From Bacteroidales bacterium (GTDB lineage: Bacteria > Bacteroidota > Bacteroidia > Bacteroidales > GWA2-32-17): a DNA stretch of 53,519 bases. Below the pieces are notes generated by a model that made no database searches, was not told where the DNA came from, and was given only the letters and a program-made list of their open reading frames with translations. Location of the stretch: the NCBI GenBank assembly GCA_013314715.1, contig JABUFC010000023.1, positions 1 through 53,519 on the forward strand, read 5' to 3'. Shown piece after piece: positions 1 to 53,519 of the stretch (its first letter is position 1; the number at the start of each line of letters is the position of its first letter). The position numbers and the translations under genes are program-made.

Positions 1-1101
1 AACGAACGTTTAGCTCAGGAGTTTATCTCGTCGGGTGTAAAGGTAACCATATATACCTTCACGCTTCAATATCCAAATTTCTTATTTCCTGGCAAAACAC
101 AATATGTTGAAAACACTAAACCTCCTGCTTTTCCTGTTTTACGGCGAATAAACTCTATAAATCCTCTAAATTGGATTAAGGTAGGAAGAGAATTAAAAAG
201 AATGAAGCCTGATATGGTTATTGTGCGTTATTGGATTCCTTTTTTAGCACCATCTTTAGGCACCATTATAAGGCGTATAAAGAAAAATAAAGCGACCAAA
301 GTTATTGCACTGGTCGATAATTTTATTCCTCACGAAAAACGATTAGGCGACAAACTATTTTCGCACTATTTTATGAAAGCTGTTGATGGTTGTGTGGTTA
401 TGTCGCACAGTGTTAAAGCCGATATCGAAAAGGTATATAAGTCGAAACCTATCGAATACTGTCCACACCCTTTGTTCGACCATTATGGAAAAATTGTTCC
501 TAAAGCAGAAGCCAAAAAAGCATTAAAGCTAAATCCCGATAAAAACTATATTTTATTTTTTGGTCTAGTTCGTGATTACAAAGGCTTAGATTTGTTGATA
601 GAAGCAGTTAGTTTAACCAAATCGGCCATGGTCGATTTTGATGTTCTGGTTGCAGGTGAGTTTTATTCGGACGAAGAGAAGTATTATGCTTTAATGGAAA
701 AATACGAGGTACGTGATCGTTTTCAGGTTTATGCTCAATTTATTCCGGACGATTTAGTTCCTTATTTTTTCTGTGCTGCCGATGTAGTTGTACAACCCTA
801 TAAAGATGCTACTCAAAGCGGTGTTACACAAGTCGCATACCATTTTAATAAGCCTATGATAGTTACCAATGTAGGTGGCTTGCCCGAAATGGTTCATCAT
901 AAAAAGGTGGGGTTTGTGGTTCCGCCCAATGCACCTGCCATTGCTCAAGCCATTGTTAAGTTTTATGCCGAAAATAGAGAAAAAGATTTTTCGGCCATGG
1001 CAGCCATCGAAAAAAATAAATATTCATGGAAACGAATGGAAGAAACAATATACATTTTGCATAGTAAACTTCATTATCAAAAGAAAACCTATAATGGATA
1101 A
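1..1101 (+). CDS. Glycosyltransferase, GT-B fold (GT4/GT1-like), 5' truncated by window edge
   Basis: The reading frame is open from base 1, so the N-terminus lies outside the window; the Met at 202 is internal, because the codons before it read through as good protein. The visible part has the acceptor-side half of a GT-B enzyme (SHSVKADIEKVY, a typical linker to the second lobe) and then a donor-binding lobe with FFGLVRDYKGLDLLIEAV and VVQPYKDATQSGVTQVAYHF. It probably transfers a sugar from a nucleotide donor onto an envelope polysaccharide or LPS. Its last 8 bases overlap gmhA, which fits a shared envelope-glycan operon. Donor and acceptor cannot be read from the sequence. Confidence 0.85.
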   Translation, partial: NERLAQEFISSGVKVTIYTFTLQYPNFLFPGKTQYVENTKPPAFPVLRRINSINPLNWIKVGRELKRMKPDMVIVRYWIPFLAPSLGTIIRRIKKNKATKVIALVDNFIPHEKRLGDKLFSHYFMKAVDGCVVMSHSVKADIEKVYKSKPIEYCPHPLFDHYGKIVPKAEAKKALKLNPDKNYILFFGLVRDYKGLDLLIEAVSLTKSAMVDFDVLVAGEFYSDEEKYYALMEKYEVRDRFQVYAQFIPDDLVPYFFCAADVVVQPYKDATQSGVTQVAYHFNKPMIVTNVGGLPEMVHHKKVGFVVPPNAPAIAQAIVKFYAENREKDFSAMAAIEKNKYSWKRMEETIYILHSKLHYQKKTYNG

Positions 1102-1681
1102 AAAAAAACTCATACAACAACGCATTCAATCGAGTATTGATGTTAAAAATTCTATTTTAAATAATGATATTATATTGAATACGATAAACGCTATTGCTCA
1201 ATTGATAATTCGTTCGTTTAAGCAAGGGAATAGTGTTTGGCTATGTGGTAATGGAGGTAGTGCTGCAGATGCACAGCATATAGCAGCCGAACTTTCGGGA
1301 CGATATTATTTTGATAGACCCCCTTTACCGGCCGAGGCATTGCATGTTAATACTTCGTATTTAACCGCAGTTGCCAACGATTATGGATACGATGATATTT
1401 ATGCACGTTATATTATGGCAGTGGGAAAAAAGGGCGATGTGTTGATAGGCATTTCTACATCTGGCAATTCAAAAAATGTTGTTAATGCGTTTAAACAGGC
1501 AAAAGAACAAGGTTTAGTGTTGGTTGCATTAACAGGTGAAAAAAGTTCACAATTAGAAGTTTTGAGCGATTATTGCATAAAAGTGCCGTCATTAGATACA
1601 CCTCGTATTCAGGAAACGCATATTCTTATTGGTCATATTTTATGCGAATTAGTAGAATCGGACTTGTTTAATACGAAATAA
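1094..1681 (+). CDS. gmhA: Phosphoheptose isomerase (sedoheptulose 7-phosphate isomerase)
   Basis: A 195-aa single SIS-domain protein, the usual size for GmhA. It isomerises sedoheptulose 7-phosphate to D-glycero-D-manno-heptose 7-phosphate, the first step towards the ADP- or GDP-heptoses of LPS and other surface glycans. Visible signatures are WLCGNGGSAADAQHIAAELS, ISTSGNSKNVV and the C-terminal TPRIQETHILIGHILCELVE. The frame extends upstream to 875, but the ATG at 1094 gives the family N-terminus and overlaps the glycosyltransferase stop by 8 bp, indicating translational coupling. Other DnaA-initiator-associating (DiaA) SIS proteins look similar, but the glycosyltransferase neighbour favours GmhA. 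Confidence 0.88.
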   Translation: MDKKKLIQQRIQSSIDVKNSILNNDIILNTINAIAQLIIRSFKQGNSVWLCGNGGSAADAQHIAAELSGRYYFDRPPLPAEALHVNTSYLTAVANDYGYDDIYARYIMAVGKKGDVLIGISTSGNSKNVVNAFKQAKEQGLVLVALTGEKSSQLEVLSDYCIKVPSLDTPRIQETHILIGHILCELVESDLFNTK

Positions 1682-1706
1682 TTTGAATTTTTTATTGTTA
1701 TTTCAT

Positions 1707-1742
1707 AAAAAAAGAGCTGTACATTTGTATTGCACAGCTCTT
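1707..1742 (-). terminator. Rho-independent terminator of ahcY
   Basis: Perfect 9-bp arms at 1712-1720 and 1734-1742 (AAGAGCTGT / ACAGCTCTT) enclose a 13-nt loop. Read on the minus strand the stem is followed directly by a run of T, so it terminates ahcY. On the plus strand no T run follows, so it is a weaker stop for gmhA. Confidence 0.85.
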
Positions 1743-1764
1743 GGTATTAAAAGAAAAACGAGTA

Positions 1765-3177
1765 TTAATATCTATAATGGTCGGCTTTATATGGACCTTC
1801 GACCGGCACACCAATATATTGTGCTTGTTTATCAGTAAGCTTGGTTAATTTTACGCCTATGTGTTCTAAATGTAAGCGAGCCACTTCTTCGTCTAAATGT
1901 TTAGGTAAGCGATAAACACCAATTTTATATTGATTTTTGTAAAAATCGATTTGTGCTAATGTTTGATTGGTAAACGAATTACTCATTACAAACGAAGGAT
2001 GACCTGTAGCACAACCTAAGTTTACTAATCGTCCTTCGGCTAGTAAAATAATGGAATGTCCGTCGGGGAATATATATTGATCAACTTGTGGCTTAATGTT
2101 TACTTTTTTAATTCCGGGATAATTTTCGAGACGACTGACTTGAATTTCGTTATCGAAGTGTCCGATATTGCATACAATAGATTCATTTTTCATTTGAAGC
2201 ATGTGTTCAAGTGTAATAACGTCGCAGTTGCCTGTTGCCGTAACAAATATATTACCTTCTTTTAATGCTTCTTCCATAGTAGTAACTTCAAAGCCTTCCA
2301 TAGCAGCTTGTAGGGCGCAAATAGGGTCAATTTCGGTAACTATAACGCGAGCACCATAGCTACGCATAGAGCGAGCCGACCCCTTTCCAACATCGCCATA
2401 ACCGGCTACTACAACCACTTTCCCAGCTAACATAATGTCGGTTGCACGTTTAATACCATCGGCTAACGATTCGCGGCAGCCATAAAGGTTGTCGAATTTA
2501 GACTTGGTAACCGAATCGTTTACATTGATGGCAGGGAATAAGAGCTCGTTTTTCTCAAACATTTGATACAAACGATGAACACCGGTAGTTGTTTCTTCGC
2601 TAACACCTTTTATGTTTTGAACCATTTTGTGCCATTTATTCGGCTCATTTTTTAGCGTTTCTTTGAGCAAGGCTTTTATTATTTTTTCTTCGTCTGAAGT
2701 TGAAGGAGTATCGAGGAACGAAGGGTCGTTTTCGGCTTTGTAACCCCAGTGTATAAGCAAGGTAGCGTCGCCACCATCGTCAACAATCGAAGTAGGACCT
2801 TGACCGTCGGGAAATGAAAGGGCTTGGAGCGTGCACCACCAGTATTCTTCAAGTGTTTCGCCTTTCCATGCAAAAACTGGAATACCGGCTTTAGCAATAG
2901 CAGCTGCAGCGTGGTCTTGGGTTGAGAAAATATTGCAACTTGCCCAACGTACGTCGGCGCCTAATTCAACTAAGGTTTCAATTAAAACGGCAGTTTGAAT
3001 AGTCATATGCAACGAGCCTGTAATGCGAGCTCCTTTTAATGGTTTTTGAGTTCCATATTTTTTACGAAGCGACATTAAACCAGGCATTTCGGTTTCGGCT
3101 AATTTTATTTCTTTTCTTCCCCAGTCGGCAAGTGAAAGGTCTTTAACTTTGTAAGTCATGATTTCTGAAGTTATCAT
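1765..3177 (-). CDS. ahcY: Adenosylhomocysteinase (S-adenosyl-L-homocysteine hydrolase)
   Basis: A 470-aa cytosolic NAD-dependent enzyme that splits S-adenosylhomocysteine into homocysteine and adenosine, relieving product inhibition of methyltransferases. The length fits the longer bacterial form with an insert relative to the roughly 430-aa eukaryotic enzyme. Visible signatures are [16 protein letters not shown] near the N-terminus, the Rossmann NAD loop [35 protein letters not shown] and the C-terminal [10 protein letters not shown]. Met1 (3177) and Met7 (3159) are both possible starts; the promoter at 3192-3221 leaves a very short leader for Met1, so Met7 may be used. The gene is monocistronic, with its own promoter and terminator. 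Confidence 0.97.
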
Positions 3178-3191
3178 AAAACATTTTTTTG

Positions 3192-3221
3192 CAAAGTTAC
3201 AGCAATATTTTTTAAAAGCAA
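3192..3221 (-). promoter_or_regulatory. Consensus Bacteroidota promoter of ahcY
   Basis: On the minus strand, TTG (3219-3221) is followed by exactly 19 nt and then TAACTTTG (3192-3199). This matches the TTG-N19-21-TAnnTTTG pattern of the Bacteroidota housekeeping sigma factor. The ATG at 3177 lies 14 nt further on. Confidence 0.8.
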
Positions 3222-3249
3222 AAGCAATACAAAGAAGTTAGCGAAAATG

Positions 3250-6144
3250 TTATTGTGCTATTTCGGTAACTTTTATAGTCATTACTCCGCTAAACCCATA
3301 GACGTTGCTATCACCATTTGAGTAGTTGAAATAGCACGTTCCGCTTCCTGCTGTTTCTCTTCTGTATTTAAAACCATAAGTATATGTTGTGCCTGCAGTA
3401 AGTCCGGTATCTTTAGCAATCATATAAACTTGGTTTCGATCGTTCCAGTCATATCCATTTCCAGGACGACCTACAAATGAAACCTGCTGTCTGTTGCCAT
3501 TAACAGGTCCTACTCCAATAGGAACTTCTGTTCCTCCAATATTTCTTATAATCTGCATGTCGAAAATGGTATTACTGGCCATATACGCATTGATAGGAAA
3601 TGTATATTCAATTAGAATTATACTATTATTGAATTTTGGTGTGAAGTCAATACGGTAATCAGTACTGGCTTCGGTATAGTCAGTTACATCAAGCGAGCTA
3701 GTTGTTTCAGTTGTTTTAACAATCATTTGAACTATAGTTCCGGGTGCATAAATACTTCCGCTTACTTTTACGTTACCGTTTACTTCGAGTTTTTCGGTTG
3801 GATTGGTTGTTCCGATACCCACATTACCTTCAACTAGCATTCCATTAGAAGGGGCAGCATTGGTGACTGCGTAAGTGCTTCCAATACTTACACCGCCAAG
3901 CACACTTAATCGGCTGGAAGGGTTATTACTGGGAGAGTAGCCTAGTAGCGTATTGCCTGATTGACAAATTCGGATAATATCTCCTTGTCCTTGATTTCCA
4001 ATACCAATATCCCCATTCCAAGTCATGTGCATGTACATTTTTTTATTACCGGGCTGATAATAGAAGCCTATATATGGACTGTTATTTTCGTTAAAAAGGG
4101 CAACAGAGGTATAAGGTGGGTTAATGCCCCCTGTTGTATAGCCGGTGGCTCCTGTGGTTGTGCTAGTTCTTCCTGCATAGATTGCTTTTCGCACGTGGGC
4201 AAATTCTGTAATATCTAGTTGAGCTTCGGGAGTTATTGTACCTATTCCCACCATCCCGTTGTAAAGGGTAATGATATTGGCTCCATTATTTGCCAGATGA
4301 AATCGTTCGTTAGTACTGCTGATGGTAGACTCTACATTGGTGTTCTGAAGCATGATACAATCGTTTGTCTCCATGCCAAGATGTACCGAAAGCCCGGTGC
4401 CGAATGTAGTGTGTCTTACTGATAAGGATACTCCCGGTGATGTTGTACCTATACCAACATTACCAGTTGAAAAATCACCGTAGATAAGGGGTGGGTTTGC
4501 TTCGCTGTTTGCTATGTATAGTTTATTTGAACCCGTCTCGTTAAAACCAGCTTTATAACCAATAAAAACATTACCCGAACCACTTACATTTTTATTGCCA
4601 GCTGCCCATCCAATGGCTGTATTATTATTTCCGCTTGTATTAGAAAAAAGTGAGGCATATCCAACCGATGTATTATTATTACCGATAGTATTATTGTAAA
4701 GAGCTACACTTCCATTAGCGGTATTCCACACTCCTGTTGTATTATAATGAAGTGCAACCCTACCGGTAGCCGTATTTTCACTTCCTGTTGTATTGTAAAA
4801 TAATGCATCATAACCTATTGCTGTATTTGCTGCTCCACTTGTGTTTTTATTCAATGAAGCATAACCAAGAGCTGTATTTGATGATCCTATAGTATTTTCA
4901 TACATAGAATAATTGCCTATTGAGATATTTTCATGACCTGTTGTATTTAAAAAAAGAGATTGATATCCGTAAGCAGTATTGTTGATACCAGAAGTATTTG
5001 AGCTACCTGCCTGATAACCAAAAAAAGAATTAAAAAGATTTTGATCAATTTTGCCAGCAATTTGATTGTTAACCTTGAAACGTAAGGGAACATTATCAAT
5101 AGTGCCTATAAAATTTGTTGTATCATTCGTTCCTGAATTACCATTTAGCAACCATGCATTTATTACTGGCAATTTTACAAAACCTCCATTGCTTAAATAA
5201 ATGGTGTCGTTGCTGATGCTAAGTACCTGTATTTCGTTGGTTACAGAGCCGTCAACCTCGGAGGTCAGATAACTGGCATCGTTGGTAAATGCACTTACAT
5301 TTGTAGGTGCGCCATTAAGGTCGCTGTAATTACCGCTGAAACCCGCCGGAAGTTTTACAAAACCTCCATTGCTTAAATAAATGGTGTCGTTGCTGATGCT
5401 AAGTGCCTGTATTTCGTTGGTTACAGAGCCGTCAACCTCGGAGGTCAGATAACCGGCATCGTTGGTAAATGCACTTACATTCGTAGGTGCGCCATTAAGG
5501 TCGCTGTAATTACCGCTGAAAGCCGCCGGAAGTTTTACAAAACCTCCAATGCTTAAATAAATGGTATCGTTGCTAATGCTAAGTGCTTGAATTTCGTTGG
5601 TTATAGAGCCATCTACTTCAACATCCAGTTTATTGTTCCAATTTGTAATATCAGTTGTTGTAATGTTTCCAGCTGGTGATAAATTAAAAATAGGATCGTT
5701 TTCAGTAAATCCACTGGTTAGCGTTTCGGCTGTTTTGGCATGCAAAGCATAGGGCACACTTAGCAACTGGCTTGTTCCTGAAATAGTGTAATTTATGCCA
5801 CCTGTAATGTCTGTTTCTGTCTTAATAAAATAAGGACCTGCAGACCAATCAATTCCTGCAAAAGTTCCTGTAACAATTGTTCCAGAACCAATTTCAATAC
5901 TTATTAAACCATTGGCATTGGTTGTAGGAGTTTGGGTTTCAACATAAACCGGCGTCCCCGTTGCAGAACCTTGTAAAATGCTTATTTGTATGCCAATGGT
6001 TGTATTGGGCATGAGCTGATCATTGTTATTTCTAATAACTGCTTGATAGCTCATTTTTTGCGGTGTTTGCGCAATTACGAATGAACTGAAAAGAAGATTT
6101 GTTAATATAATAATCAACATCGTTCTAAATTTGTACGTTTTCAT
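3250..6144 (-). CDS. Large secreted repeat protein with YadA-head-like repeats
   Basis: A 964-aa exported protein with an N-terminal signal peptide (MLIIILTNLLFSSFVIAQ). A conserved Bacteroidota N-terminal module follows (QKMSYQAVIRNNNDQLM to LLSVPYALHAKTAET, about residues 27-140). Next come near-identical 60-residue repeats (about 205-325), eight 17-residue units resembling NTAIGYDALFYNTTGSE (389-524), and several VGIGTTSPG/VGIGTTNPTEKLEV segments typical of fibre and adhesin stalks. There is no recognisable C-terminal T9SS domain, S74 chaperone domain or YadA anchor, so how it is held at the surface is unclear. It follows a T9SS protein with a 2-nt gap (operon). A trimeric surface fibre is the likeliest form; its ligand is unknown. 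Confidence 0.85.
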   Translation of the reverse strand: MKTYKFRTMLIIILTNLLFSSFVIAQTPQKMSYQAVIRNNNDQLMPNTTIGIQISILQGSATGTPVYVETQTPTTNANGLISIEIGSGTIVTGTFAGIDWSAGPYFIKTETDITGGINYTISGTSQLLSVPYALHAKTAETLTSGFTENDPIFNLSPAGNITTTDITNWNNKLDVEVDGSITNEIQALSISNDTIYLSIGGFVKLPAAFSGNYSDLNGAPTNVSAFTNDAGYLTSEVDGSVTNEIQALSISNDTIYLSNGGFVKLPAGFSGNYSDLNGAPTNVSAFTNDASYLTSEVDGSVTNEIQVLSISNDTIYLSNGGFVKLPVINAWLLNGNSGTNDTTNFIGTIDNVPLRFKVNNQIAGKIDQNLFNSFFGYQAGSSNTSGINNTAYGYQSLFLNTTGHENISIGNYSMYENTIGSSNTALGYASLNKNTSGAANTAIGYDALFYNTTGSENTATGRVALHYNTTGVWNTANGSVALYNNTIGNNNTSVGYASLFSNTSGNNNTAIGWAAGNKNVSGSGNVFIGYKAGFNETGSNKLYIANSEANPPLIYGDFSTGNVGIGTTSPGVSLSVRHTTFGTGLSVHLGMETNDCIMLQNTNVESTISSTNERFHLANNGANIITLYNGMVGIGTITPEAQLDITEFAHVRKAIYAGRTSTTTGATGYTTGGINPPYTSVALFNENNSPYIGFYYQPGNKKMYMHMTWNGDIGIGNQGQGDIIRICQSGNTLLGYSPSNNPSSRLSVLGGVSIGSTYAVTNAAPSNGMLVEGNVGIGTTNPTEKLEVNGNVKVSGSIYAPGTIVQMIVKTTETTSSLDVTDYTEASTDYRIDFTPKFNNSIILIEYTFPINAYMASNTIFDMQIIRNIGGTEVPIGVGPVNGNRQQVSFVGRPGNGYDWNDRNQVYMIAKDTGLTAGTTYTYGFKYRRETAGSGTCYFNYSNGDSNVYGFSGVMTIKVTEIAQ
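4573..4980 (-). repeat. Eight tandem 51-bp units (17-residue adhesin-head repeats)
   Basis: In the coding frame the protein reads as eight consecutive 17-residue units of the form N-T-A-x-G-Y-x-A-L-x-x-N-T-x-G-x-x. They start at NTAYGYQSLFLNTTGHE and end at NTAIGWAAGNKNVSGSG, and a partial ninth (NVFIGYKAG) follows. The units differ clearly at DNA level, so this is an old protein repeat rather than a recent duplication. Confidence 0.9.
5171..5620 (-). repeat. Tandem 180-bp direct repeat, two and a half copies
   Basis: Copies lie at 5171-5350 and 5351-5530, with a partial, more diverged copy from 5531 to about 5620. The two full copies differ at only about half a dozen positions by eye, so this is a recent in-frame duplication of a 60-residue module (includes SNGGFVKLPAGFSGNYSDLN). 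Copy-number change by recombination or replication slippage is likely. Confidence 0.92.
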
Positions 6145-6146
6145 AT

Positions 6147-6617
6147 TTATTGATTTTTAATTATTTTAAATGTTTTTCTGGTTGTCGTTCCGTCTTCTAT
6201 TTTCAGATAATAAGTCGCAGCAGAATAGTGTGAAAAATCAATTTGCATTTCTTGTTGGTTAACATTTGTTTCGCTGATTTGTTTTCCGTTAGCGTCAAAT
6301 ATTTTTAAAATATATCCTGAAATTTTGGTGTTTTCAAAATTTATTTGCAATAATTGCGATGTTGGGTTGGGAAAAACAGAAACATGAATAGGATTTTGAA
6401 CCGATTTGGCTAAGTCTATTACCGAAATTTCATAGGGTTGTTGAACTCCTTCAGCCACTGAACCTGACGATGAAGAATGAGTTAAGTATGGGGTTTGACC
6501 TATGGAATAGCTTACAGAACCATTCCCACTGATATCCCCTCCTGCTGCAACGGTGGATTCTTGTGCAGTTAATAATGTGTAATTAACGAATGTAATTATA
6601 AGGATAAAATGTTTCAT
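6147..6617 (-). CDS. Small secreted protein with T9SS type A sorting domain
   Basis: A 156-aa protein with a signal peptide (MKHFILIITFVNYTLLTAQ), a short N-terminal segment with SGNGSVSYSIGQ, and a C-terminal type IX sorting domain from about residue 80. The sorting domain shows SVFPNPTSQLLQINF, LKIFDANGKQI, and ends YYLKIEDGTTTRKTFKIIK. Such domains direct transport across the outer membrane and are usually removed or exchanged for a surface anchor. Little is left once the signal peptide and sorting domain are set aside, so the mature part is only some 55-60 residues. It is the first gene of an operon with the 964-aa repeat protein (2-nt spacing), which suggests a partner role at the surface. 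Confidence 0.85.
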   Translation of the reverse strand: MKHFILIITFVNYTLLTAQESTVAAGGDISGNGSVSYSIGQTPYLTHSSSSGSVAEGVQQPYEISVIDLAKSVQNPIHVSVFPNPTSQLLQINFENTKISGYILKIFDANGKQISETNVNQQEMQIDFSHYSAATYYLKIEDGTTTRKTFKIIKNQ

Positions 6618-6702
6618 GATGAATAAATTTTAAACTATGATTGAATTTATAATAGGTTGATTTCTTATTTTTTGTAAAAATGGGCATAATGAGAAAAAAA
6701 TA

Positions 6703-7209
6703 CTATATGGCAATGGCTAAGATAGTAACAAAAAGAACCACGCCTAAAACGGTTCCAATAACAGCACCGGCAACATTAGCTTTTTTAGCTACTGTAGCAG
6801 GTTGTTCGGTAACTTGAGCTTTTTGAACAACGCCAACTTTTAGTAGTTCAACATCTTCGGGCTTTATTTGTCTAAAATTTTTATAATTTGCCGGGAATCC
6901 TGTTACGGTAGCAGTAATTTGATTCCCTTTTATTTCGGTTTCAAATTTAGGTTCGATAAGTATGTCAGCATTCGATTTTTTTATGGCGTCGGTGATGGCA
7001 TCTTGTTTTACTTGTTCGATAGAACCCGATTGAAACGAGGTTGCTGTTCCGCTAACCCTTGTCTCCTTTACATCTAAATCAACCACAACAGGCAAATGAA
7101 TTACGCCCGGACCATAAATGTCCATGGTTTTATTTGTATTTGTTTTAAGCGTTGTACAAGAAGACAAAATAATTGAAATAAAAATTAAAAAAAGTAATTG
7201 TTTTTTCAT
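6703..7209 (-). CDS. Putative lipoprotein of unknown function
   Basis: A 168-aa protein when started at the ATG at 7209, which gives a lipoprotein signal peptide (MKKQLLFLIFISIILSSCTT, lipobox LSSC). The frame continues upstream to 7305, but that extension is low-complexity Phe/Tyr/Ile sequence and is unlikely to be translated. The middle part (VSGTATSFQSGSIEQVKQDA to TATVTGFPANYKNF) resembles a small alpha/beta domain seen in Bacteroidota lipoproteins that I cannot name. It ends with a strongly hydrophobic, Gly-containing segment (VAGAVIGTVLGVVLFVTILA) that looks membrane-inserting. It has no clear operon partner and its function is unknown. Confidence 0.75.
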   Translation of the reverse strand: MKKQLLFLIFISIILSSCTTLKTNTNKTMDIYGPGVIHLPVVVDLDVKETRVSGTATSFQSGSIEQVKQDAITDAIKKSNADILIEPKFETEIKGNQITATVTGFPANYKNFRQIKPEDVELLKVGVVQKAQVTEQPATVAKKANVAGAVIGTVLGVVLFVTILAIAI

Positions 7210-7341
7210 AGTTTGTTGTATTTTGTTAAGTAAGGAATTGAAATTTATGTAAATGTAAATCAAAAAAATATAAAAACAAAAAAAATACAATAAATGATTG
7301 ATCAAAAAAAATGTTATATAACCAAAAACAATAAAATTTGT

Positions 7342-8427
7342 TTATACATTGAATCGGATATGTAATATATCACCATCTTCGACTATATAATTTTTGCCTT
7401 CAATAAAAAACTTACCTTTTTCTTTACAAGCAGCTTCACTTCCGAGGGTAATAAAATCGTTGTATTTCATGACTTCGGCACGAATAAATCCTCGTTCTAA
7501 GTCGCTATGAATAACTCCAGCTGCTTGAGGAGCTGTCATGCCGTCTTTTATTGTCCATGCTTTTATTTCTTTAGGTCCAACAGTAAAAAATGTTTTTAGT
7601 TTAAGCATAGCAAAAGCCATTTGTACTAAGCGGTAAGAACCGGGTTCTTTAAGTCCGGCATCAGCAAGAAACATGGCACGATCTTCTTCGTTATCGAGTT
7701 CGGCTATTTCGGCTTCTAATTGAGCACCTACTACTAAACAATACTCTTTTTTATCGCTTAAATAATCCTGAAGTGCTTTCGAATAAGCATTGCCATTAAT
7801 AACCGAATGGCTATCGACATTAGCGACGTATAAAACCGGTTTTGCAGAAAGTAGAAACAAATCGGCGATAGCTTCTTTTGCTATTTCAGTTAATTCAATG
7901 TTTCTAACTGGAATAAAGTTTTCTAACGAAGATTTAATTTCTTGTAGCGCTTCTATTTGTTGTTTAGCATCTTTATTGCCACCTTTAAGTAATTTTTCGA
8001 GTCGTTGTATTTTTTTTTCGATCGATTCTGCATCGCGTGTTTGTAATTCTATCTCAATATTTTCAACGTCACGAATAGGGTCAATACTACCGTCGGGATG
8101 AGGAACCATTGGGTTATCAAAACAACGTACTACATGAATAAAAGCATCACTGTTGCGGATTTCATTTAAAAATTTACGTGCACTTTCGCTACCGGAGTTT
8201 CCTCTAGCTAGTCCAGGAATATCGACTAGATTTACGGTTGCATGTACAATTTTTTCGGTTTTTTGAAATTTTTCTAATTCGTATAAACGGGCATCGGGGA
8301 CTTGAATAATACCTAAATTGGCTTTATCAGAATATTGAGATGTTTCGGCTTTAGCTCCTGAAAGGCTATTGAATAGGGTAGTTTTACCGCTTCCTTGAAT
8401 ACCAATAATTCCACATTGAAGTGCCAT
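7342..8427 (-). CDS. ychF: YchF/Obg-family P-loop NTPase (divergent YchF paralogue type)
   Basis: A 361-aa protein of normal YchF length with an N-terminal G domain, a coiled-coil insertion (about residues 130-170) and a C-terminal TGS-like DUF933 domain (KEIKAWTIKDGMTAPQAAGV, FIEGKNYIVEDGDILHIRFN). Canonical YchF is a ribosome-associated ATPase. Two motifs here are atypical: the P-loop reads GIQGSGKTTLFN where canonical YchF has PNVGKST, and the G4 motif is NVDS where YchF has NVxE, the residue linked to ATP preference. It may therefore be a second, divergent paralogue rather than the housekeeping copy. A -7 box (TAATTTTG, 8441-8448) lies just upstream, so the leader is short. Confidence 0.85.
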   Translation of the reverse strand: MALQCGIIGIQGSGKTTLFNSLSGAKAETSQYSDKANLGIIQVPDARLYELEKFQKTEKIVHATVNLVDIPGLARGNSGSESARKFLNEIRNSDAFIHVVRCFDNPMVPHPDGSIDPIRDVENIEIELQTRDAESIEKKIQRLEKLLKGGNKDAKQQIEALQEIKSSLENFIPVRNIELTEIAKEAIADLFLLSAKPVLYVANVDSHSVINGNAYSKALQDYLSDKKEYCLVVGAQLEAEIAELDNEEDRAMFLADAGLKEPGSYRLVQMAFAMLKLKTFFTVGPKEIKAWTIKDGMTAPQAAGVIHSDLERGFIRAEVMKYNDFITLGSEAACKEKGKFFIEGKNYIVEDGDILHIRFNV

Positions 8428-8440
8428 ATGTTTTTTGTTG

Positions 8441-8448
8441 CAAAATTA
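8441..8448 (-). promoter_or_regulatory. -7 element upstream of the YchF-like gene
   Basis: TAATTTTG on the minus strand matches TAnnTTTG and ends 13 nt before the ATG. No clear TTG is seen at the right distance, so only the -7 box is supported. Confidence 0.45.
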
Positions 8449-8465
8449 AAAAATAATTGAATATA

Positions 8466-9719
8466 CTACTCATATCTTAATGCCTCGATGGGATCGAGTT
8501 TGGCAGCTTTATTTGCTGGTATATAACCCGAAACAATGCTAACTATAAAGCAAAGCAATACTCCCCCTATTATCCATAACCAAGGTATTACAAAGGGGCC
8601 ATCAATAGCTATGGCAATAATATTGCCCACTAAAACGCCTAATACAATTCCCAAAAGTCCGCCTAATTGTCCAATATAAATAGCTTCGAATAAGAACTGT
8701 TGTCTAATAACAGAAGGTGTGGCTCCCATTGCTTTGCGTGTGCCTATTTCGCGTGTGCGTTCGGTAACCGATACCAGCATAATGTTCATTAAGCCAATGG
8801 AAGCTCCTATGAGTGTAATAATTCCAATCAATGTGGCGGCAATAGTTACATACTTGATATTGTCCATAAGCATATTAACAAGGCTATCGCTTTTAGAGAT
8901 TTCAAAATTGTTTTCATCACCGGCTTTAAGTTTTCTTATAACTCTAAATAGTCCTTCTGCTTCAGCTATTGCTTCGTCTAAATATTGTGGATTTTGTGGC
9001 ATAACATTAATGGTAAAAGTATTGTTACCATTGGTAAATTGGATGCGAGCGTTTTGAAGTGGGACAAAGCAAATTTTATCGCCTCCTCCGCCAAAATTAG
9101 ATCCTTTACTTTTAAGTATTCCAATAATAGTATATCGTCCGTTACCAATTAGTATTTTTTTTCCAATAGGATTTTCATTATTCGGAAACATGGTGGTTTG
9201 AATTTCTTTTCCAATGATAACTACAAACGAACCTAATGTTGCTTCCTGAAAAGAAAAGTTACGACCTTGTTCTATTTCATATCCTGATACTGCAAAATAA
9301 TTTTCGTCAACTCCAAATAAAGCAATATTGGGATTACTTTTTTTTGATTTATATTTAATAACGGCTTGTTGTGAACCTCGCATCGATATAGATATGGTAG
9401 ACGGGAATGGATATTTTTTTTTAAATTCAATAGCCTCACGAAACGAAATATCTTTATATTCGATTCTATCTCTATTGCTACCACCTTGTTTTATAGACCA
9501 ACTTGTAATTCGGAAAGTGTTGGAACCTAAATTTGAAAAGTTAGAATTGAGCGAACTACGTATTGCATCGATAGCAGTTAATATTCCCACCAGTGCCATT
9601 ATTCCTATAGCTATTATAAGAATAGTAAGAATCGCCCTTAATTTGTTAACTTTTAGGCTTTGCGAAGCAACTTTTAGATTTTCGGAAAATTGTGTTCCAA
9701 GTTTTCTTAAATAAAACAT
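8466..9719 (-). CDS. ABC transporter permease, FtsX/MacB family
   Basis: A 417-aa inner-membrane protein with the MacB layout. A first transmembrane helix near residues 28-50 (ILTILIIAIGIMALVGILTA) is followed by a periplasmic MacB_PCD domain (about 50-280) and three C-terminal helices. The FtsX signature VTERTREIGTRKAMGATPSV lies between TM2 and TM3, and the protein ends SGYIPANKAAKLDPIEALRY. Such permeases pair with a MacB/LolD-type ATPase to move lipoproteins, peptides or drugs, or to transmit force across the envelope. No ATPase gene is next to it, so the partner must be encoded elsewhere. Substrate unknown. Confidence 0.92.
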   Translation of the reverse strand: MFYLRKLGTQFSENLKVASQSLKVNKLRAILTILIIAIGIMALVGILTAIDAIRSSLNSNFSNLGSNTFRITSWSIKQGGSNRDRIEYKDISFREAIEFKKKYPFPSTISISMRGSQQAVIKYKSKKSNPNIALFGVDENYFAVSGYEIEQGRNFSFQEATLGSFVVIIGKEIQTTMFPNNENPIGKKILIGNGRYTIIGILKSKGSNFGGGGDKICFVPLQNARIQFTNGNNTFTINVMPQNPQYLDEAIAEAEGLFRVIRKLKAGDENNFEISKSDSLVNMLMDNIKYVTIAATLIGIITLIGASIGLMNIMLVSVTERTREIGTRKAMGATPSVIRQQFLFEAIYIGQLGGLLGIVLGVLVGNIIAIAIDGPFVIPWLWIIGGVLLCFIVSIVSGYIPANKAAKLDPIEALRYE

Positions 9720-9845
9720 TTTAAAAAAATAATGAGCTAAGGTATAAATAATAATTCAAATCTAAGCAACCTTTTATTTTTTGTCTACGTCTTAGTATTG
9801 GTTGTCCCCAATAACCATCATTCACTAAATCAAATCGAAAAACTT

Positions 9846-9867
9846 AGGGAGCTTTTGTGAGCTCCCT
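9846..9867 (-). terminator. Probable terminator after the aminotransferase gene
   Basis: A stem with arms GGGAGCT (9847-9853) and AGCTCCC (9860-9866) plus an outer A-T pair encloses a 6-nt loop. It lies about 65 nt beyond the aminotransferase stop. On the minus strand the following TAAGTTTTT is moderately T-rich; the plus strand is followed by TTTGTT. Confidence 0.6.
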
Positions 9868-9930
9868 TTGTTATGGAATATAGTTTTTATGCTTGGTTTT
9901 AATTCACACAAAAATTAAATAAAATCGATA

Positions 9931-11133
9931 TTATACATTAGTTCTTCCAGGGTAAACTTTTAAAGCTTCTGCTAATACTTCCATTGCATTCTGTAAATCT
10001 TCTTTTTTAAGTACGTATGCTAATCGGCATTCGTTTTTGCCTAATGTGGGGTTGGAGTAAAAGCCACTTGCAGGGGCCATCATAACGGTTTGCTTTTTAT
10101 ATTCGAAACTGGTAAGCAACCATTCGCAAAATTTATCAGAATCGTCAATGGGGAAAGAAGCCACAGCATAAAAAGCACCTTTGGGCATAGGGCAATATAC
10201 ACCCGGTATTTGATTGAGCATATTAACCATTAAATTGCGACGTTCGATATATTCTTGATAAACTTCGTCGAAATACCATTTGGGTGTATCGATTGCCGCT
10301 TCGGCAGCAATTTGTCCATAAGTAGGAGGGCAAAGGCGAGCTTGTGCAAATTTCATAGCCGTTTGCATTACTTTTTTGTTGCGACTAATAAGTGCGCCAA
10401 CGCGTACTCCACACATGCTATAACGTTTAGAAACACTATCGAGCAATACTACATTTTCTTCTAAGCCTTTAAGATTCATGGCCGAAAAATGTTTCATGCC
10501 ATCGTAGCAAAATTCTCTATAAACTTCGTCGGCAAATAAATAAAGATCGTATTTTTTAATTAAAATGGCAAGTTGTTCTAATTCTTCTTTTGAATATAAA
10601 TATCCGGTAGGATTGTTGGGATTGCATATTACAACGCCCTTAGTTTTTGGTGTGATGATTTTTTCAAACTCTTCTATTGGAGGTAGTGCAAAATTGTTTT
10701 TAATAGACGAAACAATGGGTTTAACAACAACGCCCGATTGAATAGCAAAACCATTGTAATTGGCATAATAAGGTTCGGGTACGATAATTTCGTCGCCCGG
10801 ATTTAGGCATGTCATAAAAGCAAACAATACTGCTTCGCTGCCGCCGTTGGTAATGATAATATCATCGCTGCTTATTTCGATCCCTACACTATGATAATAA
10901 GTAGCTAATTTTTTGCGATACGATATATTGCCAGCCGAATGACTATATTCTATTACTTGTAAGTTGTTTTCTTTTACTGCTTTTAGTGCTACTTCAGGTG
11001 TTTTAATGTCGGGTTGCCCAATGTTTAAATGGTAAACTTTAATTCCACGTTGTTTTGCTTGTTCTGCAAAAGGAACTAACTTCCGTATAGGCGATGCAGG
11101 CATCATTTTACCTTTTTCTGAAATACTTGGCAT
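9931..11133 (-). CDS. Pyridoxal-phosphate aminotransferase, class I/II (aspartate aminotransferase-like)
   Basis: A 400-aa cytosolic fold-type I PLP enzyme. The N-terminal region has HLNIGQPDIKTPEVALKAV, the cofactor-binding region has VVICNPNNPTGYLYSKEEL and LFADEVYREFCYDG, and the Schiff-base Lys lies in LLDSVSKRYSMCGVRVGALI. A C-terminal Arg that would bind the substrate carboxylate is in GKNECRLAYV. The family transfers amino groups between an amino acid and a 2-oxo acid; Bacteroidota members are usually annotated as aspartate or general aminotransferases, and the exact substrate is not readable. It follows the DUF1573 gene by 26 nt and is probably co-transcribed with it. Confidence 0.9.
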   Translation of the reverse strand: MPSISEKGKMMPASPIRKLVPFAEQAKQRGIKVYHLNIGQPDIKTPEVALKAVKENNLQVIEYSHSAGNISYRKKLATYYHSVGIEISSDDIIITNGGSEAVLFAFMTCLNPGDEIIVPEPYYANYNGFAIQSGVVVKPIVSSIKNNFALPPIEEFEKIITPKTKGVVICNPNNPTGYLYSKEELEQLAILIKKYDLYLFADEVYREFCYDGMKHFSAMNLKGLEENVVLLDSVSKRYSMCGVRVGALISRNKKVMQTAMKFAQARLCPPTYGQIAAEAAIDTPKWYFDEVYQEYIERRNLMVNMLNQIPGVYCPMPKGAFYAVASFPIDDSDKFCEWLLTSFEYKKQTVMMAPASGFYSNPTLGKNECRLAYVLKKEDLQNAMEVLAEALKVYPGRTNV

Positions 11134-11159
11134 ATAAATAATTTTTAATGGTTTATATT

Positions 11160-11558
11160 TTATTCTTTCTTTTTTACCTTGCCTTGAATAGTTAAAATAA
11201 CTGGTGAATTTTGAGCATTTGAAATAACTGTAATAGTTTTAGCAAAATTGCCAGTGAGTGTAGTGTTGTAACGAACTTTTATTTTTCCTTTTTCATTTTT
11301 TTTGATGGGTTCTTTAGGCCAATCGGCCACAGTACAACCGCACGATGGCTCGCAGTGTGTAATTATTAAAGGAGTTTTACCAGCGTTTTTAAATTCGAAA
11401 TAATAGGTGGCATCGCTTCCATATTCTAAAGTGCCAAAATCGTAAATTGTTTTTTCGAACAGCAAATATGGCTGATGCTTTTTTTTAACAATACTATCAT
11501 GTTGGGCATGTAAAAAGCAACTTGTGAATAAAATGAATATGAAAAGTAAAGCCTTCAC
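11160..11558 (-). CDS. Secreted DUF1573 protein
   Basis: A 132-aa exported protein: a signal peptide (MKALLFIFILFTSCFLHAQ, cleaved or possibly lipidated at Cys14) and then one immunoglobulin-like DUF1573 domain with the hallmark FEFKNAGKTPLIITHCEPSC followed by GCTVADWP. The role of this family is not established; it is common in Bacteroidota periplasm or surface proteins. The start codon is GTG at 11558: an ATG three codons up is followed at once by a stop, so no ATG is available. It lies 26 nt upstream of the aminotransferase gene on the same strand. Confidence 0.85.
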   Translation of the reverse strand: MKALLFIFILFTSCFLHAQHDSIVKKKHQPYLLFEKTIYDFGTLEYGSDATYYFEFKNAGKTPLIITHCEPSCGCTVADWPKEPIKKNEKGKIKVRYNTTLTGNFAKTITVISNAQNSPVILTIQGKVKKKE

Positions 11559-11774
11559 TACATTTATTTTGCTGCTAAGTTATAGCTTTTTTAAACAAGT
11601 AAAAATGTTAAAAAGCAAATAAATGTTTTGGAGTCTTTGTATCAGTAAACAAATTATATTTTAATAGTTTAAAAATAAATTTTGTAATATATTTTGAATA
11701 AAAGCACCAGACCGAGTGGTCATTTTATTCTTTTACGAAAATATTTATTTTTGGTACTTTCAAAAGATTTACTT

Positions 11775-14700
11775 ATGCTTAATTATCATCAAATTATTGA
11801 GTCGAAAAAGTACACATTTATCGATACTTCGTTTGAAAAACTAATGCAAAAGCGTATTTACAAGGCTTTGCTCATTTGCAACTATTACGATGCTTTTATG
11901 CTCGAGGAAGACGGACGCATTGACGAACGTTTATTTAACGAGTACACACAACACAGCTTGCGTTACCCTCCACTAATAATACAAGCTCATACCATTGAAG
12001 AAGCCGAAACCATACTCGAAGAAGATACCATAGATTTAATTATCACAATGTTGAATGTAGGCTCGGTAGATGCTTTTAAATTAGCAAAGTTGATAAAATC
12101 AAAATACCCTTATAAACCTATTGTTATTCTTACTCCTTTTTCTCGCGAAGTAACTCTTCGCCTGCAAAAAGAAGATATGAGCGCTATCGACTATGTTTTT
12201 TGTTGGTTAGGGAATGCCGATTTGTTATTGGCTATTATAAAGTTGATTGAAGATAAAATGAATTTAAAGCACGATGTCGAAGAATCGGGAGTACAAGCTA
12301 TTTTATTAGTCGAAGACTCAATTCGTTATTATTCATCGTATTTGCCACATATCTATAAAATATTATTTCAGCAGTCGAAGCGTTCAGTATTAGAAGGTCT
12401 GAATGAGCACCAACGAATGATGCTTATGCGTGGCCGTCCCAAAATTATTTTAGCTACAAATTACAACGAAGCCGAACAGTTATTTTTAAAATATAAAGAA
12501 AACTTAATAGGCGTTATTAGCGATATTAGCTTTAATAAAGATGGAATTAAAGACTCCGAAGCCGGTATAAAGCTCTTTAATAGAGTACGCGCTGAAGATA
12601 AACATATGCCCTTCTTATTGCAATCGAGCGATGTACAATACGAATCGGTTGCTCAAAAACTTGGAATAGCTTTTATTAACAAGTATTCTAAAACGCTCTC
12701 CATTGAGTTAAGAAATTATATTATAAGGCAATTAGCTTTTGGCGATTTTGTTTTTCGTAATCCTGCCAATGGTGAAGAAATTTGCAGAGCTACCGATTTA
12801 AAATCGTTACAAGAAAAAGTGTTAAAGGTTCCCGACCAAACCATAGAATATCATGTAAAACAAAATCATTTTTCTAAATGGCTTAATGCAAGAGCGCTGT
12901 TCCCTATCGCACGTATGTTAAAATATGTGTCTTACGAAGACTTCTCTTCAGTGGATGAAGTGCGAACATTTTTGTATGATATCATTGATACATATAGGCA
13001 ATATAGAGGGAGAGGTGTTATTGCTAAGTTCGATGGAAAAAATATTGATGAGTATCTCACTTTTAGTCGTATTGGTGATGGATCTTTAGGAGGCAAAGCA
13101 AGAGGCTTAGCTTTTGTCGATCTGCTTATAAAAAAGTACGAATTATTCGATAAATGGCCCAATGTAATTATTAGTATTCCCCGAACAGTTGTTATTAGTT
13201 CCGATGTGTTTGATGAATTTATGGAAACACATGATTTATATAAAATTGCCTTAAGAAATGACTTGACAGATGAAGAAATTTTGCAGGCGTTTGTACAAGC
13301 ACGTTTACCAAGTAATGTATTGCAAGATCTTTATGCTTTTGTTTCTCTAGTACAAGGACCTATTGCAGTTCGATCTTCGAGTAAACTCGAAGATTCACAT
13401 TATCAGCCTTTTGCAGGTGTTTATAATACCTATATGGTTCCTAAAATAGAAAACGATGCTAAATCTACTTTACGTTTGCTTACCGAAGCTATTAAAAGTG
13501 TTTATGCTTCGGTGTTTTTTAAAGCAAGTAAAGCCTATATGACTGCAACTTCTAATGTTATTGACGAGGAAAAAATGAGTGTAATTTTGCAAGAAGTAGT
13601 AGGAAAAACATACGAAGGAAAGTATTTTTATCCAACCCTATCGGGCGTAGGAAGATCTATAAATTTTTATCCTATATACCCCGAAACTTCAGAAGATTCT
13701 ATTGTTACTATAGCTTATGGATTAGGTAAATACATTGTCGATGGAGCACAGGCTTTACGTTTTTGTCCTAAATACCCCAAAAAAACGTTGCAACTATCTA
13801 CACCCGAACTTACTTTACGCGATACACAAAAATATATGTATGCGCTCGATTTAAATCCTCAAAGTTTTGTTCCTTCAACAGATGATGGCATTAATTTAGC
13901 AAAGCTTACTGTTAAAGAAGTTGAAAAACATAGTGCGTTTAAGTATGCGGCTTCTACTTACGATTATCAAAATAATATTGTAAGGGAAGGAATTCACGAA
14001 GGTGGAAAAAAACTAATAACTTTTGCCAACATTTTATTTTATAACACATTCCCACTAGCCGAAATAGTTCAACATTTAATGCAAGTTTCTCAAAAAGAAA
14101 TGGGAAACCCTGTTGAAATAGAATTTGCTGTTAATTTAGATGTTGAGAAAGGAGAACCAGCTCGTTTTTATTTCTTACAGGTTCGCCCTATTGTAGAAAA
14201 TAAAGAAATAATTCATGTCGATTTAGATAAGATTGATAAAAATGATACATTAATTGTTAGCCAATCGGCACTGGGTAATGGTTTGATAGATAATTTATAC
14301 GATATTGTATTTGTTAAGCCTAAGTCGTTCAATCCGGCAAAAAATAATGACATTGCAAGAGAGTTAGAAAAGATAAACGAACAATTTATCCGCGAAAATA
14401 AAAATTATATTTTAATAGGTCCTGGTCGCTGGGGTTCGAGCGATCCTTGGTTAGGTATCCCAGTAAAATGGGCTCAAATTTCAGCAGCACGGTTGATTAT
14501 AGAATCGGGTTTAGAAAATTACCGCATCGATCCAAGTCAGGGGACTCACTTTTTTCAAAACTTAACTTCATTTCGGGTTGGATATTTCACCATCAACCCG
14601 TATATGAATGATGGATATTACGATGTTGATTTTTTAATGAATAGTAAAGCGGTTTTTGAAGACGAATATATAAAACATGTACGTTTTTATAATCCTTGTG

Positions 14701-14780
14701 TTGTTATGATTGATGGAAAATCTAATCATGGAGTTGTTTTTAAACCCAAAGAAGAATTAACAACTAACCGTGCTGACTAA
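11775..14780 (+). CDS. Receiver-like and PPDK-N (PEP/pyruvate-binding) fusion protein
   Basis: A 1001-aa cytosolic protein from the ATG at 11775. The frame opens earlier, at 11694, but the extension lies in the promoter-like leader. Residues about 30-165 form a receiver-like fold without an acceptor Asp (DTIDLIITMLNVG). A second receiver-like domain (about 170-330) keeps AILLVEDS and an Asp in IGVISDISFNKDG. The C-terminal half is an ATP-grasp PPDK N-terminal domain: IGDGSLGGKARGLAFVDLLI (near 432), GPIAVRSSSKLEDS (near 527), and a distal LIGPGRWGSSDPWLGIPVKW (near 880). The swivelling phosphohistidine domain and the PEP/pyruvate TIM barrel of real PEP synthase are absent. Its reaction is unknown. 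The 3' end overlaps the convergent Crp-family gene by 17 bp. Confidence 0.88.
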   Translation: MLNYHQIIESKKYTFIDTSFEKLMQKRIYKALLICNYYDAFMLEEDGRIDERLFNEYTQHSLRYPPLIIQAHTIEEAETILEEDTIDLIITMLNVGSVDAFKLAKLIKSKYPYKPIVILTPFSREVTLRLQKEDMSAIDYVFCWLGNADLLLAIIKLIEDKMNLKHDVEESGVQAILLVEDSIRYYSSYLPHIYKILFQQSKRSVLEGLNEHQRMMLMRGRPKIILATNYNEAEQLFLKYKENLIGVISDISFNKDGIKDSEAGIKLFNRVRAEDKHMPFLLQSSDVQYESVAQKLGIAFINKYSKTLSIELRNYIIRQLAFGDFVFRNPANGEEICRATDLKSLQEKVLKVPDQTIEYHVKQNHFSKWLNARALFPIARMLKYVSYEDFSSVDEVRTFLYDIIDTYRQYRGRGVIAKFDGKNIDEYLTFSRIGDGSLGGKARGLAFVDLLIKKYELFDKWPNVIISIPRTVVISSDVFDEFMETHDLYKIALRNDLTDEEILQAFVQARLPSNVLQDLYAFVSLVQGPIAVRSSSKLEDSHYQPFAGVYNTYMVPKIENDAKSTLRLLTEAIKSVYASVFFKASKAYMTATSNVIDEEKMSVILQEVVGKTYEGKYFYPTLSGVGRSINFYPIYPETSEDSIVTIAYGLGKYIVDGAQALRFCPKYPKKTLQLSTPELTLRDTQKYMYALDLNPQSFVPSTDDGINLAKLTVKEVEKHSAFKYAASTYDYQNNIVREGIHEGGKKLITFANILFYNTFPLAEIVQHLMQVSQKEMGNPVEIEFAVNLDVEKGEPARFYFLQVRPIVENKEIIHVDLDKIDKNDTLIVSQSALGNGLIDNLYDIVFVKPKSFNPAKNNDIARELEKINEQFIRENKNYILIGPGRWGSSDPWLGIPVKWAQISAARLIIESGLENYRIDPSQGTHFFQNLTSFRVGYFTINPYMNDGYYDVDFLMNSKAVFEDEYIKHVRFYNPCVVMIDGKSNHGVVFKPKEELTTNRAD

Positions 14781-15873
14781 GTTTTATTAATTTGGTTTTA
14801 TTAACAATTTCTATTTCGTTCCGATTAAGAGCAATAATCTGATTGTTTTTTAAGTCGCTTAAAAGTCTTACTGTGTTTTCGGTACTTATTGCCGATAGCT
14901 CAGCAAGATCTTTGCGAGAGATTATGCTTTCAATAGTTGTCGATTCGAATACTTTTTCGCTAAGATACAATAATGAGTCGGCTAACTTGCCAAGTGCTTG
15001 TTTATTAGCAATACTGTTGAGTCGTTTTAAAATAAAAGTGTAGTTCTCCGAATAAGAAAAGAGCACTTTTTGTGCAAAAAGATTGTTGTGTAAAATTAAA
15101 TTTTTAAATAAGTTTTTGTTTATTAAATAAACTTTTGCTTGTGTTAAGGCTGTTGCAGTAAAACTATAATTAGAGTTATCAAAAATGGAAGATAAACCAA
15201 TAATTTCAAATGGTTTTATTATTTTAAAAATAAAATGATGATCGATAAAATGCTCTAAATATAATTTCACATATCCTTCGGCTACAAGCAAAAGATAATT
15301 TGCAGATGTGTGCTGTTTACATAGTGTTTCGTTTTTTTTAAAGTAGATATGTTTTTGTAAAATTTGATCGATTTCGTTTGATTCTAACGAAAATTGTTTA
15401 AGCCAGTTTATTAAAGTTGTTGAATCCTCGTTTTCGAGTGGAATGGTTTTGCTATTAAAGTTTTTTTCAAACTTTTCTCTAAGATTTCTATAGTTAATAT
15501 ATGAAGCAATTTTAACAACTAAATTATTTACGAGATTTTGTTCTTCGGGTAAGAAAATGGGATGTCTTTCGTCTTTAACAGGTTTAATATAATATACATC
15601 TAATTCAACAAAAGTACCATCTATAATTGTTTTGCCGAATAATTTTAATTCAGTCTTGTTAAATGTAGAATAAGAATAAACGTCTTCGTTAATAAGTATT
15701 TGGCAACGACTAATATCGTTGTGTTGCATGCTTTTTTCGACTAATGAACATATTTTATTCATTATTTCTGAAACAGGTAAAGAAAAATCCTTTAAAAGAT
15801 TTTCTACATCATATAAGCAGTTCAATTCTTTTTGTCGTTCTATAAGATTTTTGCTAATTTCGTCGGTTGCCAT
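14764..15873 (-). CDS. Crp/Fnr-family transcriptional regulator with GAF-like N-terminus
   Basis: A 369-aa DNA-binding regulator. Residues 1-130 look like a GAF-type sensor (QKELNCLYDVENLLKDFSLP, ending in a helix). A cyclic-nucleotide-binding-type beta-barrel (about 160-270; YLLLVAEGYVKLYLEHFIDH) and a C-terminal winged helix (ISRKDLAELSAISTENTVRL) follow. The open frame begins at a GTG at 15891, but a -7 promoter box sits exactly there (15891-15898), so the ATG at 15873 (MATDEISKN) is the better start. It is longer than a standard Crp (about 220-230 aa) because of the extra sensor. It is transcribed towards the receiver/PPDK-N gene and overlaps its end. The signal it senses is unknown. Confidence 0.85.
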   Translation of the reverse strand: MATDEISKNLIERQKELNCLYDVENLLKDFSLPVSEIMNKICSLVEKSMQHNDISRCQILINEDVYSYSTFNKTELKLFGKTIIDGTFVELDVYYIKPVKDERHPIFLPEEQNLVNNLVVKIASYINYRNLREKFEKNFNSKTIPLENEDSTTLINWLKQFSLESNEIDQILQKHIYFKKNETLCKQHTSANYLLLVAEGYVKLYLEHFIDHHFIFKIIKPFEIIGLSSIFDNSNYSFTATALTQAKVYLINKNLFKNLILHNNLFAQKVLFSYSENYTFILKRLNSIANKQALGKLADSLLYLSEKVFESTTIESIISRKDLAELSAISTENTVRLLSDLKNNQIIALNRNEIEIVNKTKLIKLSQHG

Positions 15874-15890
15874 ATAAACAATCATTTGCA

Positions 15891-15898
15891 CAAAGGTA
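15891..15898 (-). promoter_or_regulatory. -7 element of the Crp-family gene
   Basis: TACCTTTG on the minus strand fits TAnnTTTG; a TTA lies 19 nt upstream, where TTG would be expected. Its position rules out the GTG at 15891 as start and supports the ATG at 15873. Confidence 0.6.
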
Positions 15899-16077
15899 TT
15901 GATATATTTTCGAATTATAATTGATGAAAATCATATTGTTTTAAAGCAATATCTACACGAATAATTTCATAAAAAATATTTTGTAAAATACATAAAATCA
16001 GGTACATGTAATAGATGGGTGCTTTTTAACATAGTTTTAATATGATACTATTCATTTTTTTTAGAAAATATAAACAA

Positions 16078-16085
16078 TAGTTTTG
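16078..16085 (+). promoter_or_regulatory. -7 element of gdhA
   Basis: TAGTTTTG fits TAnnTTTG and lies 28 nt before the ATG. The -33 region is T-rich but has no TTG at the right spacing. Confidence 0.5.
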
Positions 16086-16113
16086 CATCACTAAACAATA
16101 AATTTTTAGTACA

Positions 16114-17451
16114 ATGAATGTAGAAAAAATAATGAGTAACCTCGAAAAGAAACATCCTGGAGAGGTTGAGTATTTACAAGCCGTTCGCGAAGTTTTGGAA
16201 TCAATTGAAGAAGTTTACAACCAAAACCCGCAATTTGAACAAGCAAAAATTATTGAACGCTTAGTAGAACCCGACAGAATTTTAACTTTTAAAGTGCCCT
16301 GGACCGACGATAAAGGTGAAGTTCATGTTAACTTAGGTTATCGTGTTCAGTTTAATAATGCAATTGGTCCTTACAAAGGGGGTTTACGTTTCCACCCTTC
16401 TGTTAACCTTAGTATTTTAAAATTCTTAGGTTTTGAGCAAATTTTTAAAAACTCTTTAACTACCCTTCCTATGGGTGGTGCCAAAGGTGGTAGCGATTTT
16501 GACCCCAAAGGAAAATCAAATGCAGAAGTTATGCGTTTCTGCCAAAGCTTTATGCTCGAACTTTGGAAAGTGATCGGTCCCGAAACAGATGTTCCTGCCG
16601 GTGACATTGGTGTTGGTGGTCGCGAAATAGGTTACTTATATGGAATGTATCGTAAGTTAGCTCGCGAAAACTCAGGCGTATTAACAGGTAAAGGATTAAA
16701 TTGGGGTGGTTCACTTATTCGTCCCGAAGCAACGGGTTATGGCGTTGTGTATTTCTGCCAAGAACAATTAAAAACTAAGGGAATGGATTTAAAAGGTAAA
16801 ACGGTTGCTATTTCTGGTTTTGGTAATGTTGCTTGGGGTGCCGCTTTAAAAGCTACTCAATTAGGAGCTAAAGTTGTTACTATCTCTGGTCCCGATGGAT
16901 ACATCTACGACAAAGATGGTATAAGCGGCGAAAAAATTGATTATATGCTCGAACTTCGTGCTTCAAACAACGACGTTGTTAAACCTTATGCATTCCAATT
17001 TAAAGGTGCAGAATTCCACGAAGGAAAACGTCCATGGGAAGTTAAATGTGACATTGCATTACCATGTGCTACACAAAACGAATTGAATGCTGAAGATGCT
17101 AATAACTTAGTTAAAAATGGTTGCATCTGTGTTACCGAAGGAGCTAATATGCCTTGTACACCCGAAGCAATCGAAATTTTCCATAAAAATAAAATTTTAT
17201 TCTCACCTGGTAAAGCTTCGAATGCTGGTGGCGTTGCAACTAGTGGATTAGAAATGAGTCAAAATTCGATGAAACTTAGTTGGGGAGCCGAAGAAGTTGA
17301 TCGTCGTTTACACGATATTATGATCAATATTCACAATCAATGTGTAAAATACGGCACCGAAAGCGACGGGTATGTAAATTATGTTAAAGGCGCTAACATT
17401 GCAGGTTTTATGAAAGTTGCTCAAGCTATGTTAGATCAAGGGCTTTATTAA
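16114..17451 (+). CDS. gdhA: Glutamate dehydrogenase, hexameric (probably NADP-type)
   Basis: A 445-aa enzyme of the roughly 450-residue hexameric class. It interconverts 2-oxoglutarate plus ammonium and glutamate, linking nitrogen assimilation to carbon flow. Visible signatures are GPYKGGLRFHPSVNLSILKF, the catalytic Lys in LPMGGAKGGSDFDPKG, the Asp in PAGDIGVGGREIGYLYGMYR, and the Rossmann fold KTVAISGFGNVAWGAALKA. Length and PAGDIGVGGREIG resemble the anabolic NADP(H) group, but cofactor choice should be tested. The gene is monocistronic: its own -7 box at 16078-16085 and a strong terminator at 17478-17512. Confidence 0.95.
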   Translation: MNVEKIMSNLEKKHPGEVEYLQAVREVLESIEEVYNQNPQFEQAKIIERLVEPDRILTFKVPWTDDKGEVHVNLGYRVQFNNAIGPYKGGLRFHPSVNLSILKFLGFEQIFKNSLTTLPMGGAKGGSDFDPKGKSNAEVMRFCQSFMLELWKVIGPETDVPAGDIGVGGREIGYLYGMYRKLARENSGVLTGKGLNWGGSLIRPEATGYGVVYFCQEQLKTKGMDLKGKTVAISGFGNVAWGAALKATQLGAKVVTISGPDGYIYDKDGISGEKIDYMLELRASNNDVVKPYAFQFKGAEFHEGKRPWEVKCDIALPCATQNELNAEDANNLVKNGCICVTEGANMPCTPEAIEIFHKNKILFSPGKASNAGGVATSGLEMSQNSMKLSWGAEEVDRRLHDIMINIHNQCVKYGTESDGYVNYVKGANIAGFMKVAQAMLDQGLY

Positions 17452-17477
17452 TAAATACTTGTTTTAAATTATGTTTA

Positions 17478-17512
17478 AAAACGGTTGCTTCAAGAGGCAA
17501 CCGTTTTTTTTT
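17478..17512 (+). terminator. Rho-independent terminator of gdhA
   Basis: Perfect 11-bp arms (17478-17488 and 17497-17507; core ACGGTTGC / GCAACCGT) with an 8-nt loop, followed by a run of T. It separates gdhA from the nqr operon. Confidence 0.95.
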
Positions 17513-17702
17513 ACTATTTTAAAAACTATTAAATTTACCTATCTTATTATTAAGTCATTAATAACTTTAAAAAAAATTATTTAGAAGAACTAAAAGAGTA
17601 ATTCAATACTTGAATTTGTTTTTTAAAAAAAATGTTCGCATATTTGCCTAAAATGTGATAATAATCATATTCGGTAAAATGTAATATATGTAAATAAATA
17701 AA

Positions 17703-17710
17703 TATTTTTG
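17703..17710 (+). promoter_or_regulatory. -7 element of the nqr operon
   Basis: TATTTTTG matches TAnnTTTG and lies 13 nt before the ATG at 17724. No TTG is seen at the right -33 distance. The rest of the 272-bp gap after gdhA holds the terminator and AT-rich sequence only. Confidence 0.55.
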
Positions 17711-17723
17711 CAAAGTAATATAA

Positions 17724-19070
17724 ATGCTTATGTCCAAAACAATAAAATTACGCAAGGGTCTCGATATAAGGTTAAAAGGAAAAGCAGAGCAACAGTGGCT
17801 TAATGTTGTTCCATCGTCGTTATTTGCTATATGTCCTCAAGATTTTATAGGATTAGTTCCTAAGCCTTTATTAAAAGAAGGTGATGAGGTTAAAGCTGGT
17901 ACACCTCTTTTTTACCATAAAGATATACCCGATATTGTAATTGCCTCGCCTGTAAGTGGAAAATTAAATCAAATAAAGCGAGGTGAAAAACGTAAAATAT
18001 TAGCTTTTATCATTGAATCGGACGGAGCAATAACTTACAACGAGGGTGTTAATATCTCACAACTTTCGAGTGAAAGCTTAAGAGAAGCTCTCTTGAAAAC
18101 AGGCTTATGGGCTTATATTAAACAACGACCTTATAATATTATTGCCAACCCCAATTCTAATCCTAAAGCTATTTTTATAAGCGGTTTCGATACTGCACCA
18201 TTAGCTCCCGATTTAGAATTTATATTACAAGATGAAAATCAAGCTTTGCAAGCGGGTATCAATGTTTTGAAAAAGCTTGTTCAAGTTCCCATATATGTCG
18301 GGTTAAAAGCTAATAAAAAATCAGTTTTTGAATCAATTCAGGGCATTGAATTAAATTATTTCGATGGTCCTCATCCTGCTGGTAATGTAGGGGTTCACAT
18401 TCATCACATTAACCCTATTAATAAAGGCGAAGTGGTTTGGACCCTTCAACCTGAAGATTTAGTTATTATAGGTCGCTATGCTCTTACTGGCAAATATGAT
18501 GTTACTCGCAAAATAGCCGTAGTTGGTAGTCAAGTTCAACATCCTGCTTACGTTAAAACTATTCAGGGAGCTTCAATCGCATCGCTTACCTATAATAATA
18601 TAATAGGAGAGAATAATCGCTATATCTCCGGTAATGTTTTAACGGGGTTGAATAAAGGTCAAGATGGTTTTTTAGGTTTTTATGACCGAATGATAAGCGT
18701 TATACCCGAAGGAAACAAATATGAATTTTTAGGATGGGCAATGCCTGGGTTTAATAAGTTTAGCATGTCTAAAACTTTCTTTTCGTGGTTAGCACCAAAA
18801 AAAGAATATGTAATAGACACCAACTATCATGGCGGCGAAAGAGCTTATGTAATGACAGGCCAGTATGAGAAAGTGGTTCCTATGGACATATTGCCACAAC
18901 AGTTAGTTAAAGCAGCCATTATTAAAGATATAGATTTGTTAGAGAAACTTGGTATTTATGAGGTAGTAGAAGAAGATTTAGCTTTGTGCGAATTTGTTTG
19001 TACTTCAAAAATAGAAGTACAAACGATAATTCGCGAAGCATTAGATACAATACGTAGTGAAATGAGTTAA
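17724..19070 (+). CDS. nqrA: Na+-translocating NADH:quinone reductase subunit A
   Basis: The 448-aa NqrA is the peripheral cytoplasmic subunit of the sodium pump that oxidises NADH, reduces quinone and exports Na+. Visible signatures are the N-terminal KTIKLRKGLDIRLKGKAEQ, a lipoyl-like hammerhead segment (LLKEGDEVKAGTPLFYHKD, VIASPVSGKLNQIKRGEKRK) and the central GPHPAGNVGVHIHHINPI. ATGs at 17724 and 17730 are both in frame; the second (MSKTIKLRK) is closer to the family N-terminus. It is the first gene of six in the order nqrABCDEF. Confidence 0.97.
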   Translation: MLMSKTIKLRKGLDIRLKGKAEQQWLNVVPSSLFAICPQDFIGLVPKPLLKEGDEVKAGTPLFYHKDIPDIVIASPVSGKLNQIKRGEKRKILAFIIESDGAITYNEGVNISQLSSESLREALLKTGLWAYIKQRPYNIIANPNSNPKAIFISGFDTAPLAPDLEFILQDENQALQAGINVLKKLVQVPIYVGLKANKKSVFESIQGIELNYFDGPHPAGNVGVHIHHINPINKGEVVWTLQPEDLVIIGRYALTGKYDVTRKIAVVGSQVQHPAYVKTIQGASIASLTYNNIIGENNRYISGNVLTGLNKGQDGFLGFYDRMISVIPEGNKYEFLGWAMPGFNKFSMSKTFFSWLAPKKEYVIDTNYHGGERAYVMTGQYEKVVPMDILPQQLVKAAIIKDIDLLEKLGIYEVVEEDLALCEFVCTSKIEVQTIIREALDTIRSEMS

Positions 19071-19086
19071 TAAAAATACATTGATT

Positions 19087-20253
19087 ATGAATGGACTCAG
19101 AAAATTTTTAGATAAGATAAAGCCTTCGTTTCAAAAAGGAGGTAAGTTTCATTTTTTGCATTCTACGTTTGATGCATTTGAAACTTTTTTATTTGTACCC
19201 AATAAAACGACTCAAAGAGGTGCTCATATTCGCGATAGCATTGATTTAAAGCGTACCATGTCTATTGTCATAATGGCACTTATTCCGGCATTGCTCTTTG
19301 GTATGTACAATGTGGGTTATCAGTATTTCAAAGCTATAGGTCAAGAAGCAGGTTTTGGCGAAATGTTTTGGTTTGGTTTTTTAAAGGTAATTCCAATTGT
19401 TATAGTTAGCTATGTGTCTGGATTAACGGTAGAATTTATTTTTGCTCAAGTTCGACACCACGAAGTTAACGAGGGTTTTTTGGTTTCGGGTATGCTCATC
19501 CCACTTATAATGCCCGTAAATATTCCTTTGTGGATGGTCTCGGTAGCTACCATTTTTGCCGTTATTTTTGGTAAAGAAGTTTTTGGTGGTACGGGTATGA
19601 ATGTTTTTAATCCGGCTTTATTAGCACGTGCGTTTATTTTCTTTGCTTATCCTAAACATATTTCAGGCGATATGCCGTGGACTTATGGTTTAACAGAACA
19701 TATTCAAACGGTTGATGGTTTTTCGGGTGCAACACCTTTAGCCAATGCAGCATCGTATGCAATAGATAAAATACCCGATAATTGGACACTTTTTATTGGT
19801 TTAATTCCTGGTTCTATAGGTGAGACTTCGAAAGCAGCCATTTTAATAGGAGCATTCATTCTTTTATTTACAGGAGTTGCTAATTGGCGAGTAATGCTTT
19901 CGGTTGTGTTGGGTGGTTTATTTATGGGCGGAATAATGAATTTGTTTGCTGTTAATCCTTATATGGAATTGTCGCCTATTACCCAACTTTTAATGGGTGG
20001 ATTTATGTTTGGAGCGGTATTTATGGCTACCGATCCTGTTACAGCGGCTCAAACCAATACCGGAAAATATATTTTCGGATTTTTAGTAGGCGTATTGGCG
20101 TTACTTATTCGTGTCCTTAATCCTGCGTATCCCGAGGGTATGATGTTGGCTATATTATTAATGAATGCTTTTGCGCCTCTTATTGACCATTATGTGATTC
20201 AGGCAAACATTAAACGCAGAATGAAAAGAGTTAAGGTTTCTACAAACAAATAA
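19087..20253 (+). CDS. nqrB: Na+-translocating NADH:quinone reductase subunit B
   Basis: A 388-aa integral membrane subunit of the RnfD/NqrB family carrying a covalent FMN. The flavinylation motif is visible as DGFSGATPLANA, with the acceptor Thr at residue 216. Several hydrophobic helices are evident, and the family segments TGMNVFNPALLARAF and FMATDPVTAAQTNTGKY are present. The frame can be read from a TTG at 19081, but the ATG at 19087 (MNGLRKFLDK) is preferred. Flavin attachment needs an ApbE transferase, which is not encoded in this window. The gap from nqrA is only 16 nt. Confidence 0.97.
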   Translation: MNGLRKFLDKIKPSFQKGGKFHFLHSTFDAFETFLFVPNKTTQRGAHIRDSIDLKRTMSIVIMALIPALLFGMYNVGYQYFKAIGQEAGFGEMFWFGFLKVIPIVIVSYVSGLTVEFIFAQVRHHEVNEGFLVSGMLIPLIMPVNIPLWMVSVATIFAVIFGKEVFGGTGMNVFNPALLARAFIFFAYPKHISGDMPWTYGLTEHIQTVDGFSGATPLANAASYAIDKIPDNWTLFIGLIPGSIGETSKAAILIGAFILLFTGVANWRVMLSVVLGGLFMGGIMNLFAVNPYMELSPITQLLMGGFMFGAVFMATDPVTAAQTNTGKYIFGFLVGVLALLIRVLNPAYPEGMMLAILLMNAFAPLIDHYVIQANIKRRMKRVKVSTNK

Positions 20254-20264
20254 AACTAAATATT

Positions 20265-20960
20265 ATGCATAGCAATAGATATATTTTTATTTACTCGACC
20301 GTAAAGGTAATTATTGTTGCCATTTTATTAACAGTTGTTGCTATTGGTTTAAAACCCAAACAACAATACAATATTAAAGTAGAGAAAATGCAAAATATAC
20401 TTGCTTCTGTAAACATTTTATCTACTACTAAAAATGCCGAAGAATTGTTCAATAAATACATTGTTGACCAAAAGGTTATAGATGTTAATGGCAACGAACA
20501 ACCCAATTTAAAAGCCTTTGATATTAATGTTGAACAAGAAAGTAAGGTGCCAGCCGATAAAAGAAAATTGCCGATATACATTTGTAAAACCGATAAAGGT
20601 GAAACGAAATATATTCTTCCAACTTATGGTAAAGGTTTATGGGGGCCTATTTGGGGATATATTTCCGTTAATGATGACAAAAACACCGTTTATGGTTCTT
20701 TCTTCGACCATAAAGGGGAAACCCCTGGTTTAGGAGCCGAAATAGCAACTACAGCTTTTCAAGCTCAGTTTGCCGGCAAAAAACTTTTTGATGATAACGG
20801 AACCTTTGTTTCGATTAAAGCCGTTAAAGGAGGTGCTGATAAAAACGATGTTCACGGTGTTGATGCTATTTCGGGTGGAACCATTACAAGCAATGGTTTG
20901 ACCAAAATGTTAATGGATGAATTAAAACCTTATGAAAACTTTTTGAAACAAAAAAATTAG
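20265..20960 (+). CDS. nqrC: Na+-translocating NADH:quinone reductase subunit C
   Basis: A 231-aa protein with one N-terminal membrane helix (about residues 8-28) and a periplasmic FMN-binding domain. The covalent-FMN motif is [16 protein letters not shown] with the acceptor Thr at about 206; the alanine of the usual SGAT is glycine here. Also visible are [16 protein letters not shown] and [12 protein letters not shown], both family signatures. It passes electrons between the NqrB and NqrF flavin and iron-sulphur centres. It lies 11 nt after nqrB and 5 nt before nqrD. Confidence 0.96.
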
Positions 20961-20965
20961 GAATT

Positions 20966-21616
20966 ATGAGCAACATAAAAGAAAAAGAACCTTTGTTCTC
21001 AGCTAAAATTGCTAAGACATTTTTAGGTCCATTAAATTTAAATAATCCAATAACCGTACAAATTTTAGGTATCTGCTCATCTTTGGCGGTAACGGTTCAG
21101 CTAAAGCCTGCTCTTATTATGGCATTGTCGGTAACGATTGTAACCGGTTTTTCTAATCTAATTATATCGATAATGCGAAATTCAATACCATCGCGCATAC
21201 GTATTATTGTACAATTGGTAGTAATTGCTACCTTGGTTATAATTGTAGATCAGGCCTTAAAAGCTTATGTTTACGATGTAAGTAAAAAGCTTTCTGTTTT
21301 TGTTGGTCTTATTATTACTAACTGTATTTTAATGGGGCGTTTAGAAGCCTATGCTATGGCGAATAAACCTTGGCCTTCGTTTGTTGATGGAATTGGAAAT
21401 GGTATTGGTTATGGTATGATACTGGTCATAGTTGCTTTTTTTAGAGAATTGTTGGGTTCAGGGAAAATACTTGGTATGAGTGTTATACCCGATTCATTTT
21501 ATCAAGCAGGATACGAAAACAACGGTTTAATGATATTACCACCAATGGCACTTGTTACTATTGGTGTTATTATTTGGATTCATCGAAGTTGGAAAAAATC
21601 TCTAATCGAAAAATAA
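20966..21616 (+). CDS. nqrD: Na+-translocating NADH:quinone reductase subunit D
   Basis: A 216-aa polytopic membrane subunit of the RnfE/NqrD family, with about six hydrophobic helices. Signatures include [40 protein letters not shown] and [20 protein letters not shown]. With NqrE it forms the membrane core that carries an iron-sulphur centre and the ion path. The Cys residues in LGICSS and ITNCILMGR fit the conserved cluster ligands. It is 8 nt upstream of nqrE. Confidence 0.97.
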
Positions 21617-21624
21617 TTTGAGCT

Positions 21625-22242
21625 ATGGAACATTTTTTTAATATACTGGTAAAGTCGATTTTTATTGACAACATGATTTTTGCCTTTTTCTTAGGCATGT
21701 GTTCGTATTTGGCTGTTTCAAAGACTGTCAAAACAAGTATGGGGTTGGGTATTGCGGTTACATTTGTGCTTATTATCACAGCCCCTCTCAATTATCTTTT
21801 ATATACTTATGTGTTAAAAGAAGGGGCTTTATCTTGGCTTGATCCAAGCTATGCTTCGGTAGATTTAAGCTATTTAAGCTTTATAATTTTTATTGCTACC
21901 ATTGCAGCAATGACTCAGTTGGTAGAAATGGTGGTTGAAAAATATTCGCCATCGTTATACAATGCTTTGGGTATTTTCTTGCCACTTATAGCTGTTAACT
22001 GTGCTATTTTAGGGGTATCACTCTTTATGCAAGAACGCGAATACACTTCTATTAGCGATGTTTTTGCATTTGCTTTGGGTTCTGGTATTGGCTGGTGGTT
22101 AGCGATTATTGCATTAGCCGCTATTCGCGAAAAAATGCGTTATTCGAATGTGCCAGCACCATTACGTGGTATAGGTATTACATTTATACTTACCGGACTA
22201 ATGGCTATTGCTTTTATGAGTTTTATGGGTATTCAATTATAA
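21625..22242 (+). CDS. nqrE: Na+-translocating NADH:quinone reductase subunit E
   Basis: A 205-aa polytopic subunit of the RnfA/NqrE family and structural partner of NqrD. It shows the family N-terminus ([20 protein letters not shown], then [20 protein letters not shown]) and [20 protein letters not shown]. The two Cys in LGMCSYL and VNCAILG match the conserved iron-sulphur ligand positions of this family. Length is typical (about 200 aa). The next gene, nqrF, follows after 13 nt. Confidence 0.97.
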
Positions 22243-22255
22243 AATAACAACAACT

Positions 22256-23515
22256 ATGATATTACTTGAAAGTTTAACATTAACGCTGATTATTGGAACC
22301 ATTGCTTTTCTTATTGTTATCATTGCATTGGTCTTAATGTTATTGTATGCCAAATCTAAATTGACTCAATCGGGTCCAGTTAAAATAACCATAAATGAAG
22401 AAAAAGAAATTGAAACAACAGCAGGTAATTCACTTTTATCGACTCTCTCGAATAACAAGATTTTTCTTCCTTCGGCTTGTGGCGGTGGTGGCTCTTGTGG
22501 AATGTGTAAATGCCAAGTAATAGAAGGAGGTGGAGAGATATTACCAACTGAGGTCGGATTTTTTACACGAAAACAAATACAGCAAAATTGGCGTTTGGGT
22601 TGTCAGGTTAAGGTAAGAACCGATATGAAGATACATGTACCCGAAGAAGTTTTGGGTATAAAGAAATGGGAATGTGAAGTGATTTCTAATAAAAATGTAG
22701 CTACTTTTATTAAAGAATTTGTTGTTAAATTGCCTGAAGGAGAGCAACTTAATTTTCGTTCGGGAGGATATATTCAGATCGATGTTCCTAAATGCGAAGT
22801 TGATTTTAGCAAAGATATCGATGTAGAACCCGAATATCGCGATGAATGGGATAAATACAACATGTGGCGATTAAAGATGGTGAATAAAGAAGAAACTTTT
22901 AGAGCTTATTCGATGGCAAACCATCCTGCAGAAAATAACATTATTATGTTAAATGTTCGTATAGCTACACCACCGTGGGATAAAAAAAGTAATGCTTTCT
23001 TAAATGTAAATCCAGGTGTTTGCAGTTCATTTATTTTTAGCCGAAAACCTGGCGATAAAGTGATGATAAGCGGTCCTTATGGTGAATTTTTTATTAAGGA
23101 TACTCAACGCGAAATGATGTTTATTGGAGGTGGGGCAGGGATGGCACCTATGCGTTCGCATATATTCGATCAGTTTTTAACCAAGAAAACAACACGTAAA
23201 GCAACTTTTTGGTATGGGGCACGATCAAAACGCGAAATATTTTACGAAGAGCACTTCCGTGAAATAGAAAAACAATTCCCTAATTTTAAATTTACTATTG
23301 CCTTATCTGAACCAAAGCCCGAAGATAATTGGACAGGTTTAACAGGATTTATTCATCAAGTTATATACGATCAATATTTGAGTAAACACGAAGCTCCCGA
23401 AGATATTGAATATTATTTATGTGGACCTCCTCAAATGAATGCAGCTGTGCAAAAAATGCTTGACGAACTCGGTGTGCCCAAAGAAATGATCGCCTTTGAC
23501 GATTTTGGAGGTTAA
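22256..23515 (+). CDS. nqrF: Na+-translocating NADH:quinone reductase subunit F
   Basis: A 419-aa NADH-oxidising entry subunit: an N-terminal membrane helix (about 8-30), a plant-type 2Fe-2S ferredoxin domain with Cys75, Cys81, Cys84 and Cys116 (SACGGGGSCGMCKCQV and RLGCQVKV), an FAD-binding domain (FRAYSMANHP), and an NAD-binding domain (MMFIGGGAGMAPMRSHIF, YYLCGPPQMNAAV). It ends FDDFGG, as usual for NqrF. It closes the operon; its last 4 bases overlap the stop of the convergent membrane-protein gene, with no terminator hairpin visible between them. Confidence 0.97.
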   Translation: MILLESLTLTLIIGTIAFLIVIIALVLMLLYAKSKLTQSGPVKITINEEKEIETTAGNSLLSTLSNNKIFLPSACGGGGSCGMCKCQVIEGGGEILPTEVGFFTRKQIQQNWRLGCQVKVRTDMKIHVPEEVLGIKKWECEVISNKNVATFIKEFVVKLPEGEQLNFRSGGYIQIDVPKCEVDFSKDIDVEPEYRDEWDKYNMWRLKMVNKEETFRAYSMANHPAENNIIMLNVRIATPPWDKKSNAFLNVNPGVCSSFIFSRKPGDKVMISGPYGEFFIKDTQREMMFIGGGAGMAPMRSHIFDQFLTKKTTRKATFWYGARSKREIFYEEHFREIEKQFPNFKFTIALSEPKPEDNWTGLTGFIHQVIYDQYLSKHEAPEDIEYYLCGPPQMNAAVQKMLDELGVPKEMIAFDDFGG

Positions 23516-24012
23516 TATCGAAACGTTGTAAAATAAATAAGGCAACTTATTATTGTAGACCAAAAAACAACCGTTGAACTTAATATCAATATGATTTTAA
23601 CACTTCGACCATAAAAGCGAACGGCTAAAAATGTGCCTAAAGGTATTGAGAGCAAAATAGGTGTTAATAATGCAATGCCAAGAATTCCTGCGTTCTGCTT
23701 TAGAAAAACATAACGACGTTTTCGACGAAAAGGGATATTTCTTTTGTCTTTAGGTTTTACAAACCAATATTTTATTTCTCTTAAACGTGCTCTTATTTTT
23801 GGATATTTATGCAAATATTTATGTATAAGCCAAAAGTAAAGCGTAATGACATGCTCCCAAAAGAATGAAAAGAAAATAATACCAGCAATTCCACCCGTCG
23901 AAGTTAAAATAATGGTTTGAATACATGTAAAATGTAATTTAATAGCAATAGGAAAGGCAAATATAAATTTGATTCCACTTACAAGTAAAAGTGATATTAT
24001 TTTGGCAATCAT
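23512..24012 (-). CDS. Small multi-pass membrane protein, function unknown
   Basis: A 166-aa protein with about four hydrophobic segments: IISLLLVSGIKFIFAFPIAI, IILTSTGGIAGIIFFSFFWE, AGILGIALLTPILLSIPLGT and KIILILSSTVVFWSTIISCL. A long basic cytoplasmic loop in the middle contains KDKRNIPFRRKRRYVFL. It is faintly like small multidrug-export/COG2426-type membrane proteins, but I would not assign it. It lies 2 nt after upp and ends the minus-strand operon that began at rpsT. Confidence 0.7.
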   Translation of the reverse strand: MIAKIISLLLVSGIKFIFAFPIAIKLHFTCIQTIILTSTGGIAGIIFFSFFWEHVITLYFWLIHKYLHKYPKIRARLREIKYWFVKPKDKRNIPFRRKRRYVFLKQNAGILGIALLTPILLSIPLGTFLAVRFYGRSVKIILILSSTVVFWSTIISCLIYFTTFRY

Positions 24013-24014
24013 AG

Positions 24015-24668
24015 CTAAATTTTACTTCCATATGCAAGGTCGCCCGCATCGCCAATGCCAGGTACAATATATGATTTTACAGTTAGTTCTTCGTCAACAG
24101 CAGCTGCCCAAATTGTTATATTTCGAGTATCAAGATTTTTTTGTAAGTTTTTAATGCCTTCTTTACTAGCAACCACTGTAACTATATGCATGTGCTTCGG
24201 CATTCCGTTGGTTAATAAAGCTTTGTAAGCTAAAATAATAGAAGAGCCTGTTGCTAACATTGGATCGCATAAAATAAGTGTACGTTGATCTAAGTTAGGA
24301 CAAGAAATATATTCTAATTCGATGCGAAATGTTCCGTCTTTACTGTATTTTCTGAAAGCACTAATAAACGAATTATCGGCTGTGTCATAATAATTTAAAA
24401 GTCCTTGATGTAGTGGAAGCCCAGCCCTTAAAATAGTTGCTAATACAGGTTTTTCGGAAGGTACCGAAACCGTTGAAATGCCTAATGGTGTAACTACTTG
24501 TTTTTCTTCGTAGTTCAACGTTTTACTTATCTCATAAGCAAAAATTTCACCAATACGTTCAAGGTTTCGTCTAAAACGCATACTATCAGTTTGAATATTT
24601 TCGTCTCTAAGTTCTGCTACAAATTGATTAAGCAGACTATTTTCTTTTCCAAGTATATGGGTATTCAT
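24015..24668 (-). CDS. upp: Uracil phosphoribosyltransferase
   Basis: A 217-aa type I phosphoribosyltransferase that makes UMP from uracil and PRPP in pyrimidine salvage. The PRPP loop is seen as LILCDPMLATGSSIILAYKA, and the uracil-binding C-terminus as GIGDAGDLAYGSK. ATILRAGLPLHQGLLNYYD is another conserved block. It is a few residues longer than the usual roughly 208 aa. It lies 4 nt after the acyltransferase-like gene and 2 nt before the membrane-protein gene, inside a tight operon. Confidence 0.95.
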   Translation of the reverse strand: MNTHILGKENSLLNQFVAELRDENIQTDSMRFRRNLERIGEIFAYEISKTLNYEEKQVVTPLGISTVSVPSEKPVLATILRAGLPLHQGLLNYYDTADNSFISAFRKYSKDGTFRIELEYISCPNLDQRTLILCDPMLATGSSIILAYKALLTNGMPKHMHIVTVVASKEGIKNLQKNLDTRNITIWAAAVDEELTVKSYIVPGIGDAGDLAYGSKI

Positions 24669-24672
24669 TATA

Positions 24673-25605
24673 TTAAGGTTTTAGCCAACGTAAATAAAAT
24701 GGTAAACGATTTAAAATAATTTGCTGGTATTTACCTGCAACTGCACCAAAGCTTTCGTAATATCTTGCTAATCCAGGAATCATGGAGCCTTCAAAGTCCA
24801 AAATTACGTTTTTTTCAGCATATCTTTTTATAAATTGATCAATTAAATAAAACATTGCTCTTTTTTCTTTCCCAGTTGGAGAACTCGCTGCAAATAAATA
24901 ATAAGCTTTTTGATGAGAAAAAATAAAAAATGTTGCGGCTATAAGTTCATTATTTTCATCATAAACTTCATAAATTTCGCCAAATTTGTATTTTATTGCA
25001 TTACTAATTATTTGCAACATCTTGTTATAGTCGTGTTTTTTTAATTGTGGAACTTTAATGCCAACATTTTTACGTATAAAATGAACAAAAGTTTGAGCAC
25101 TAATAGTGTTAATTTTTAACCGAAGATTATGTTGTTGAGCTTTTACTAAATTACGTTTTGTATTGGTGTGATATTTATTATAAATGTAAGAATAGGTAGC
25201 AATTAAGTCTAACTCATAGTTTATTTTATGATGAATAACGATGTTATTGTCGTGAATAGATTCGATAAGATTGAGTTTGTTTGTATTTATATTGCAATAA
25301 GGATACAAGGTTGCTACTTGTTTAACATAATCTTCAATATTTGAAAGGTATTTAACATTGATCGAAAAGAATCCTAATTGTTGAGCAAAAAGGGGTTGAA
25401 TAATTATTTTAGTTCCAAATATTTTTTTTATCGGAAGTGGAATTACGATTTCGTAATGATCACTTACCAAAGCTTCCCAATTAGGACTTACAATATCGAG
25501 ATACCAAGCAAATGCATATAGGTTACCATTTACGGCATGGAGAATGCTTTTTTCCCATTGGACTTTATCTATTTCGTTATGTTTAAGGTGGATTAGTTTC
25601 ATCAT
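24673..25605 (-). CDS. GNAT/FemAB-like acyltransferase
   Basis: A 310-aa cytosolic protein with the two-lobed layout of FemAB/GNAT acyltransferases. The N-terminal half has NLYAFAWYLDIVSPNWEALV; a C-terminal GNAT-like core has IYEVYDENNELIAATFFIFS, KAYYLFAASSPTGKEKRAMF and VILDFEGSMIPGLARYYESF. That last block (LDFEGSxxxGLxxFYxxFG) is typical of the uncharacterised Bacteroidota group. The family adds amino acids or acyl groups to cell-wall or surface precursors; the substrate here is unknown. Its start overlaps the end of the polysaccharide deacetylase gene by 4 bp (coupled), so the two may modify the same envelope product. Confidence 0.8.
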   Translation of the reverse strand: MMKLIHLKHNEIDKVQWEKSILHAVNGNLYAFAWYLDIVSPNWEALVSDHYEIVIPLPIKKIFGTKIIIQPLFAQQLGFFSINVKYLSNIEDYVKQVATLYPYCNINTNKLNLIESIHDNNIVIHHKINYELDLIATYSYIYNKYHTNTKRNLVKAQQHNLRLKINTISAQTFVHFIRKNVGIKVPQLKKHDYNKMLQIISNAIKYKFGEIYEVYDENNELIAATFFIFSHQKAYYLFAASSPTGKEKRAMFYLIDQFIKRYAEKNVILDFEGSMIPGLARYYESFGAVAGKYQQIILNRLPFYLRWLKP

Positions 25606-26900
25606 TTTGCAGCATCTAATATTTTTTCAAAGATTTCTTTCCAAGGCTGCCCATAAATATTGTCTTGTAATGTTTCGTTATGCCACAGCGAAACAAAAGT
25701 ACCATTATATTTTTTTATTTCTTCGATATAATGAATTGATTTAATTAAAGCAGACTCAGGCGAAAGTTTATTGATAAGCCAAGTTCTATCCATAAAAGGA
25801 AATGGATAAATTTTGACATTTGTTTTAGTATTGTTAATAAGGTCAAAAAAGTAAAATGGAGTACAGGTGCCTGCTCTATAGCCATCTGCCTGAGTATATC
25901 CCATTGAAAAGTCGTATAAAATATTGTTTTCAGATAGGCTAACATATGAGTACGGAATATTAAAGCGTAAAAAGTGAAATCGATTATGTTCAATCTTTTT
26001 ATTGATAATATGTTCAAGTGTTTCTTTTTCTAGTTTTATAGTTTTTTTTAATTCTGAGTTATACGAAAGGTGTAAACCTATCATAGACGACGAATTTAAT
26101 TCTTTAACGGTTTTAATAAATAATGGGTGTTTACTCTTTAAGTTCCGATCGTATTGCGATGTTTTTCCTGTTAAAATAAAGAAAATAGGTTTATGTTGAA
26201 ATTTAGCGCATTGATTTATGATATATGTGTATGTATCGTAGGGGTCTTTTATTTTTTTTGTTAAGTATTGCCATCGAAGGGTTACTAAATCAAAGCGTTT
26301 TTTTATAATAGCATTTCCAATGGCAAGTACAGAGTGAATAAGCTTTTTGCCTTTAAAAGCAAATAAATTGTCTATATCGAAAGTAAAAATAGAATGGTAT
26401 TTTGATTTAGCAATTTCAAGGTTTGGAAATAACCATTTTAATTGATTTAAAAGTTTATCGGTCCATAAATTTACTAGTGGTGTTTGAAGTAGTTTATTTT
26501 TAAATAACCAAGAATAATGATAATCGAATCGGTCATGCTTGTCTTTTTGCTCAATAGTATATTCTTCGTAGCGACTAACAAGCCAAAAGCAGGCAGCAAA
26601 GACATCGAAAGGTGCTAATGATTGAGGGGAAGGACTTTTAAATAATGCTTTACCCCAAATGGTTTCGGCAGTTGATGGTAATACATGATTTAAGTTAGTT
26701 TCGAATAATAAATTCGAAGCATAAAGCCAAGCTCCTTGAAGTTCGATTTGTTGAGTATAAGATATTTTAGGTCCTTGATAGGCTTCGTATTCGAGTTTAT
26801 TTTCTGTTAGTTTAAAATGAACTTTAGCAACATCTAAAAATAGATATTCAACTATAAAAGTTAAGCGTGGGGTAATATGGTGAGTATAAATTAGCAACAT
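25602..26900 (-). CDS. Polysaccharide deacetylase family protein with DUF7033-like N-terminus
   Basis: A 432-aa protein. The N-terminal part (about 1-160) has ASNLLFETNL, FDVFAACFWLVSRYEEYT and NKLLQTPLVNLWTDKLLNQL, which I take to be the DUF7033-type module common in Bacteroidota. The rest is a degenerate NodB-like barrel: SIFTFDIDNLFAFKGKKLI (metal-site Asp-Ile-Asp), MIGLHLSYNSELKKTIKLEK (first His) and FNIPYSYVSLSENNILYDFS, ending TFVSLWHNETLQDN. It may remove acetyl groups from a cell-surface glycan. No signal peptide is seen, so it may act inside the cell. Its ATG overlaps the radC stop by one base (TAATG). Confidence 0.82.
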   Translation of the reverse strand: MLLIYTHHITPRLTFIVEYLFLDVAKVHFKLTENKLEYEAYQGPKISYTQQIELQGAWLYASNLLFETNLNHVLPSTAETIWGKALFKSPSPQSLAPFDVFAACFWLVSRYEEYTIEQKDKHDRFDYHYSWLFKNKLLQTPLVNLWTDKLLNQLKWLFPNLEIAKSKYHSIFTFDIDNLFAFKGKKLIHSVLAIGNAIIKKRFDLVTLRWQYLTKKIKDPYDTYTYIINQCAKFQHKPIFFILTGKTSQYDRNLKSKHPLFIKTVKELNSSSMIGLHLSYNSELKKTIKLEKETLEHIINKKIEHNRFHFLRFNIPYSYVSLSENNILYDFSMGYTQADGYRAGTCTPFYFFDLINNTKTNVKIYPFPFMDRTWLINKLSPESALIKSIHYIEEIKKYNGTFVSLWHNETLQDNIYGQPWKEIFEKILDAAK

Positions 26901-27592
26901 TATATCATTCCGTTATCGGCAAAGCTAAAATAATCTATTTGGGTAATAATTAAATGGTCGAGTAATTTTATTTGCATTATTTCAGAAGCTTTGTTGAGTT
27001 TATCGGTAATTTGTATATCTTGATCACTAGGTTTTAAATTGCCCGATGGATGGTTATGGGCTAAGATAATAGCACTTGCTTCGTCAATAATGGCTTGTTT
27101 CAAAATAAGCTTTATATCTATGACGGTGCCTGTTTTTCCTCCTTTACTCAGTGAATAATAACCTTTAAGTTTATTTGCATTGTTTAGGGTAATATACCAT
27201 GATTCTTCTTGAGTGCTATCGCCAATAATCGATTTAAAAAAGGTATAAACTTCTTTGCTTGACGAAAAACTTGGAAGTTGTAAAGATGTTTGAAGTTGAC
27301 GTCTATTACCAAGTTCTAATGCTGCTTTTATTGTAACAGCCTTAGCAAATCCAAGCCCATTGATAGATTTTAATTTATTTATATCAAATTGAGCTAATAT
27401 ATTTAGGTCTTCGTTGGCTGTTTTTAACAAATTTCTTGCAACTTCAATCGCATTTGCATTGGCTGTTCCCGTTCTTAATAAAATAGCGATTAGTTCGGCA
27501 TTGCTTAATGCTCTAACTCCTTTTTTTAGGAGTTTTTCGCGTGGACGATCTTCTTCTGCCCAATTTTTAATAGAATTATTTAATTTATCCAT
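26900..27592 (-). CDS. radC: RadC family JAB/MPN-domain protein
   Basis: A 230-aa protein from the ATG at 27592 (MDKLNNSIKNWAEEDRPREK, the family N-terminus). An upstream Met at 27646 is in frame but overlaps the rpsT terminator. Residues 20-100 contain a helix-hairpin-helix-like region with NGLGFAKAVTIKAALELGNR. Residues 105-230 form the JAMM domain with the zinc motif IILAHNHPSGNLKPSDQDI. The role of RadC proteins is uncertain despite the name; the domain suggests a metallo-isopeptidase fold. It sits between rpsT and envelope-related genes on one strand. Confidence 0.93.
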   Translation of the reverse strand: MDKLNNSIKNWAEEDRPREKLLKKGVRALSNAELIAILLRTGTANANAIEVARNLLKTANEDLNILAQFDINKLKSINGLGFAKAVTIKAALELGNRRQLQTSLQLPSFSSSKEVYTFFKSIIGDSTQEESWYITLNNANKLKGYYSLSKGGKTGTVIDIKLILKQAIIDEASAIILAHNHPSGNLKPSDQDIQITDKLNKASEIMQIKLLDHLIITQIDYFSFADNGMI

Positions 27593-27601
27593 ATATAAAA
27601 T

Positions 27602-27634
27602 AAAAAAGCCTCCCAAATTTAGGAAGACTTTTTT
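27602..27634 (-). terminator. Terminator after rpsT
   Basis: On the minus strand an A-run, AGTCTTCC, a short loop and GGGAGGCT followed by T6 form a stem of about 13 bp with three G-U pairs. On the plus strand two of these pairs would be mismatched, so it serves rpsT. It lies just before the radC ATG. Confidence 0.75.
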
Positions 27635-27661
27635 AATATATATCAATTTTAACGGAAAAGC

Positions 27662-27916
27662 TTAGGCTAAACTTTGAACGTGCTTTGCAAGTCCTGATTT
27701 TAAGTTAGAAGCTTTATTTTTATGAATAACATGTTTTTTAGCAAGTTTGTCGAGCATAGAAACTACTTTGGGCAATAGTTCTAAGGCTTCTTTTTTGTCT
27801 TTAGTGTTGCGTAATTTTTTTATCGCATTACGGGTTGTTTTTGCATAATAACGATTTTCAATACGACGAGCTTCGCTTTGACGAATACGTTTTTCGGATG
27901 ATTTATGATTTGCCAT
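27662..27916 (-). CDS. rpsT: 30S ribosomal protein S20
   Basis: An 84-aa, very basic, helical protein that binds 16S rRNA in the small subunit. It shows the family N-terminus ([20 protein letters not shown]) and [20 protein letters not shown], and the length is normal. Its ATG is only 20 nt beyond the 3' end of tRNA-Glu on the same strand, with no terminator or separate promoter box between them, so it appears to be co-transcribed with the tRNA. Confidence 0.97.
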
Positions 27917-27936
27917 TTTTGTTTTTTTTTTTGTTG

Positions 27937-28008
27937 CAGCCCGTAGGGGAATCGAACCCCTGTTTCAAGAATGAAAATCTTGCGTCCTAACCCCTAGACG
28001 AACGGGCC
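27937..28008 (-). tRNA. tRNA-Glu (anticodon TTC)
   Basis: A 72-nt cloverleaf on the minus strand: acceptor GGCCCGT paired with ACGGGCT (G1-U72 wobble), anticodon stem CAAGA/TCTTG around loop TTTTCAT giving anticodon TTC, and T arm AGGGG-TTCGATT-CCCCT. No CCA is encoded. A consensus promoter lies at 28036-28066, inside the end of the RicT-like gene. Confidence 0.97.
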
Positions 28009-28035
28009 ATTGTATTAACCCTTAAATTGGGAGTG

Positions 28036-28066
28036 CAAAGGTATAGTTTTTAATTTTTATTTCCAA
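28036..28066 (-). promoter_or_regulatory. Consensus promoter of tRNA-Glu (and probably rpsT)
   Basis: On the minus strand TTG (28064-28066), 20 nt and TACCTTTG (28036-28043) fit the Bacteroidota consensus. The tRNA 5' end is 27 nt beyond the box. The -33 element lies within the 3' end of the upstream gene. Confidence 0.8.
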
Positions 28067-29183
28067 ATTTTTTCTGCTTTTTTTTGCTATTTTTTTTCTT
28101 TTCAAATCTATCTGCACTTTCGTTGTTTAGTTCAGATGTAAAGTCAATCGATGTGGTTTGGGGTGTAATTTCTTTTGTAAAAAAGTTATTGATATCGGGT
28201 TTTATACCTTTATCGTTTTGTGCAATAATGCTTTTTACTTGTTCGAGCGAAAGTGCCAGAAGATCTGACATTGTTTCTTTCGATTTGGAATACCAAAACA
28301 TCGCTCTAAATATGTCAATTTTTTGGCAATATAATTCGCCATCCATTATATAGAGTGTTTCGTAAGTTTCGGGAAAATATTTTCGGGCATCGACATATAC
28401 ATCGAGTTCATAATTTAAGCAACATTTAAGCTTACTGCATTGGCCTGTTAATTTTTGTGGGTTGGGAGTGAGTTCTTGCAAGCGAGCAGCAGTAGTTGGT
28501 ACCGAAACAAAATCGCTCATCCACGTTGAGCAACAAAGTTCTCGACCACACGAGCCAATGCCGCCAATGCGGCCTGCTTCTTGGCGAGCGCCTATTTGCT
28601 TCATTTCAATTTTAACTCTGAATTCGGCAGCAAGTACTTTAATGAGTTCGCGGAAATCGACTCTATCGTCGGCTATATAGTAAAATATAGCTTTCGATTT
28701 ATCGCCTTGGTATTCAACATCACCTATTTTCATGTCGAGGCCTAATGAACGGGCTATTTGTCGAGAGCGAATCATGGTTGAGTGTTCGAGTGATATGGCT
28801 TGATACCACTTTTCTAAGTCAGCAGGCTTAGCTTTGCGGTAAATTTTTTTCTGCACGTTATCGTGAGCTATTTCTTTTACTCGCATTTGTTCGTAAACAA
28901 TTTCGCCTAATGCGTTTACAATACCTATATCGTGCCCAATTTGAGCTTCTACAGCAACAATATCACCTTTTTTTAGCGGTATTTTATTGGCATTATGAAA
29001 AATATCTTTACGGGAGTTTTTAAAACGTATTTCTACAAAATCGGGTATAAATGGCGAAGTCGGAATGTCTTCCAAATAATTATAAACGTCAAGTTTAGCA
29101 CAATTGTGCAGCAATGAGCAGGTGGTTTCTTCGCCATTTTTTTTAAGGATACAACCGCGTGAATAACAAGTATTTGATTCCAT
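28050..29183 (-). CDS. ricT: PSP1-domain protein (RicT/YaaT family)
   Basis: A 377-aa protein with a PSP1 C-terminal domain. It shows FVEIRFKNSRKDIFHNAN, the block DRVDFRELIKVLAAEFRVKI, and the cysteine-rich segment IGGIGSCGRELCCSTWMSDF with a following GQCSKLKCCLNYELDVY. In Firmicutes RicT belongs to an iron-sulphur RicAFT complex that acts on RNA processing and development. The Cys pattern here fits the same cluster-binding role, but no RicA or RicF is nearby. The last 40 residues are low-complexity and Lys-rich (DRFEKKKNSKKKQKKFGNKN). A -7 box (TAACTTTG) lies 25 nt upstream. Confidence 0.88.
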   Translation of the reverse strand: MESNTCYSRGCILKKNGEETTCSLLHNCAKLDVYNYLEDIPTSPFIPDFVEIRFKNSRKDIFHNANKIPLKKGDIVAVEAQIGHDIGIVNALGEIVYEQMRVKEIAHDNVQKKIYRKAKPADLEKWYQAISLEHSTMIRSRQIARSLGLDMKIGDVEYQGDKSKAIFYYIADDRVDFRELIKVLAAEFRVKIEMKQIGARQEAGRIGGIGSCGRELCCSTWMSDFVSVPTTAARLQELTPNPQKLTGQCSKLKCCLNYELDVYVDARKYFPETYETLYIMDGELYCQKIDIFRAMFWYSKSKETMSDLLALSLEQVKSIIAQNDKGIKPDINNFFTKEITPQTTSIDFTSELNNESADRFEKKKNSKKKQKKFGNKN

Positions 29184-29208
29184 TGTGGTGCTTTTGTGTT
29201 TTAACCTA

Positions 29209-29216
29209 CAAAGTTA
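29209..29216 (-). promoter_or_regulatory. -7 element of the RicT-family gene
   Basis: TAACTTTG on the minus strand fits TAnnTTTG, 25 nt before the ATG at 29183. No TTG is found at 19-21 nt. Confidence 0.5.
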
Positions 29217-29293
29217 GATGAAATTTGTGAAATATTTATATAACTTTTGAAAGTATTGATTTATGAAGCTAATAAACAATTTACAATTTAGGC

Positions 29294-30700
29294 TTATTTC
29301 TTTTTACTAGACGTTTTGCTTGTTTTTGTTTTTTTGCGTGTAGTGCTTTTTTTTTTCTTTGCTTGTGTTGTCTTGCGTTTAGTGGTTTTACGTTTAGTAG
29401 TTGGAGTATCGAATTCTTCGGGATAAACAAGCTCTGTACCTGGTTGAACAATGATAGAAGGTTTAAATTTAGATTTTTCTTTTTCAAGAGGTTTAATTAG
29501 TGTTTCGTTTTGTCCTGTAATTTGGTTAATGCGAATTTCAAAGTCACTTATAACATTCATATAATTAATGTATGCTTCATAGGGTGTATCATAATGATTA
29601 AAGTATTTATGTACATCGCCATCGCTAAACCATTTTGTACACATATAATAGAAATGGTCGCTGGTTTGTAAATATAGCCAGTCGTTATATATTTGTGGAT
29701 TTTGGCTTTGTCGAACTTTGGGTAAAAGTTTATAGAGTGCATTAAAGGCGTCGTCTTGGAGTTCATTGCCAAGCCAAGCAGTTAAATCGCGTTCTTCATC
29801 TGCCCACGATATGGGATAGGGGACATGTATGGGAGCTACAGGATCTAATAAATCAAACGCTTCGCTTGGGGTTATGAATTGATAGTTCGAATGAGCAAAA
29901 ACAGCCTTTGGGAGATGTCTCATAAATTCAAATATTCCGGTTTCGGCCCATTGATGTTCGCCAAAAGTTTCATAATCCATAAATAAGTTTACAATTTCCT
30001 GACGACTATCAATTGCATTAAGCCAAGATACGTATTTTTCTGTTGTCAAAGGCCATTCGGTCCATGCTTTATTAGAGAATCTAAAAGCAATGTCGTCGCT
30101 TAGTTGATAGTTTTTTAATAAAAGTTTAAGGCGAGGTTCTAGTGCGTTGCAATACAAATAATTGGGCGACTTCCAGCCCAGTATATGTTTGGCGCCTTCG
30201 GTAAGTTGACCTTTAAAGCCAAGTTCATAAACCATTTGGCCTATTTGGTCGCTATAAATAAGCTCCGTGTTTCTAAACGATGTTGGTTTAACACCGAATA
30301 AACGTTCTACTTTTTCAGAGTGTAAACGAACTTGATTAAAAAATTCTTCTTTATCACGAAGAGCAGATAAGCTATGCGAATATGTTTCACCAAGTATTTC
30401 AACACATCCAGTAGCTACTAAGCGTCTAAAACTTTCGAGTACATCAGGAGCATAACGTTCAAATTGGTCTAAGGCTGTACCGCTAATAGAATATGCTATT
30501 TTAAAACGCGTTCCATATTCTTGAATTAAGTCGTACATAAGCTGATTGGTTGGCAAATAGCATTTTTCTGCTACTTTACGCATAATGCTTTGGTTAGCAA
30601 AATCGTCAAAGTAATAATGGTTATTGCCTATTTCAAAAAAACGATAACGACGTAAGCGAAAAGGTTGGTGTACTTGAAAATAAAAACAAATTGCTCTCAT
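29294..30700 (-). CDS. Glycoside hydrolase family 57 (alpha-amylase/glucanotransferase type)
   Basis: A 468-aa cytosolic enzyme with GH57 motifs in order: FYFQVHQPFRLRRYRFFEIG (motif 1), GCVEILGETYSHSLSALRD (motif 2), TSFRNTELIYSDQIGQMVYE (motif 3, with the putative nucleophile Glu) and LFMDYETFGEHQWAETGIFE (motif 4, with the acid Asp). It likely acts on alpha-1,4-glucan (glycogen). The last 45 residues are a low-complexity Lys/Thr tail (TTKRKTTKRKTTQAKKKKST and similar). It follows the GT4 glycogen-synthase-like and debranching genes on the same strand, 117 nt after the former. Exact bond specificity cannot be read. Confidence 0.9.
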   Translation of the reverse strand: MRAICFYFQVHQPFRLRRYRFFEIGNNHYYFDDFANQSIMRKVAEKCYLPTNQLMYDLIQEYGTRFKIAYSISGTALDQFERYAPDVLESFRRLVATGCVEILGETYSHSLSALRDKEEFFNQVRLHSEKVERLFGVKPTSFRNTELIYSDQIGQMVYELGFKGQLTEGAKHILGWKSPNYLYCNALEPRLKLLLKNYQLSDDIAFRFSNKAWTEWPLTTEKYVSWLNAIDSRQEIVNLFMDYETFGEHQWAETGIFEFMRHLPKAVFAHSNYQFITPSEAFDLLDPVAPIHVPYPISWADEERDLTAWLGNELQDDAFNALYKLLPKVRQSQNPQIYNDWLYLQTSDHFYYMCTKWFSDGDVHKYFNHYDTPYEAYINYMNVISDFEIRINQITGQNETLIKPLEKEKSKFKPSIIVQPGTELVYPEEFDTPTTKRKTTKRKTTQAKKKKSTTRKKTKTSKTSSKKK

Positions 30701-30817
30701 TTTTTATTTATTTTTTTGGTTAATGAAAAAATGTGAAAGTAAAAATTAAACAGATATTTTATCTCCATTATGAATAATAACGAACTATTATGTTTATGCT
30801 TATTTATCATGTGAATT

Positions 30818-32095
30818 TTAATTGATAGAGTTATAAATTTCGATTATTTTTTGGGCACTATTATCCCATTTAAGATTATCTACTTCTTCACGTCCATATT
30901 TACGGAACATTTTTGAAATGCCTTCGTAATGGGTTAATCCATAAATAGCATCGGCAAGGGCATCGACATCCCAGAAGTCAACTTTTAAAGCGTATCGCAA
31001 CACTTCAGATACTCCACTTTGTTTAGAGATGATAACCGGAACGTTGGATCGCATAGCTTCGAGGGGTGATATTCCAAAGGGTTCGCTTACCGAAGGCATG
31101 ACATAAACATCGCTTATGCTAAATAATCGATATACTTCTTCGCCTTTTAAAAAGCCTGCAAATTGAAATTTGTGACCCATTCTATAATATGCAACACGTC
31201 GAACCATTCGATTTAACATATCGCCGCTACCCGCCATTACAAATCGGATATTAGGGTCGCGTTGAAATACTTTATAAGCTGCTTCTACAAAATAATCAGG
31301 ACCTTTTTGAAAGGTAATTCTTCCTAAAAAAGTAACAAGTTTTTCAGGGAATCCTTTATTTTGATTTATTTCGTTGATGTTGACGGGTTCAACGGCGTTA
31401 TGAACTGTAAATACTTTTTCAGCTGGAATACCATATCGTTCTATTACGTATTGACGAGTAAGATTACTTACAGTTATGACTCTGTCGGCTGCTTCCATCC
31501 CTTTTCGCTCAATATCGTAAACATATTGGTTAATGTTTTCACCGCTTCGATCGAATTCGGTGGCGTGTACATGAACTACCAATGGTTTGCCAGATACTTT
31601 TTTAGCTGCCATTCCAGCCGGATATGTGAGCCAATCGTGTGCGTGAATTACATCGTGTGGGTGTTCTTTAGCTAAAACAGATGCAATAAGGGCATATCGA
31701 CTAACTTCGGCATAGAGGCTTTCGCCATATTTTCCCGAAAATTGATATTTTGCTCTAAATACTTTTTCATCAAAATGAGTATTGACGGTAGTTTCTTCGC
31801 CAATGAGTTTTAAAAAATCTTCTGGACCAACATAAGGAATAAGACTACTACCTATTTCATAGTATTTTACATTGTTCCAATATTCTTCGTAGTTGAAGTT
31901 TCGTTCATTAATTTCAACATCGCTAGCGCTTAAAAGATAAGCATGTTTATGATCTTCTCCGCCAAATAAGCGGGGGACAATAAAAATAACATTTATGTTT
32001 TGCTTTGCTAATCCTTTAACAAGTCCGTAACAAGCGGTGCCAAGACCTCCGGTGATATGAGGTGGGAATTCCCATCCAAACATTAGTACTTTCAT
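30818..32095 (-). CDS. GT4 glycosyltransferase, glycogen/alpha-glucan synthase-like
   Basis: A 425-aa GT-B enzyme that opens with MKVLMFGWEFPPHITGGLGT, the glycogen-synthase-like nucleotide-sugar loop. Other signatures are DVIHAHDWLTYPAGMAAKKV, FLGRITFQKGPDYFVEAAYK and the E-x7-E block SVSEPFGISPLEAMRSNVPV. It is shorter than classical GlgA (about 480 aa) and probably extends alpha-1,4-glucan from UDP- or ADP-glucose. It lies 21 nt after the debranching-enzyme gene, so the two share a transcript. This GT4/GH57/debranching trio recurs in Bacteroidota. Neither glgC (ADP-glucose synthesis) nor glgB (branching) is in the window. Confidence 0.9.
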   Translation of the reverse strand: MKVLMFGWEFPPHITGGLGTACYGLVKGLAKQNINVIFIVPRLFGGEDHKHAYLLSASDVEINERNFNYEEYWNNVKYYEIGSSLIPYVGPEDFLKLIGEETTVNTHFDEKVFRAKYQFSGKYGESLYAEVSRYALIASVLAKEHPHDVIHAHDWLTYPAGMAAKKVSGKPLVVHVHATEFDRSGENINQYVYDIERKGMEAADRVITVSNLTRQYVIERYGIPAEKVFTVHNAVEPVNINEINQNKGFPEKLVTFLGRITFQKGPDYFVEAAYKVFQRDPNIRFVMAGSGDMLNRMVRRVAYYRMGHKFQFAGFLKGEEVYRLFSISDVYVMPSVSEPFGISPLEAMRSNVPVIISKQSGVSEVLRYALKVDFWDVDALADAIYGLTHYEGISKMFRKYGREEVDNLKWDNSAQKIIEIYNSIN

Positions 32096-32116
32096 AGCTT
32101 TGGGTTTTGTGTATAT

Positions 32117-34069
32117 TTATTCATCTTTAAATTGGTCAATCATCATTTTAATACGAAGTAGTTCGGCAACGCTCCATGCTTGCGAAACAGCTCCATTAGG
32201 ATTGTGTGGTGGGTCGCCGTCGTATATTTCACTTATAGTGCCAATACCATGTACAACCATTTCTTCTTCAAATCCTTGATATAAGCGTTCAATAAGCGAT
32301 AATGCAGACTTTCCATGTATTCTAAACATTCCTTCAGCAAATGCTCCTAATAACCAAGGCCAGACCGTACCTTGATGGTAAGCTCTATCTCGCTCTGCTT
32401 GGTTTCCGCCATAAAAACCTTTATAGTCGGGATGATTAGGCGATAATGTTCGCAATCCTTTAGGTGTTAATAGTTCACGTTGAACGGTTTCAAGAATATT
32501 GCGTTTTATCTGCGGATCGTCGATAGGACTGTAAGGAAGCGATGTGGCAAACACCTGATTGGGACGAACACTCCAATCTTTGTATTCATAGGTAACTACA
32601 TCGGCTAAATAGCCACGTGTATTATCGTAAAACATTTCGTGGAATGATTGCTTGATTTTATCAGGAATGTCAATCCATTCTAATATGAATTTTCTGTCTT
32701 GAGCTATTTTGGCAAGTGTTAAGCTATACATAATGGCGTTATACCAAAGTGCATTAATCTCAACAGCAAAACCGATTCTTGGAGTTACAGGTTTGCCTTC
32801 AACAATGGCATCCATCCATGTAAGTGCCATACCTGGTTTGCCTTGCCAAAGTAAACCATTTTCGTGCATTTTGATATTAAACTCCGTGCCTTCGCGAAAG
32901 GCAGTTAGTATTTTTTTTATAACTTTACCATATTCTTTCCAGGCACGTTTATAGCAATGTGCAAATTCGCAATATTGTTGTAAGGCCCAAAAAAACCAGA
33001 GTGGGGCATCAACACTGTTGTAACATGCATTGTCGCCAGTTCCTGCATTGGGGAAGAAAGGACCTTTCATTTCGCTAATCATGGTGTTCAAAACATCTCG
33101 AAACACATCTGTTTGTCCTTGCGATAAAGTGAGACCCGGAAGTGCTATAAAGGTATCGCGTCCCCACGAACCAAACCAAGGAAAACCTGCAATAATTTCG
33201 GTGCGTTTTTCTTTATATACAATAAATTGCTGGGCAGCATTGATTAAACAATTTTCGAAATTAGCTCGATTAATTCTGCATTTTATTTCTTTATCGAATT
33301 GACGGTTTAAGGAACGAGTTACCGCAGGTGAAGTGCCTGCTGAAAAAACAATAACTTCACCTTTTCGAATGGGCATTTCGAAATAGCCTGGAACAAATAA
33401 GTCTTCGTGATAGTCGTAACCGCGGTCCCTTTCTTCGATATATTCGATATTGTAATACCAATCGGGGACATGAACATAATCAACTTTTTTGGAAAATTGT
33501 AAATAGAGCGATGGGTAACCGTTGTATAGTTTTATTTTAATACCATTGTCAACTTCATTATATTTACTGTTAACATCTAAATTTGCTTTGCTTAAATTGT
33601 GAATGTTTCTAAACGCTAAAAAAGGTTTAAAACGTATTTTGGTGGGCGAGTGAGCATCGAGCAAAGTATAACGAATGAGTATTCGTTCTTCGGTGGTTAC
33701 TAATATGAGTTCTTTTTTTAGGACAACGCCACCTACTCTGTAAATAAGATTCATGTTGGGCTCTAAGTCAAAATCGCGAATATATTTATGTCCTTTTGGC
33801 TCATATACTCCACCTTGGTAGCGATGAATACCTAAGTTAAAAGAGCTGTTGTGTTGTATAATGGTTTCATCAAGCGAAGAAAGTAATAAGTGTGTTCCAC
33901 CATCTAAGTGTTCTATGGGACATGCTAATAAACCGTGATATTTACGCGTGTTGCAACCTATTAATGTTGTATAAGCGTATGAACCTGCTCTATTAGACCT
34001 AAGAACTTCACGCTTGAGTGAATATTCAAAATTTATGAGTTGAGTTTTGTCAAATTTAATATATCCCAT
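32117..34069 (-). CDS. Glycogen debranching enzyme (amylo-alpha-1,6-glucosidase type)
   Basis: A 650-aa two-part protein. The N-terminal beta-rich domain (about 1-270) begins SLKREVLRSNRAGSYAYTTL and GCNTRKYHGLLACP. The C-terminal (alpha/alpha)6 barrel has the family blocks GFPWFGSWGRDTFIALPGLT, WMDAIVEGKPVTPRIGFAVE and AYHQGTVWPWLLGAFAEGMF; the Asp and Glu in these are catalytic in this family. It hydrolyses alpha-1,6 branch points of glycogen after the chains are trimmed. A -7 box (TAAATTTG, 34090-34097) starts the glucan operon, which runs through the GT4 and perhaps the GH57 gene. Confidence 0.93.
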   Translation of the reverse strand: MGYIKFDKTQLINFEYSLKREVLRSNRAGSYAYTTLIGCNTRKYHGLLACPIEHLDGGTHLLLSSLDETIIQHNSSFNLGIHRYQGGVYEPKGHKYIRDFDLEPNMNLIYRVGGVVLKKELILVTTEERILIRYTLLDAHSPTKIRFKPFLAFRNIHNLSKANLDVNSKYNEVDNGIKIKLYNGYPSLYLQFSKKVDYVHVPDWYYNIEYIEERDRGYDYHEDLFVPGYFEMPIRKGEVIVFSAGTSPAVTRSLNRQFDKEIKCRINRANFENCLINAAQQFIVYKEKRTEIIAGFPWFGSWGRDTFIALPGLTLSQGQTDVFRDVLNTMISEMKGPFFPNAGTGDNACYNSVDAPLWFFWALQQYCEFAHCYKRAWKEYGKVIKKILTAFREGTEFNIKMHENGLLWQGKPGMALTWMDAIVEGKPVTPRIGFAVEINALWYNAIMYSLTLAKIAQDRKFILEWIDIPDKIKQSFHEMFYDNTRGYLADVVTYEYKDWSVRPNQVFATSLPYSPIDDPQIKRNILETVQRELLTPKGLRTLSPNHPDYKGFYGGNQAERDRAYHQGTVWPWLLGAFAEGMFRIHGKSALSLIERLYQGFEEEMVVHGIGTISEIYDGDPPHNPNGAVSQAWSVAELLRIKMMIDQFKDE

Positions 34070-34089
34070 AGCGGTTTTTAAAATTTTTG

Positions 34090-34097
34090 CAAATTTA
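34090..34097 (-). promoter_or_regulatory. -7 element of the glucan operon
   Basis: TAAATTTG on the minus strand fits TAnnTTTG, 20 nt before the debranching-enzyme ATG. A TTC stands 18 nt upstream in place of TTG. It faces away from the plus-strand promoter at 34211-34218. Confidence 0.5.
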
Positions 34098-34210
34098 ATC
34101 TTTTTTTGGAAACATGAAGTTAAATTACCTTAAAAAACAATAAGAAGAAAATGTTTTAAAACAATGAATTTTTAAATATAAAAATATTTTTTGAAATAAT
34201 AAATTATTGT

Positions 34211-34218
34211 TATGTTTG
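34211..34218 (+). promoter_or_regulatory. -7 element of the DUF1571-like gene
   Basis: TATGTTTG fits TAnnTTTG and ends 20 nt before the TTG start at 34239. A TTG lies 17 nt upstream, slightly too close for consensus. It supports the TTG start rather than the internal ATG. Confidence 0.5.
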
Positions 34219-34238
34219 AGTTTTGAAAATATTAATTT

Positions 34239-35081
34239 TTGGTTAGAAAATTTTCTATATTGATTTTAATGCTGTTAGTATTTCATTTGTCGTTTTCTCA
34301 AACGGTAGATGAAATATTAGATAAAACATTTAAAAATATCGAATCTGCTAATACGCTGCGTTTGGTAATAATATCGCGCGAACGTTTTTTTAACAACTAT
34401 AAAACAGATAAAGGGATTTACAAAATTTCGAGAAACCCCATTTTATATTATTATAAACAACTAATACCTAACTCTGGTGCTGAAGTTTTAGTGAATTCTG
34501 AAATATATCCGATGGCTTGGGTTAATGCAAATGAATGGATGATTCCAACTTTAAAGTTAAGTCCCTTTGGTGCACAACTTAGAGATACACGTCACCATAA
34601 TCTTTATCATGCTGGTTTCGATTATTTTAAAAAAATATTATGTGTTTTAAAGGATAAATATTCTATAAATTGGGATAAGATAGTTTCGCTTGATATGAAT
34701 GCAAAATTACAGGAATATGATTGTTACAAGCTCGAAATAATCAATCCTTATTACAAAATAATTAATTTTAAAATTCAACAGCCAACAACACCACAAGAAT
34801 TAGCCCTTAAGTTAAATATTTGCGATTTTAGTATCTTAGAACTAAATCCGTCAATTGAAAACATTTTTAAAAAACTAACACCAGGGCAAGTGATTAAAAT
34901 ACCCAATGATTATGCTCAAAAAATTATAATTTATATTGACAAAAAATTAATGTTGCCACGTAAGATTCAGGTTTATGATACAAAAGGTCTTTGGGAAGAA
35001 TATTTTTTTGAGTCAATTGAGGTAAATTCAAAATTTTGTAAAGAAGAATTTTCTAAAAACTATAAAGAATATGGATTTTAA
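34239..35081 (+). CDS. Exported DUF1571-like protein with an embedded LysM-like segment
   Basis: A 280-aa exported protein. The start is a TTG at 34239, which gives a proper signal peptide (MVRKFSILILMLLVFHLSFS). The first in-frame ATG (34269) would remove the basic n-region. Residues 25-185 follow the DUF1571 pattern, a lipoprotein-carrier-like half-barrel (NTLRLVIISRERFFNNYKTD, then YKLEIINPYYKI). Residues about 190-228 look like a LysM motif inserted in it: ELALKLNICDFSILELNPSI, then KLTPGQVIKIPN. The domain then resumes (IIIYIDKKLMLPRKIQVYD). This suggests peptidoglycan contact for a periplasmic protein. The next gene, a DUF2147 protein, overlaps its end by 11 bp. Confidence 0.78.
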   Translation: MVRKFSILILMLLVFHLSFSQTVDEILDKTFKNIESANTLRLVIISRERFFNNYKTDKGIYKISRNPILYYYKQLIPNSGAEVLVNSEIYPMAWVNANEWMIPTLKLSPFGAQLRDTRHHNLYHAGFDYFKKILCVLKDKYSINWDKIVSLDMNAKLQEYDCYKLEIINPYYKIINFKIQQPTTPQELALKLNICDFSILELNPSIENIFKKLTPGQVIKIPNDYAQKIIIYIDKKLMLPRKIQVYDTKGLWEEYFFESIEVNSKFCKEEFSKNYKEYGF

Positions 35082-35523
35082 AAGTTTTTCATGGATAAGC
35101 AGTATGATGCTTTTATTTTTATTTAAGGTTAACTTTGCTCAAGTTAAATCCGATGATATTTTAGGAAAATGGATGACAGAAAAAAAAGAAGCCGTTGTAC
35201 AAATTTTTAAAACTAATGATAATAAATATGCTGGCAAAATAATATGGTTAGAAAAACCTTTAGAAAATGGTAAGCCCGTTGTTGATAAGAAAAATCCAAA
35301 ACCAGAACTCCGATCAAGACCCATTATGGGTTTAGTATTTGTTGCTGGCTTTGAATTTCAAGATGGAGAATGGGTAAATGGTATTGTTTATGACGCTCAA
35401 ACAGGTAATACTTACAAGGCTAAAATAATGTTAAAAGATAAGAATACGCTCGAATTAAGAGGTTATATTGGTTCGCCTATTTTTGGAAGATCGACCATAT
35501 GGACAAGACGTAATGATAAATAG
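35071..35523 (+). CDS. Exported DUF2147 protein
   Basis: A 150-aa protein with a signal peptide (ISSMMLLFLFKVNFAQ) and a single DUF2147 domain. The signatures are ILGKWMTEKKEAVVQIFKTN, YAGKIIWLEKPLENGKPVVD and the C-terminal LELRGYIGSPIFGRSTIWTR. The domain is a small beta-barrel of unknown biochemical role, found in many exported bacterial proteins. The start overlaps the preceding gene by 11 bp, so the pair is translationally coupled. The 191-bp stretch that follows shows no gene or clear terminator. Confidence 0.88.
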   Translation: MDFKSFSWISSMMLLFLFKVNFAQVKSDDILGKWMTEKKEAVVQIFKTNDNKYAGKIIWLEKPLENGKPVVDKKNPKPELRSRPIMGLVFVAGFEFQDGEWVNGIVYDAQTGNTYKAKIMLKDKNTLELRGYIGSPIFGRSTIWTRRNDK

Positions 35524-35714
35524 TTTAGTCACTTTTGTAGATTAGTAAAAAGTTCAATTTAATAATAAGCCCAATATTAATTTAAACATTGGCATTTTAT
35601 AAATATTGATTGTGCAATTTTTTAGCTTAAAACGATTAGTAAATTTTAAATAATTTCTTTGTCAAAAATTTTTTTTTAAATATTTATTTTGTAATTTGGC
35701 ACAAATAAATTTAT

Positions 35715-38177
35715 ATGGAATCAACTCATATTCACGATTGTAATACATTAGCTAAGCTTTTCGATATTCAAAATACGATAGCACAAGATTTATCTGTGGC
35801 AATGCCTTTAGAAACTGCCTTTGCTATTGTCATTAAACATTTTACATCGTTCGAAAACATATTAGGAGGGGCGTTTTATTCTATTCAAAACGATGGCTCG
35901 TTAATGCTCGAAAAATCAATTAATTTTAACGAAGAGCCTAAAAAACATAAACACTCATATGCATCGTTAAGTCCAGAAAATGCACTTGTTTATACGGGTG
36001 AAACCAAATTTATAAAATTACCTTCCGATTACGATTATTTTCATATTCAATCTTTTAATATTAATGCAACATGGTTCATTCTTTCACCTGTACGCCTCAA
36101 TGGCGATATTATTGGAGCCTTAATTCTTTTAGGTAAAGATGAAGCGAACCCTTTTTTATTAAAAGCAGTAGAAAATGCAAGTTATAAGATAGGAGGAGTT
36201 ATTGGTCGTATAGAATTCGAAAATGAGATTACTGAAAAGCAACAAAGTTTTGAGCGTATTTTTCAAAATATGCACGATATTTTAATTATTACCAATAAAG
36301 ATGGGAAAATTATATATTTTAATCAACTCCTTCCGAGTAAAACAGGATATTTAGACGAAGAGCTTTATACATTAGAAATTAGTCAGTTATTTCCAGACGA
36401 ATTAGCGTTCGATATAAAAAAACTTTTGAATGAAATAATTTCAAAAGAAAGTAAATTGATATTATATCCTTTACTTAATTCAAATCGTGAGATTATACCT
36501 GCCGAATCAATTGTGTCAAAAGTTGTTTGGAATGGAAGAAACATGTTTTTGTGGAATATCCGAGATTTAAAAGATAGAAAAGAGGCTCAAGAAGCGATTG
36601 CCATTGAAAAGAAAAAAGCCGAAATTGCCAATAATGCCAAAACCGCATTCTTAACAAATTTAAGTTATAGCTTACGCATTCCATTAAGTTCAGTTTTAGG
36701 AATGACCGAATTGTTGCTCAAAACCGATTTAAACAAAAATCAGTTTAATTATTTAAATATTATAACTCGATCGGCTGAACAACTTATGCTCATTGCTAAT
36801 CAATTGCTCGATATTTCAATAATTGAAAAAGGTGAAATGACACTTGAAACGAAAACATTTAGCCTTAAAGATACCATTATTCAAGTTATTAACCAACAGT
36901 ATTACAAAGCATATAATAAAGGTTTAGAAATCATATGCGATTATGTTTCTTACGGTCAGGACTTAGTTCTTAAAGGCGATTCGTTGCGATTATCACAGAT
37001 ACTTCAAAATTTGGTCGATAATGCAGTTAAATTTACTGATAATGGCAAAATTGAATTACACATTAACCCTACTCATTATTATGAAAATGGAGTAAGGATT
37101 CAATTTGTGGTTCGTGACACAGGACGTGGTATGACGACCGAAACTGTTAAAAGTATTTTAGAAGCTTGTAAACAAAAAAGTCCTGTTGCACGTCCCAATA
37201 ATGGCGATTTCGGGTTAGGTCTTATTATTGCTTACAATTTGATAGCTTTAATGGGAGGAGAACTTAACATTTCAAGCGAATTACACCGAGGCACAACCAT
37301 GTCATTCGAATTGCTATTAAATATTGGTCAAATACACGAATTACAGATTGGACAATCAGAAGATGCATTTAGTTCTAATACTTCTGTGCGTGAGCAAGTT
37401 AGGGTTATTGTTGCAGAAGATCAGCCTTTTAACCAGATGGTTGTAAAAAACATGCTCGAAGATTTTGGTTTTAAAGTTGACTGCGTTGATAATGGTCAAC
37501 AACTAATTGATAAAATAATTAACCAACAATATGATGTTATTTTAATGGATATATATATGCCCATTATGGATGGCATTGCGGCTACAAAATATATACGAAC
37601 TAAGCTTAATAAGCCTGTATGCGACACCCCTATTATTGCTATAACGGCTAATGCATATATAAACGAACATCAAAAATATCTCGAAGCAGGTGTAAACGAT
37701 ACCATTTCTAAGCCCTTTAAATCGCAATTGCTATACAGCAAAATAATGCATCATATTGGTTTAGCCAAAGCTCAAGCTATTAAAGACAACAGAATTTTAG
37801 AATTTGATATTTCAAAGTCGAATGTCGATAAATTTTATAATCTTGATTTATTATATAACATTACAAAAAATCAAAAAAACGCTATTATTAAAATGTTACA
37901 AGTCTTTATTGAAAAAACCCATATAGAATTAACTCAACTCGAAGAATATGTTCTTAATAAAGATTGGCAAAACGTTGCTGGCATTGCTCATAAAATGAAG
38001 CCATCGTTAGCATATCTTTCTATGAAGCAAGTAGAAGAATTAATACAACAAATTTATTATTTATCCAAAAATAATGAACAAACCGATCGTATTCCTAAAC
38101 TTTTAGCTAATGCTAAAGCTATTTTAGATTTTGTAATTCATCAGTTGCAAGAAGAAATTAAACGGTTAAGTGAATAA
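35715..38177 (+). CDS. Hybrid sensor kinase-like protein (GAF-PAS-HisKA-HATPase-REC-Hpt), phospho-His replaced by Tyr
   Basis: An 820-aa soluble signalling protein without membrane helices. Domains in order: GAF-like (about 15-165); PAS (about 180-290, FQNMHDILIITNKDGKIIYF); HisKA helix (305-370); HATPase_c (about 425-530) with LQNLVDNAVKFTDNGK, VVRDTGRGM and GDFGLGLIIAYNLIALMGG; receiver (about 555-680) with acceptor Asp612 in VILMDIYMPIMDG; and Hpt (about 710-810) with His759 in IAHKMKPSLAYL. The H box reads FLTNLSYSLRIPLSSVLG, so the expected His is Tyr318 (TAT). It probably cannot autophosphorylate in the usual way. The next gene starts 2 nt after its stop. Confidence 0.9.
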   Translation: MESTHIHDCNTLAKLFDIQNTIAQDLSVAMPLETAFAIVIKHFTSFENILGGAFYSIQNDGSLMLEKSINFNEEPKKHKHSYASLSPENALVYTGETKFIKLPSDYDYFHIQSFNINATWFILSPVRLNGDIIGALILLGKDEANPFLLKAVENASYKIGGVIGRIEFENEITEKQQSFERIFQNMHDILIITNKDGKIIYFNQLLPSKTGYLDEELYTLEISQLFPDELAFDIKKLLNEIISKESKLILYPLLNSNREIIPAESIVSKVVWNGRNMFLWNIRDLKDRKEAQEAIAIEKKKAEIANNAKTAFLTNLSYSLRIPLSSVLGMTELLLKTDLNKNQFNYLNIITRSAEQLMLIANQLLDISIIEKGEMTLETKTFSLKDTIIQVINQQYYKAYNKGLEIICDYVSYGQDLVLKGDSLRLSQILQNLVDNAVKFTDNGKIELHINPTHYYENGVRIQFVVRDTGRGMTTETVKSILEACKQKSPVARPNNGDFGLGLIIAYNLIALMGGELNISSELHRGTTMSFELLLNIGQIHELQIGQSEDAFSSNTSVREQVRVIVAEDQPFNQMVVKNMLEDFGFKVDCVDNGQQLIDKIINQQYDVILMDIYMPIMDGIAATKYIRTKLNKPVCDTPIIAITANAYINEHQKYLEAGVNDTISKPFKSQLLYSKIMHHIGLAKAQAIKDNRILEFDISKSNVDKFYNLDLLYNITKNQKNAIIKMLQVFIEKTHIELTQLEEYVLNKDWQNVAGIAHKMKPSLAYLSMKQVEELIQQIYYLSKNNEQTDRIPKLLANAKAILDFVIHQLQEEIKRLSE

Positions 38178-38179
38178 TT

Positions 38180-38695
38180 ATGGCAATTATTGTATCGGTT
38201 AGAGATAAAACTCCTATTATAGGTGAAAATTGTTTTTTAGCTCCCAATGCTTCTATAATAGGTGACGTTGTTTTAGGCAATAATTGTAGTATTTGGTTTA
38301 ATGCTGTTATTCGTGGCGATGTGCATTATATTCGAATAGGCAATAATTGTAACATTCAAGATGGAGCCATTATTCATTGTACCTATCAAAAATCGCCAAC
38401 CAATATAGGCAACAATGTTTCTATAGCACATGCAGCAGTGGTCCATGGTTGTACTATTCACGATAATGTGCTTATTGGCATTGGAGCTATTATTCTCGAC
38501 AATTGTGTGATTCATCGTAATAGCCTTATAGCTGCCGGTTCGCTTTTACTCGAAGGTACCGTAGTCGAAGAAGGAAGTGTTTATGCCGGTTCACCAGCAA
38601 AAAAAATTAAGGAAATTAGCCCCGAGTTGCTTAAGGGACAGGTAGAACGAATTGCACAAAGCTACTCTATGTATGCAAGTTGGTATTCGAAATAA
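38180..38695 (+). CDS. Gamma-carbonic-anhydrase-like hexapeptide-repeat protein
   Basis: A 171-aa left-handed beta-helix protein built of hexapeptide repeats (CFLAPNASIIGDVVLGNNCS, SIWFNAVIRGDVHYIRIG). The zinc His triad of gamma-class carbonic anhydrases is present: one His in GAIIHCTYQ, two in SIAHAAVVHGCTI. The C-terminus has the family block YAGSPAKKIKEISPELLKGQ. Related YrdA/PaaY/CaiE-type proteins are trimeric; many have weak or no carbonic anhydrase activity, so the enzyme role is open. It is 2 nt after the kinase-like gene and probably shares its transcript. A hairpin starts at its stop codon. Confidence 0.9.
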   Translation: MAIIVSVRDKTPIIGENCFLAPNASIIGDVVLGNNCSIWFNAVIRGDVHYIRIGNNCNIQDGAIIHCTYQKSPTNIGNNVSIAHAAVVHGCTIHDNVLIGIGAIILDNCVIHRNSLIAAGSLLLEGTVVEEGSVYAGSPAKKIKEISPELLKGQVERIAQSYSMYASWYSK

Positions 38696-38727
38696 GTTGT
38701 TTGATTAAACTAAGCGACCAAACAACT
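38695..38727 (+). terminator. Hairpin at the stop codon of the gamma-CA-like gene
   Basis: GTTGTTTG (38696-38703) and CAAACAAC (38719-38726) form an 8-bp stem plus an outer A-T pair, with a 15-nt loop. It begins at the last base of the stop codon. No T run follows, so it may be an RNA 3'-end structure rather than a classical terminator. Confidence 0.45.
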
Positions 38728-38884
38728 AATGACGGAAAAGTGAAGTGTTGAAATAATGCAGAAAAATGATGAGAATTTAATGTCCCATTCAATCACTTAA
38801 TTTTATCAATTCGTCAAAAAAATAAAGCAAAAGACAAACTATCTCATAAATAGTTCGTATAATTGAATACCAAATCGAAAAAAT

Positions 38885-41800
38885 ATGCTTAAAATTATTA
38901 TATTAGGACTTTTTATATTTGTGTTTTACATTTCTAAAAGTCAAACAAACACAACGGATAGCGTTGTTAAATCAGTTTTAACCACTCCTTCACATATAGA
39001 TAATTCCAAAAGACCTTCTATGCAACCAAACGATAAAATTGAACAAATCCATCGTATTGACAAAGTTTATAGACCAGAAACCAATGTTGAAAATAAAAAA
39101 AATGAAAATCAGGATTGTGAGGAACCTGTATCAACTGAGACTTCGGTTGCTTTAAATCATGAGAAAACTTCACAGGAACGCATCGCTCAGTATAAAAAAA
39201 TGATAATCGAATTAAAAGACGAAAAAAATAAATTGGAATTAAAGGGTGAAAATACAAGCGAAATAGATAGAAAGATTGAAAAATTACAAACTTTAATTTT
39301 ACGTTTATCAAGTGATAATAAAAATATTTCAGATAAAAATAGCTCATTTGCTTTGAATGAGCATTTAGCAAATGATAAAAATGATTTTAATATTACAATA
39401 GAAAAAAGCACTAAAGCTGATCCTTGTGCGAGTATAACTGCTATGACTTTAGGGGTAACATATACAGGTACTCTAGCTGCTTCAGGTAGTGATTGGTCAA
39501 CATATACCGATTGCTCTTATACTGAATCTGGCGATGAAGGGGTGTATTCATTTACCCCTTCTTCTACTGGAAATTATACCTTTTCGGGGACTGCAACATC
39601 AGGTGATCCTGATTTCTTTTTAATGAGTTCTTGTGGAAATACTGGAACCAACATTACAGGCTCTTGTTGGGATTATGGCGATAGAACAGTTTCGTTAGTA
39701 GCTGGAACCACTTATTATCTTGTAGTAGATAATTATTCTAGTTCGAGTAGTGCAGAATATTCTATCATTGTAAATAGTGCTGCTGCAGGACCTTCAAATG
39801 ATGATTGCACAGGAGCTATAACTCTAACAGTTGGAGCCAGTTGTTCGTTTAGTTCATATACCAATGCTAATGCAACTGCAACTTCGGGTGTTCCAGCACC
39901 AGGGTGCGCAAATTATTTAGGAGGAGATGTTTGGTTTAAAGCGACAGTGCCTGCTTCGGGACATATAATTTTAGATATGGATGATAATGTTGTAACCGAT
40001 GCTGGAATGGCAATTTATACCGGTACCTGTGGTTCATTATCGTTAGTTGAATGTGACGATGATGATAGTAATAATGGTTTAATGGCAATGATAGACAAAA
40101 GTGGCTTATCTTCTGGAACAACCATTTATATTCGTGTTTGGGAATATGGAAATGATAATAACGGTTCTTTTTATATCTGTGCTTATGATCCGGGAATAGG
40201 TGCATGTGGTAGTGTTACAAATATTGCATCATGTGGTACATCTACAACGGTTACTTCTGGTGGCGGTTCTGGGAATTGGAATAATCAGGAATGTGGTTCG
40301 GGAACTCCGGGCGCTGAAAAAATATTTTCATTTACACCAACAACTACTGCTGCGTATTATATTGTAGTTACTTCCGCTTCATCCTATATGACATATGCAT
40401 ATCAGACCGGAACATGTCAGTCTACAGGTTGGACTTGTATGGCAAGACCAAATGCACCAGGTACTTTTGGTCCTTTTAATTGGACAGCTGGAGTTACTTA
40501 TTATATTTTAGTTGACGATGAAGATGCTTCTTCTTCTACCCATACTTTTTATATAAAATGTCCGGAAACACCTGGGACTTATTATCATCCTACTGAAGGT
40601 TTGCAGGGAACTTATTTAGGTTCATGTATGGTTAATACTTGTACAGGTACATATACAGATGATGGAGGGGCTGCTAATTATTCTCTAAATATAAACTCAA
40701 TATATAGAACGTTTTGCCCTGATGCTACAGGAAAATGCATTAGAGCAACCTTTAACAGTATGGATATTGAAGAAAATGGAACAAGTTGCTATGATTATTT
40801 AATTGTAAGAAATGGTCCCACTCAGGGAAGCCCCATTCTATGGGCAGGCTGTAAAACATTAGCATCTACAAATAGTTTATTAGGAACATTCTCAAATCCT
40901 TTCACAGCATCAAACACAAGCGGTTGTTTAACATTTCAATTTTATAGCGATAATACTATTACTCGTCCTGGCTGGAATATTTCATTATCATGTGTGGATT
41001 GTGCAGCTTCACCAACAAATAATGATTGTATTTCAGCAACTTCTATTTGTGGAGCAACGAACGTAAATTCAGCAAGTCCAGGACCAGGTATTACTTCTAC
41101 TTGCGGAGGTTGTAATTTAAGTGAAAATTATTCTAACTGGTATTATTTTGAAATTACTAACAGCGGACGATTGTACCTTGATATTAAACCTGAAGATTTT
41201 TTTGAAGATTATGATATGGCATTATATCAGGCAAGCAGCTGTGCAAATCTTGGAAATCCTGTTCGTTGTACTTATGCTATGACACCTCAATATTGTCAGC
41301 CAGTTTCTTCAGGAGCTTCATATTATATTTCAAGAGTAAGGTTTAATACTATTGACAATACTTCAACTTACTACAATGATTTTTATGCAAATTACACAAC
41401 TTCGATTAGTTCTACTGTAACAGCCGGAAGTGCCTATAATCTTCAAGTTACTGTTGCCGGAACATCAATGTATGTTGTTGCTTGGTTTGATTGGAATAAA
41501 AATTTACAATTTGACTCAGGTGAGTATTACTCTCTTGGAAGTGGGAATAATACTACTTTATCAACATCAATAACAGTCCCAGTAACTGCAAGACCTGGAA
41601 AAACTGCATTCAGAGTTTATACAACTAGAAGTGGTGCTGTTCCAAACACAGATGCTTGTATTAGCTATGCTAATGGTGAGATTGAAGATTATGCAATTTT
41701 TATTTCTGATGGAACACATTGTTCAAATGGAGTTAAAGATGCAGATGAAATCGGAGTAGATTGTGGAGGTGCAGGATGTGTTCCATGTGATGCCTCATAT

Positions 41801-42559
41801 TGGCCTACAAATACAGGAATGAATAGTACTTCAACTGATTATTCTGAAGATGTAACAGGCGATAGTTGGGTGCAAGGGATACCTGTAAATGCTGGTGAAT
41901 CTTATTACTTAATGGTAAATAACTGGTCGCCCGGCGCTAATGGTTTTGACTTGATATGGAACTTTACTGAAGGTGGTGCCATGGATTGCTCTATTGTATT
42001 GCCGATTGAATTGCTTGATTTTAATGTGAAACTCATAGGACAATTTACAACATTGTATTGGGAAACAGCATCAGAAATTAATAATGATTATTTTACAATT
42101 ATGAAATCAACTGATGCAATAATATACAAGCCCATTGGAACTATTAAAGGAGCAGGAAATTCTAATACAATTCAACGGTATACGTTTAACGATAATGAAC
42201 CAATTACACAAACTACATATTACAGATTAAAACAAATCGATTTTGATGGAAAAGTAACTTATTCTGAAGTTAGAGTTGTGTTACCTGATTTGCAATCTTC
42301 TGTACAGCAGTTTAATGTATTTAACGATATAAATAACGAAAATCTAAACATTACACTTATTGGCTATCCCAATACAAAGTTAGACTATGCCATAGTTGAT
42401 GTTATGGGGAGGATAATTAAGCAAGGTAAGATAAATATTGATGAGAATGCTTTAGGTGGATTGAAATTATCTACAAATGATATTGCTGCCGGTATATACA
42501 ATATTGTAATTAGTGATGGAAGATATACAGTAAAGAAAAAATTTGTTATTGTAAAATAA
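38885..42559 (+). CDS. Large multidomain T9SS-secreted protein (PPC-like, CUB-like, GEVED, sorting domain)
   Basis: A 1224-aa secreted protein. The signal peptide is MLKIIILGLFIFVFYISKSQ. A charged coiled-coil-like region (about 95-155, KKMIIELKDEKNKLELKGEN) follows. Then come three PPC-like beta modules (about 178-300, 305-435, 437-558; for example GTTYYLVVDNYSSSSSAEYS), a CUB-like domain (about 570-702, DYLIVRNGPTQGSPILWAGC), and another partial PPC-like module. A GEVED domain (about 802-941, WFDWNKNLQFDSGEYYSLGS and GEIEDYAIFI) and a T9SS type A domain (from about 1143, ending YTVKKKFVIVK) complete it. These are adhesion or matrix modules without a recognisable enzyme domain. It has no operon partner and a 189-bp upstream gap. 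Confidence 0.88.
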   Translation: MLKIIILGLFIFVFYISKSQTNTTDSVVKSVLTTPSHIDNSKRPSMQPNDKIEQIHRIDKVYRPETNVENKKNENQDCEEPVSTETSVALNHEKTSQERIAQYKKMIIELKDEKNKLELKGENTSEIDRKIEKLQTLILRLSSDNKNISDKNSSFALNEHLANDKNDFNITIEKSTKADPCASITAMTLGVTYTGTLAASGSDWSTYTDCSYTESGDEGVYSFTPSSTGNYTFSGTATSGDPDFFLMSSCGNTGTNITGSCWDYGDRTVSLVAGTTYYLVVDNYSSSSSAEYSIIVNSAAAGPSNDDCTGAITLTVGASCSFSSYTNANATATSGVPAPGCANYLGGDVWFKATVPASGHIILDMDDNVVTDAGMAIYTGTCGSLSLVECDDDDSNNGLMAMIDKSGLSSGTTIYIRVWEYGNDNNGSFYICAYDPGIGACGSVTNIASCGTSTTVTSGGGSGNWNNQECGSGTPGAEKIFSFTPTTTAAYYIVVTSASSYMTYAYQTGTCQSTGWTCMARPNAPGTFGPFNWTAGVTYYILVDDEDASSSTHTFYIKCPETPGTYYHPTEGLQGTYLGSCMVNTCTGTYTDDGGAANYSLNINSIYRTFCPDATGKCIRATFNSMDIEENGTSCYDYLIVRNGPTQGSPILWAGCKTLASTNSLLGTFSNPFTASNTSGCLTFQFYSDNTITRPGWNISLSCVDCAASPTNNDCISATSICGATNVNSASPGPGITSTCGGCNLSENYSNWYYFEITNSGRLYLDIKPEDFFEDYDMALYQASSCANLGNPVRCTYAMTPQYCQPVSSGASYYISRVRFNTIDNTSTYYNDFYANYTTSISSTVTAGSAYNLQVTVAGTSMYVVAWFDWNKNLQFDSGEYYSLGSGNNTTLSTSITVPVTARPGKTAFRVYTTRSGAVPNTDACISYANGEIEDYAIFISDGTHCSNGVKDADEIGVDCGGAGCVPCDASYWPTNTGMNSTSTDYSEDVTGDSWVQGIPVNAGESYYLMVNNWSPGANGFDLIWNFTEGGAMDCSIVLPIELLDFNVKLIGQFTTLYWETASEINNDYFTIMKSTDAIIYKPIGTIKGAGNSNTIQRYTFNDNEPITQTTYYRLKQIDFDGKVTYSEVRVVLPDLQSSVQQFNVFNDINNENLNITLIGYPNTKLDYAIVDVMGRIIKQGKINIDENALGGLKLSTNDIAAGIYNIVISDGRYTVKKKFVIVK

Positions 42560-42860
42560 CTTTTAAGATCTTCTTAAGCAATGTTTCGATAATATGTTGG
42601 TAAATATGTATCTTAGTGTAGTATTCTTTAAGCTTGCATAATAGATAACCTCATCTCATCTTTGCAAAGCAATCGGCTTCAATAAAAGGATTATTCACTT
42701 CGTTCATGAAATCGTCTTGTCATAATGACGAGATTGCTTCGATCACTTTGTTCGCTTACAATGATGGGAAAAATAGTATAGCAATAATGAGATATAAGAC
42801 TACTTCCTTTTTTACTTTATATAAGTAAGTAATCTATTTACTGTTATTGCTTTTATTTAT
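42560..42860. other. Non-coding stretch with degenerate dispersed repeat
   Basis: About 300 bp between a T9SS gene and the convergent YbjN-like gene. I see no gene or clear terminator. It holds a repeat-like tract (42689-42766) described separately; the flanks are AT-rich without further structure that I can support. Confidence 0.7.
42689..42766. repeat. Degenerate dispersed repeat (two imperfect units)
   Basis: Two imperfect units: 42689-42731 (GATTATTCACTTCGTTC through TCATAATGACG) and 42731-42766 (GATTGCTTCGATCAC through TTCGCTTACAATGATG). They resemble the GATTGCTTCG...TTCGCAATGACG dispersed element common in intergenic DNA of many Bacteroidota. A similar 18-bp block occurs at 53482-53499 in the opposite orientation. 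Confidence 0.6.
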
Positions 42861-43298
42861 TTAGCTGTTTATTCTACCACCTCCTCGAAGCGAAAATTTG
42901 TTTTTAAAATGATCGTCGTATTGATCGGCATAATTTCCAACGCGGTTAACCATAGCTGTAATTTCCTTTTCGCTTAAATCATCTAATTCGCGAATACTTT
43001 TTATATAAAGCCAATTGTTAAATTTTGTAATACCACAGCCAAAAAGTTTATGGTTAACTTCCAAGGCTTCGGTTAGTATTTCTTCTTTAGTACCTTCGGG
43101 CAATTCGTAAATAGGCGACATTACTTGTATGTATCCATAAGTTCCGTCTTCTACGGTATATATGTCGACCCATACCGGAGCTGAGCCTTTTTGTAAATTC
43201 CATTGACCTTCTTGTTCGCCACGGCAGGCTACTGGATCTACACCAAAATTTCGAATTACATTTTCGAACATTTCGTAATAAACATTAATACTTTGCAT
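42861..43298 (-). CDS. YbjN-domain protein
   Basis: A 145-aa cytosolic protein with no signal peptide. It resembles the YbjN/type III secretion chaperone-like fold: APVWVDIYTVEDGTYGYIQV, SPIYELPEGTKEEILTEALE, VNHKLFGCGITKFNNWLYIK and DLSEKEITAMVNRVGNYADQ. The family's role is not established; in E. coli YbjN is linked to stress and motility regulation. The end is low-complexity (SLRGGGRINS). A -7 box (TATCTTTG, 43324-43331) lies 25 nt upstream. It diverges from the lipoprotein gene at 43392. Confidence 0.82.
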   Translation of the reverse strand: MQSINVYYEMFENVIRNFGVDPVACRGEQEGQWNLQKGSAPVWVDIYTVEDGTYGYIQVMSPIYELPEGTKEEILTEALEVNHKLFGCGITKFNNWLYIKSIRELDDLSEKEITAMVNRVGNYADQYDDHFKNKFSLRGGGRINS

Positions 43299-43323
43299 AA
43301 AAATGATGATTTGTTTAAATATT

Positions 43324-43331
43324 CAAAGATA
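43324..43331 (-). promoter_or_regulatory. -7 element of the YbjN-like gene
   Basis: TATCTTTG on the minus strand fits TAnnTTTG, 25 nt before the ATG at 43298. No -33 TTG is seen. Confidence 0.5.
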
Positions 43332-43373
43332 CAATTTTTTGAAAGAACATTTTATTTTTTATTACATTTATTG

Positions 43374-43381
43374 TATTTTTG
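43374..43381 (+). promoter_or_regulatory. -7 element of the lipoprotein/hydrolase/amrS operon
   Basis: TATTTTTG fits TAnnTTTG, ending 10 nt before the ATG at 43392. Its position excludes the longer frame that starts at 43203. Confidence 0.5.
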
Positions 43382-43391
43382 CTTAAAATAC

Positions 43392-43817
43392 ATGGCGATG
43401 ATTCATTTTAGTTCATTTTTTAAATTTATAGTATTTATCACTCTTATAGCATTTGTTGCTTGTAAGCCCGATGATCCAACTCCTGATACCGGCGATATTC
43501 GCGATAAACTTGTTTCGTCATGGAAATGTCAGGAAAACTCGGCAACGTACGGTTCACAAAATTATTATGTTGAAATAACCAAAGATACAGTATCGGGATT
43601 AATCATCATCGATAATTTTTTTAATTTAGGCTTGGGAAAATCAATAAAAGCCAATGTTAGTGGGCAAACGATCACTATTAATAATCAAATGTTAGATGGC
43701 AATCTTTTCAATGGTTCGGGAACGGTATCGTCAAATTTTAACTCTATAAGTTGGTCCTATACGTTCGACGAAGGCAATGGACCAGAAAATGTTTCGGCTG
43801 TTTATACCAAAATGTAA
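43392..43817 (+). CDS. Small lipoprotein, function unknown
   Basis: A 141-aa lipoprotein from the ATG at 43392 (Met3 at 43398 also possible). The signal peptide ends with a lipobox (FIVFITLIAFVACKPDD). The mature part looks like a compact beta-rich domain (RDKLVSSWKCQENSATYGSQ, ITINNQMLDGNLFNGSGTVS), similar to the lipocalin-like lipoproteins common in Bacteroidota, but I do not recognise a named family. The frame extends upstream to 43203, but that part overlaps the divergent YbjN gene and its promoter. It is the first gene of a tight plus-strand series; the next ATG is 1 nt after its stop. Confidence 0.75.
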   Translation: MAMIHFSSFFKFIVFITLIAFVACKPDDPTPDTGDIRDKLVSSWKCQENSATYGSQNYYVEITKDTVSGLIIIDNFFNLGLGKSIKANVSGQTITINNQMLDGNLFNGSGTVSSNFNSISWSYTFDEGNGPENVSAVYTKM

Positions 43818-43818
43818 A

Positions 43819-44352
43819 ATGAAAAGCATTGTTTTTATCGGGTTGCTTGTCTTTTTATATGCTTGCCAAGAACTGGGCGGTTATAAAACACTTACATGTC
43901 CTCGCAAATCAATCATTGACACAGCTATTACCGGCGTTTGGAAATTCGTTGGGAGCAAAGAATATAATCAATTTGAGCTAAAGACCAACCCTCATTCTTT
44001 AATCATTTTACCTTTTAATCGAAACGAATATGTTTTAATGTTTATGCCTGACAAAGACAGTACTGAAAATCTTTTGTTGTTCAAAGCGATGGAAAGTCGG
44101 CTATCGGGTAGGCGTATTGCAAATGTTCAAGCCTTATTTGATAAACTATCTGAAGGATATATTTACTACCCTTTTAAATTAAGGGGCGACACACTTTGTT
44201 TTTGGGGCTTTTACAACACCAAAGTCTCGAACGAAATTGACAACAAAAAAATGATTAAAAAATTCATTATTCAGCATTTTAACGATACCAACTATTTTTC
44301 GTCTGTGCGTAAATATGTTCGAGTAAAAACAAATCTACCCTTATCAAAATAA
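43819..44352 (+). CDS. Lipoprotein, function unknown
   Basis: A 177-aa lipoprotein from the ATG at 43819 (signal peptide MKSIVFIGLLVFLYACQELG, lipobox LYAC). The frame continues upstream to 43777 but would overlap the end of the preceding gene. The mature part has DTAITGVWKFVGSKEYNQFE and a run of beta-type segments (SLIILPFNRNEYVLMFMPDK, then DTLCFWGFYNTKV), suggesting a small beta-sandwich. I do not recognise the family. It lies between another lipoprotein and a serine-hydrolase lipoprotein with gaps of 1 nt, so the three are probably made together. Confidence 0.72.
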   Translation: MKSIVFIGLLVFLYACQELGGYKTLTCPRKSIIDTAITGVWKFVGSKEYNQFELKTNPHSLIILPFNRNEYVLMFMPDKDSTENLLLFKAMESRLSGRRIANVQALFDKLSEGYIYYPFKLRGDTLCFWGFYNTKVSNEIDNKKMIKKFIIQHFNDTNYFSSVRKYVRVKTNLPLSK

Positions 44353-44353
44353 T

Positions 44354-45469
44354 ATGTTTAAACAATTTATTCCATTTTTTTTCATTATTGTTGCACTTCA
44401 GGGATGCTATGTTAATAAAGCACTTATTTATCAAACAGCCGGAATTTACGATTATAAGATTTTTAAAAACAATGTGGTAGAAACGTTACAGCCAATTCCT
44501 ATACCGAGATCTGTTTATTACAATCAAAAAGAATATCCTGCAACCCTTTTGCCTATGTTGCAAGAGTTAAAGACTACGGCCTTTATGGTTATTAAAGACG
44601 ATTCCATTCGCTATGAAAAATATTGGAACGAAGGCAGTGATAGCACACTCTCCAATTCCTTTTCTATGGCAAAAAGCATCGTTAGTTTGTTGATAGGCTT
44701 TGCTATTCAAGATGGTTATATAAAGTCGATCGATCAGTATGTATGCGAATATTTGCCCGATTTTGAAGATGGATGCAAAAAGCATGTTCGTATTCGTGAT
44801 TTACTAACAATGAGCAGTGGTTTAGCATGGAACGAAAGCTATTTAAACCCTTTTGGATCAACAGCCAAGGCTTATTATGGTCGAAATTTATACAAACAAA
44901 TGACAAAACTAAAAGTAGTGCAAGCACCCGGATTTAATTTCCGATATTTAAGTGCTAACACCCAGCTTTTAGGGTTGATACTTACCAAAACTACTGGTAA
45001 AACCTTAAGTCAATATCTTTCTGAAAAACTATGGAAACCATTGGGAGCTGAACACAATGCTTTGTGGAGTTTAGACAGAAAAGGTGGTTACGAAAAAGCA
45101 TATTGTTGTTTCAATGCAACTGCTCGCGATTATGCAAAAATTGGCATATTAGGCTTGCACGAAGGAAAGTGGAATGGAAGTCAATTATTATTTTCTGATT
45201 ATTTAAAACAAAGTTTTTCGCCTGCCTCCAATCTTAGCGATTATGCAGGTAATTGTGTTGATTTTTATGGCTTTCAGTGGTGGATTTTGAATTACAAAAA
45301 TATGAAAATCAATATGGCATGTGGTCTTTACGGACAATACATCATTATGGTTCCGCAAAAAAACATGGTCATTGTTCGTTTGGGACATAAAACCTCCAAA
45401 GAATACAGAGGTCATTTTAATGCCGATGTTTATTCGTATATAGAAGCTGCATTGAGCATAGTTGAGTAA
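44354..45469 (+). CDS. Serine hydrolase lipoprotein, beta-lactamase/esterase (family VIII) fold
   Basis: A 371-aa lipoprotein (signal MFKQFIPFFFIIVALQGCYV). The SxxK nucleophile motif is Ser104-Met-Ala-Lys107 in NSFSMAKSIVSLLIGFAIQD. The following helix DYLPDF-type block (YVCEYLPDFEDGCK) and HVRIRDLLTMSSGLAWNESY are standard. The third motif is Tyr198-x-Ser (NFRYLSANTQLLGLILTKTT), as in NylB/EstB-like enzymes rather than the YxN of class C beta-lactamases. It may hydrolyse an ester, amide or D-amino-acid bond at the cell surface. Its stop shares one base with the amrS start (TAATG). Confidence 0.87.
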   Translation: MFKQFIPFFFIIVALQGCYVNKALIYQTAGIYDYKIFKNNVVETLQPIPIPRSVYYNQKEYPATLLPMLQELKTTAFMVIKDDSIRYEKYWNEGSDSTLSNSFSMAKSIVSLLIGFAIQDGYIKSIDQYVCEYLPDFEDGCKKHVRIRDLLTMSSGLAWNESYLNPFGSTAKAYYGRNLYKQMTKLKVVQAPGFNFRYLSANTQLLGLILTKTTGKTLSQYLSEKLWKPLGAEHNALWSLDRKGGYEKAYCCFNATARDYAKIGILGLHEGKWNGSQLLFSDYLKQSFSPASNLSDYAGNCVDFYGFQWWILNYKNMKINMACGLYGQYIIMVPQKNMVIVRLGHKTSKEYRGHFNADVYSYIEAALSIVE

Positions 45470-46467
45470 TGAAAGAAGCACTTTTTTGGCAAGTAGAAGG
45501 GCAAAAAGTTCGTTGTTTACTTTGTCCACATAATTGTTTGATTTCAGAAGGCAAAGTAGGCAAATGTAAAGTACGCTTTAACAAAGATGGAAAGCTCTTT
45601 TCTCAAGCTTATGGAAATTTATGTGCATTGGCTTTGGATCCTATAGAAAAAAAGCCTCTTTATCATTTTTTACCAGGGACAAAAACCTTATCAATTGCTC
45701 ACGAAGGATGTAATTTACAATGTAAAAATTGTCAAAATTTTAATATTTCACAAAAGCTTTCAAGTAATATTGTTGCTGAGCTTTGGCCTGAACAATTAGT
45801 TAAACTGGCTTTAAATAAAAAAATTCCAAGTATTTCATTTACATATACAGAACCTACTGTGTTTTATGAATACGTATTAGAAACCGCTAAGATTTCGCAT
45901 TTATATGGTATAAAAAATATTTTAGTTTCGAATGGATATATAATGCCTCAAGCACTGCAACAATTATCAGCCTTTTTAGATGCGGTTAACATTGATGTTA
46001 AAGCTTTTGAAAATGAGGTGTATAAGCAATTAACTGGTGCTCAACTTCAACCCGTTTTAGATACCATATTGTATTTAGTAGAGCAACATATTCACGTAGA
46101 GCTTACATACTTAATGGTACCCGGTTTTTCAGATAATATTGAACAAATTCATGCTTTTTTAGAGTGGTTGCTTCGACATTCTTTAAACCATATACCGATT
46201 CATTTTTCTCGATTCTTTCCGACATATGAGCTCGAAAAATTACAACCAACTCCACTTGAGCATATTCAAAATGCATATTTTGAGGCTCAAAAAATGGGAA
46301 TGAAATATGTTTATCAAGGAAATGTGAGACTTATGGATAATGCAACTTATTGTCCTCGTTGTAAGAATATTTTAATTTCACGAAAAGATTTTTACGAAGT
46401 TAATTATAGAGGAATTAAGAACGGTAAGTGTAATTCATGTTCATACAATATATACGGTGTTTTCTAA
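45469..46467 (+). CDS. amrS: AmmeMemoRadiSam-type radical SAM enzyme
   Basis: A 332-aa enzyme with the radical SAM CxxxCxxC motif at Cys81, Cys85 and Cys88 (HEGCNLQCKNCQNFNIS). The family N-terminal CxxC segment (RCLLCPHNCLISEGKVGKCK) is also visible. A C-terminal zinc-ribbon-like quartet (TYCPRCKN, KCNSCSYN) is present. ALDPIEKKPLYHFLPGTKTL is a family block. AmrS proteins usually travel with AMMECR1 and Memo-like proteins, which are absent here; the reaction is unknown. Its ATG overlaps the preceding stop by one base. A terminator follows at 46533-46558. Confidence 0.9.
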   Translation: MKEALFWQVEGQKVRCLLCPHNCLISEGKVGKCKVRFNKDGKLFSQAYGNLCALALDPIEKKPLYHFLPGTKTLSIAHEGCNLQCKNCQNFNISQKLSSNIVAELWPEQLVKLALNKKIPSISFTYTEPTVFYEYVLETAKISHLYGIKNILVSNGYIMPQALQQLSAFLDAVNIDVKAFENEVYKQLTGAQLQPVLDTILYLVEQHIHVELTYLMVPGFSDNIEQIHAFLEWLLRHSLNHIPIHFSRFFPTYELEKLQPTPLEHIQNAYFEAQKMGMKYVYQGNVRLMDNATYCPRCKNILISRKDFYEVNYRGIKNGKCNSCSYNIYGVF

Positions 46468-46532
46468 AAAATAAAACAATTTAATGTAAATAGCTTTATT
46501 TAATGAAAGTATTACAAAAATACGATTAAGAT

Positions 46533-46558
46533 AAAATAAGGAATTGCTTATTTTTTCT
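46533..46558 (+). terminator. Terminator of amrS inside the 3' end of the convergent gene
   Basis: AAAATAAG (46533-46540) and CTTATTTT (46547-46554) form an 8-bp stem with a 6-nt loop, followed by further T. The stem overlaps the stop codon and last Lys codons of the convergent secreted-protein gene (stop at 46548), so one sequence serves both. Confidence 0.65.
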
Positions 46559-47336
46559 TAAATTGATCCATTGTGTTATCGTAATTGATAAAATATTCTC
46601 CTTTTTTCAATCCAGAAATATCAACTTTTGATCCCACACCTTTAAGTATTCTATTGCCGTAATAATCGTATATTTCATACATGGTTTCACCGCTAAAAGT
46701 AATTTCGGTATCAAATTTCTTACTCGTAATTGTTATGGGTGGTTGAAGCGATTTAAACAAAACATCTTGGCTATAACGAGGTTTTTTAGTATAGTCAATT
46801 TGTTTTACTCTAAACTTGTTATTGCCAGAGTGAGGCGAAACTTTTACAGAATAGGTGTTCGTTCCAGATGTCCCTTTCCCTTCTACTTCATCTACTTTTA
46901 TCCATTTATTCCATCGGTATTGTTCAACAATAAAAGGGAGCTTGCCCGATTCTCCGGTCGTTGTCCATTTTAAAGTACCATCTCGTGTAACTTCGATACT
47001 TGTAGTGTTAAAAGTACTTTTAGGTTTTAAAACTTCTGGATTTAATACTTTTGGAACGCAATTGTCTTTATGTTTAATAACGATAGTAACTTTATCGCCA
47101 ATATTAAATTGATAAACACTTAAATCAATTTCAAAAGCGCTTGAATTAATTTCATCGGTAGAAACTTTACCATTAACAGTAACCTCATATACACAAAATC
47201 CAACTCCCGATGAAGCAAATGGATTCATAACATATAAATTTTTACCTTGGAAAATACCGTCTATAATAATATCTCCTGCAAACAAACTTGATTGCAAAAG
47301 AGTAATAATCAGCATACTAAACAAAACTCGTTTCAT
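46548..47336 (-). CDS. Exported protein with putative C-terminal sorting-like segment
   Basis: A 262-aa exported protein from the ATG at 47336 (MKRVLFSMLIITLLQSSLFA). The frame begins earlier, at 47363, but that Met gives no better signal. The body is beta-rich: DIIIDGIFQGKNLYVMNPFA, then DLSVYQFNIGDKVTIVIKHK, a fibronectin-like middle (WTTTGESGKLPFIVEQYRWN) and a C-terminal MYEIYDYYGNRILKGVG followed by KKGEYFINYDNTMDQFKKK. That end is reminiscent of a short T9SS sorting domain (last Lys-rich strand), but it lacks the usual NPxx start. Function is unknown; it is convergent with amrS. Confidence 0.72.
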   Translation of the reverse strand: MKRVLFSMLIITLLQSSLFAGDIIIDGIFQGKNLYVMNPFASSGVGFCVYEVTVNGKVSTDEINSSAFEIDLSVYQFNIGDKVTIVIKHKDNCVPKVLNPEVLKPKSTFNTTSIEVTRDGTLKWTTTGESGKLPFIVEQYRWNKWIKVDEVEGKGTSGTNTYSVKVSPHSGNNKFRVKQIDYTKKPRYSQDVLFKSLQPPITITSKKFDTEITFSGETMYEIYDYYGNRILKGVGSKVDISGLKKGEYFINYDNTMDQFKKK

Positions 47337-47467
47337 TGGCAAAACGTATTTACTTTTAAACAACGAATATAGGTTAAAATATAATTCAATGCAAAAAAAA
47401 ATGAAAAAAAAATCAATATTTTTTTATTCATTGGCTAAAAACCTTTTAATATTTGAACAAAAATAGT

Positions 47468-47475
47468 TATTTTTG
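47468..47475 (+). promoter_or_regulatory. -7 element of the substrate-binding lipoprotein gene
   Basis: TATTTTTG fits TAnnTTTG, 16 nt before the ATG at 47492; no TTG at the expected -33 position. Confidence 0.45.
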
Positions 47476-47491
47476 TAAAAACAAACAACCT

Positions 47492-48526
47492 ATGAATAAA
47501 ATTTTTTTTCTTGCAATTATTTTGGTTGCACTGATGCTTAACGCATGCAATAATAATGAAAACGATAATGTTTGTAAAAACAGCGAAGCATTTGGTACTT
47601 TATCGATTGGTGAATCGGGATATATAGAGCTTTTATATCCATTGTCGATAAATAGTTCTATTTCGAATCAGATAGTTTCACTTATTCACGAAGGATTGGT
47701 TAAATTTGATGCTGCATCATTAACTATAAAACCTGGATTGGCTGATCGGTGGGAAATTGATAAAGACGAAACCACCTATCGTTTCTTTTTAAATACAAAT
47801 GCCTATTTCCATCCCGATAAATGTTTTAAAAATGGAAAGTCGCGTAAAGTTACTGCTCAAGATGTTTTATTTTCTTTAACTCGTTTGTGTACTCAGTCGC
47901 CTGAAAATAAAGCTTATGCTTTATTAGTTGAGCAAGTAAAGGGAGCAAAAGAATTTTACGATAGTAAAAAAACTACTGGCAATATTGAAGGCTTTATAGT
48001 AGAAAACGATAGCACGTTTGTAATTAAATTAACAAAACCAAATCCAATGTTTTTGCATTTTTTAGCCAATCCAGCTGCTTCTATTATTGCTAAAGAAGCA
48101 TACGAAATGTATAACACCAGTTTAACCAATGGTATTGGCCCTTTTATGCTTCATTCTTTTCCGGAAAATAATAAACCTTTAGTATTAATTCGCAATCCTC
48201 ATTATTTTAAGCTTGATAGAAAAGGCAACTGTTTACCATATTTAGACACTGTAAAAATTTATTTTGTAGGTTCAATGAAAGCTCAACTCGAAATGCTTAA
48301 AAATGGACAGCTCGATGTTGTGTTAAATATAGATAATGAAACATTTACTTCTTTTCTTGAAGAAAATGTAAAACTTTTTGAAGGAGAGAAAGCTGTTTTT
48401 AAAGCGATTGCCGATCAAAATCAAAGCCGTCAACATATTGTAAATAGTAAAGTTGAAAATTTTATTTTAAACGAACAAGGTATTTTTGATTTATCAGAGG
48501 TAAAGCTCAAAAAAGATAGTCTGTAA
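47492..48526 (+). CDS. Short substrate-binding lipoprotein (SBP family 5-like), probably missing its second lobe
   Basis: A 344-aa lipoprotein from the ATG at 47492 (signal peptide with lipobox MLNACNN). Family 5 solute-binding proteins for peptides are usually 500-600 aa. The first lobe is clear: SLIHEGLVKFDAASLTIKPG, LADRWEIDKDETTYRFFLNT, AYFHPDKCFKNGKSRKVTAQ and TNGIGPFMLHSFPENNKPL. After YLDTVKIYFVGSMKAQLEML the protein jumps to a short tail (SKVENFILNEQGIFDLSEVK) resembling the far C-terminus of the family. This suggests an internal loss of most of the second lobe. No ABC permease or ATPase is nearby, so it may not transport. Confidence 0.75.
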   Translation: MNKIFFLAIILVALMLNACNNNENDNVCKNSEAFGTLSIGESGYIELLYPLSINSSISNQIVSLIHEGLVKFDAASLTIKPGLADRWEIDKDETTYRFFLNTNAYFHPDKCFKNGKSRKVTAQDVLFSLTRLCTQSPENKAYALLVEQVKGAKEFYDSKKTTGNIEGFIVENDSTFVIKLTKPNPMFLHFLANPAASIIAKEAYEMYNTSLTNGIGPFMLHSFPENNKPLVLIRNPHYFKLDRKGNCLPYLDTVKIYFVGSMKAQLEMLKNGQLDVVLNIDNETFTSFLEENVKLFEGEKAVFKAIADQNQSRQHIVNSKVENFILNEQGIFDLSEVKLKKDSL

Positions 48527-48555
48527 AAATAATAATTGATAAATGTTAGGTTAAT

Positions 48556-50424
48556 ATGAATCGTTGGTGGACGATTATTATTCTTTTTGAGCTTTTTGTA
48601 TCAAGTGTATATGCTCAATCGACCGAAAAACAAGAACTTGCTTTTGAATATTTTCGAAATAAAGAATACGAAAAAGCAGCCGATTTGTTTAATGAATTAT
48701 ATCAAAATCAAGGGAATACCTATTATTTAACTTACTATATTTCGTCTTTGCTTCAAATTAAACAATTTAACGAAGCCGAAAAAATGCTTAAAAAAGAAAT
48801 TAAAAAGAAACCCGATGATTATAATTTGCGCATTATGTTGGGTCATGTATATAAGCAGTCGGGTAATTTTGATGCAATGAAAAAAATTTATGATGATGTT
48901 TTAAAGTCGCTTAATACAAATCAATCTCAAATATTTCAGGCAGCCAATGCTTTTATAATGTATCAGGAATATTCGCAGGCTGAAGCTGTTTATTTAAAAG
49001 GTCAAAAAATGCTGAAAGGGGCTTATAGTTTTCATTTAGAGCTTGCATCACTTTATCAAATTCAAAAAATGTACGAAAAAATGATGGATGAATACATTGC
49101 ACTTCTATTGGAAAATCCACAAATGATTCAAACGGTTCAAAATCGTTTGCAACAATCGGTATATACAAGTGAAGACAAAGCACTTACAACAAAATTGCAA
49201 GAAAAATTAATTCTTCAGACCCAAAAAAATCCCGATGCAACCATAATGAGTGAGCTCTTAATTTGGTTATATATTCAGCAAATGCAATTTAGTAAAGCAT
49301 TAACGTTTGCTATTGCACTCGATAAACGGAATAAAGAAGATGGTAGCAGAGTTTATACTTTAGCACAAACAGCTTTTGATAACAAAGATTATACAACAGC
49401 ATTAAAGGCTTATCAGTATATTATTGAAAAAGGAACACGGGGGGCGTGGTATTTCGAAGCTAAAAACGAATATTTAGTTACCTTATATGAGCAAACTATA
49501 AATAGTGAATATGTTGATAAAAATAAAATTATTGAACTCGAAAATTTATTACAACAACATATTGAGCAAAATGGTATAAACAAAAATACTTTCTCGGCAT
49601 TTATGGCTTTAATAAAAGTCAAAGCTTTTTATTTAAACAAAACCGATGAAAGTATCGACATGCTTAGAAAAGTTATAACCGGAACTTCTTTATTTTCCCT
49701 TCCACAATTAAATGAAGCAAAACTATTGCTGGGCGATTTAACTTTAATGAAAAATGATATATGGGAAGCAACTATTTTATATACTCAGGTAGAAAAAAAT
49801 AATGGGAATGAACCTATTGCTGCCGAAGCAAAATTTAAAAAGGCCTTATTGGCTTACTATAGTGGCGATTTTTTATGGGCACAAGCACAAATGGATGTTT
49901 TAAAGGCATCAACTTCTAAATTAATTGCAAACGATGCATTAGCTTTATCGCAGTTCATAAGTGATAACATAGAGAATGATTCTACACAACGGACCCTTAA
50001 AACCTTTTCAAATAGCGATTTTTATTCGTTTAAACACCAAGATAGCTTAGCATTGTTATGTTTAGATTCAATTATGGAAAATAAAGATGCATACTCATTA
50101 TATGATGATGCCTTACTTCGAAAGGGAGATCTTTTAATAAAATTAAATAAGATAGAACAGGCGATTGTTTTATATGATTCCATTTTAAATCGTTTTAATA
50201 CTGAAGTAACTGCACCACAAGCTGCTTATAAGTTGTCCAATATTTATCAATATAGACTTCAAGATATTGAAAAGGCCAAATATTATTTGGAAATAATTTT
50301 TACAAAATACCCAGGTAGCTTTTTTGCTGATGAAGCACGAAAACGTTATCGAATCTTAAGGGGAGATTTAAACGAAAAAAATAATCAGGATATAAACGAT
50401 TGGGTACCAACAGTAACACCATGA
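48556..50424 (+). CDS. Exported TPR-repeat protein
   Basis: A 622-aa protein with a signal peptide (MNRWWTIIILFELFVSSVYAQ) and many tetratricopeptide-like helical repeats: FEYFRNKEYEKAADLFNELY near the start, LRIMLGHVYKQSGNFDAMKK, FDNKDYTTALKAYQYIIEKG, and AAYKLSNIYQYRLQDIEKAK at the C-terminus. It probably forms a periplasmic or outer-membrane-associated scaffold for protein contacts. The upstream gap is 29 nt from the short SBP lipoprotein; its stop overlaps the EamA start (ATGA), so translation is coupled. No catalytic domain is seen. Confidence 0.87.
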   Translation: MNRWWTIIILFELFVSSVYAQSTEKQELAFEYFRNKEYEKAADLFNELYQNQGNTYYLTYYISSLLQIKQFNEAEKMLKKEIKKKPDDYNLRIMLGHVYKQSGNFDAMKKIYDDVLKSLNTNQSQIFQAANAFIMYQEYSQAEAVYLKGQKMLKGAYSFHLELASLYQIQKMYEKMMDEYIALLLENPQMIQTVQNRLQQSVYTSEDKALTTKLQEKLILQTQKNPDATIMSELLIWLYIQQMQFSKALTFAIALDKRNKEDGSRVYTLAQTAFDNKDYTTALKAYQYIIEKGTRGAWYFEAKNEYLVTLYEQTINSEYVDKNKIIELENLLQQHIEQNGINKNTFSAFMALIKVKAFYLNKTDESIDMLRKVITGTSLFSLPQLNEAKLLLGDLTLMKNDIWEATILYTQVEKNNGNEPIAAEAKFKKALLAYYSGDFLWAQAQMDVLKASTSKLIANDALALSQFISDNIENDSTQRTLKTFSNSDFYSFKHQDSLALLCLDSIMENKDAYSLYDDALLRKGDLLIKLNKIEQAIVLYDSILNRFNTEVTAPQAAYKLSNIYQYRLQDIEKAKYYLEIIFTKYPGSFFADEARKRYRILRGDLNEKNNQDINDWVPTVTP

Positions 50425-51323
50425 CGAACAATCAAAAAGCAACTGCTTTAGCCTTAGGGGCTGTTTTAATGTGGAGCACTGTTGCGACGGCTTTTAAAAT
50501 TGCATTAAGTGGAATGAACTATTATCAACTTTTGCTCATAGCAACTTGGGTGAGTACGTTAGTACTAGCCTTATTTCTTATTACAAAAAATGAATTAGTG
50601 ACTTCGTTTAAGTTAAGTCGAAAACAATATTTATTATCTATGTTAATGGGTGCCTTAAATCCGTTTGCCTATTATTTAATATTATTAAAAGCTTATAGTT
50701 TATTGCCGGCTTATATGGCTCAGCCATTGAATTATACCTGGCCAGTAGTTTTAGTGTTTTTCTCCGCTTTTTTTCTGAAACAAAAACTAACATGGCTATC
50801 GGTTTTTGCTTTAATTGTTTCATTTTTTGGTGTTTGGCTCATCTCTAACGGAAATGATGCAATAGAAACATTGTCTACATTTTGGGGGGTATTATTGGCA
50901 ACAAGTAGTAGTTTAGTTTGGTCGGCATATTGGGTTTTGAATTTAAAAGATCAGCGTTCGCCAACACAAAAGTTGTTTGTAAATTTTTTGTTTGGTTCAA
51001 TATATATATATTTGTTTTGCTTATGGGCAGGTTTTCCTGCTTTTAAATTTACAACTTCATTTATAGCTGCTATTTATATTGGTATTTTTGAGATGGGAAT
51101 AACTTTTATATTATGGATGATGGCTTTACAAATGGCAACCAGAACCGATAAAATTAGTATTTATATCTTTTTATCGCCCTTTATATCGTTAATTTTTATT
51201 ACTACTATTTTAGGCGAAAAGATAACTATTTATGCATTCTTAGGTTTTATATTTATTGCCTTAGGAATTTTGATGTCTAAATGGAAAGAAATTACTACTT
51301 TTGAACGTGGCAAACAACGATAA
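50421..51323 (+). CDS. EamA/DMT-family transporter
   Basis: A 300-aa membrane protein from the ATG at 50421, with ten hydrophobic segments and two EamA halves (for example KATALALGAVLMWSTVATAF at the N-terminus and VTFILW-like GIFEMGITFILWMMALQMAT in the second half). The frame opens at 50400, but the ATG at 50421 overlaps the TPR stop in an ATGA arrangement. Drug/metabolite transporters of this family export amino acids, nucleosides or metabolites; the substrate is unknown. Its last 17-23 bases overlap the ruvC start in another frame. Confidence 0.9.
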   Translation: MTNNQKATALALGAVLMWSTVATAFKIALSGMNYYQLLLIATWVSTLVLALFLITKNELVTSFKLSRKQYLLSMLMGALNPFAYYLILLKAYSLLPAYMAQPLNYTWPVVLVFFSAFFLKQKLTWLSVFALIVSFFGVWLISNGNDAIETLSTFWGVLLATSSSLVWSAYWVLNLKDQRSPTQKLFVNFLFGSIYIYLFCLWAGFPAFKFTTSFIAAIYIGIFEMGITFILWMMALQMATRTDKISIYIFLSPFISLIFITTILGEKITIYAFLGFIFIALGILMSKWKEITTFERGKQR

Positions 51324-51861
51324 AATAATATTAGGCATTGATCCTGGAACACTTATTATGGGCTATGGTTTAATATGCCTTCAAGCCACAAAAACAAGCT
51401 TAATAACTTTAGGTGTTATAGAGTTACGCAAATATCCCGACCATTTCGAACGGTTACAACATATTTTTAGCAGAGTAGATATGCTAATTCGTGAGTTTAA
51501 ACCACAAGAGCTTGCGATAGAAGCACCATTCTATGGGAAAAATGTACAGTCGATGCTGAAACTAGGTAGGGCTCAAGGAATTGCTATGGCTGCAGCATTG
51601 TCGCATCAGATGAAAGTGTTTGAATATTCCCCACGAAAAATAAAACAGAGCTTAACGGGCAACGGAAATGCATCTAAAGAACAAGTAGCAGCCATGATTC
51701 AGAAAATATTGCACTTTGAAGATATGCCCAAATATTTAGATGCTACCGATGCGCTTGCTGTTGCTGTTTGTCATTCTTATCAGAATTTGTTGAGCGATAA
51801 CGAAAAGAAACCACGATCGTGGAAAGATTTTATTCAAAAGAATAAAGATCGATTGGCATGA
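51307..51861 (+). CDS. ruvC: Crossover junction endodeoxyribonuclease RuvC
   Basis: A 184-aa Holliday-junction resolvase. No ATG is available near the N-terminus; the GTG at 51307 gives MANNDKIILGIDPGTLIMGY, and a TTG at 51301 is the alternative. The acidic active site is visible: Asp11 in ILGIDPG, Glu in LAIEAPFYGKNVQSMLKLGR and the C-terminal pair in YLDATDALAVAVCH. Length is normal for Bacteroidota. The start lies inside the end of the EamA gene, and the stop overlaps the next ATG (ATGA), so it is translationally coupled on both sides. RuvA and RuvB are not in the window. Confidence 0.94.
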   Translation: MANNDKIILGIDPGTLIMGYGLICLQATKTSLITLGVIELRKYPDHFERLQHIFSRVDMLIREFKPQELAIEAPFYGKNVQSMLKLGRAQGIAMAAALSHQMKVFEYSPRKIKQSLTGNGNASKEQVAAMIQKILHFEDMPKYLDATDALAVAVCHSYQNLLSDNEKKPRSWKDFIQKNKDRLA

Positions 51862-52322
51862 ATTACCAGAAATTATATCCTATATTAAATTTTCCGAATG
51901 TTGAATTATTTGTCGAGCAGAGAGACGATAAGTGGTTTATTTATGATGTTATTCGCAAAAAATATATTGTTTTAACACCTGAAGAATGGGTTCGCCAACA
52001 TTTAATACATTATTTAATAAACTATTTGAATTATCCCGCATCTTTGATACAAGTAGAGTACGGTTTTTTTATTAAGAATAAAGCTTATAGGGTCGATTTA
52101 GCAACCTTTTCGAGGCAAGCAAAGCCTTTGTTATTATGTGAGTGTAAGGCGCCAACTATTAAACTTACTAATAAAACAATAAGTCAGGCCGCAATGTACA
52201 ACTATCGAGAACAAGCACCTTATATATTTATTACAAACGGTATAAGTCATTATTGTTTTTTTTATAATGGTACCGAATGGATAAAACAAAATAAAATACC
52301 CGATTTTAAAGACTTTATGTAA
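51858..52322 (+). CDS. Stand-alone HsdR N-terminal-like (type I restriction R) domain protein
   Basis: A 154-aa cytosolic protein that matches the N-terminal nuclease-like domain of type I restriction R subunits (HSDR_N). It shows YDVIRKKYIVLTPEEWVRQH, PASLIQVEYGFFIKNKAYRV and the PD-(D/E)xK-type strand RVDLATFSRQAKPLLLCECK, ending with ISQAAMYNYREQAPYIFITN. The Asp, Glu and Lys of the last blocks fit a nuclease active site. There is no helicase part and no hsdM or hsdS nearby, so it is not a restriction system. It is a known lone form in Bacteroidota next to DNA-metabolism genes. Its ATG overlaps the ruvC stop by 4 bp. Confidence 0.85.
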   Translation: MNYQKLYPILNFPNVELFVEQRDDKWFIYDVIRKKYIVLTPEEWVRQHLIHYLINYLNYPASLIQVEYGFFIKNKAYRVDLATFSRQAKPLLLCECKAPTIKLTNKTISQAAMYNYREQAPYIFITNGISHYCFFYNGTEWIKQNKIPDFKDFM

Positions 52323-52337
52323 TATTATAAATAATAA

Positions 52338-53255
52338 TCAACGATGTTTATCGTTTTCATCAAAAAACATACTTAAATAATTTCGGTAACGCGTTTCATG
52401 AATCATGCCATTTATTACACCATCTTTTACAGCACAATAAGGCTCGTTGGTATGTGTGCAATTGTAATATTTGCATTGCGAAGTTAGTTTAAAAATTTCG
52501 GGGAAGTAATGAAACAATTCTTCTTTTTTAATGTCAATAAAGCTAAAACCTTTAATGCCAGGTGTGTCAATAACATATCCGCCTATGGTAAGAGGAAACA
52601 TTTGCGAGAATGTTGTGGTGTGTTTCCCTTTAAAGTGAACAAGCGAAATATCTTGAACTTTCAAATTTAATGATGGTTCAATTCTATTGATTATAGAAGA
52701 CTTGCCTACACCTGAATTACCTGCTATGAGGTTTAATTTATTTTGCATGTGTATTTTTAGCTTTTCTATTCCTTCGCCGCTTATAGTTGATATTTTAAAA
52801 ATGGGGTAACCCGCTTTTTGATATATGTGTTCAAATTCTGTTACTTGTTCGCTTAGCTCTGCATATAAATCGCACTTGTTTAAAATAATAGCAGCCGGAA
52901 CTCGATAAGCCTCGGCACTAACTAAAAAACGATCGATAAATTCCAGATTGGTTTCTGGGAATAACAAAGTTACAACCAAGTATGCACAATCGATATTGGC
53001 AGCTAATACATGTTTTTGCTTAGACAAATTGACCGACTTTCGAACGATATAATTTTTCCGCTCGTAAATGTCAACTATAATGCCACTACCATCAGATATG
53101 AGATTGATTTCTACCCAATCGCCAACAACTACAGGATTTGTGCTTTTAGATTCTTGTAAACGTAATTTGCCTTTCAGAACACAATCGATTTGTCTGTTCT
53201 CATTAACAATAACCGTGTATTGATTGCCAACAACTTTTACTACTAAACCTTTCAT
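52338..53255 (-). CDS. rsgA: Ribosome small-subunit-dependent GTPase A
   Basis: A 305-aa protein from the ATG at 53255. It is the circularly permuted GTPase that checks late 30S assembly. An OB-fold (about 1-70) is followed by G4 NKCD (126-129), G5 STISG, P-loop GNSGVGKSS (179-187), G3 DTPG (230-233), and the zinc motif Cys261, Cys266, His268, Cys274. The frame opens upstream to 53357, but a consensus promoter (53259-53289) lies within that extension and its box ends 3 nt before the ATG, so the transcript is probably leaderless. It is convergent with the HsdR-N-like gene. Confidence 0.94.
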   Translation of the reverse strand: MKGLVVKVVGNQYTVIVNENRQIDCVLKGKLRLQESKSTNPVVVGDWVEINLISDGSGIIVDIYERKNYIVRKSVNLSKQKHVLAANIDCAYLVVTLLFPETNLEFIDRFLVSAEAYRVPAAIILNKCDLYAELSEQVTEFEHIYQKAGYPIFKISTISGEGIEKLKIHMQNKLNLIAGNSGVGKSSIINRIEPSLNLKVQDISLVHFKGKHTTTFSQMFPLTIGGYVIDTPGIKGFSFIDIKKEELFHYFPEIFKLTSQCKYYNCTHTNEPYCAVKDGVINGMIHETRYRNYLSMFFDENDKHR

Positions 53256-53258
53256 ATG

Positions 53259-53289
53259 CAAACGTAAAAAAATATATTTTAAATGCCAA
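53259..53289 (-). promoter_or_regulatory. Consensus promoter of rsgA
   Basis: On the minus strand TTG (53287-53289), 20 nt, TACGTTTG (53259-53266) fit the Bacteroidota consensus. The distance from the -7 box to the ATG at 53255 is only 3 nt, so transcription would start at or next to the ATG. Confidence 0.8.
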
Positions 53290-53481
53290 ATCAATGCTTT
53301 CCAAAATAATTTAAAAAATAATAACTGTTGATAATCAATAATATGAGCCCTTTGCAAAACTAAAAAACGTACTCGTTTATTGTGATAAAAATTTCAAACT
53401 TATTTTAATTATTTGTATTGCTTTTTATCTATTACATTAGAACAATCTAAATGATAAAAAAAAAGCAATGTGTAACTCTCA

Positions 53482-53519
53482 CGTCATGGCAAGCGAACGC
53501 ATCCCCTTACCGTCATTAC
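53482..53519. repeat. Copy of the dispersed repeat, cut by the window edge
   Basis: CGTCATGGCAAGCGAACG (53482-53499) is the reverse complement of CGTTCGCTTGCCATGACG. That differs at a few positions from TTGTTCGCTTACAATGATG at 42748-42766. The sequence continues with CGTCATTAC to the window end, so the element is probably incomplete. The rest of the 162 bp upstream of rsgA holds only its promoter and AT-rich sequence. Confidence 0.5.

Follow-up and report, generated by a model that had tools for sequence, protein, structure and literature searches.

A hybrid histidine kinase homolog encoded in the window, i.e., the whole 53,519-nucleotide stretch of DNA analyzed here, carries Tyr318 at the position of the phospho-accepting His and retains the phosphotransfer residues of its receiver (REC) and Hpt domains. 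The loss of the His is shared by all four genomes of the window's genus, and the kinase activity of the orthologs in the whole family is predicted to be lost through different combinations of substitutions. With moderate confidence, we consider that the protein is a pseudokinase having a live REC-Hpt station that would be fed in trans.

Domain composition and acceptor site

The gene is located at positions 35715..38177 (+ strand) and was assigned to an 820-aa hybrid histidine pseudokinase, designated q, on the basis of its ORF, Pfam matches, hydropathy, and an AlphaFold2 model. The domains of q are arranged in the order N-terminal alpha/beta, PAS, DHp, CA, REC, and Hpt, and the PAS, HisKA, HATPase_c, Response_reg, and Hpt matches were each above the Pfam cut-off. 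The PAS domain (36249..36566, +; residues 179-284) matched PF00989 with 37.6 bits, and the DHp/HisKA domain (36636..36833, +; residues 308-373) scored 47.4 bits against a cut-off of 26.9. These are followed on the + strand by the Pfam-defined CA domain (HATPase_c; 36975..37319; residues 421-535), receiver domain (Response_reg; 37404..37745; residues 564-677), and Hpt domain (37893..38168; residues 727-818). No Pfam match was obtained for residues 1-165 at 0.001; the predicted alpha/beta make-up and the position of this N-terminal domain suggest that it is GAF-like. No transmembrane segment was predicted by hydropathy.

A sequence-only reading of this DNA had drawn attention to the H-box, NLSYSLRIPL, in which the codon TAT (36666..36668, +) places Tyr318 at the phospho-acceptor position, and this was confirmed in an intact ORF. 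In the alignment to PDB 7z8n, Tyr318 stands opposite the H-box His of GacS. In addition, q has Ser319 at +1, where Glu or Asp is usual, and Ile at +4, where Thr or Asn is usual. Work on CrdS, HK853, and two other HisKA kinases showed that kinase activity depends on the acidic residue at +1, and phosphatase activity on the Thr or Asn at +4 (PMC3510030). A displaced His of the DHp region was considered as a substitute acceptor and rejected: a count over residues 295-375 found no His in q or in its ortholog from G001, and the one His of the G003 ortholog and the two of the G002 ortholog are not at the acceptor column. Because the acceptor His, an acidic +1 residue, and any other DHp His are absent, the transmitter of q is predicted to be unable to phosphorylate itself.

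The same reading had described the ATP-binding boxes as intact. This holds for those residues of the N, G1, and G2 boxes that were examined in the CA domain, but not for the F-box, which has lost its phenylalanines (ILEAC, compared with an IFExF-like sequence in most of the 30 aligned proteins), and the G2 box reads GDFGLGL. The codons of the phospho-accepting Asp612 of the receiver (GAT; 37548..37550, +) and of the phospho-accepting His759 of the Hpt domain (CAT; 37989..37991, +) are both present, and the acidic pocket, Thr644, and Lys666 of the receiver are also found. The sequence thus agrees with the earlier proposal that q lost its autophosphorylation site and retained the residues for phosphotransfer through REC and Hpt.

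The AlphaFold2 model of q, built from a 20-sequence alignment, had a mean pLDDT of 79.8 and a pTM of 0.40, a value which supports the domain folds and not their arrangement. Foldseek related the transmitter to the complex of RetS with the GacS DHp (7n0e; TM-score by target, 0.71), DivL (4q20; TM-score by target length, 0.68; 27% identity), and GacS (7z8n; TM-score by target, 0.67; 32% identity); larger multi-domain entries with low TM-scores outranked these by E-value. By sequence, the best matches of the transmitter among solved structures were GacS and RetS.

Loss of the acceptor His in the window's genus

Ten genomes of family f1 were compared, consisting of four from the window's genus (G000, which contains the window, G001, G002, and G003), five from the sister genus g2 (G004, G006, G007, G008, and G009), and one from the third genus g3 (G005). 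The sister family f54 was represented by G062 and G261. An ortholog of q was present in all ten f1 genomes, and the acceptor His was kept in six of them. The acceptor residues in the window's genus are Tyr, Phe, Phe, and Phe, encoded by TAT, TTT, TTT, and TTT. As regards the conservation of Tyr among close homologs, which the earlier reading had raised, the absence of His is conserved in the genus (4/4), but Tyr itself is not (1/4, with Phe in 3/4). The presence of Phe in three congeners indicates that the hydroxyl group is not the point of the substitution. The case in which homologs have His and this strain alone differs fails at the genus level, since Tyr or Phe was found in 4/4 genomes. 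A sequencing error or a strain-private change was likewise rejected, because four separate genomes lack the His and their codons differ.

When q and 29 homologs, other f1 genera included, were aligned, His was found in 26 of the 30 proteins, which are the homologs from outside the window's genus. Furthermore, the four congeneric genomes contain 54 HisKA matches, of which 50 have His and the other four are the orthologs of q; the loss of the His is therefore not a matter of chance. An IQ-TREE tree of 21 of the 30 aligned proteins, calculated with the H-box columns removed, placed the four proteins without the His together as a clade (support, 100/99) with a single state change, a clade to be taken with caution given the long terminal branch of G002 (2.47). 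The G002 protein is divergent (31-34% identity depending on the alignment), and its orthology is backed by its shared neighbors, the same DUF1571 gene upstream and gamma-carbonic-anhydrase (gamma-CA) gene directly downstream. As far as these four genomes represent it, the loss of the His is fixed in the window's genus. Among five distant loci obtained from a genome-contig scan, three gave an ORF match; the H-box was aligned in two of these, both with His, and the third did not have that stretch. No ORF match was found for the distant loci L002 and L005.

Predicted loss of kinase activity in family f1

The acidic +1 residue was missing in nine of the ten f1 orthologs, being replaced with Ala or Ser, and +4 was Ile in nine, with Thr in G002. 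All five g2 orthologs read SHAFRIP, in which the His is kept and the +1 acid is missing, and both their kinase and phosphatase activities are predicted to be dead. These five proteins retain the N, G1, and G2 residues, as do q, G001, and G003. The G005 ortholog (L015, contig C161) reads SHEFRIP, but has lost N436, K439, G470, and G502. The G002 ortholog (L014, contig C45) has lost N436, G472, G500, and G502, and has Arg in place of K439. Both f54 homologs have an intact SHEFRTP. The kinase loss is thus broader than Tyr318, since the orthologs with the His miss other essential residues, and all ten f1 orthologs are predicted to be kinase-dead. The routes seen in the alignment are the change of the acceptor His to Tyr or Phe, the loss of the +1 acid, and the loss of the nucleotide pocket. 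On the IQ-TREE tree, two changes are required for +1 and two for +4; the placement of G005 relative to the window's genus and g2 differs between FastTree and IQ-TREE.

On the other hand, the receiver residues E568, D569, D612, and T644 are kept in 10/10 f1 orthologs. K666, the Hpt His759, and the Lys that follows it are kept in 9/9, the contig of G005 ending before these residues.

Selective constraint on the gene

The DHp domain is the most conserved domain among q, G001, and G003 despite the lost His, with 84% identity between q and G001 compared with 62% for CA, 63% for REC, and 60% for Hpt. Between G004 and G007 of g2, the corresponding values are 96% for DHp, 74% for CA, 80% for REC, and 65% for Hpt. 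The DHp domain of G002 is only 36% identical to that of q. DHp conservation was rejected as a hallmark of dead proteins, because it is equally high in pairs with an intact H-box (87% in G062-G261, 82% in G155-G042, and 96% in G071-G205); in another such pair, G007b-G008b, the REC and Hpt identities are above that of DHp. The identities thus indicate that the constraint on the DHp domain persists after the loss of the His, with no claim of an increase.

Since dS is saturated in the window's genus (2.73 for G001-G003 and infinite for most domains), dN/dS values were taken from the sister genus. The whole-gene values of G004-G006, G004-G008, and G007-G009 were 0.052, 0.064, and 0.075, and those of the DHp domain were 0, 0.006, and 0, respectively. 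These ratios indicate that the kinase gene is under purifying selection in g2. A long open frame was found in all ten f1 genomes, that of G005 being cut by the contig end; the single TAA reported for G002 is at the upstream end of the matched region, ahead of its 806-aa ORF.

The kinase gene of G007 and that on contig C50 (L060) of G009 are nearly identical, and G009 contains the PAS gene described below in two differing copies, on C50 (L060) and on C102 (L156). C50 may therefore be a stray contig, possibly from assembly contamination, in which case g2 may count as four genomes and not five.

Neighboring genes

The gene downstream of the kinase encodes a gamma-CA-like hexapeptide protein of 171 aa (38180..38695, +). 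It starts 2 nt past the kinase stop codon, the distance given by the sequence-only reading, and is probably co-transcribed with the kinase gene. The gamma-CA gene directly follows the kinase gene in nine of the ten f1 genomes; in G005, it is on another contig with no kinase gene within 1.5 kb upstream. Among 60 related genomes, 47 had a relative of the gamma-CA gene (E 1e-30; 48 matches). When 30 of the 48 matches were examined, each for up to 1.5 kb upstream, this kinase gene was present at nine f1 loci; the other 21, 20 of them from other families, did not have it. Within these loci, the kinase and gamma-CA genes form an operon that is conserved in two genera and is not of general occurrence. 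The earlier suggestion that the gamma-CA protein may be part of the kinase output is weakened by the absence of the pair in G005 and at the 20 loci of other families and by the wide distribution of the gamma-CA gene. As a dedicated output it was not supported outside f1 at the loci examined.

DUF1571 and DUF2147 genes are located upstream of the kinase gene (34239-35523); G001 and G003 have retained both, and G002 the DUF1571 gene. The gamma-CA gene is followed by a gene for a 1224-aa protein (38885-42559), perhaps a secreted surface protein, which had a weak match to a T9SS type A sorting domain (19.6 bits; cut-off, 23). Taken with general features, this sub-threshold match suggests that the lineage is probably Bacteroidota.

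In 5/5 g2 genomes, the kinase gene is directly preceded by a gene for a multi-PAS protein of 605-611 aa. A scan of two copies, from G004 and G000, with Pfam detected PAS domains and no kinase domain. A relative of this protein is present in all ten f1 genomes, and its gene does not adjoin the kinase gene in the window's genus and G005. The multi-PAS gene of G000 (L150:8601-10397; contig C14, 37624-39345) is located beside DUF4293 and chloride-channel genes, and its product has a strongly hydrophobic N-terminal segment. The same two neighbors were found at four g2 loci; contig C50 of G009 ends before them.

Fusions of a PAS protein and a pseudokinase were found in f54 (L166:3656-7624 in G062 and L167:4729-8718 in G261; 1323 and 1330 aa, respectively). 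Their N-terminal half is a relative of the multi-PAS protein, with 30-31% identity over about 587 residues. The C-terminal half corresponds to a hybrid kinase that has degenerated, with Lys in place of the H-box His and no GLGL; its receiver Asp and Hpt His are retained. Both fusion genes end 10-11 nt before an intact homolog of q. When this upstream pseudokinase of f54 was sought in f1 (E to 1e-45), its kinase half matched q and two other hybrids with 26-32% identity, and its N-terminal half matched the f1 PAS protein with 35-39% identity. The fusion, adjacency, and co-occurrence together point to one functional module for the PAS protein and the kinase. If this is so, the f1 module has lost its intact kinase, and phosphate, if used, would have to come from another kinase. 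The separate location of the two genes in the window's genus and G005 speaks against such a module. The membrane multi-PAS protein is a better candidate partner than the gamma-CA protein.

Comparison with known systems

Pseudo-histidine kinases as such are already known; about 1% of histidine kinases are reported to be without the acceptor His, and studies have dealt with few of the bacterial examples (PMC5361649). DivL of Caulobacter resembles q in having Tyr at the HisKA acceptor position, a retained DHp fold, and a loss that is conserved across orthologs (PMC4211667, PMC5361649). Its Tyr-bearing transmitter is described as able to sense a receiver while having no activity as a kinase (PMC4211667, PMC5361649). 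A fixed non-His acceptor, as in DivL, is found in 4/4 genomes of the window's genus, and His is found in 6/10 of the family. However, DivL is described as a PAS plus DHp/CA protein, whereas q adds REC and Hpt domains with their residues kept; moreover, three of the four congeners have Phe, and the phosphotransfer output of q is probably kept.

In enterobacterial RcsD, an inactive kinase domain is followed by an Hpt domain that is fed by another hybrid kinase (PMC7418988, PMC13317618), and this Hpt donor is described as being loaded from RcsC (PMC13317618, PMC7418988). The combination of an inactive kinase domain (as predicted) and an Hpt His is also found in q. Unlike q, which has no predicted transmembrane segment, RcsD is described as membrane-spanning, with an ABL domain before the Hpt domain, whereas q has a full receiver before it. 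The score of q against the RcsD model NF007907 was 82.3 bits, far under the cut-off of 634.

The GacS/RetS/LadS system of Pseudomonas offers a further parallel, in that a kinase makes use in trans of the Hpt domain of a different kinase (PMC4866733, PMC12189002); LadS is reported to use that of GacS (PMC4866733). The H-box of GacS has His, however, and no orthology to q is claimed. ChrS of C. glutamicum is a kinase-dead histidine kinase with a positive signaling role through another kinase, but arose by a laboratory-evolved frameshift in the CA domain and not by loss of the acceptor His (PMC9491836); the available description mentions no receiver or Hpt domain (PMC9491836). In the accessible portion of the open-licence literature, no described hybrid with a lost His and a live REC-Hpt part was found.

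Proposed role of the pseudokinase

By analogy, an RcsD-like working combined with a DivL-like residue change would be the best reading for q. We infer from the above the following lack of activity, loading in trans, partner, and direction of flow. The DHp helices would be retained, probably as a platform for dimerization and receiver docking, and the REC-Hpt half would stay a working phosphotransfer station. Another hybrid kinase would most likely load the Hpt His759 or the REC Asp612 in trans, and q would deliver the phosphoryl group to a response regulator encoded at another locus or withdraw it from one. The N-terminal and PAS domains of q would control its state, perhaps together with the membrane multi-PAS partner that has no kinase domain. 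There are 26 receiver matches and 2 Hpt matches in the G000 genome, q being counted in both. The Thr at +4 and the branch length of 2.47 of G002 stand against the trans-fed reading, as do the separation of the PAS and kinase genes in the window's genus and G005 and the occurrence of high DHp conservation in pairs with an intact H-box.

Among the alternatives, q might be a DivL-like allosteric sensor, whose dead transmitter binds a phosphorylated receiver, either its own or that of another protein, and alters a separate kinase without moving phosphate, the REC-Hpt part serving as a reader of the phosphate state. The Tyr-for-His change is shared with DivL, in which the Y550F variant is reported to still bind DivK~P (PMC4211667), and the structural match to 4q20 and the well-conserved DHp domain of q, G001, and G003 fit this idea. 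We nevertheless regard it as unlikely, because the phosphotransfer residues of REC and Hpt are kept even in G002, which has no CA pocket, and the conservation of the Hpt chemistry would be difficult to account for if no phosphoryl group were transferred.

Since the N, G1, and G2 residues of q, G001, and G003 would be needless for a pure relay, the CA domain may function as part of a heterodimer and phosphorylate the DHp His of an active partner kinase; alternatively, the DHp domain of q would block a partner, as RetS does with GacS. The same residues in the five g2 proteins, perhaps still allowing ATP binding, the sequence matches to GacS and RetS, and the f54 loci encoding a pseudokinase hybrid and an intact hybrid side by side are in line with a heterodimer subunit. 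The ATP-pocket residues are lost in G002 and G005, however, so such a role of the CA domain is not general, and a preprint considers RcsC-RcsD heterodimers unlikely (PMC13317618); we therefore judge this rather unlikely.

It is extremely unlikely that the kinase is being lost and its substitutions are neutral: the divergence of G002 (31-34% identity on a long terminal branch) would fit a decaying gene, but the frames are open in 10/10 genomes, the sole TAA of G002 precedes its ORF, the three g2 pairs have low whole-gene dN/dS values, and the REC and Hpt residues are kept. That Tyr318 is itself phosphorylated by a tyrosine kinase reaction in cis is scarcely credible and was rejected, as Tyr is chemically phosphorylatable but 3/4 congeners carry Phe, and the Tyr-bearing DivL is reported to show no autophosphorylation on addition of DivK or DivK~P (PMC4211667).

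Returning to the trans-fed pseudokinase, we tentatively propose, at the level of the family, that f1 dismantled the kinase of one sensory module in various ways and that this module, as a sensor and phosphotransfer station lacking its own kinase, gates the phosphate of other kinases. The receiver, the Hpt domain, and the multi-PAS sensor would have been preserved, with the PAS gene unlinked in some genera, and f54 would represent the other split form, in which the PAS sensor is fused to a dead hybrid beside a live one. These observations caution against annotating q and its relatives as active kinases. With a genus-fixed loss of the His, graded kinase loss in its relatives, and an intact receiver and Hpt domain, q provides a testable case of pseudokinases as trans-fed phosphorelay nodes.
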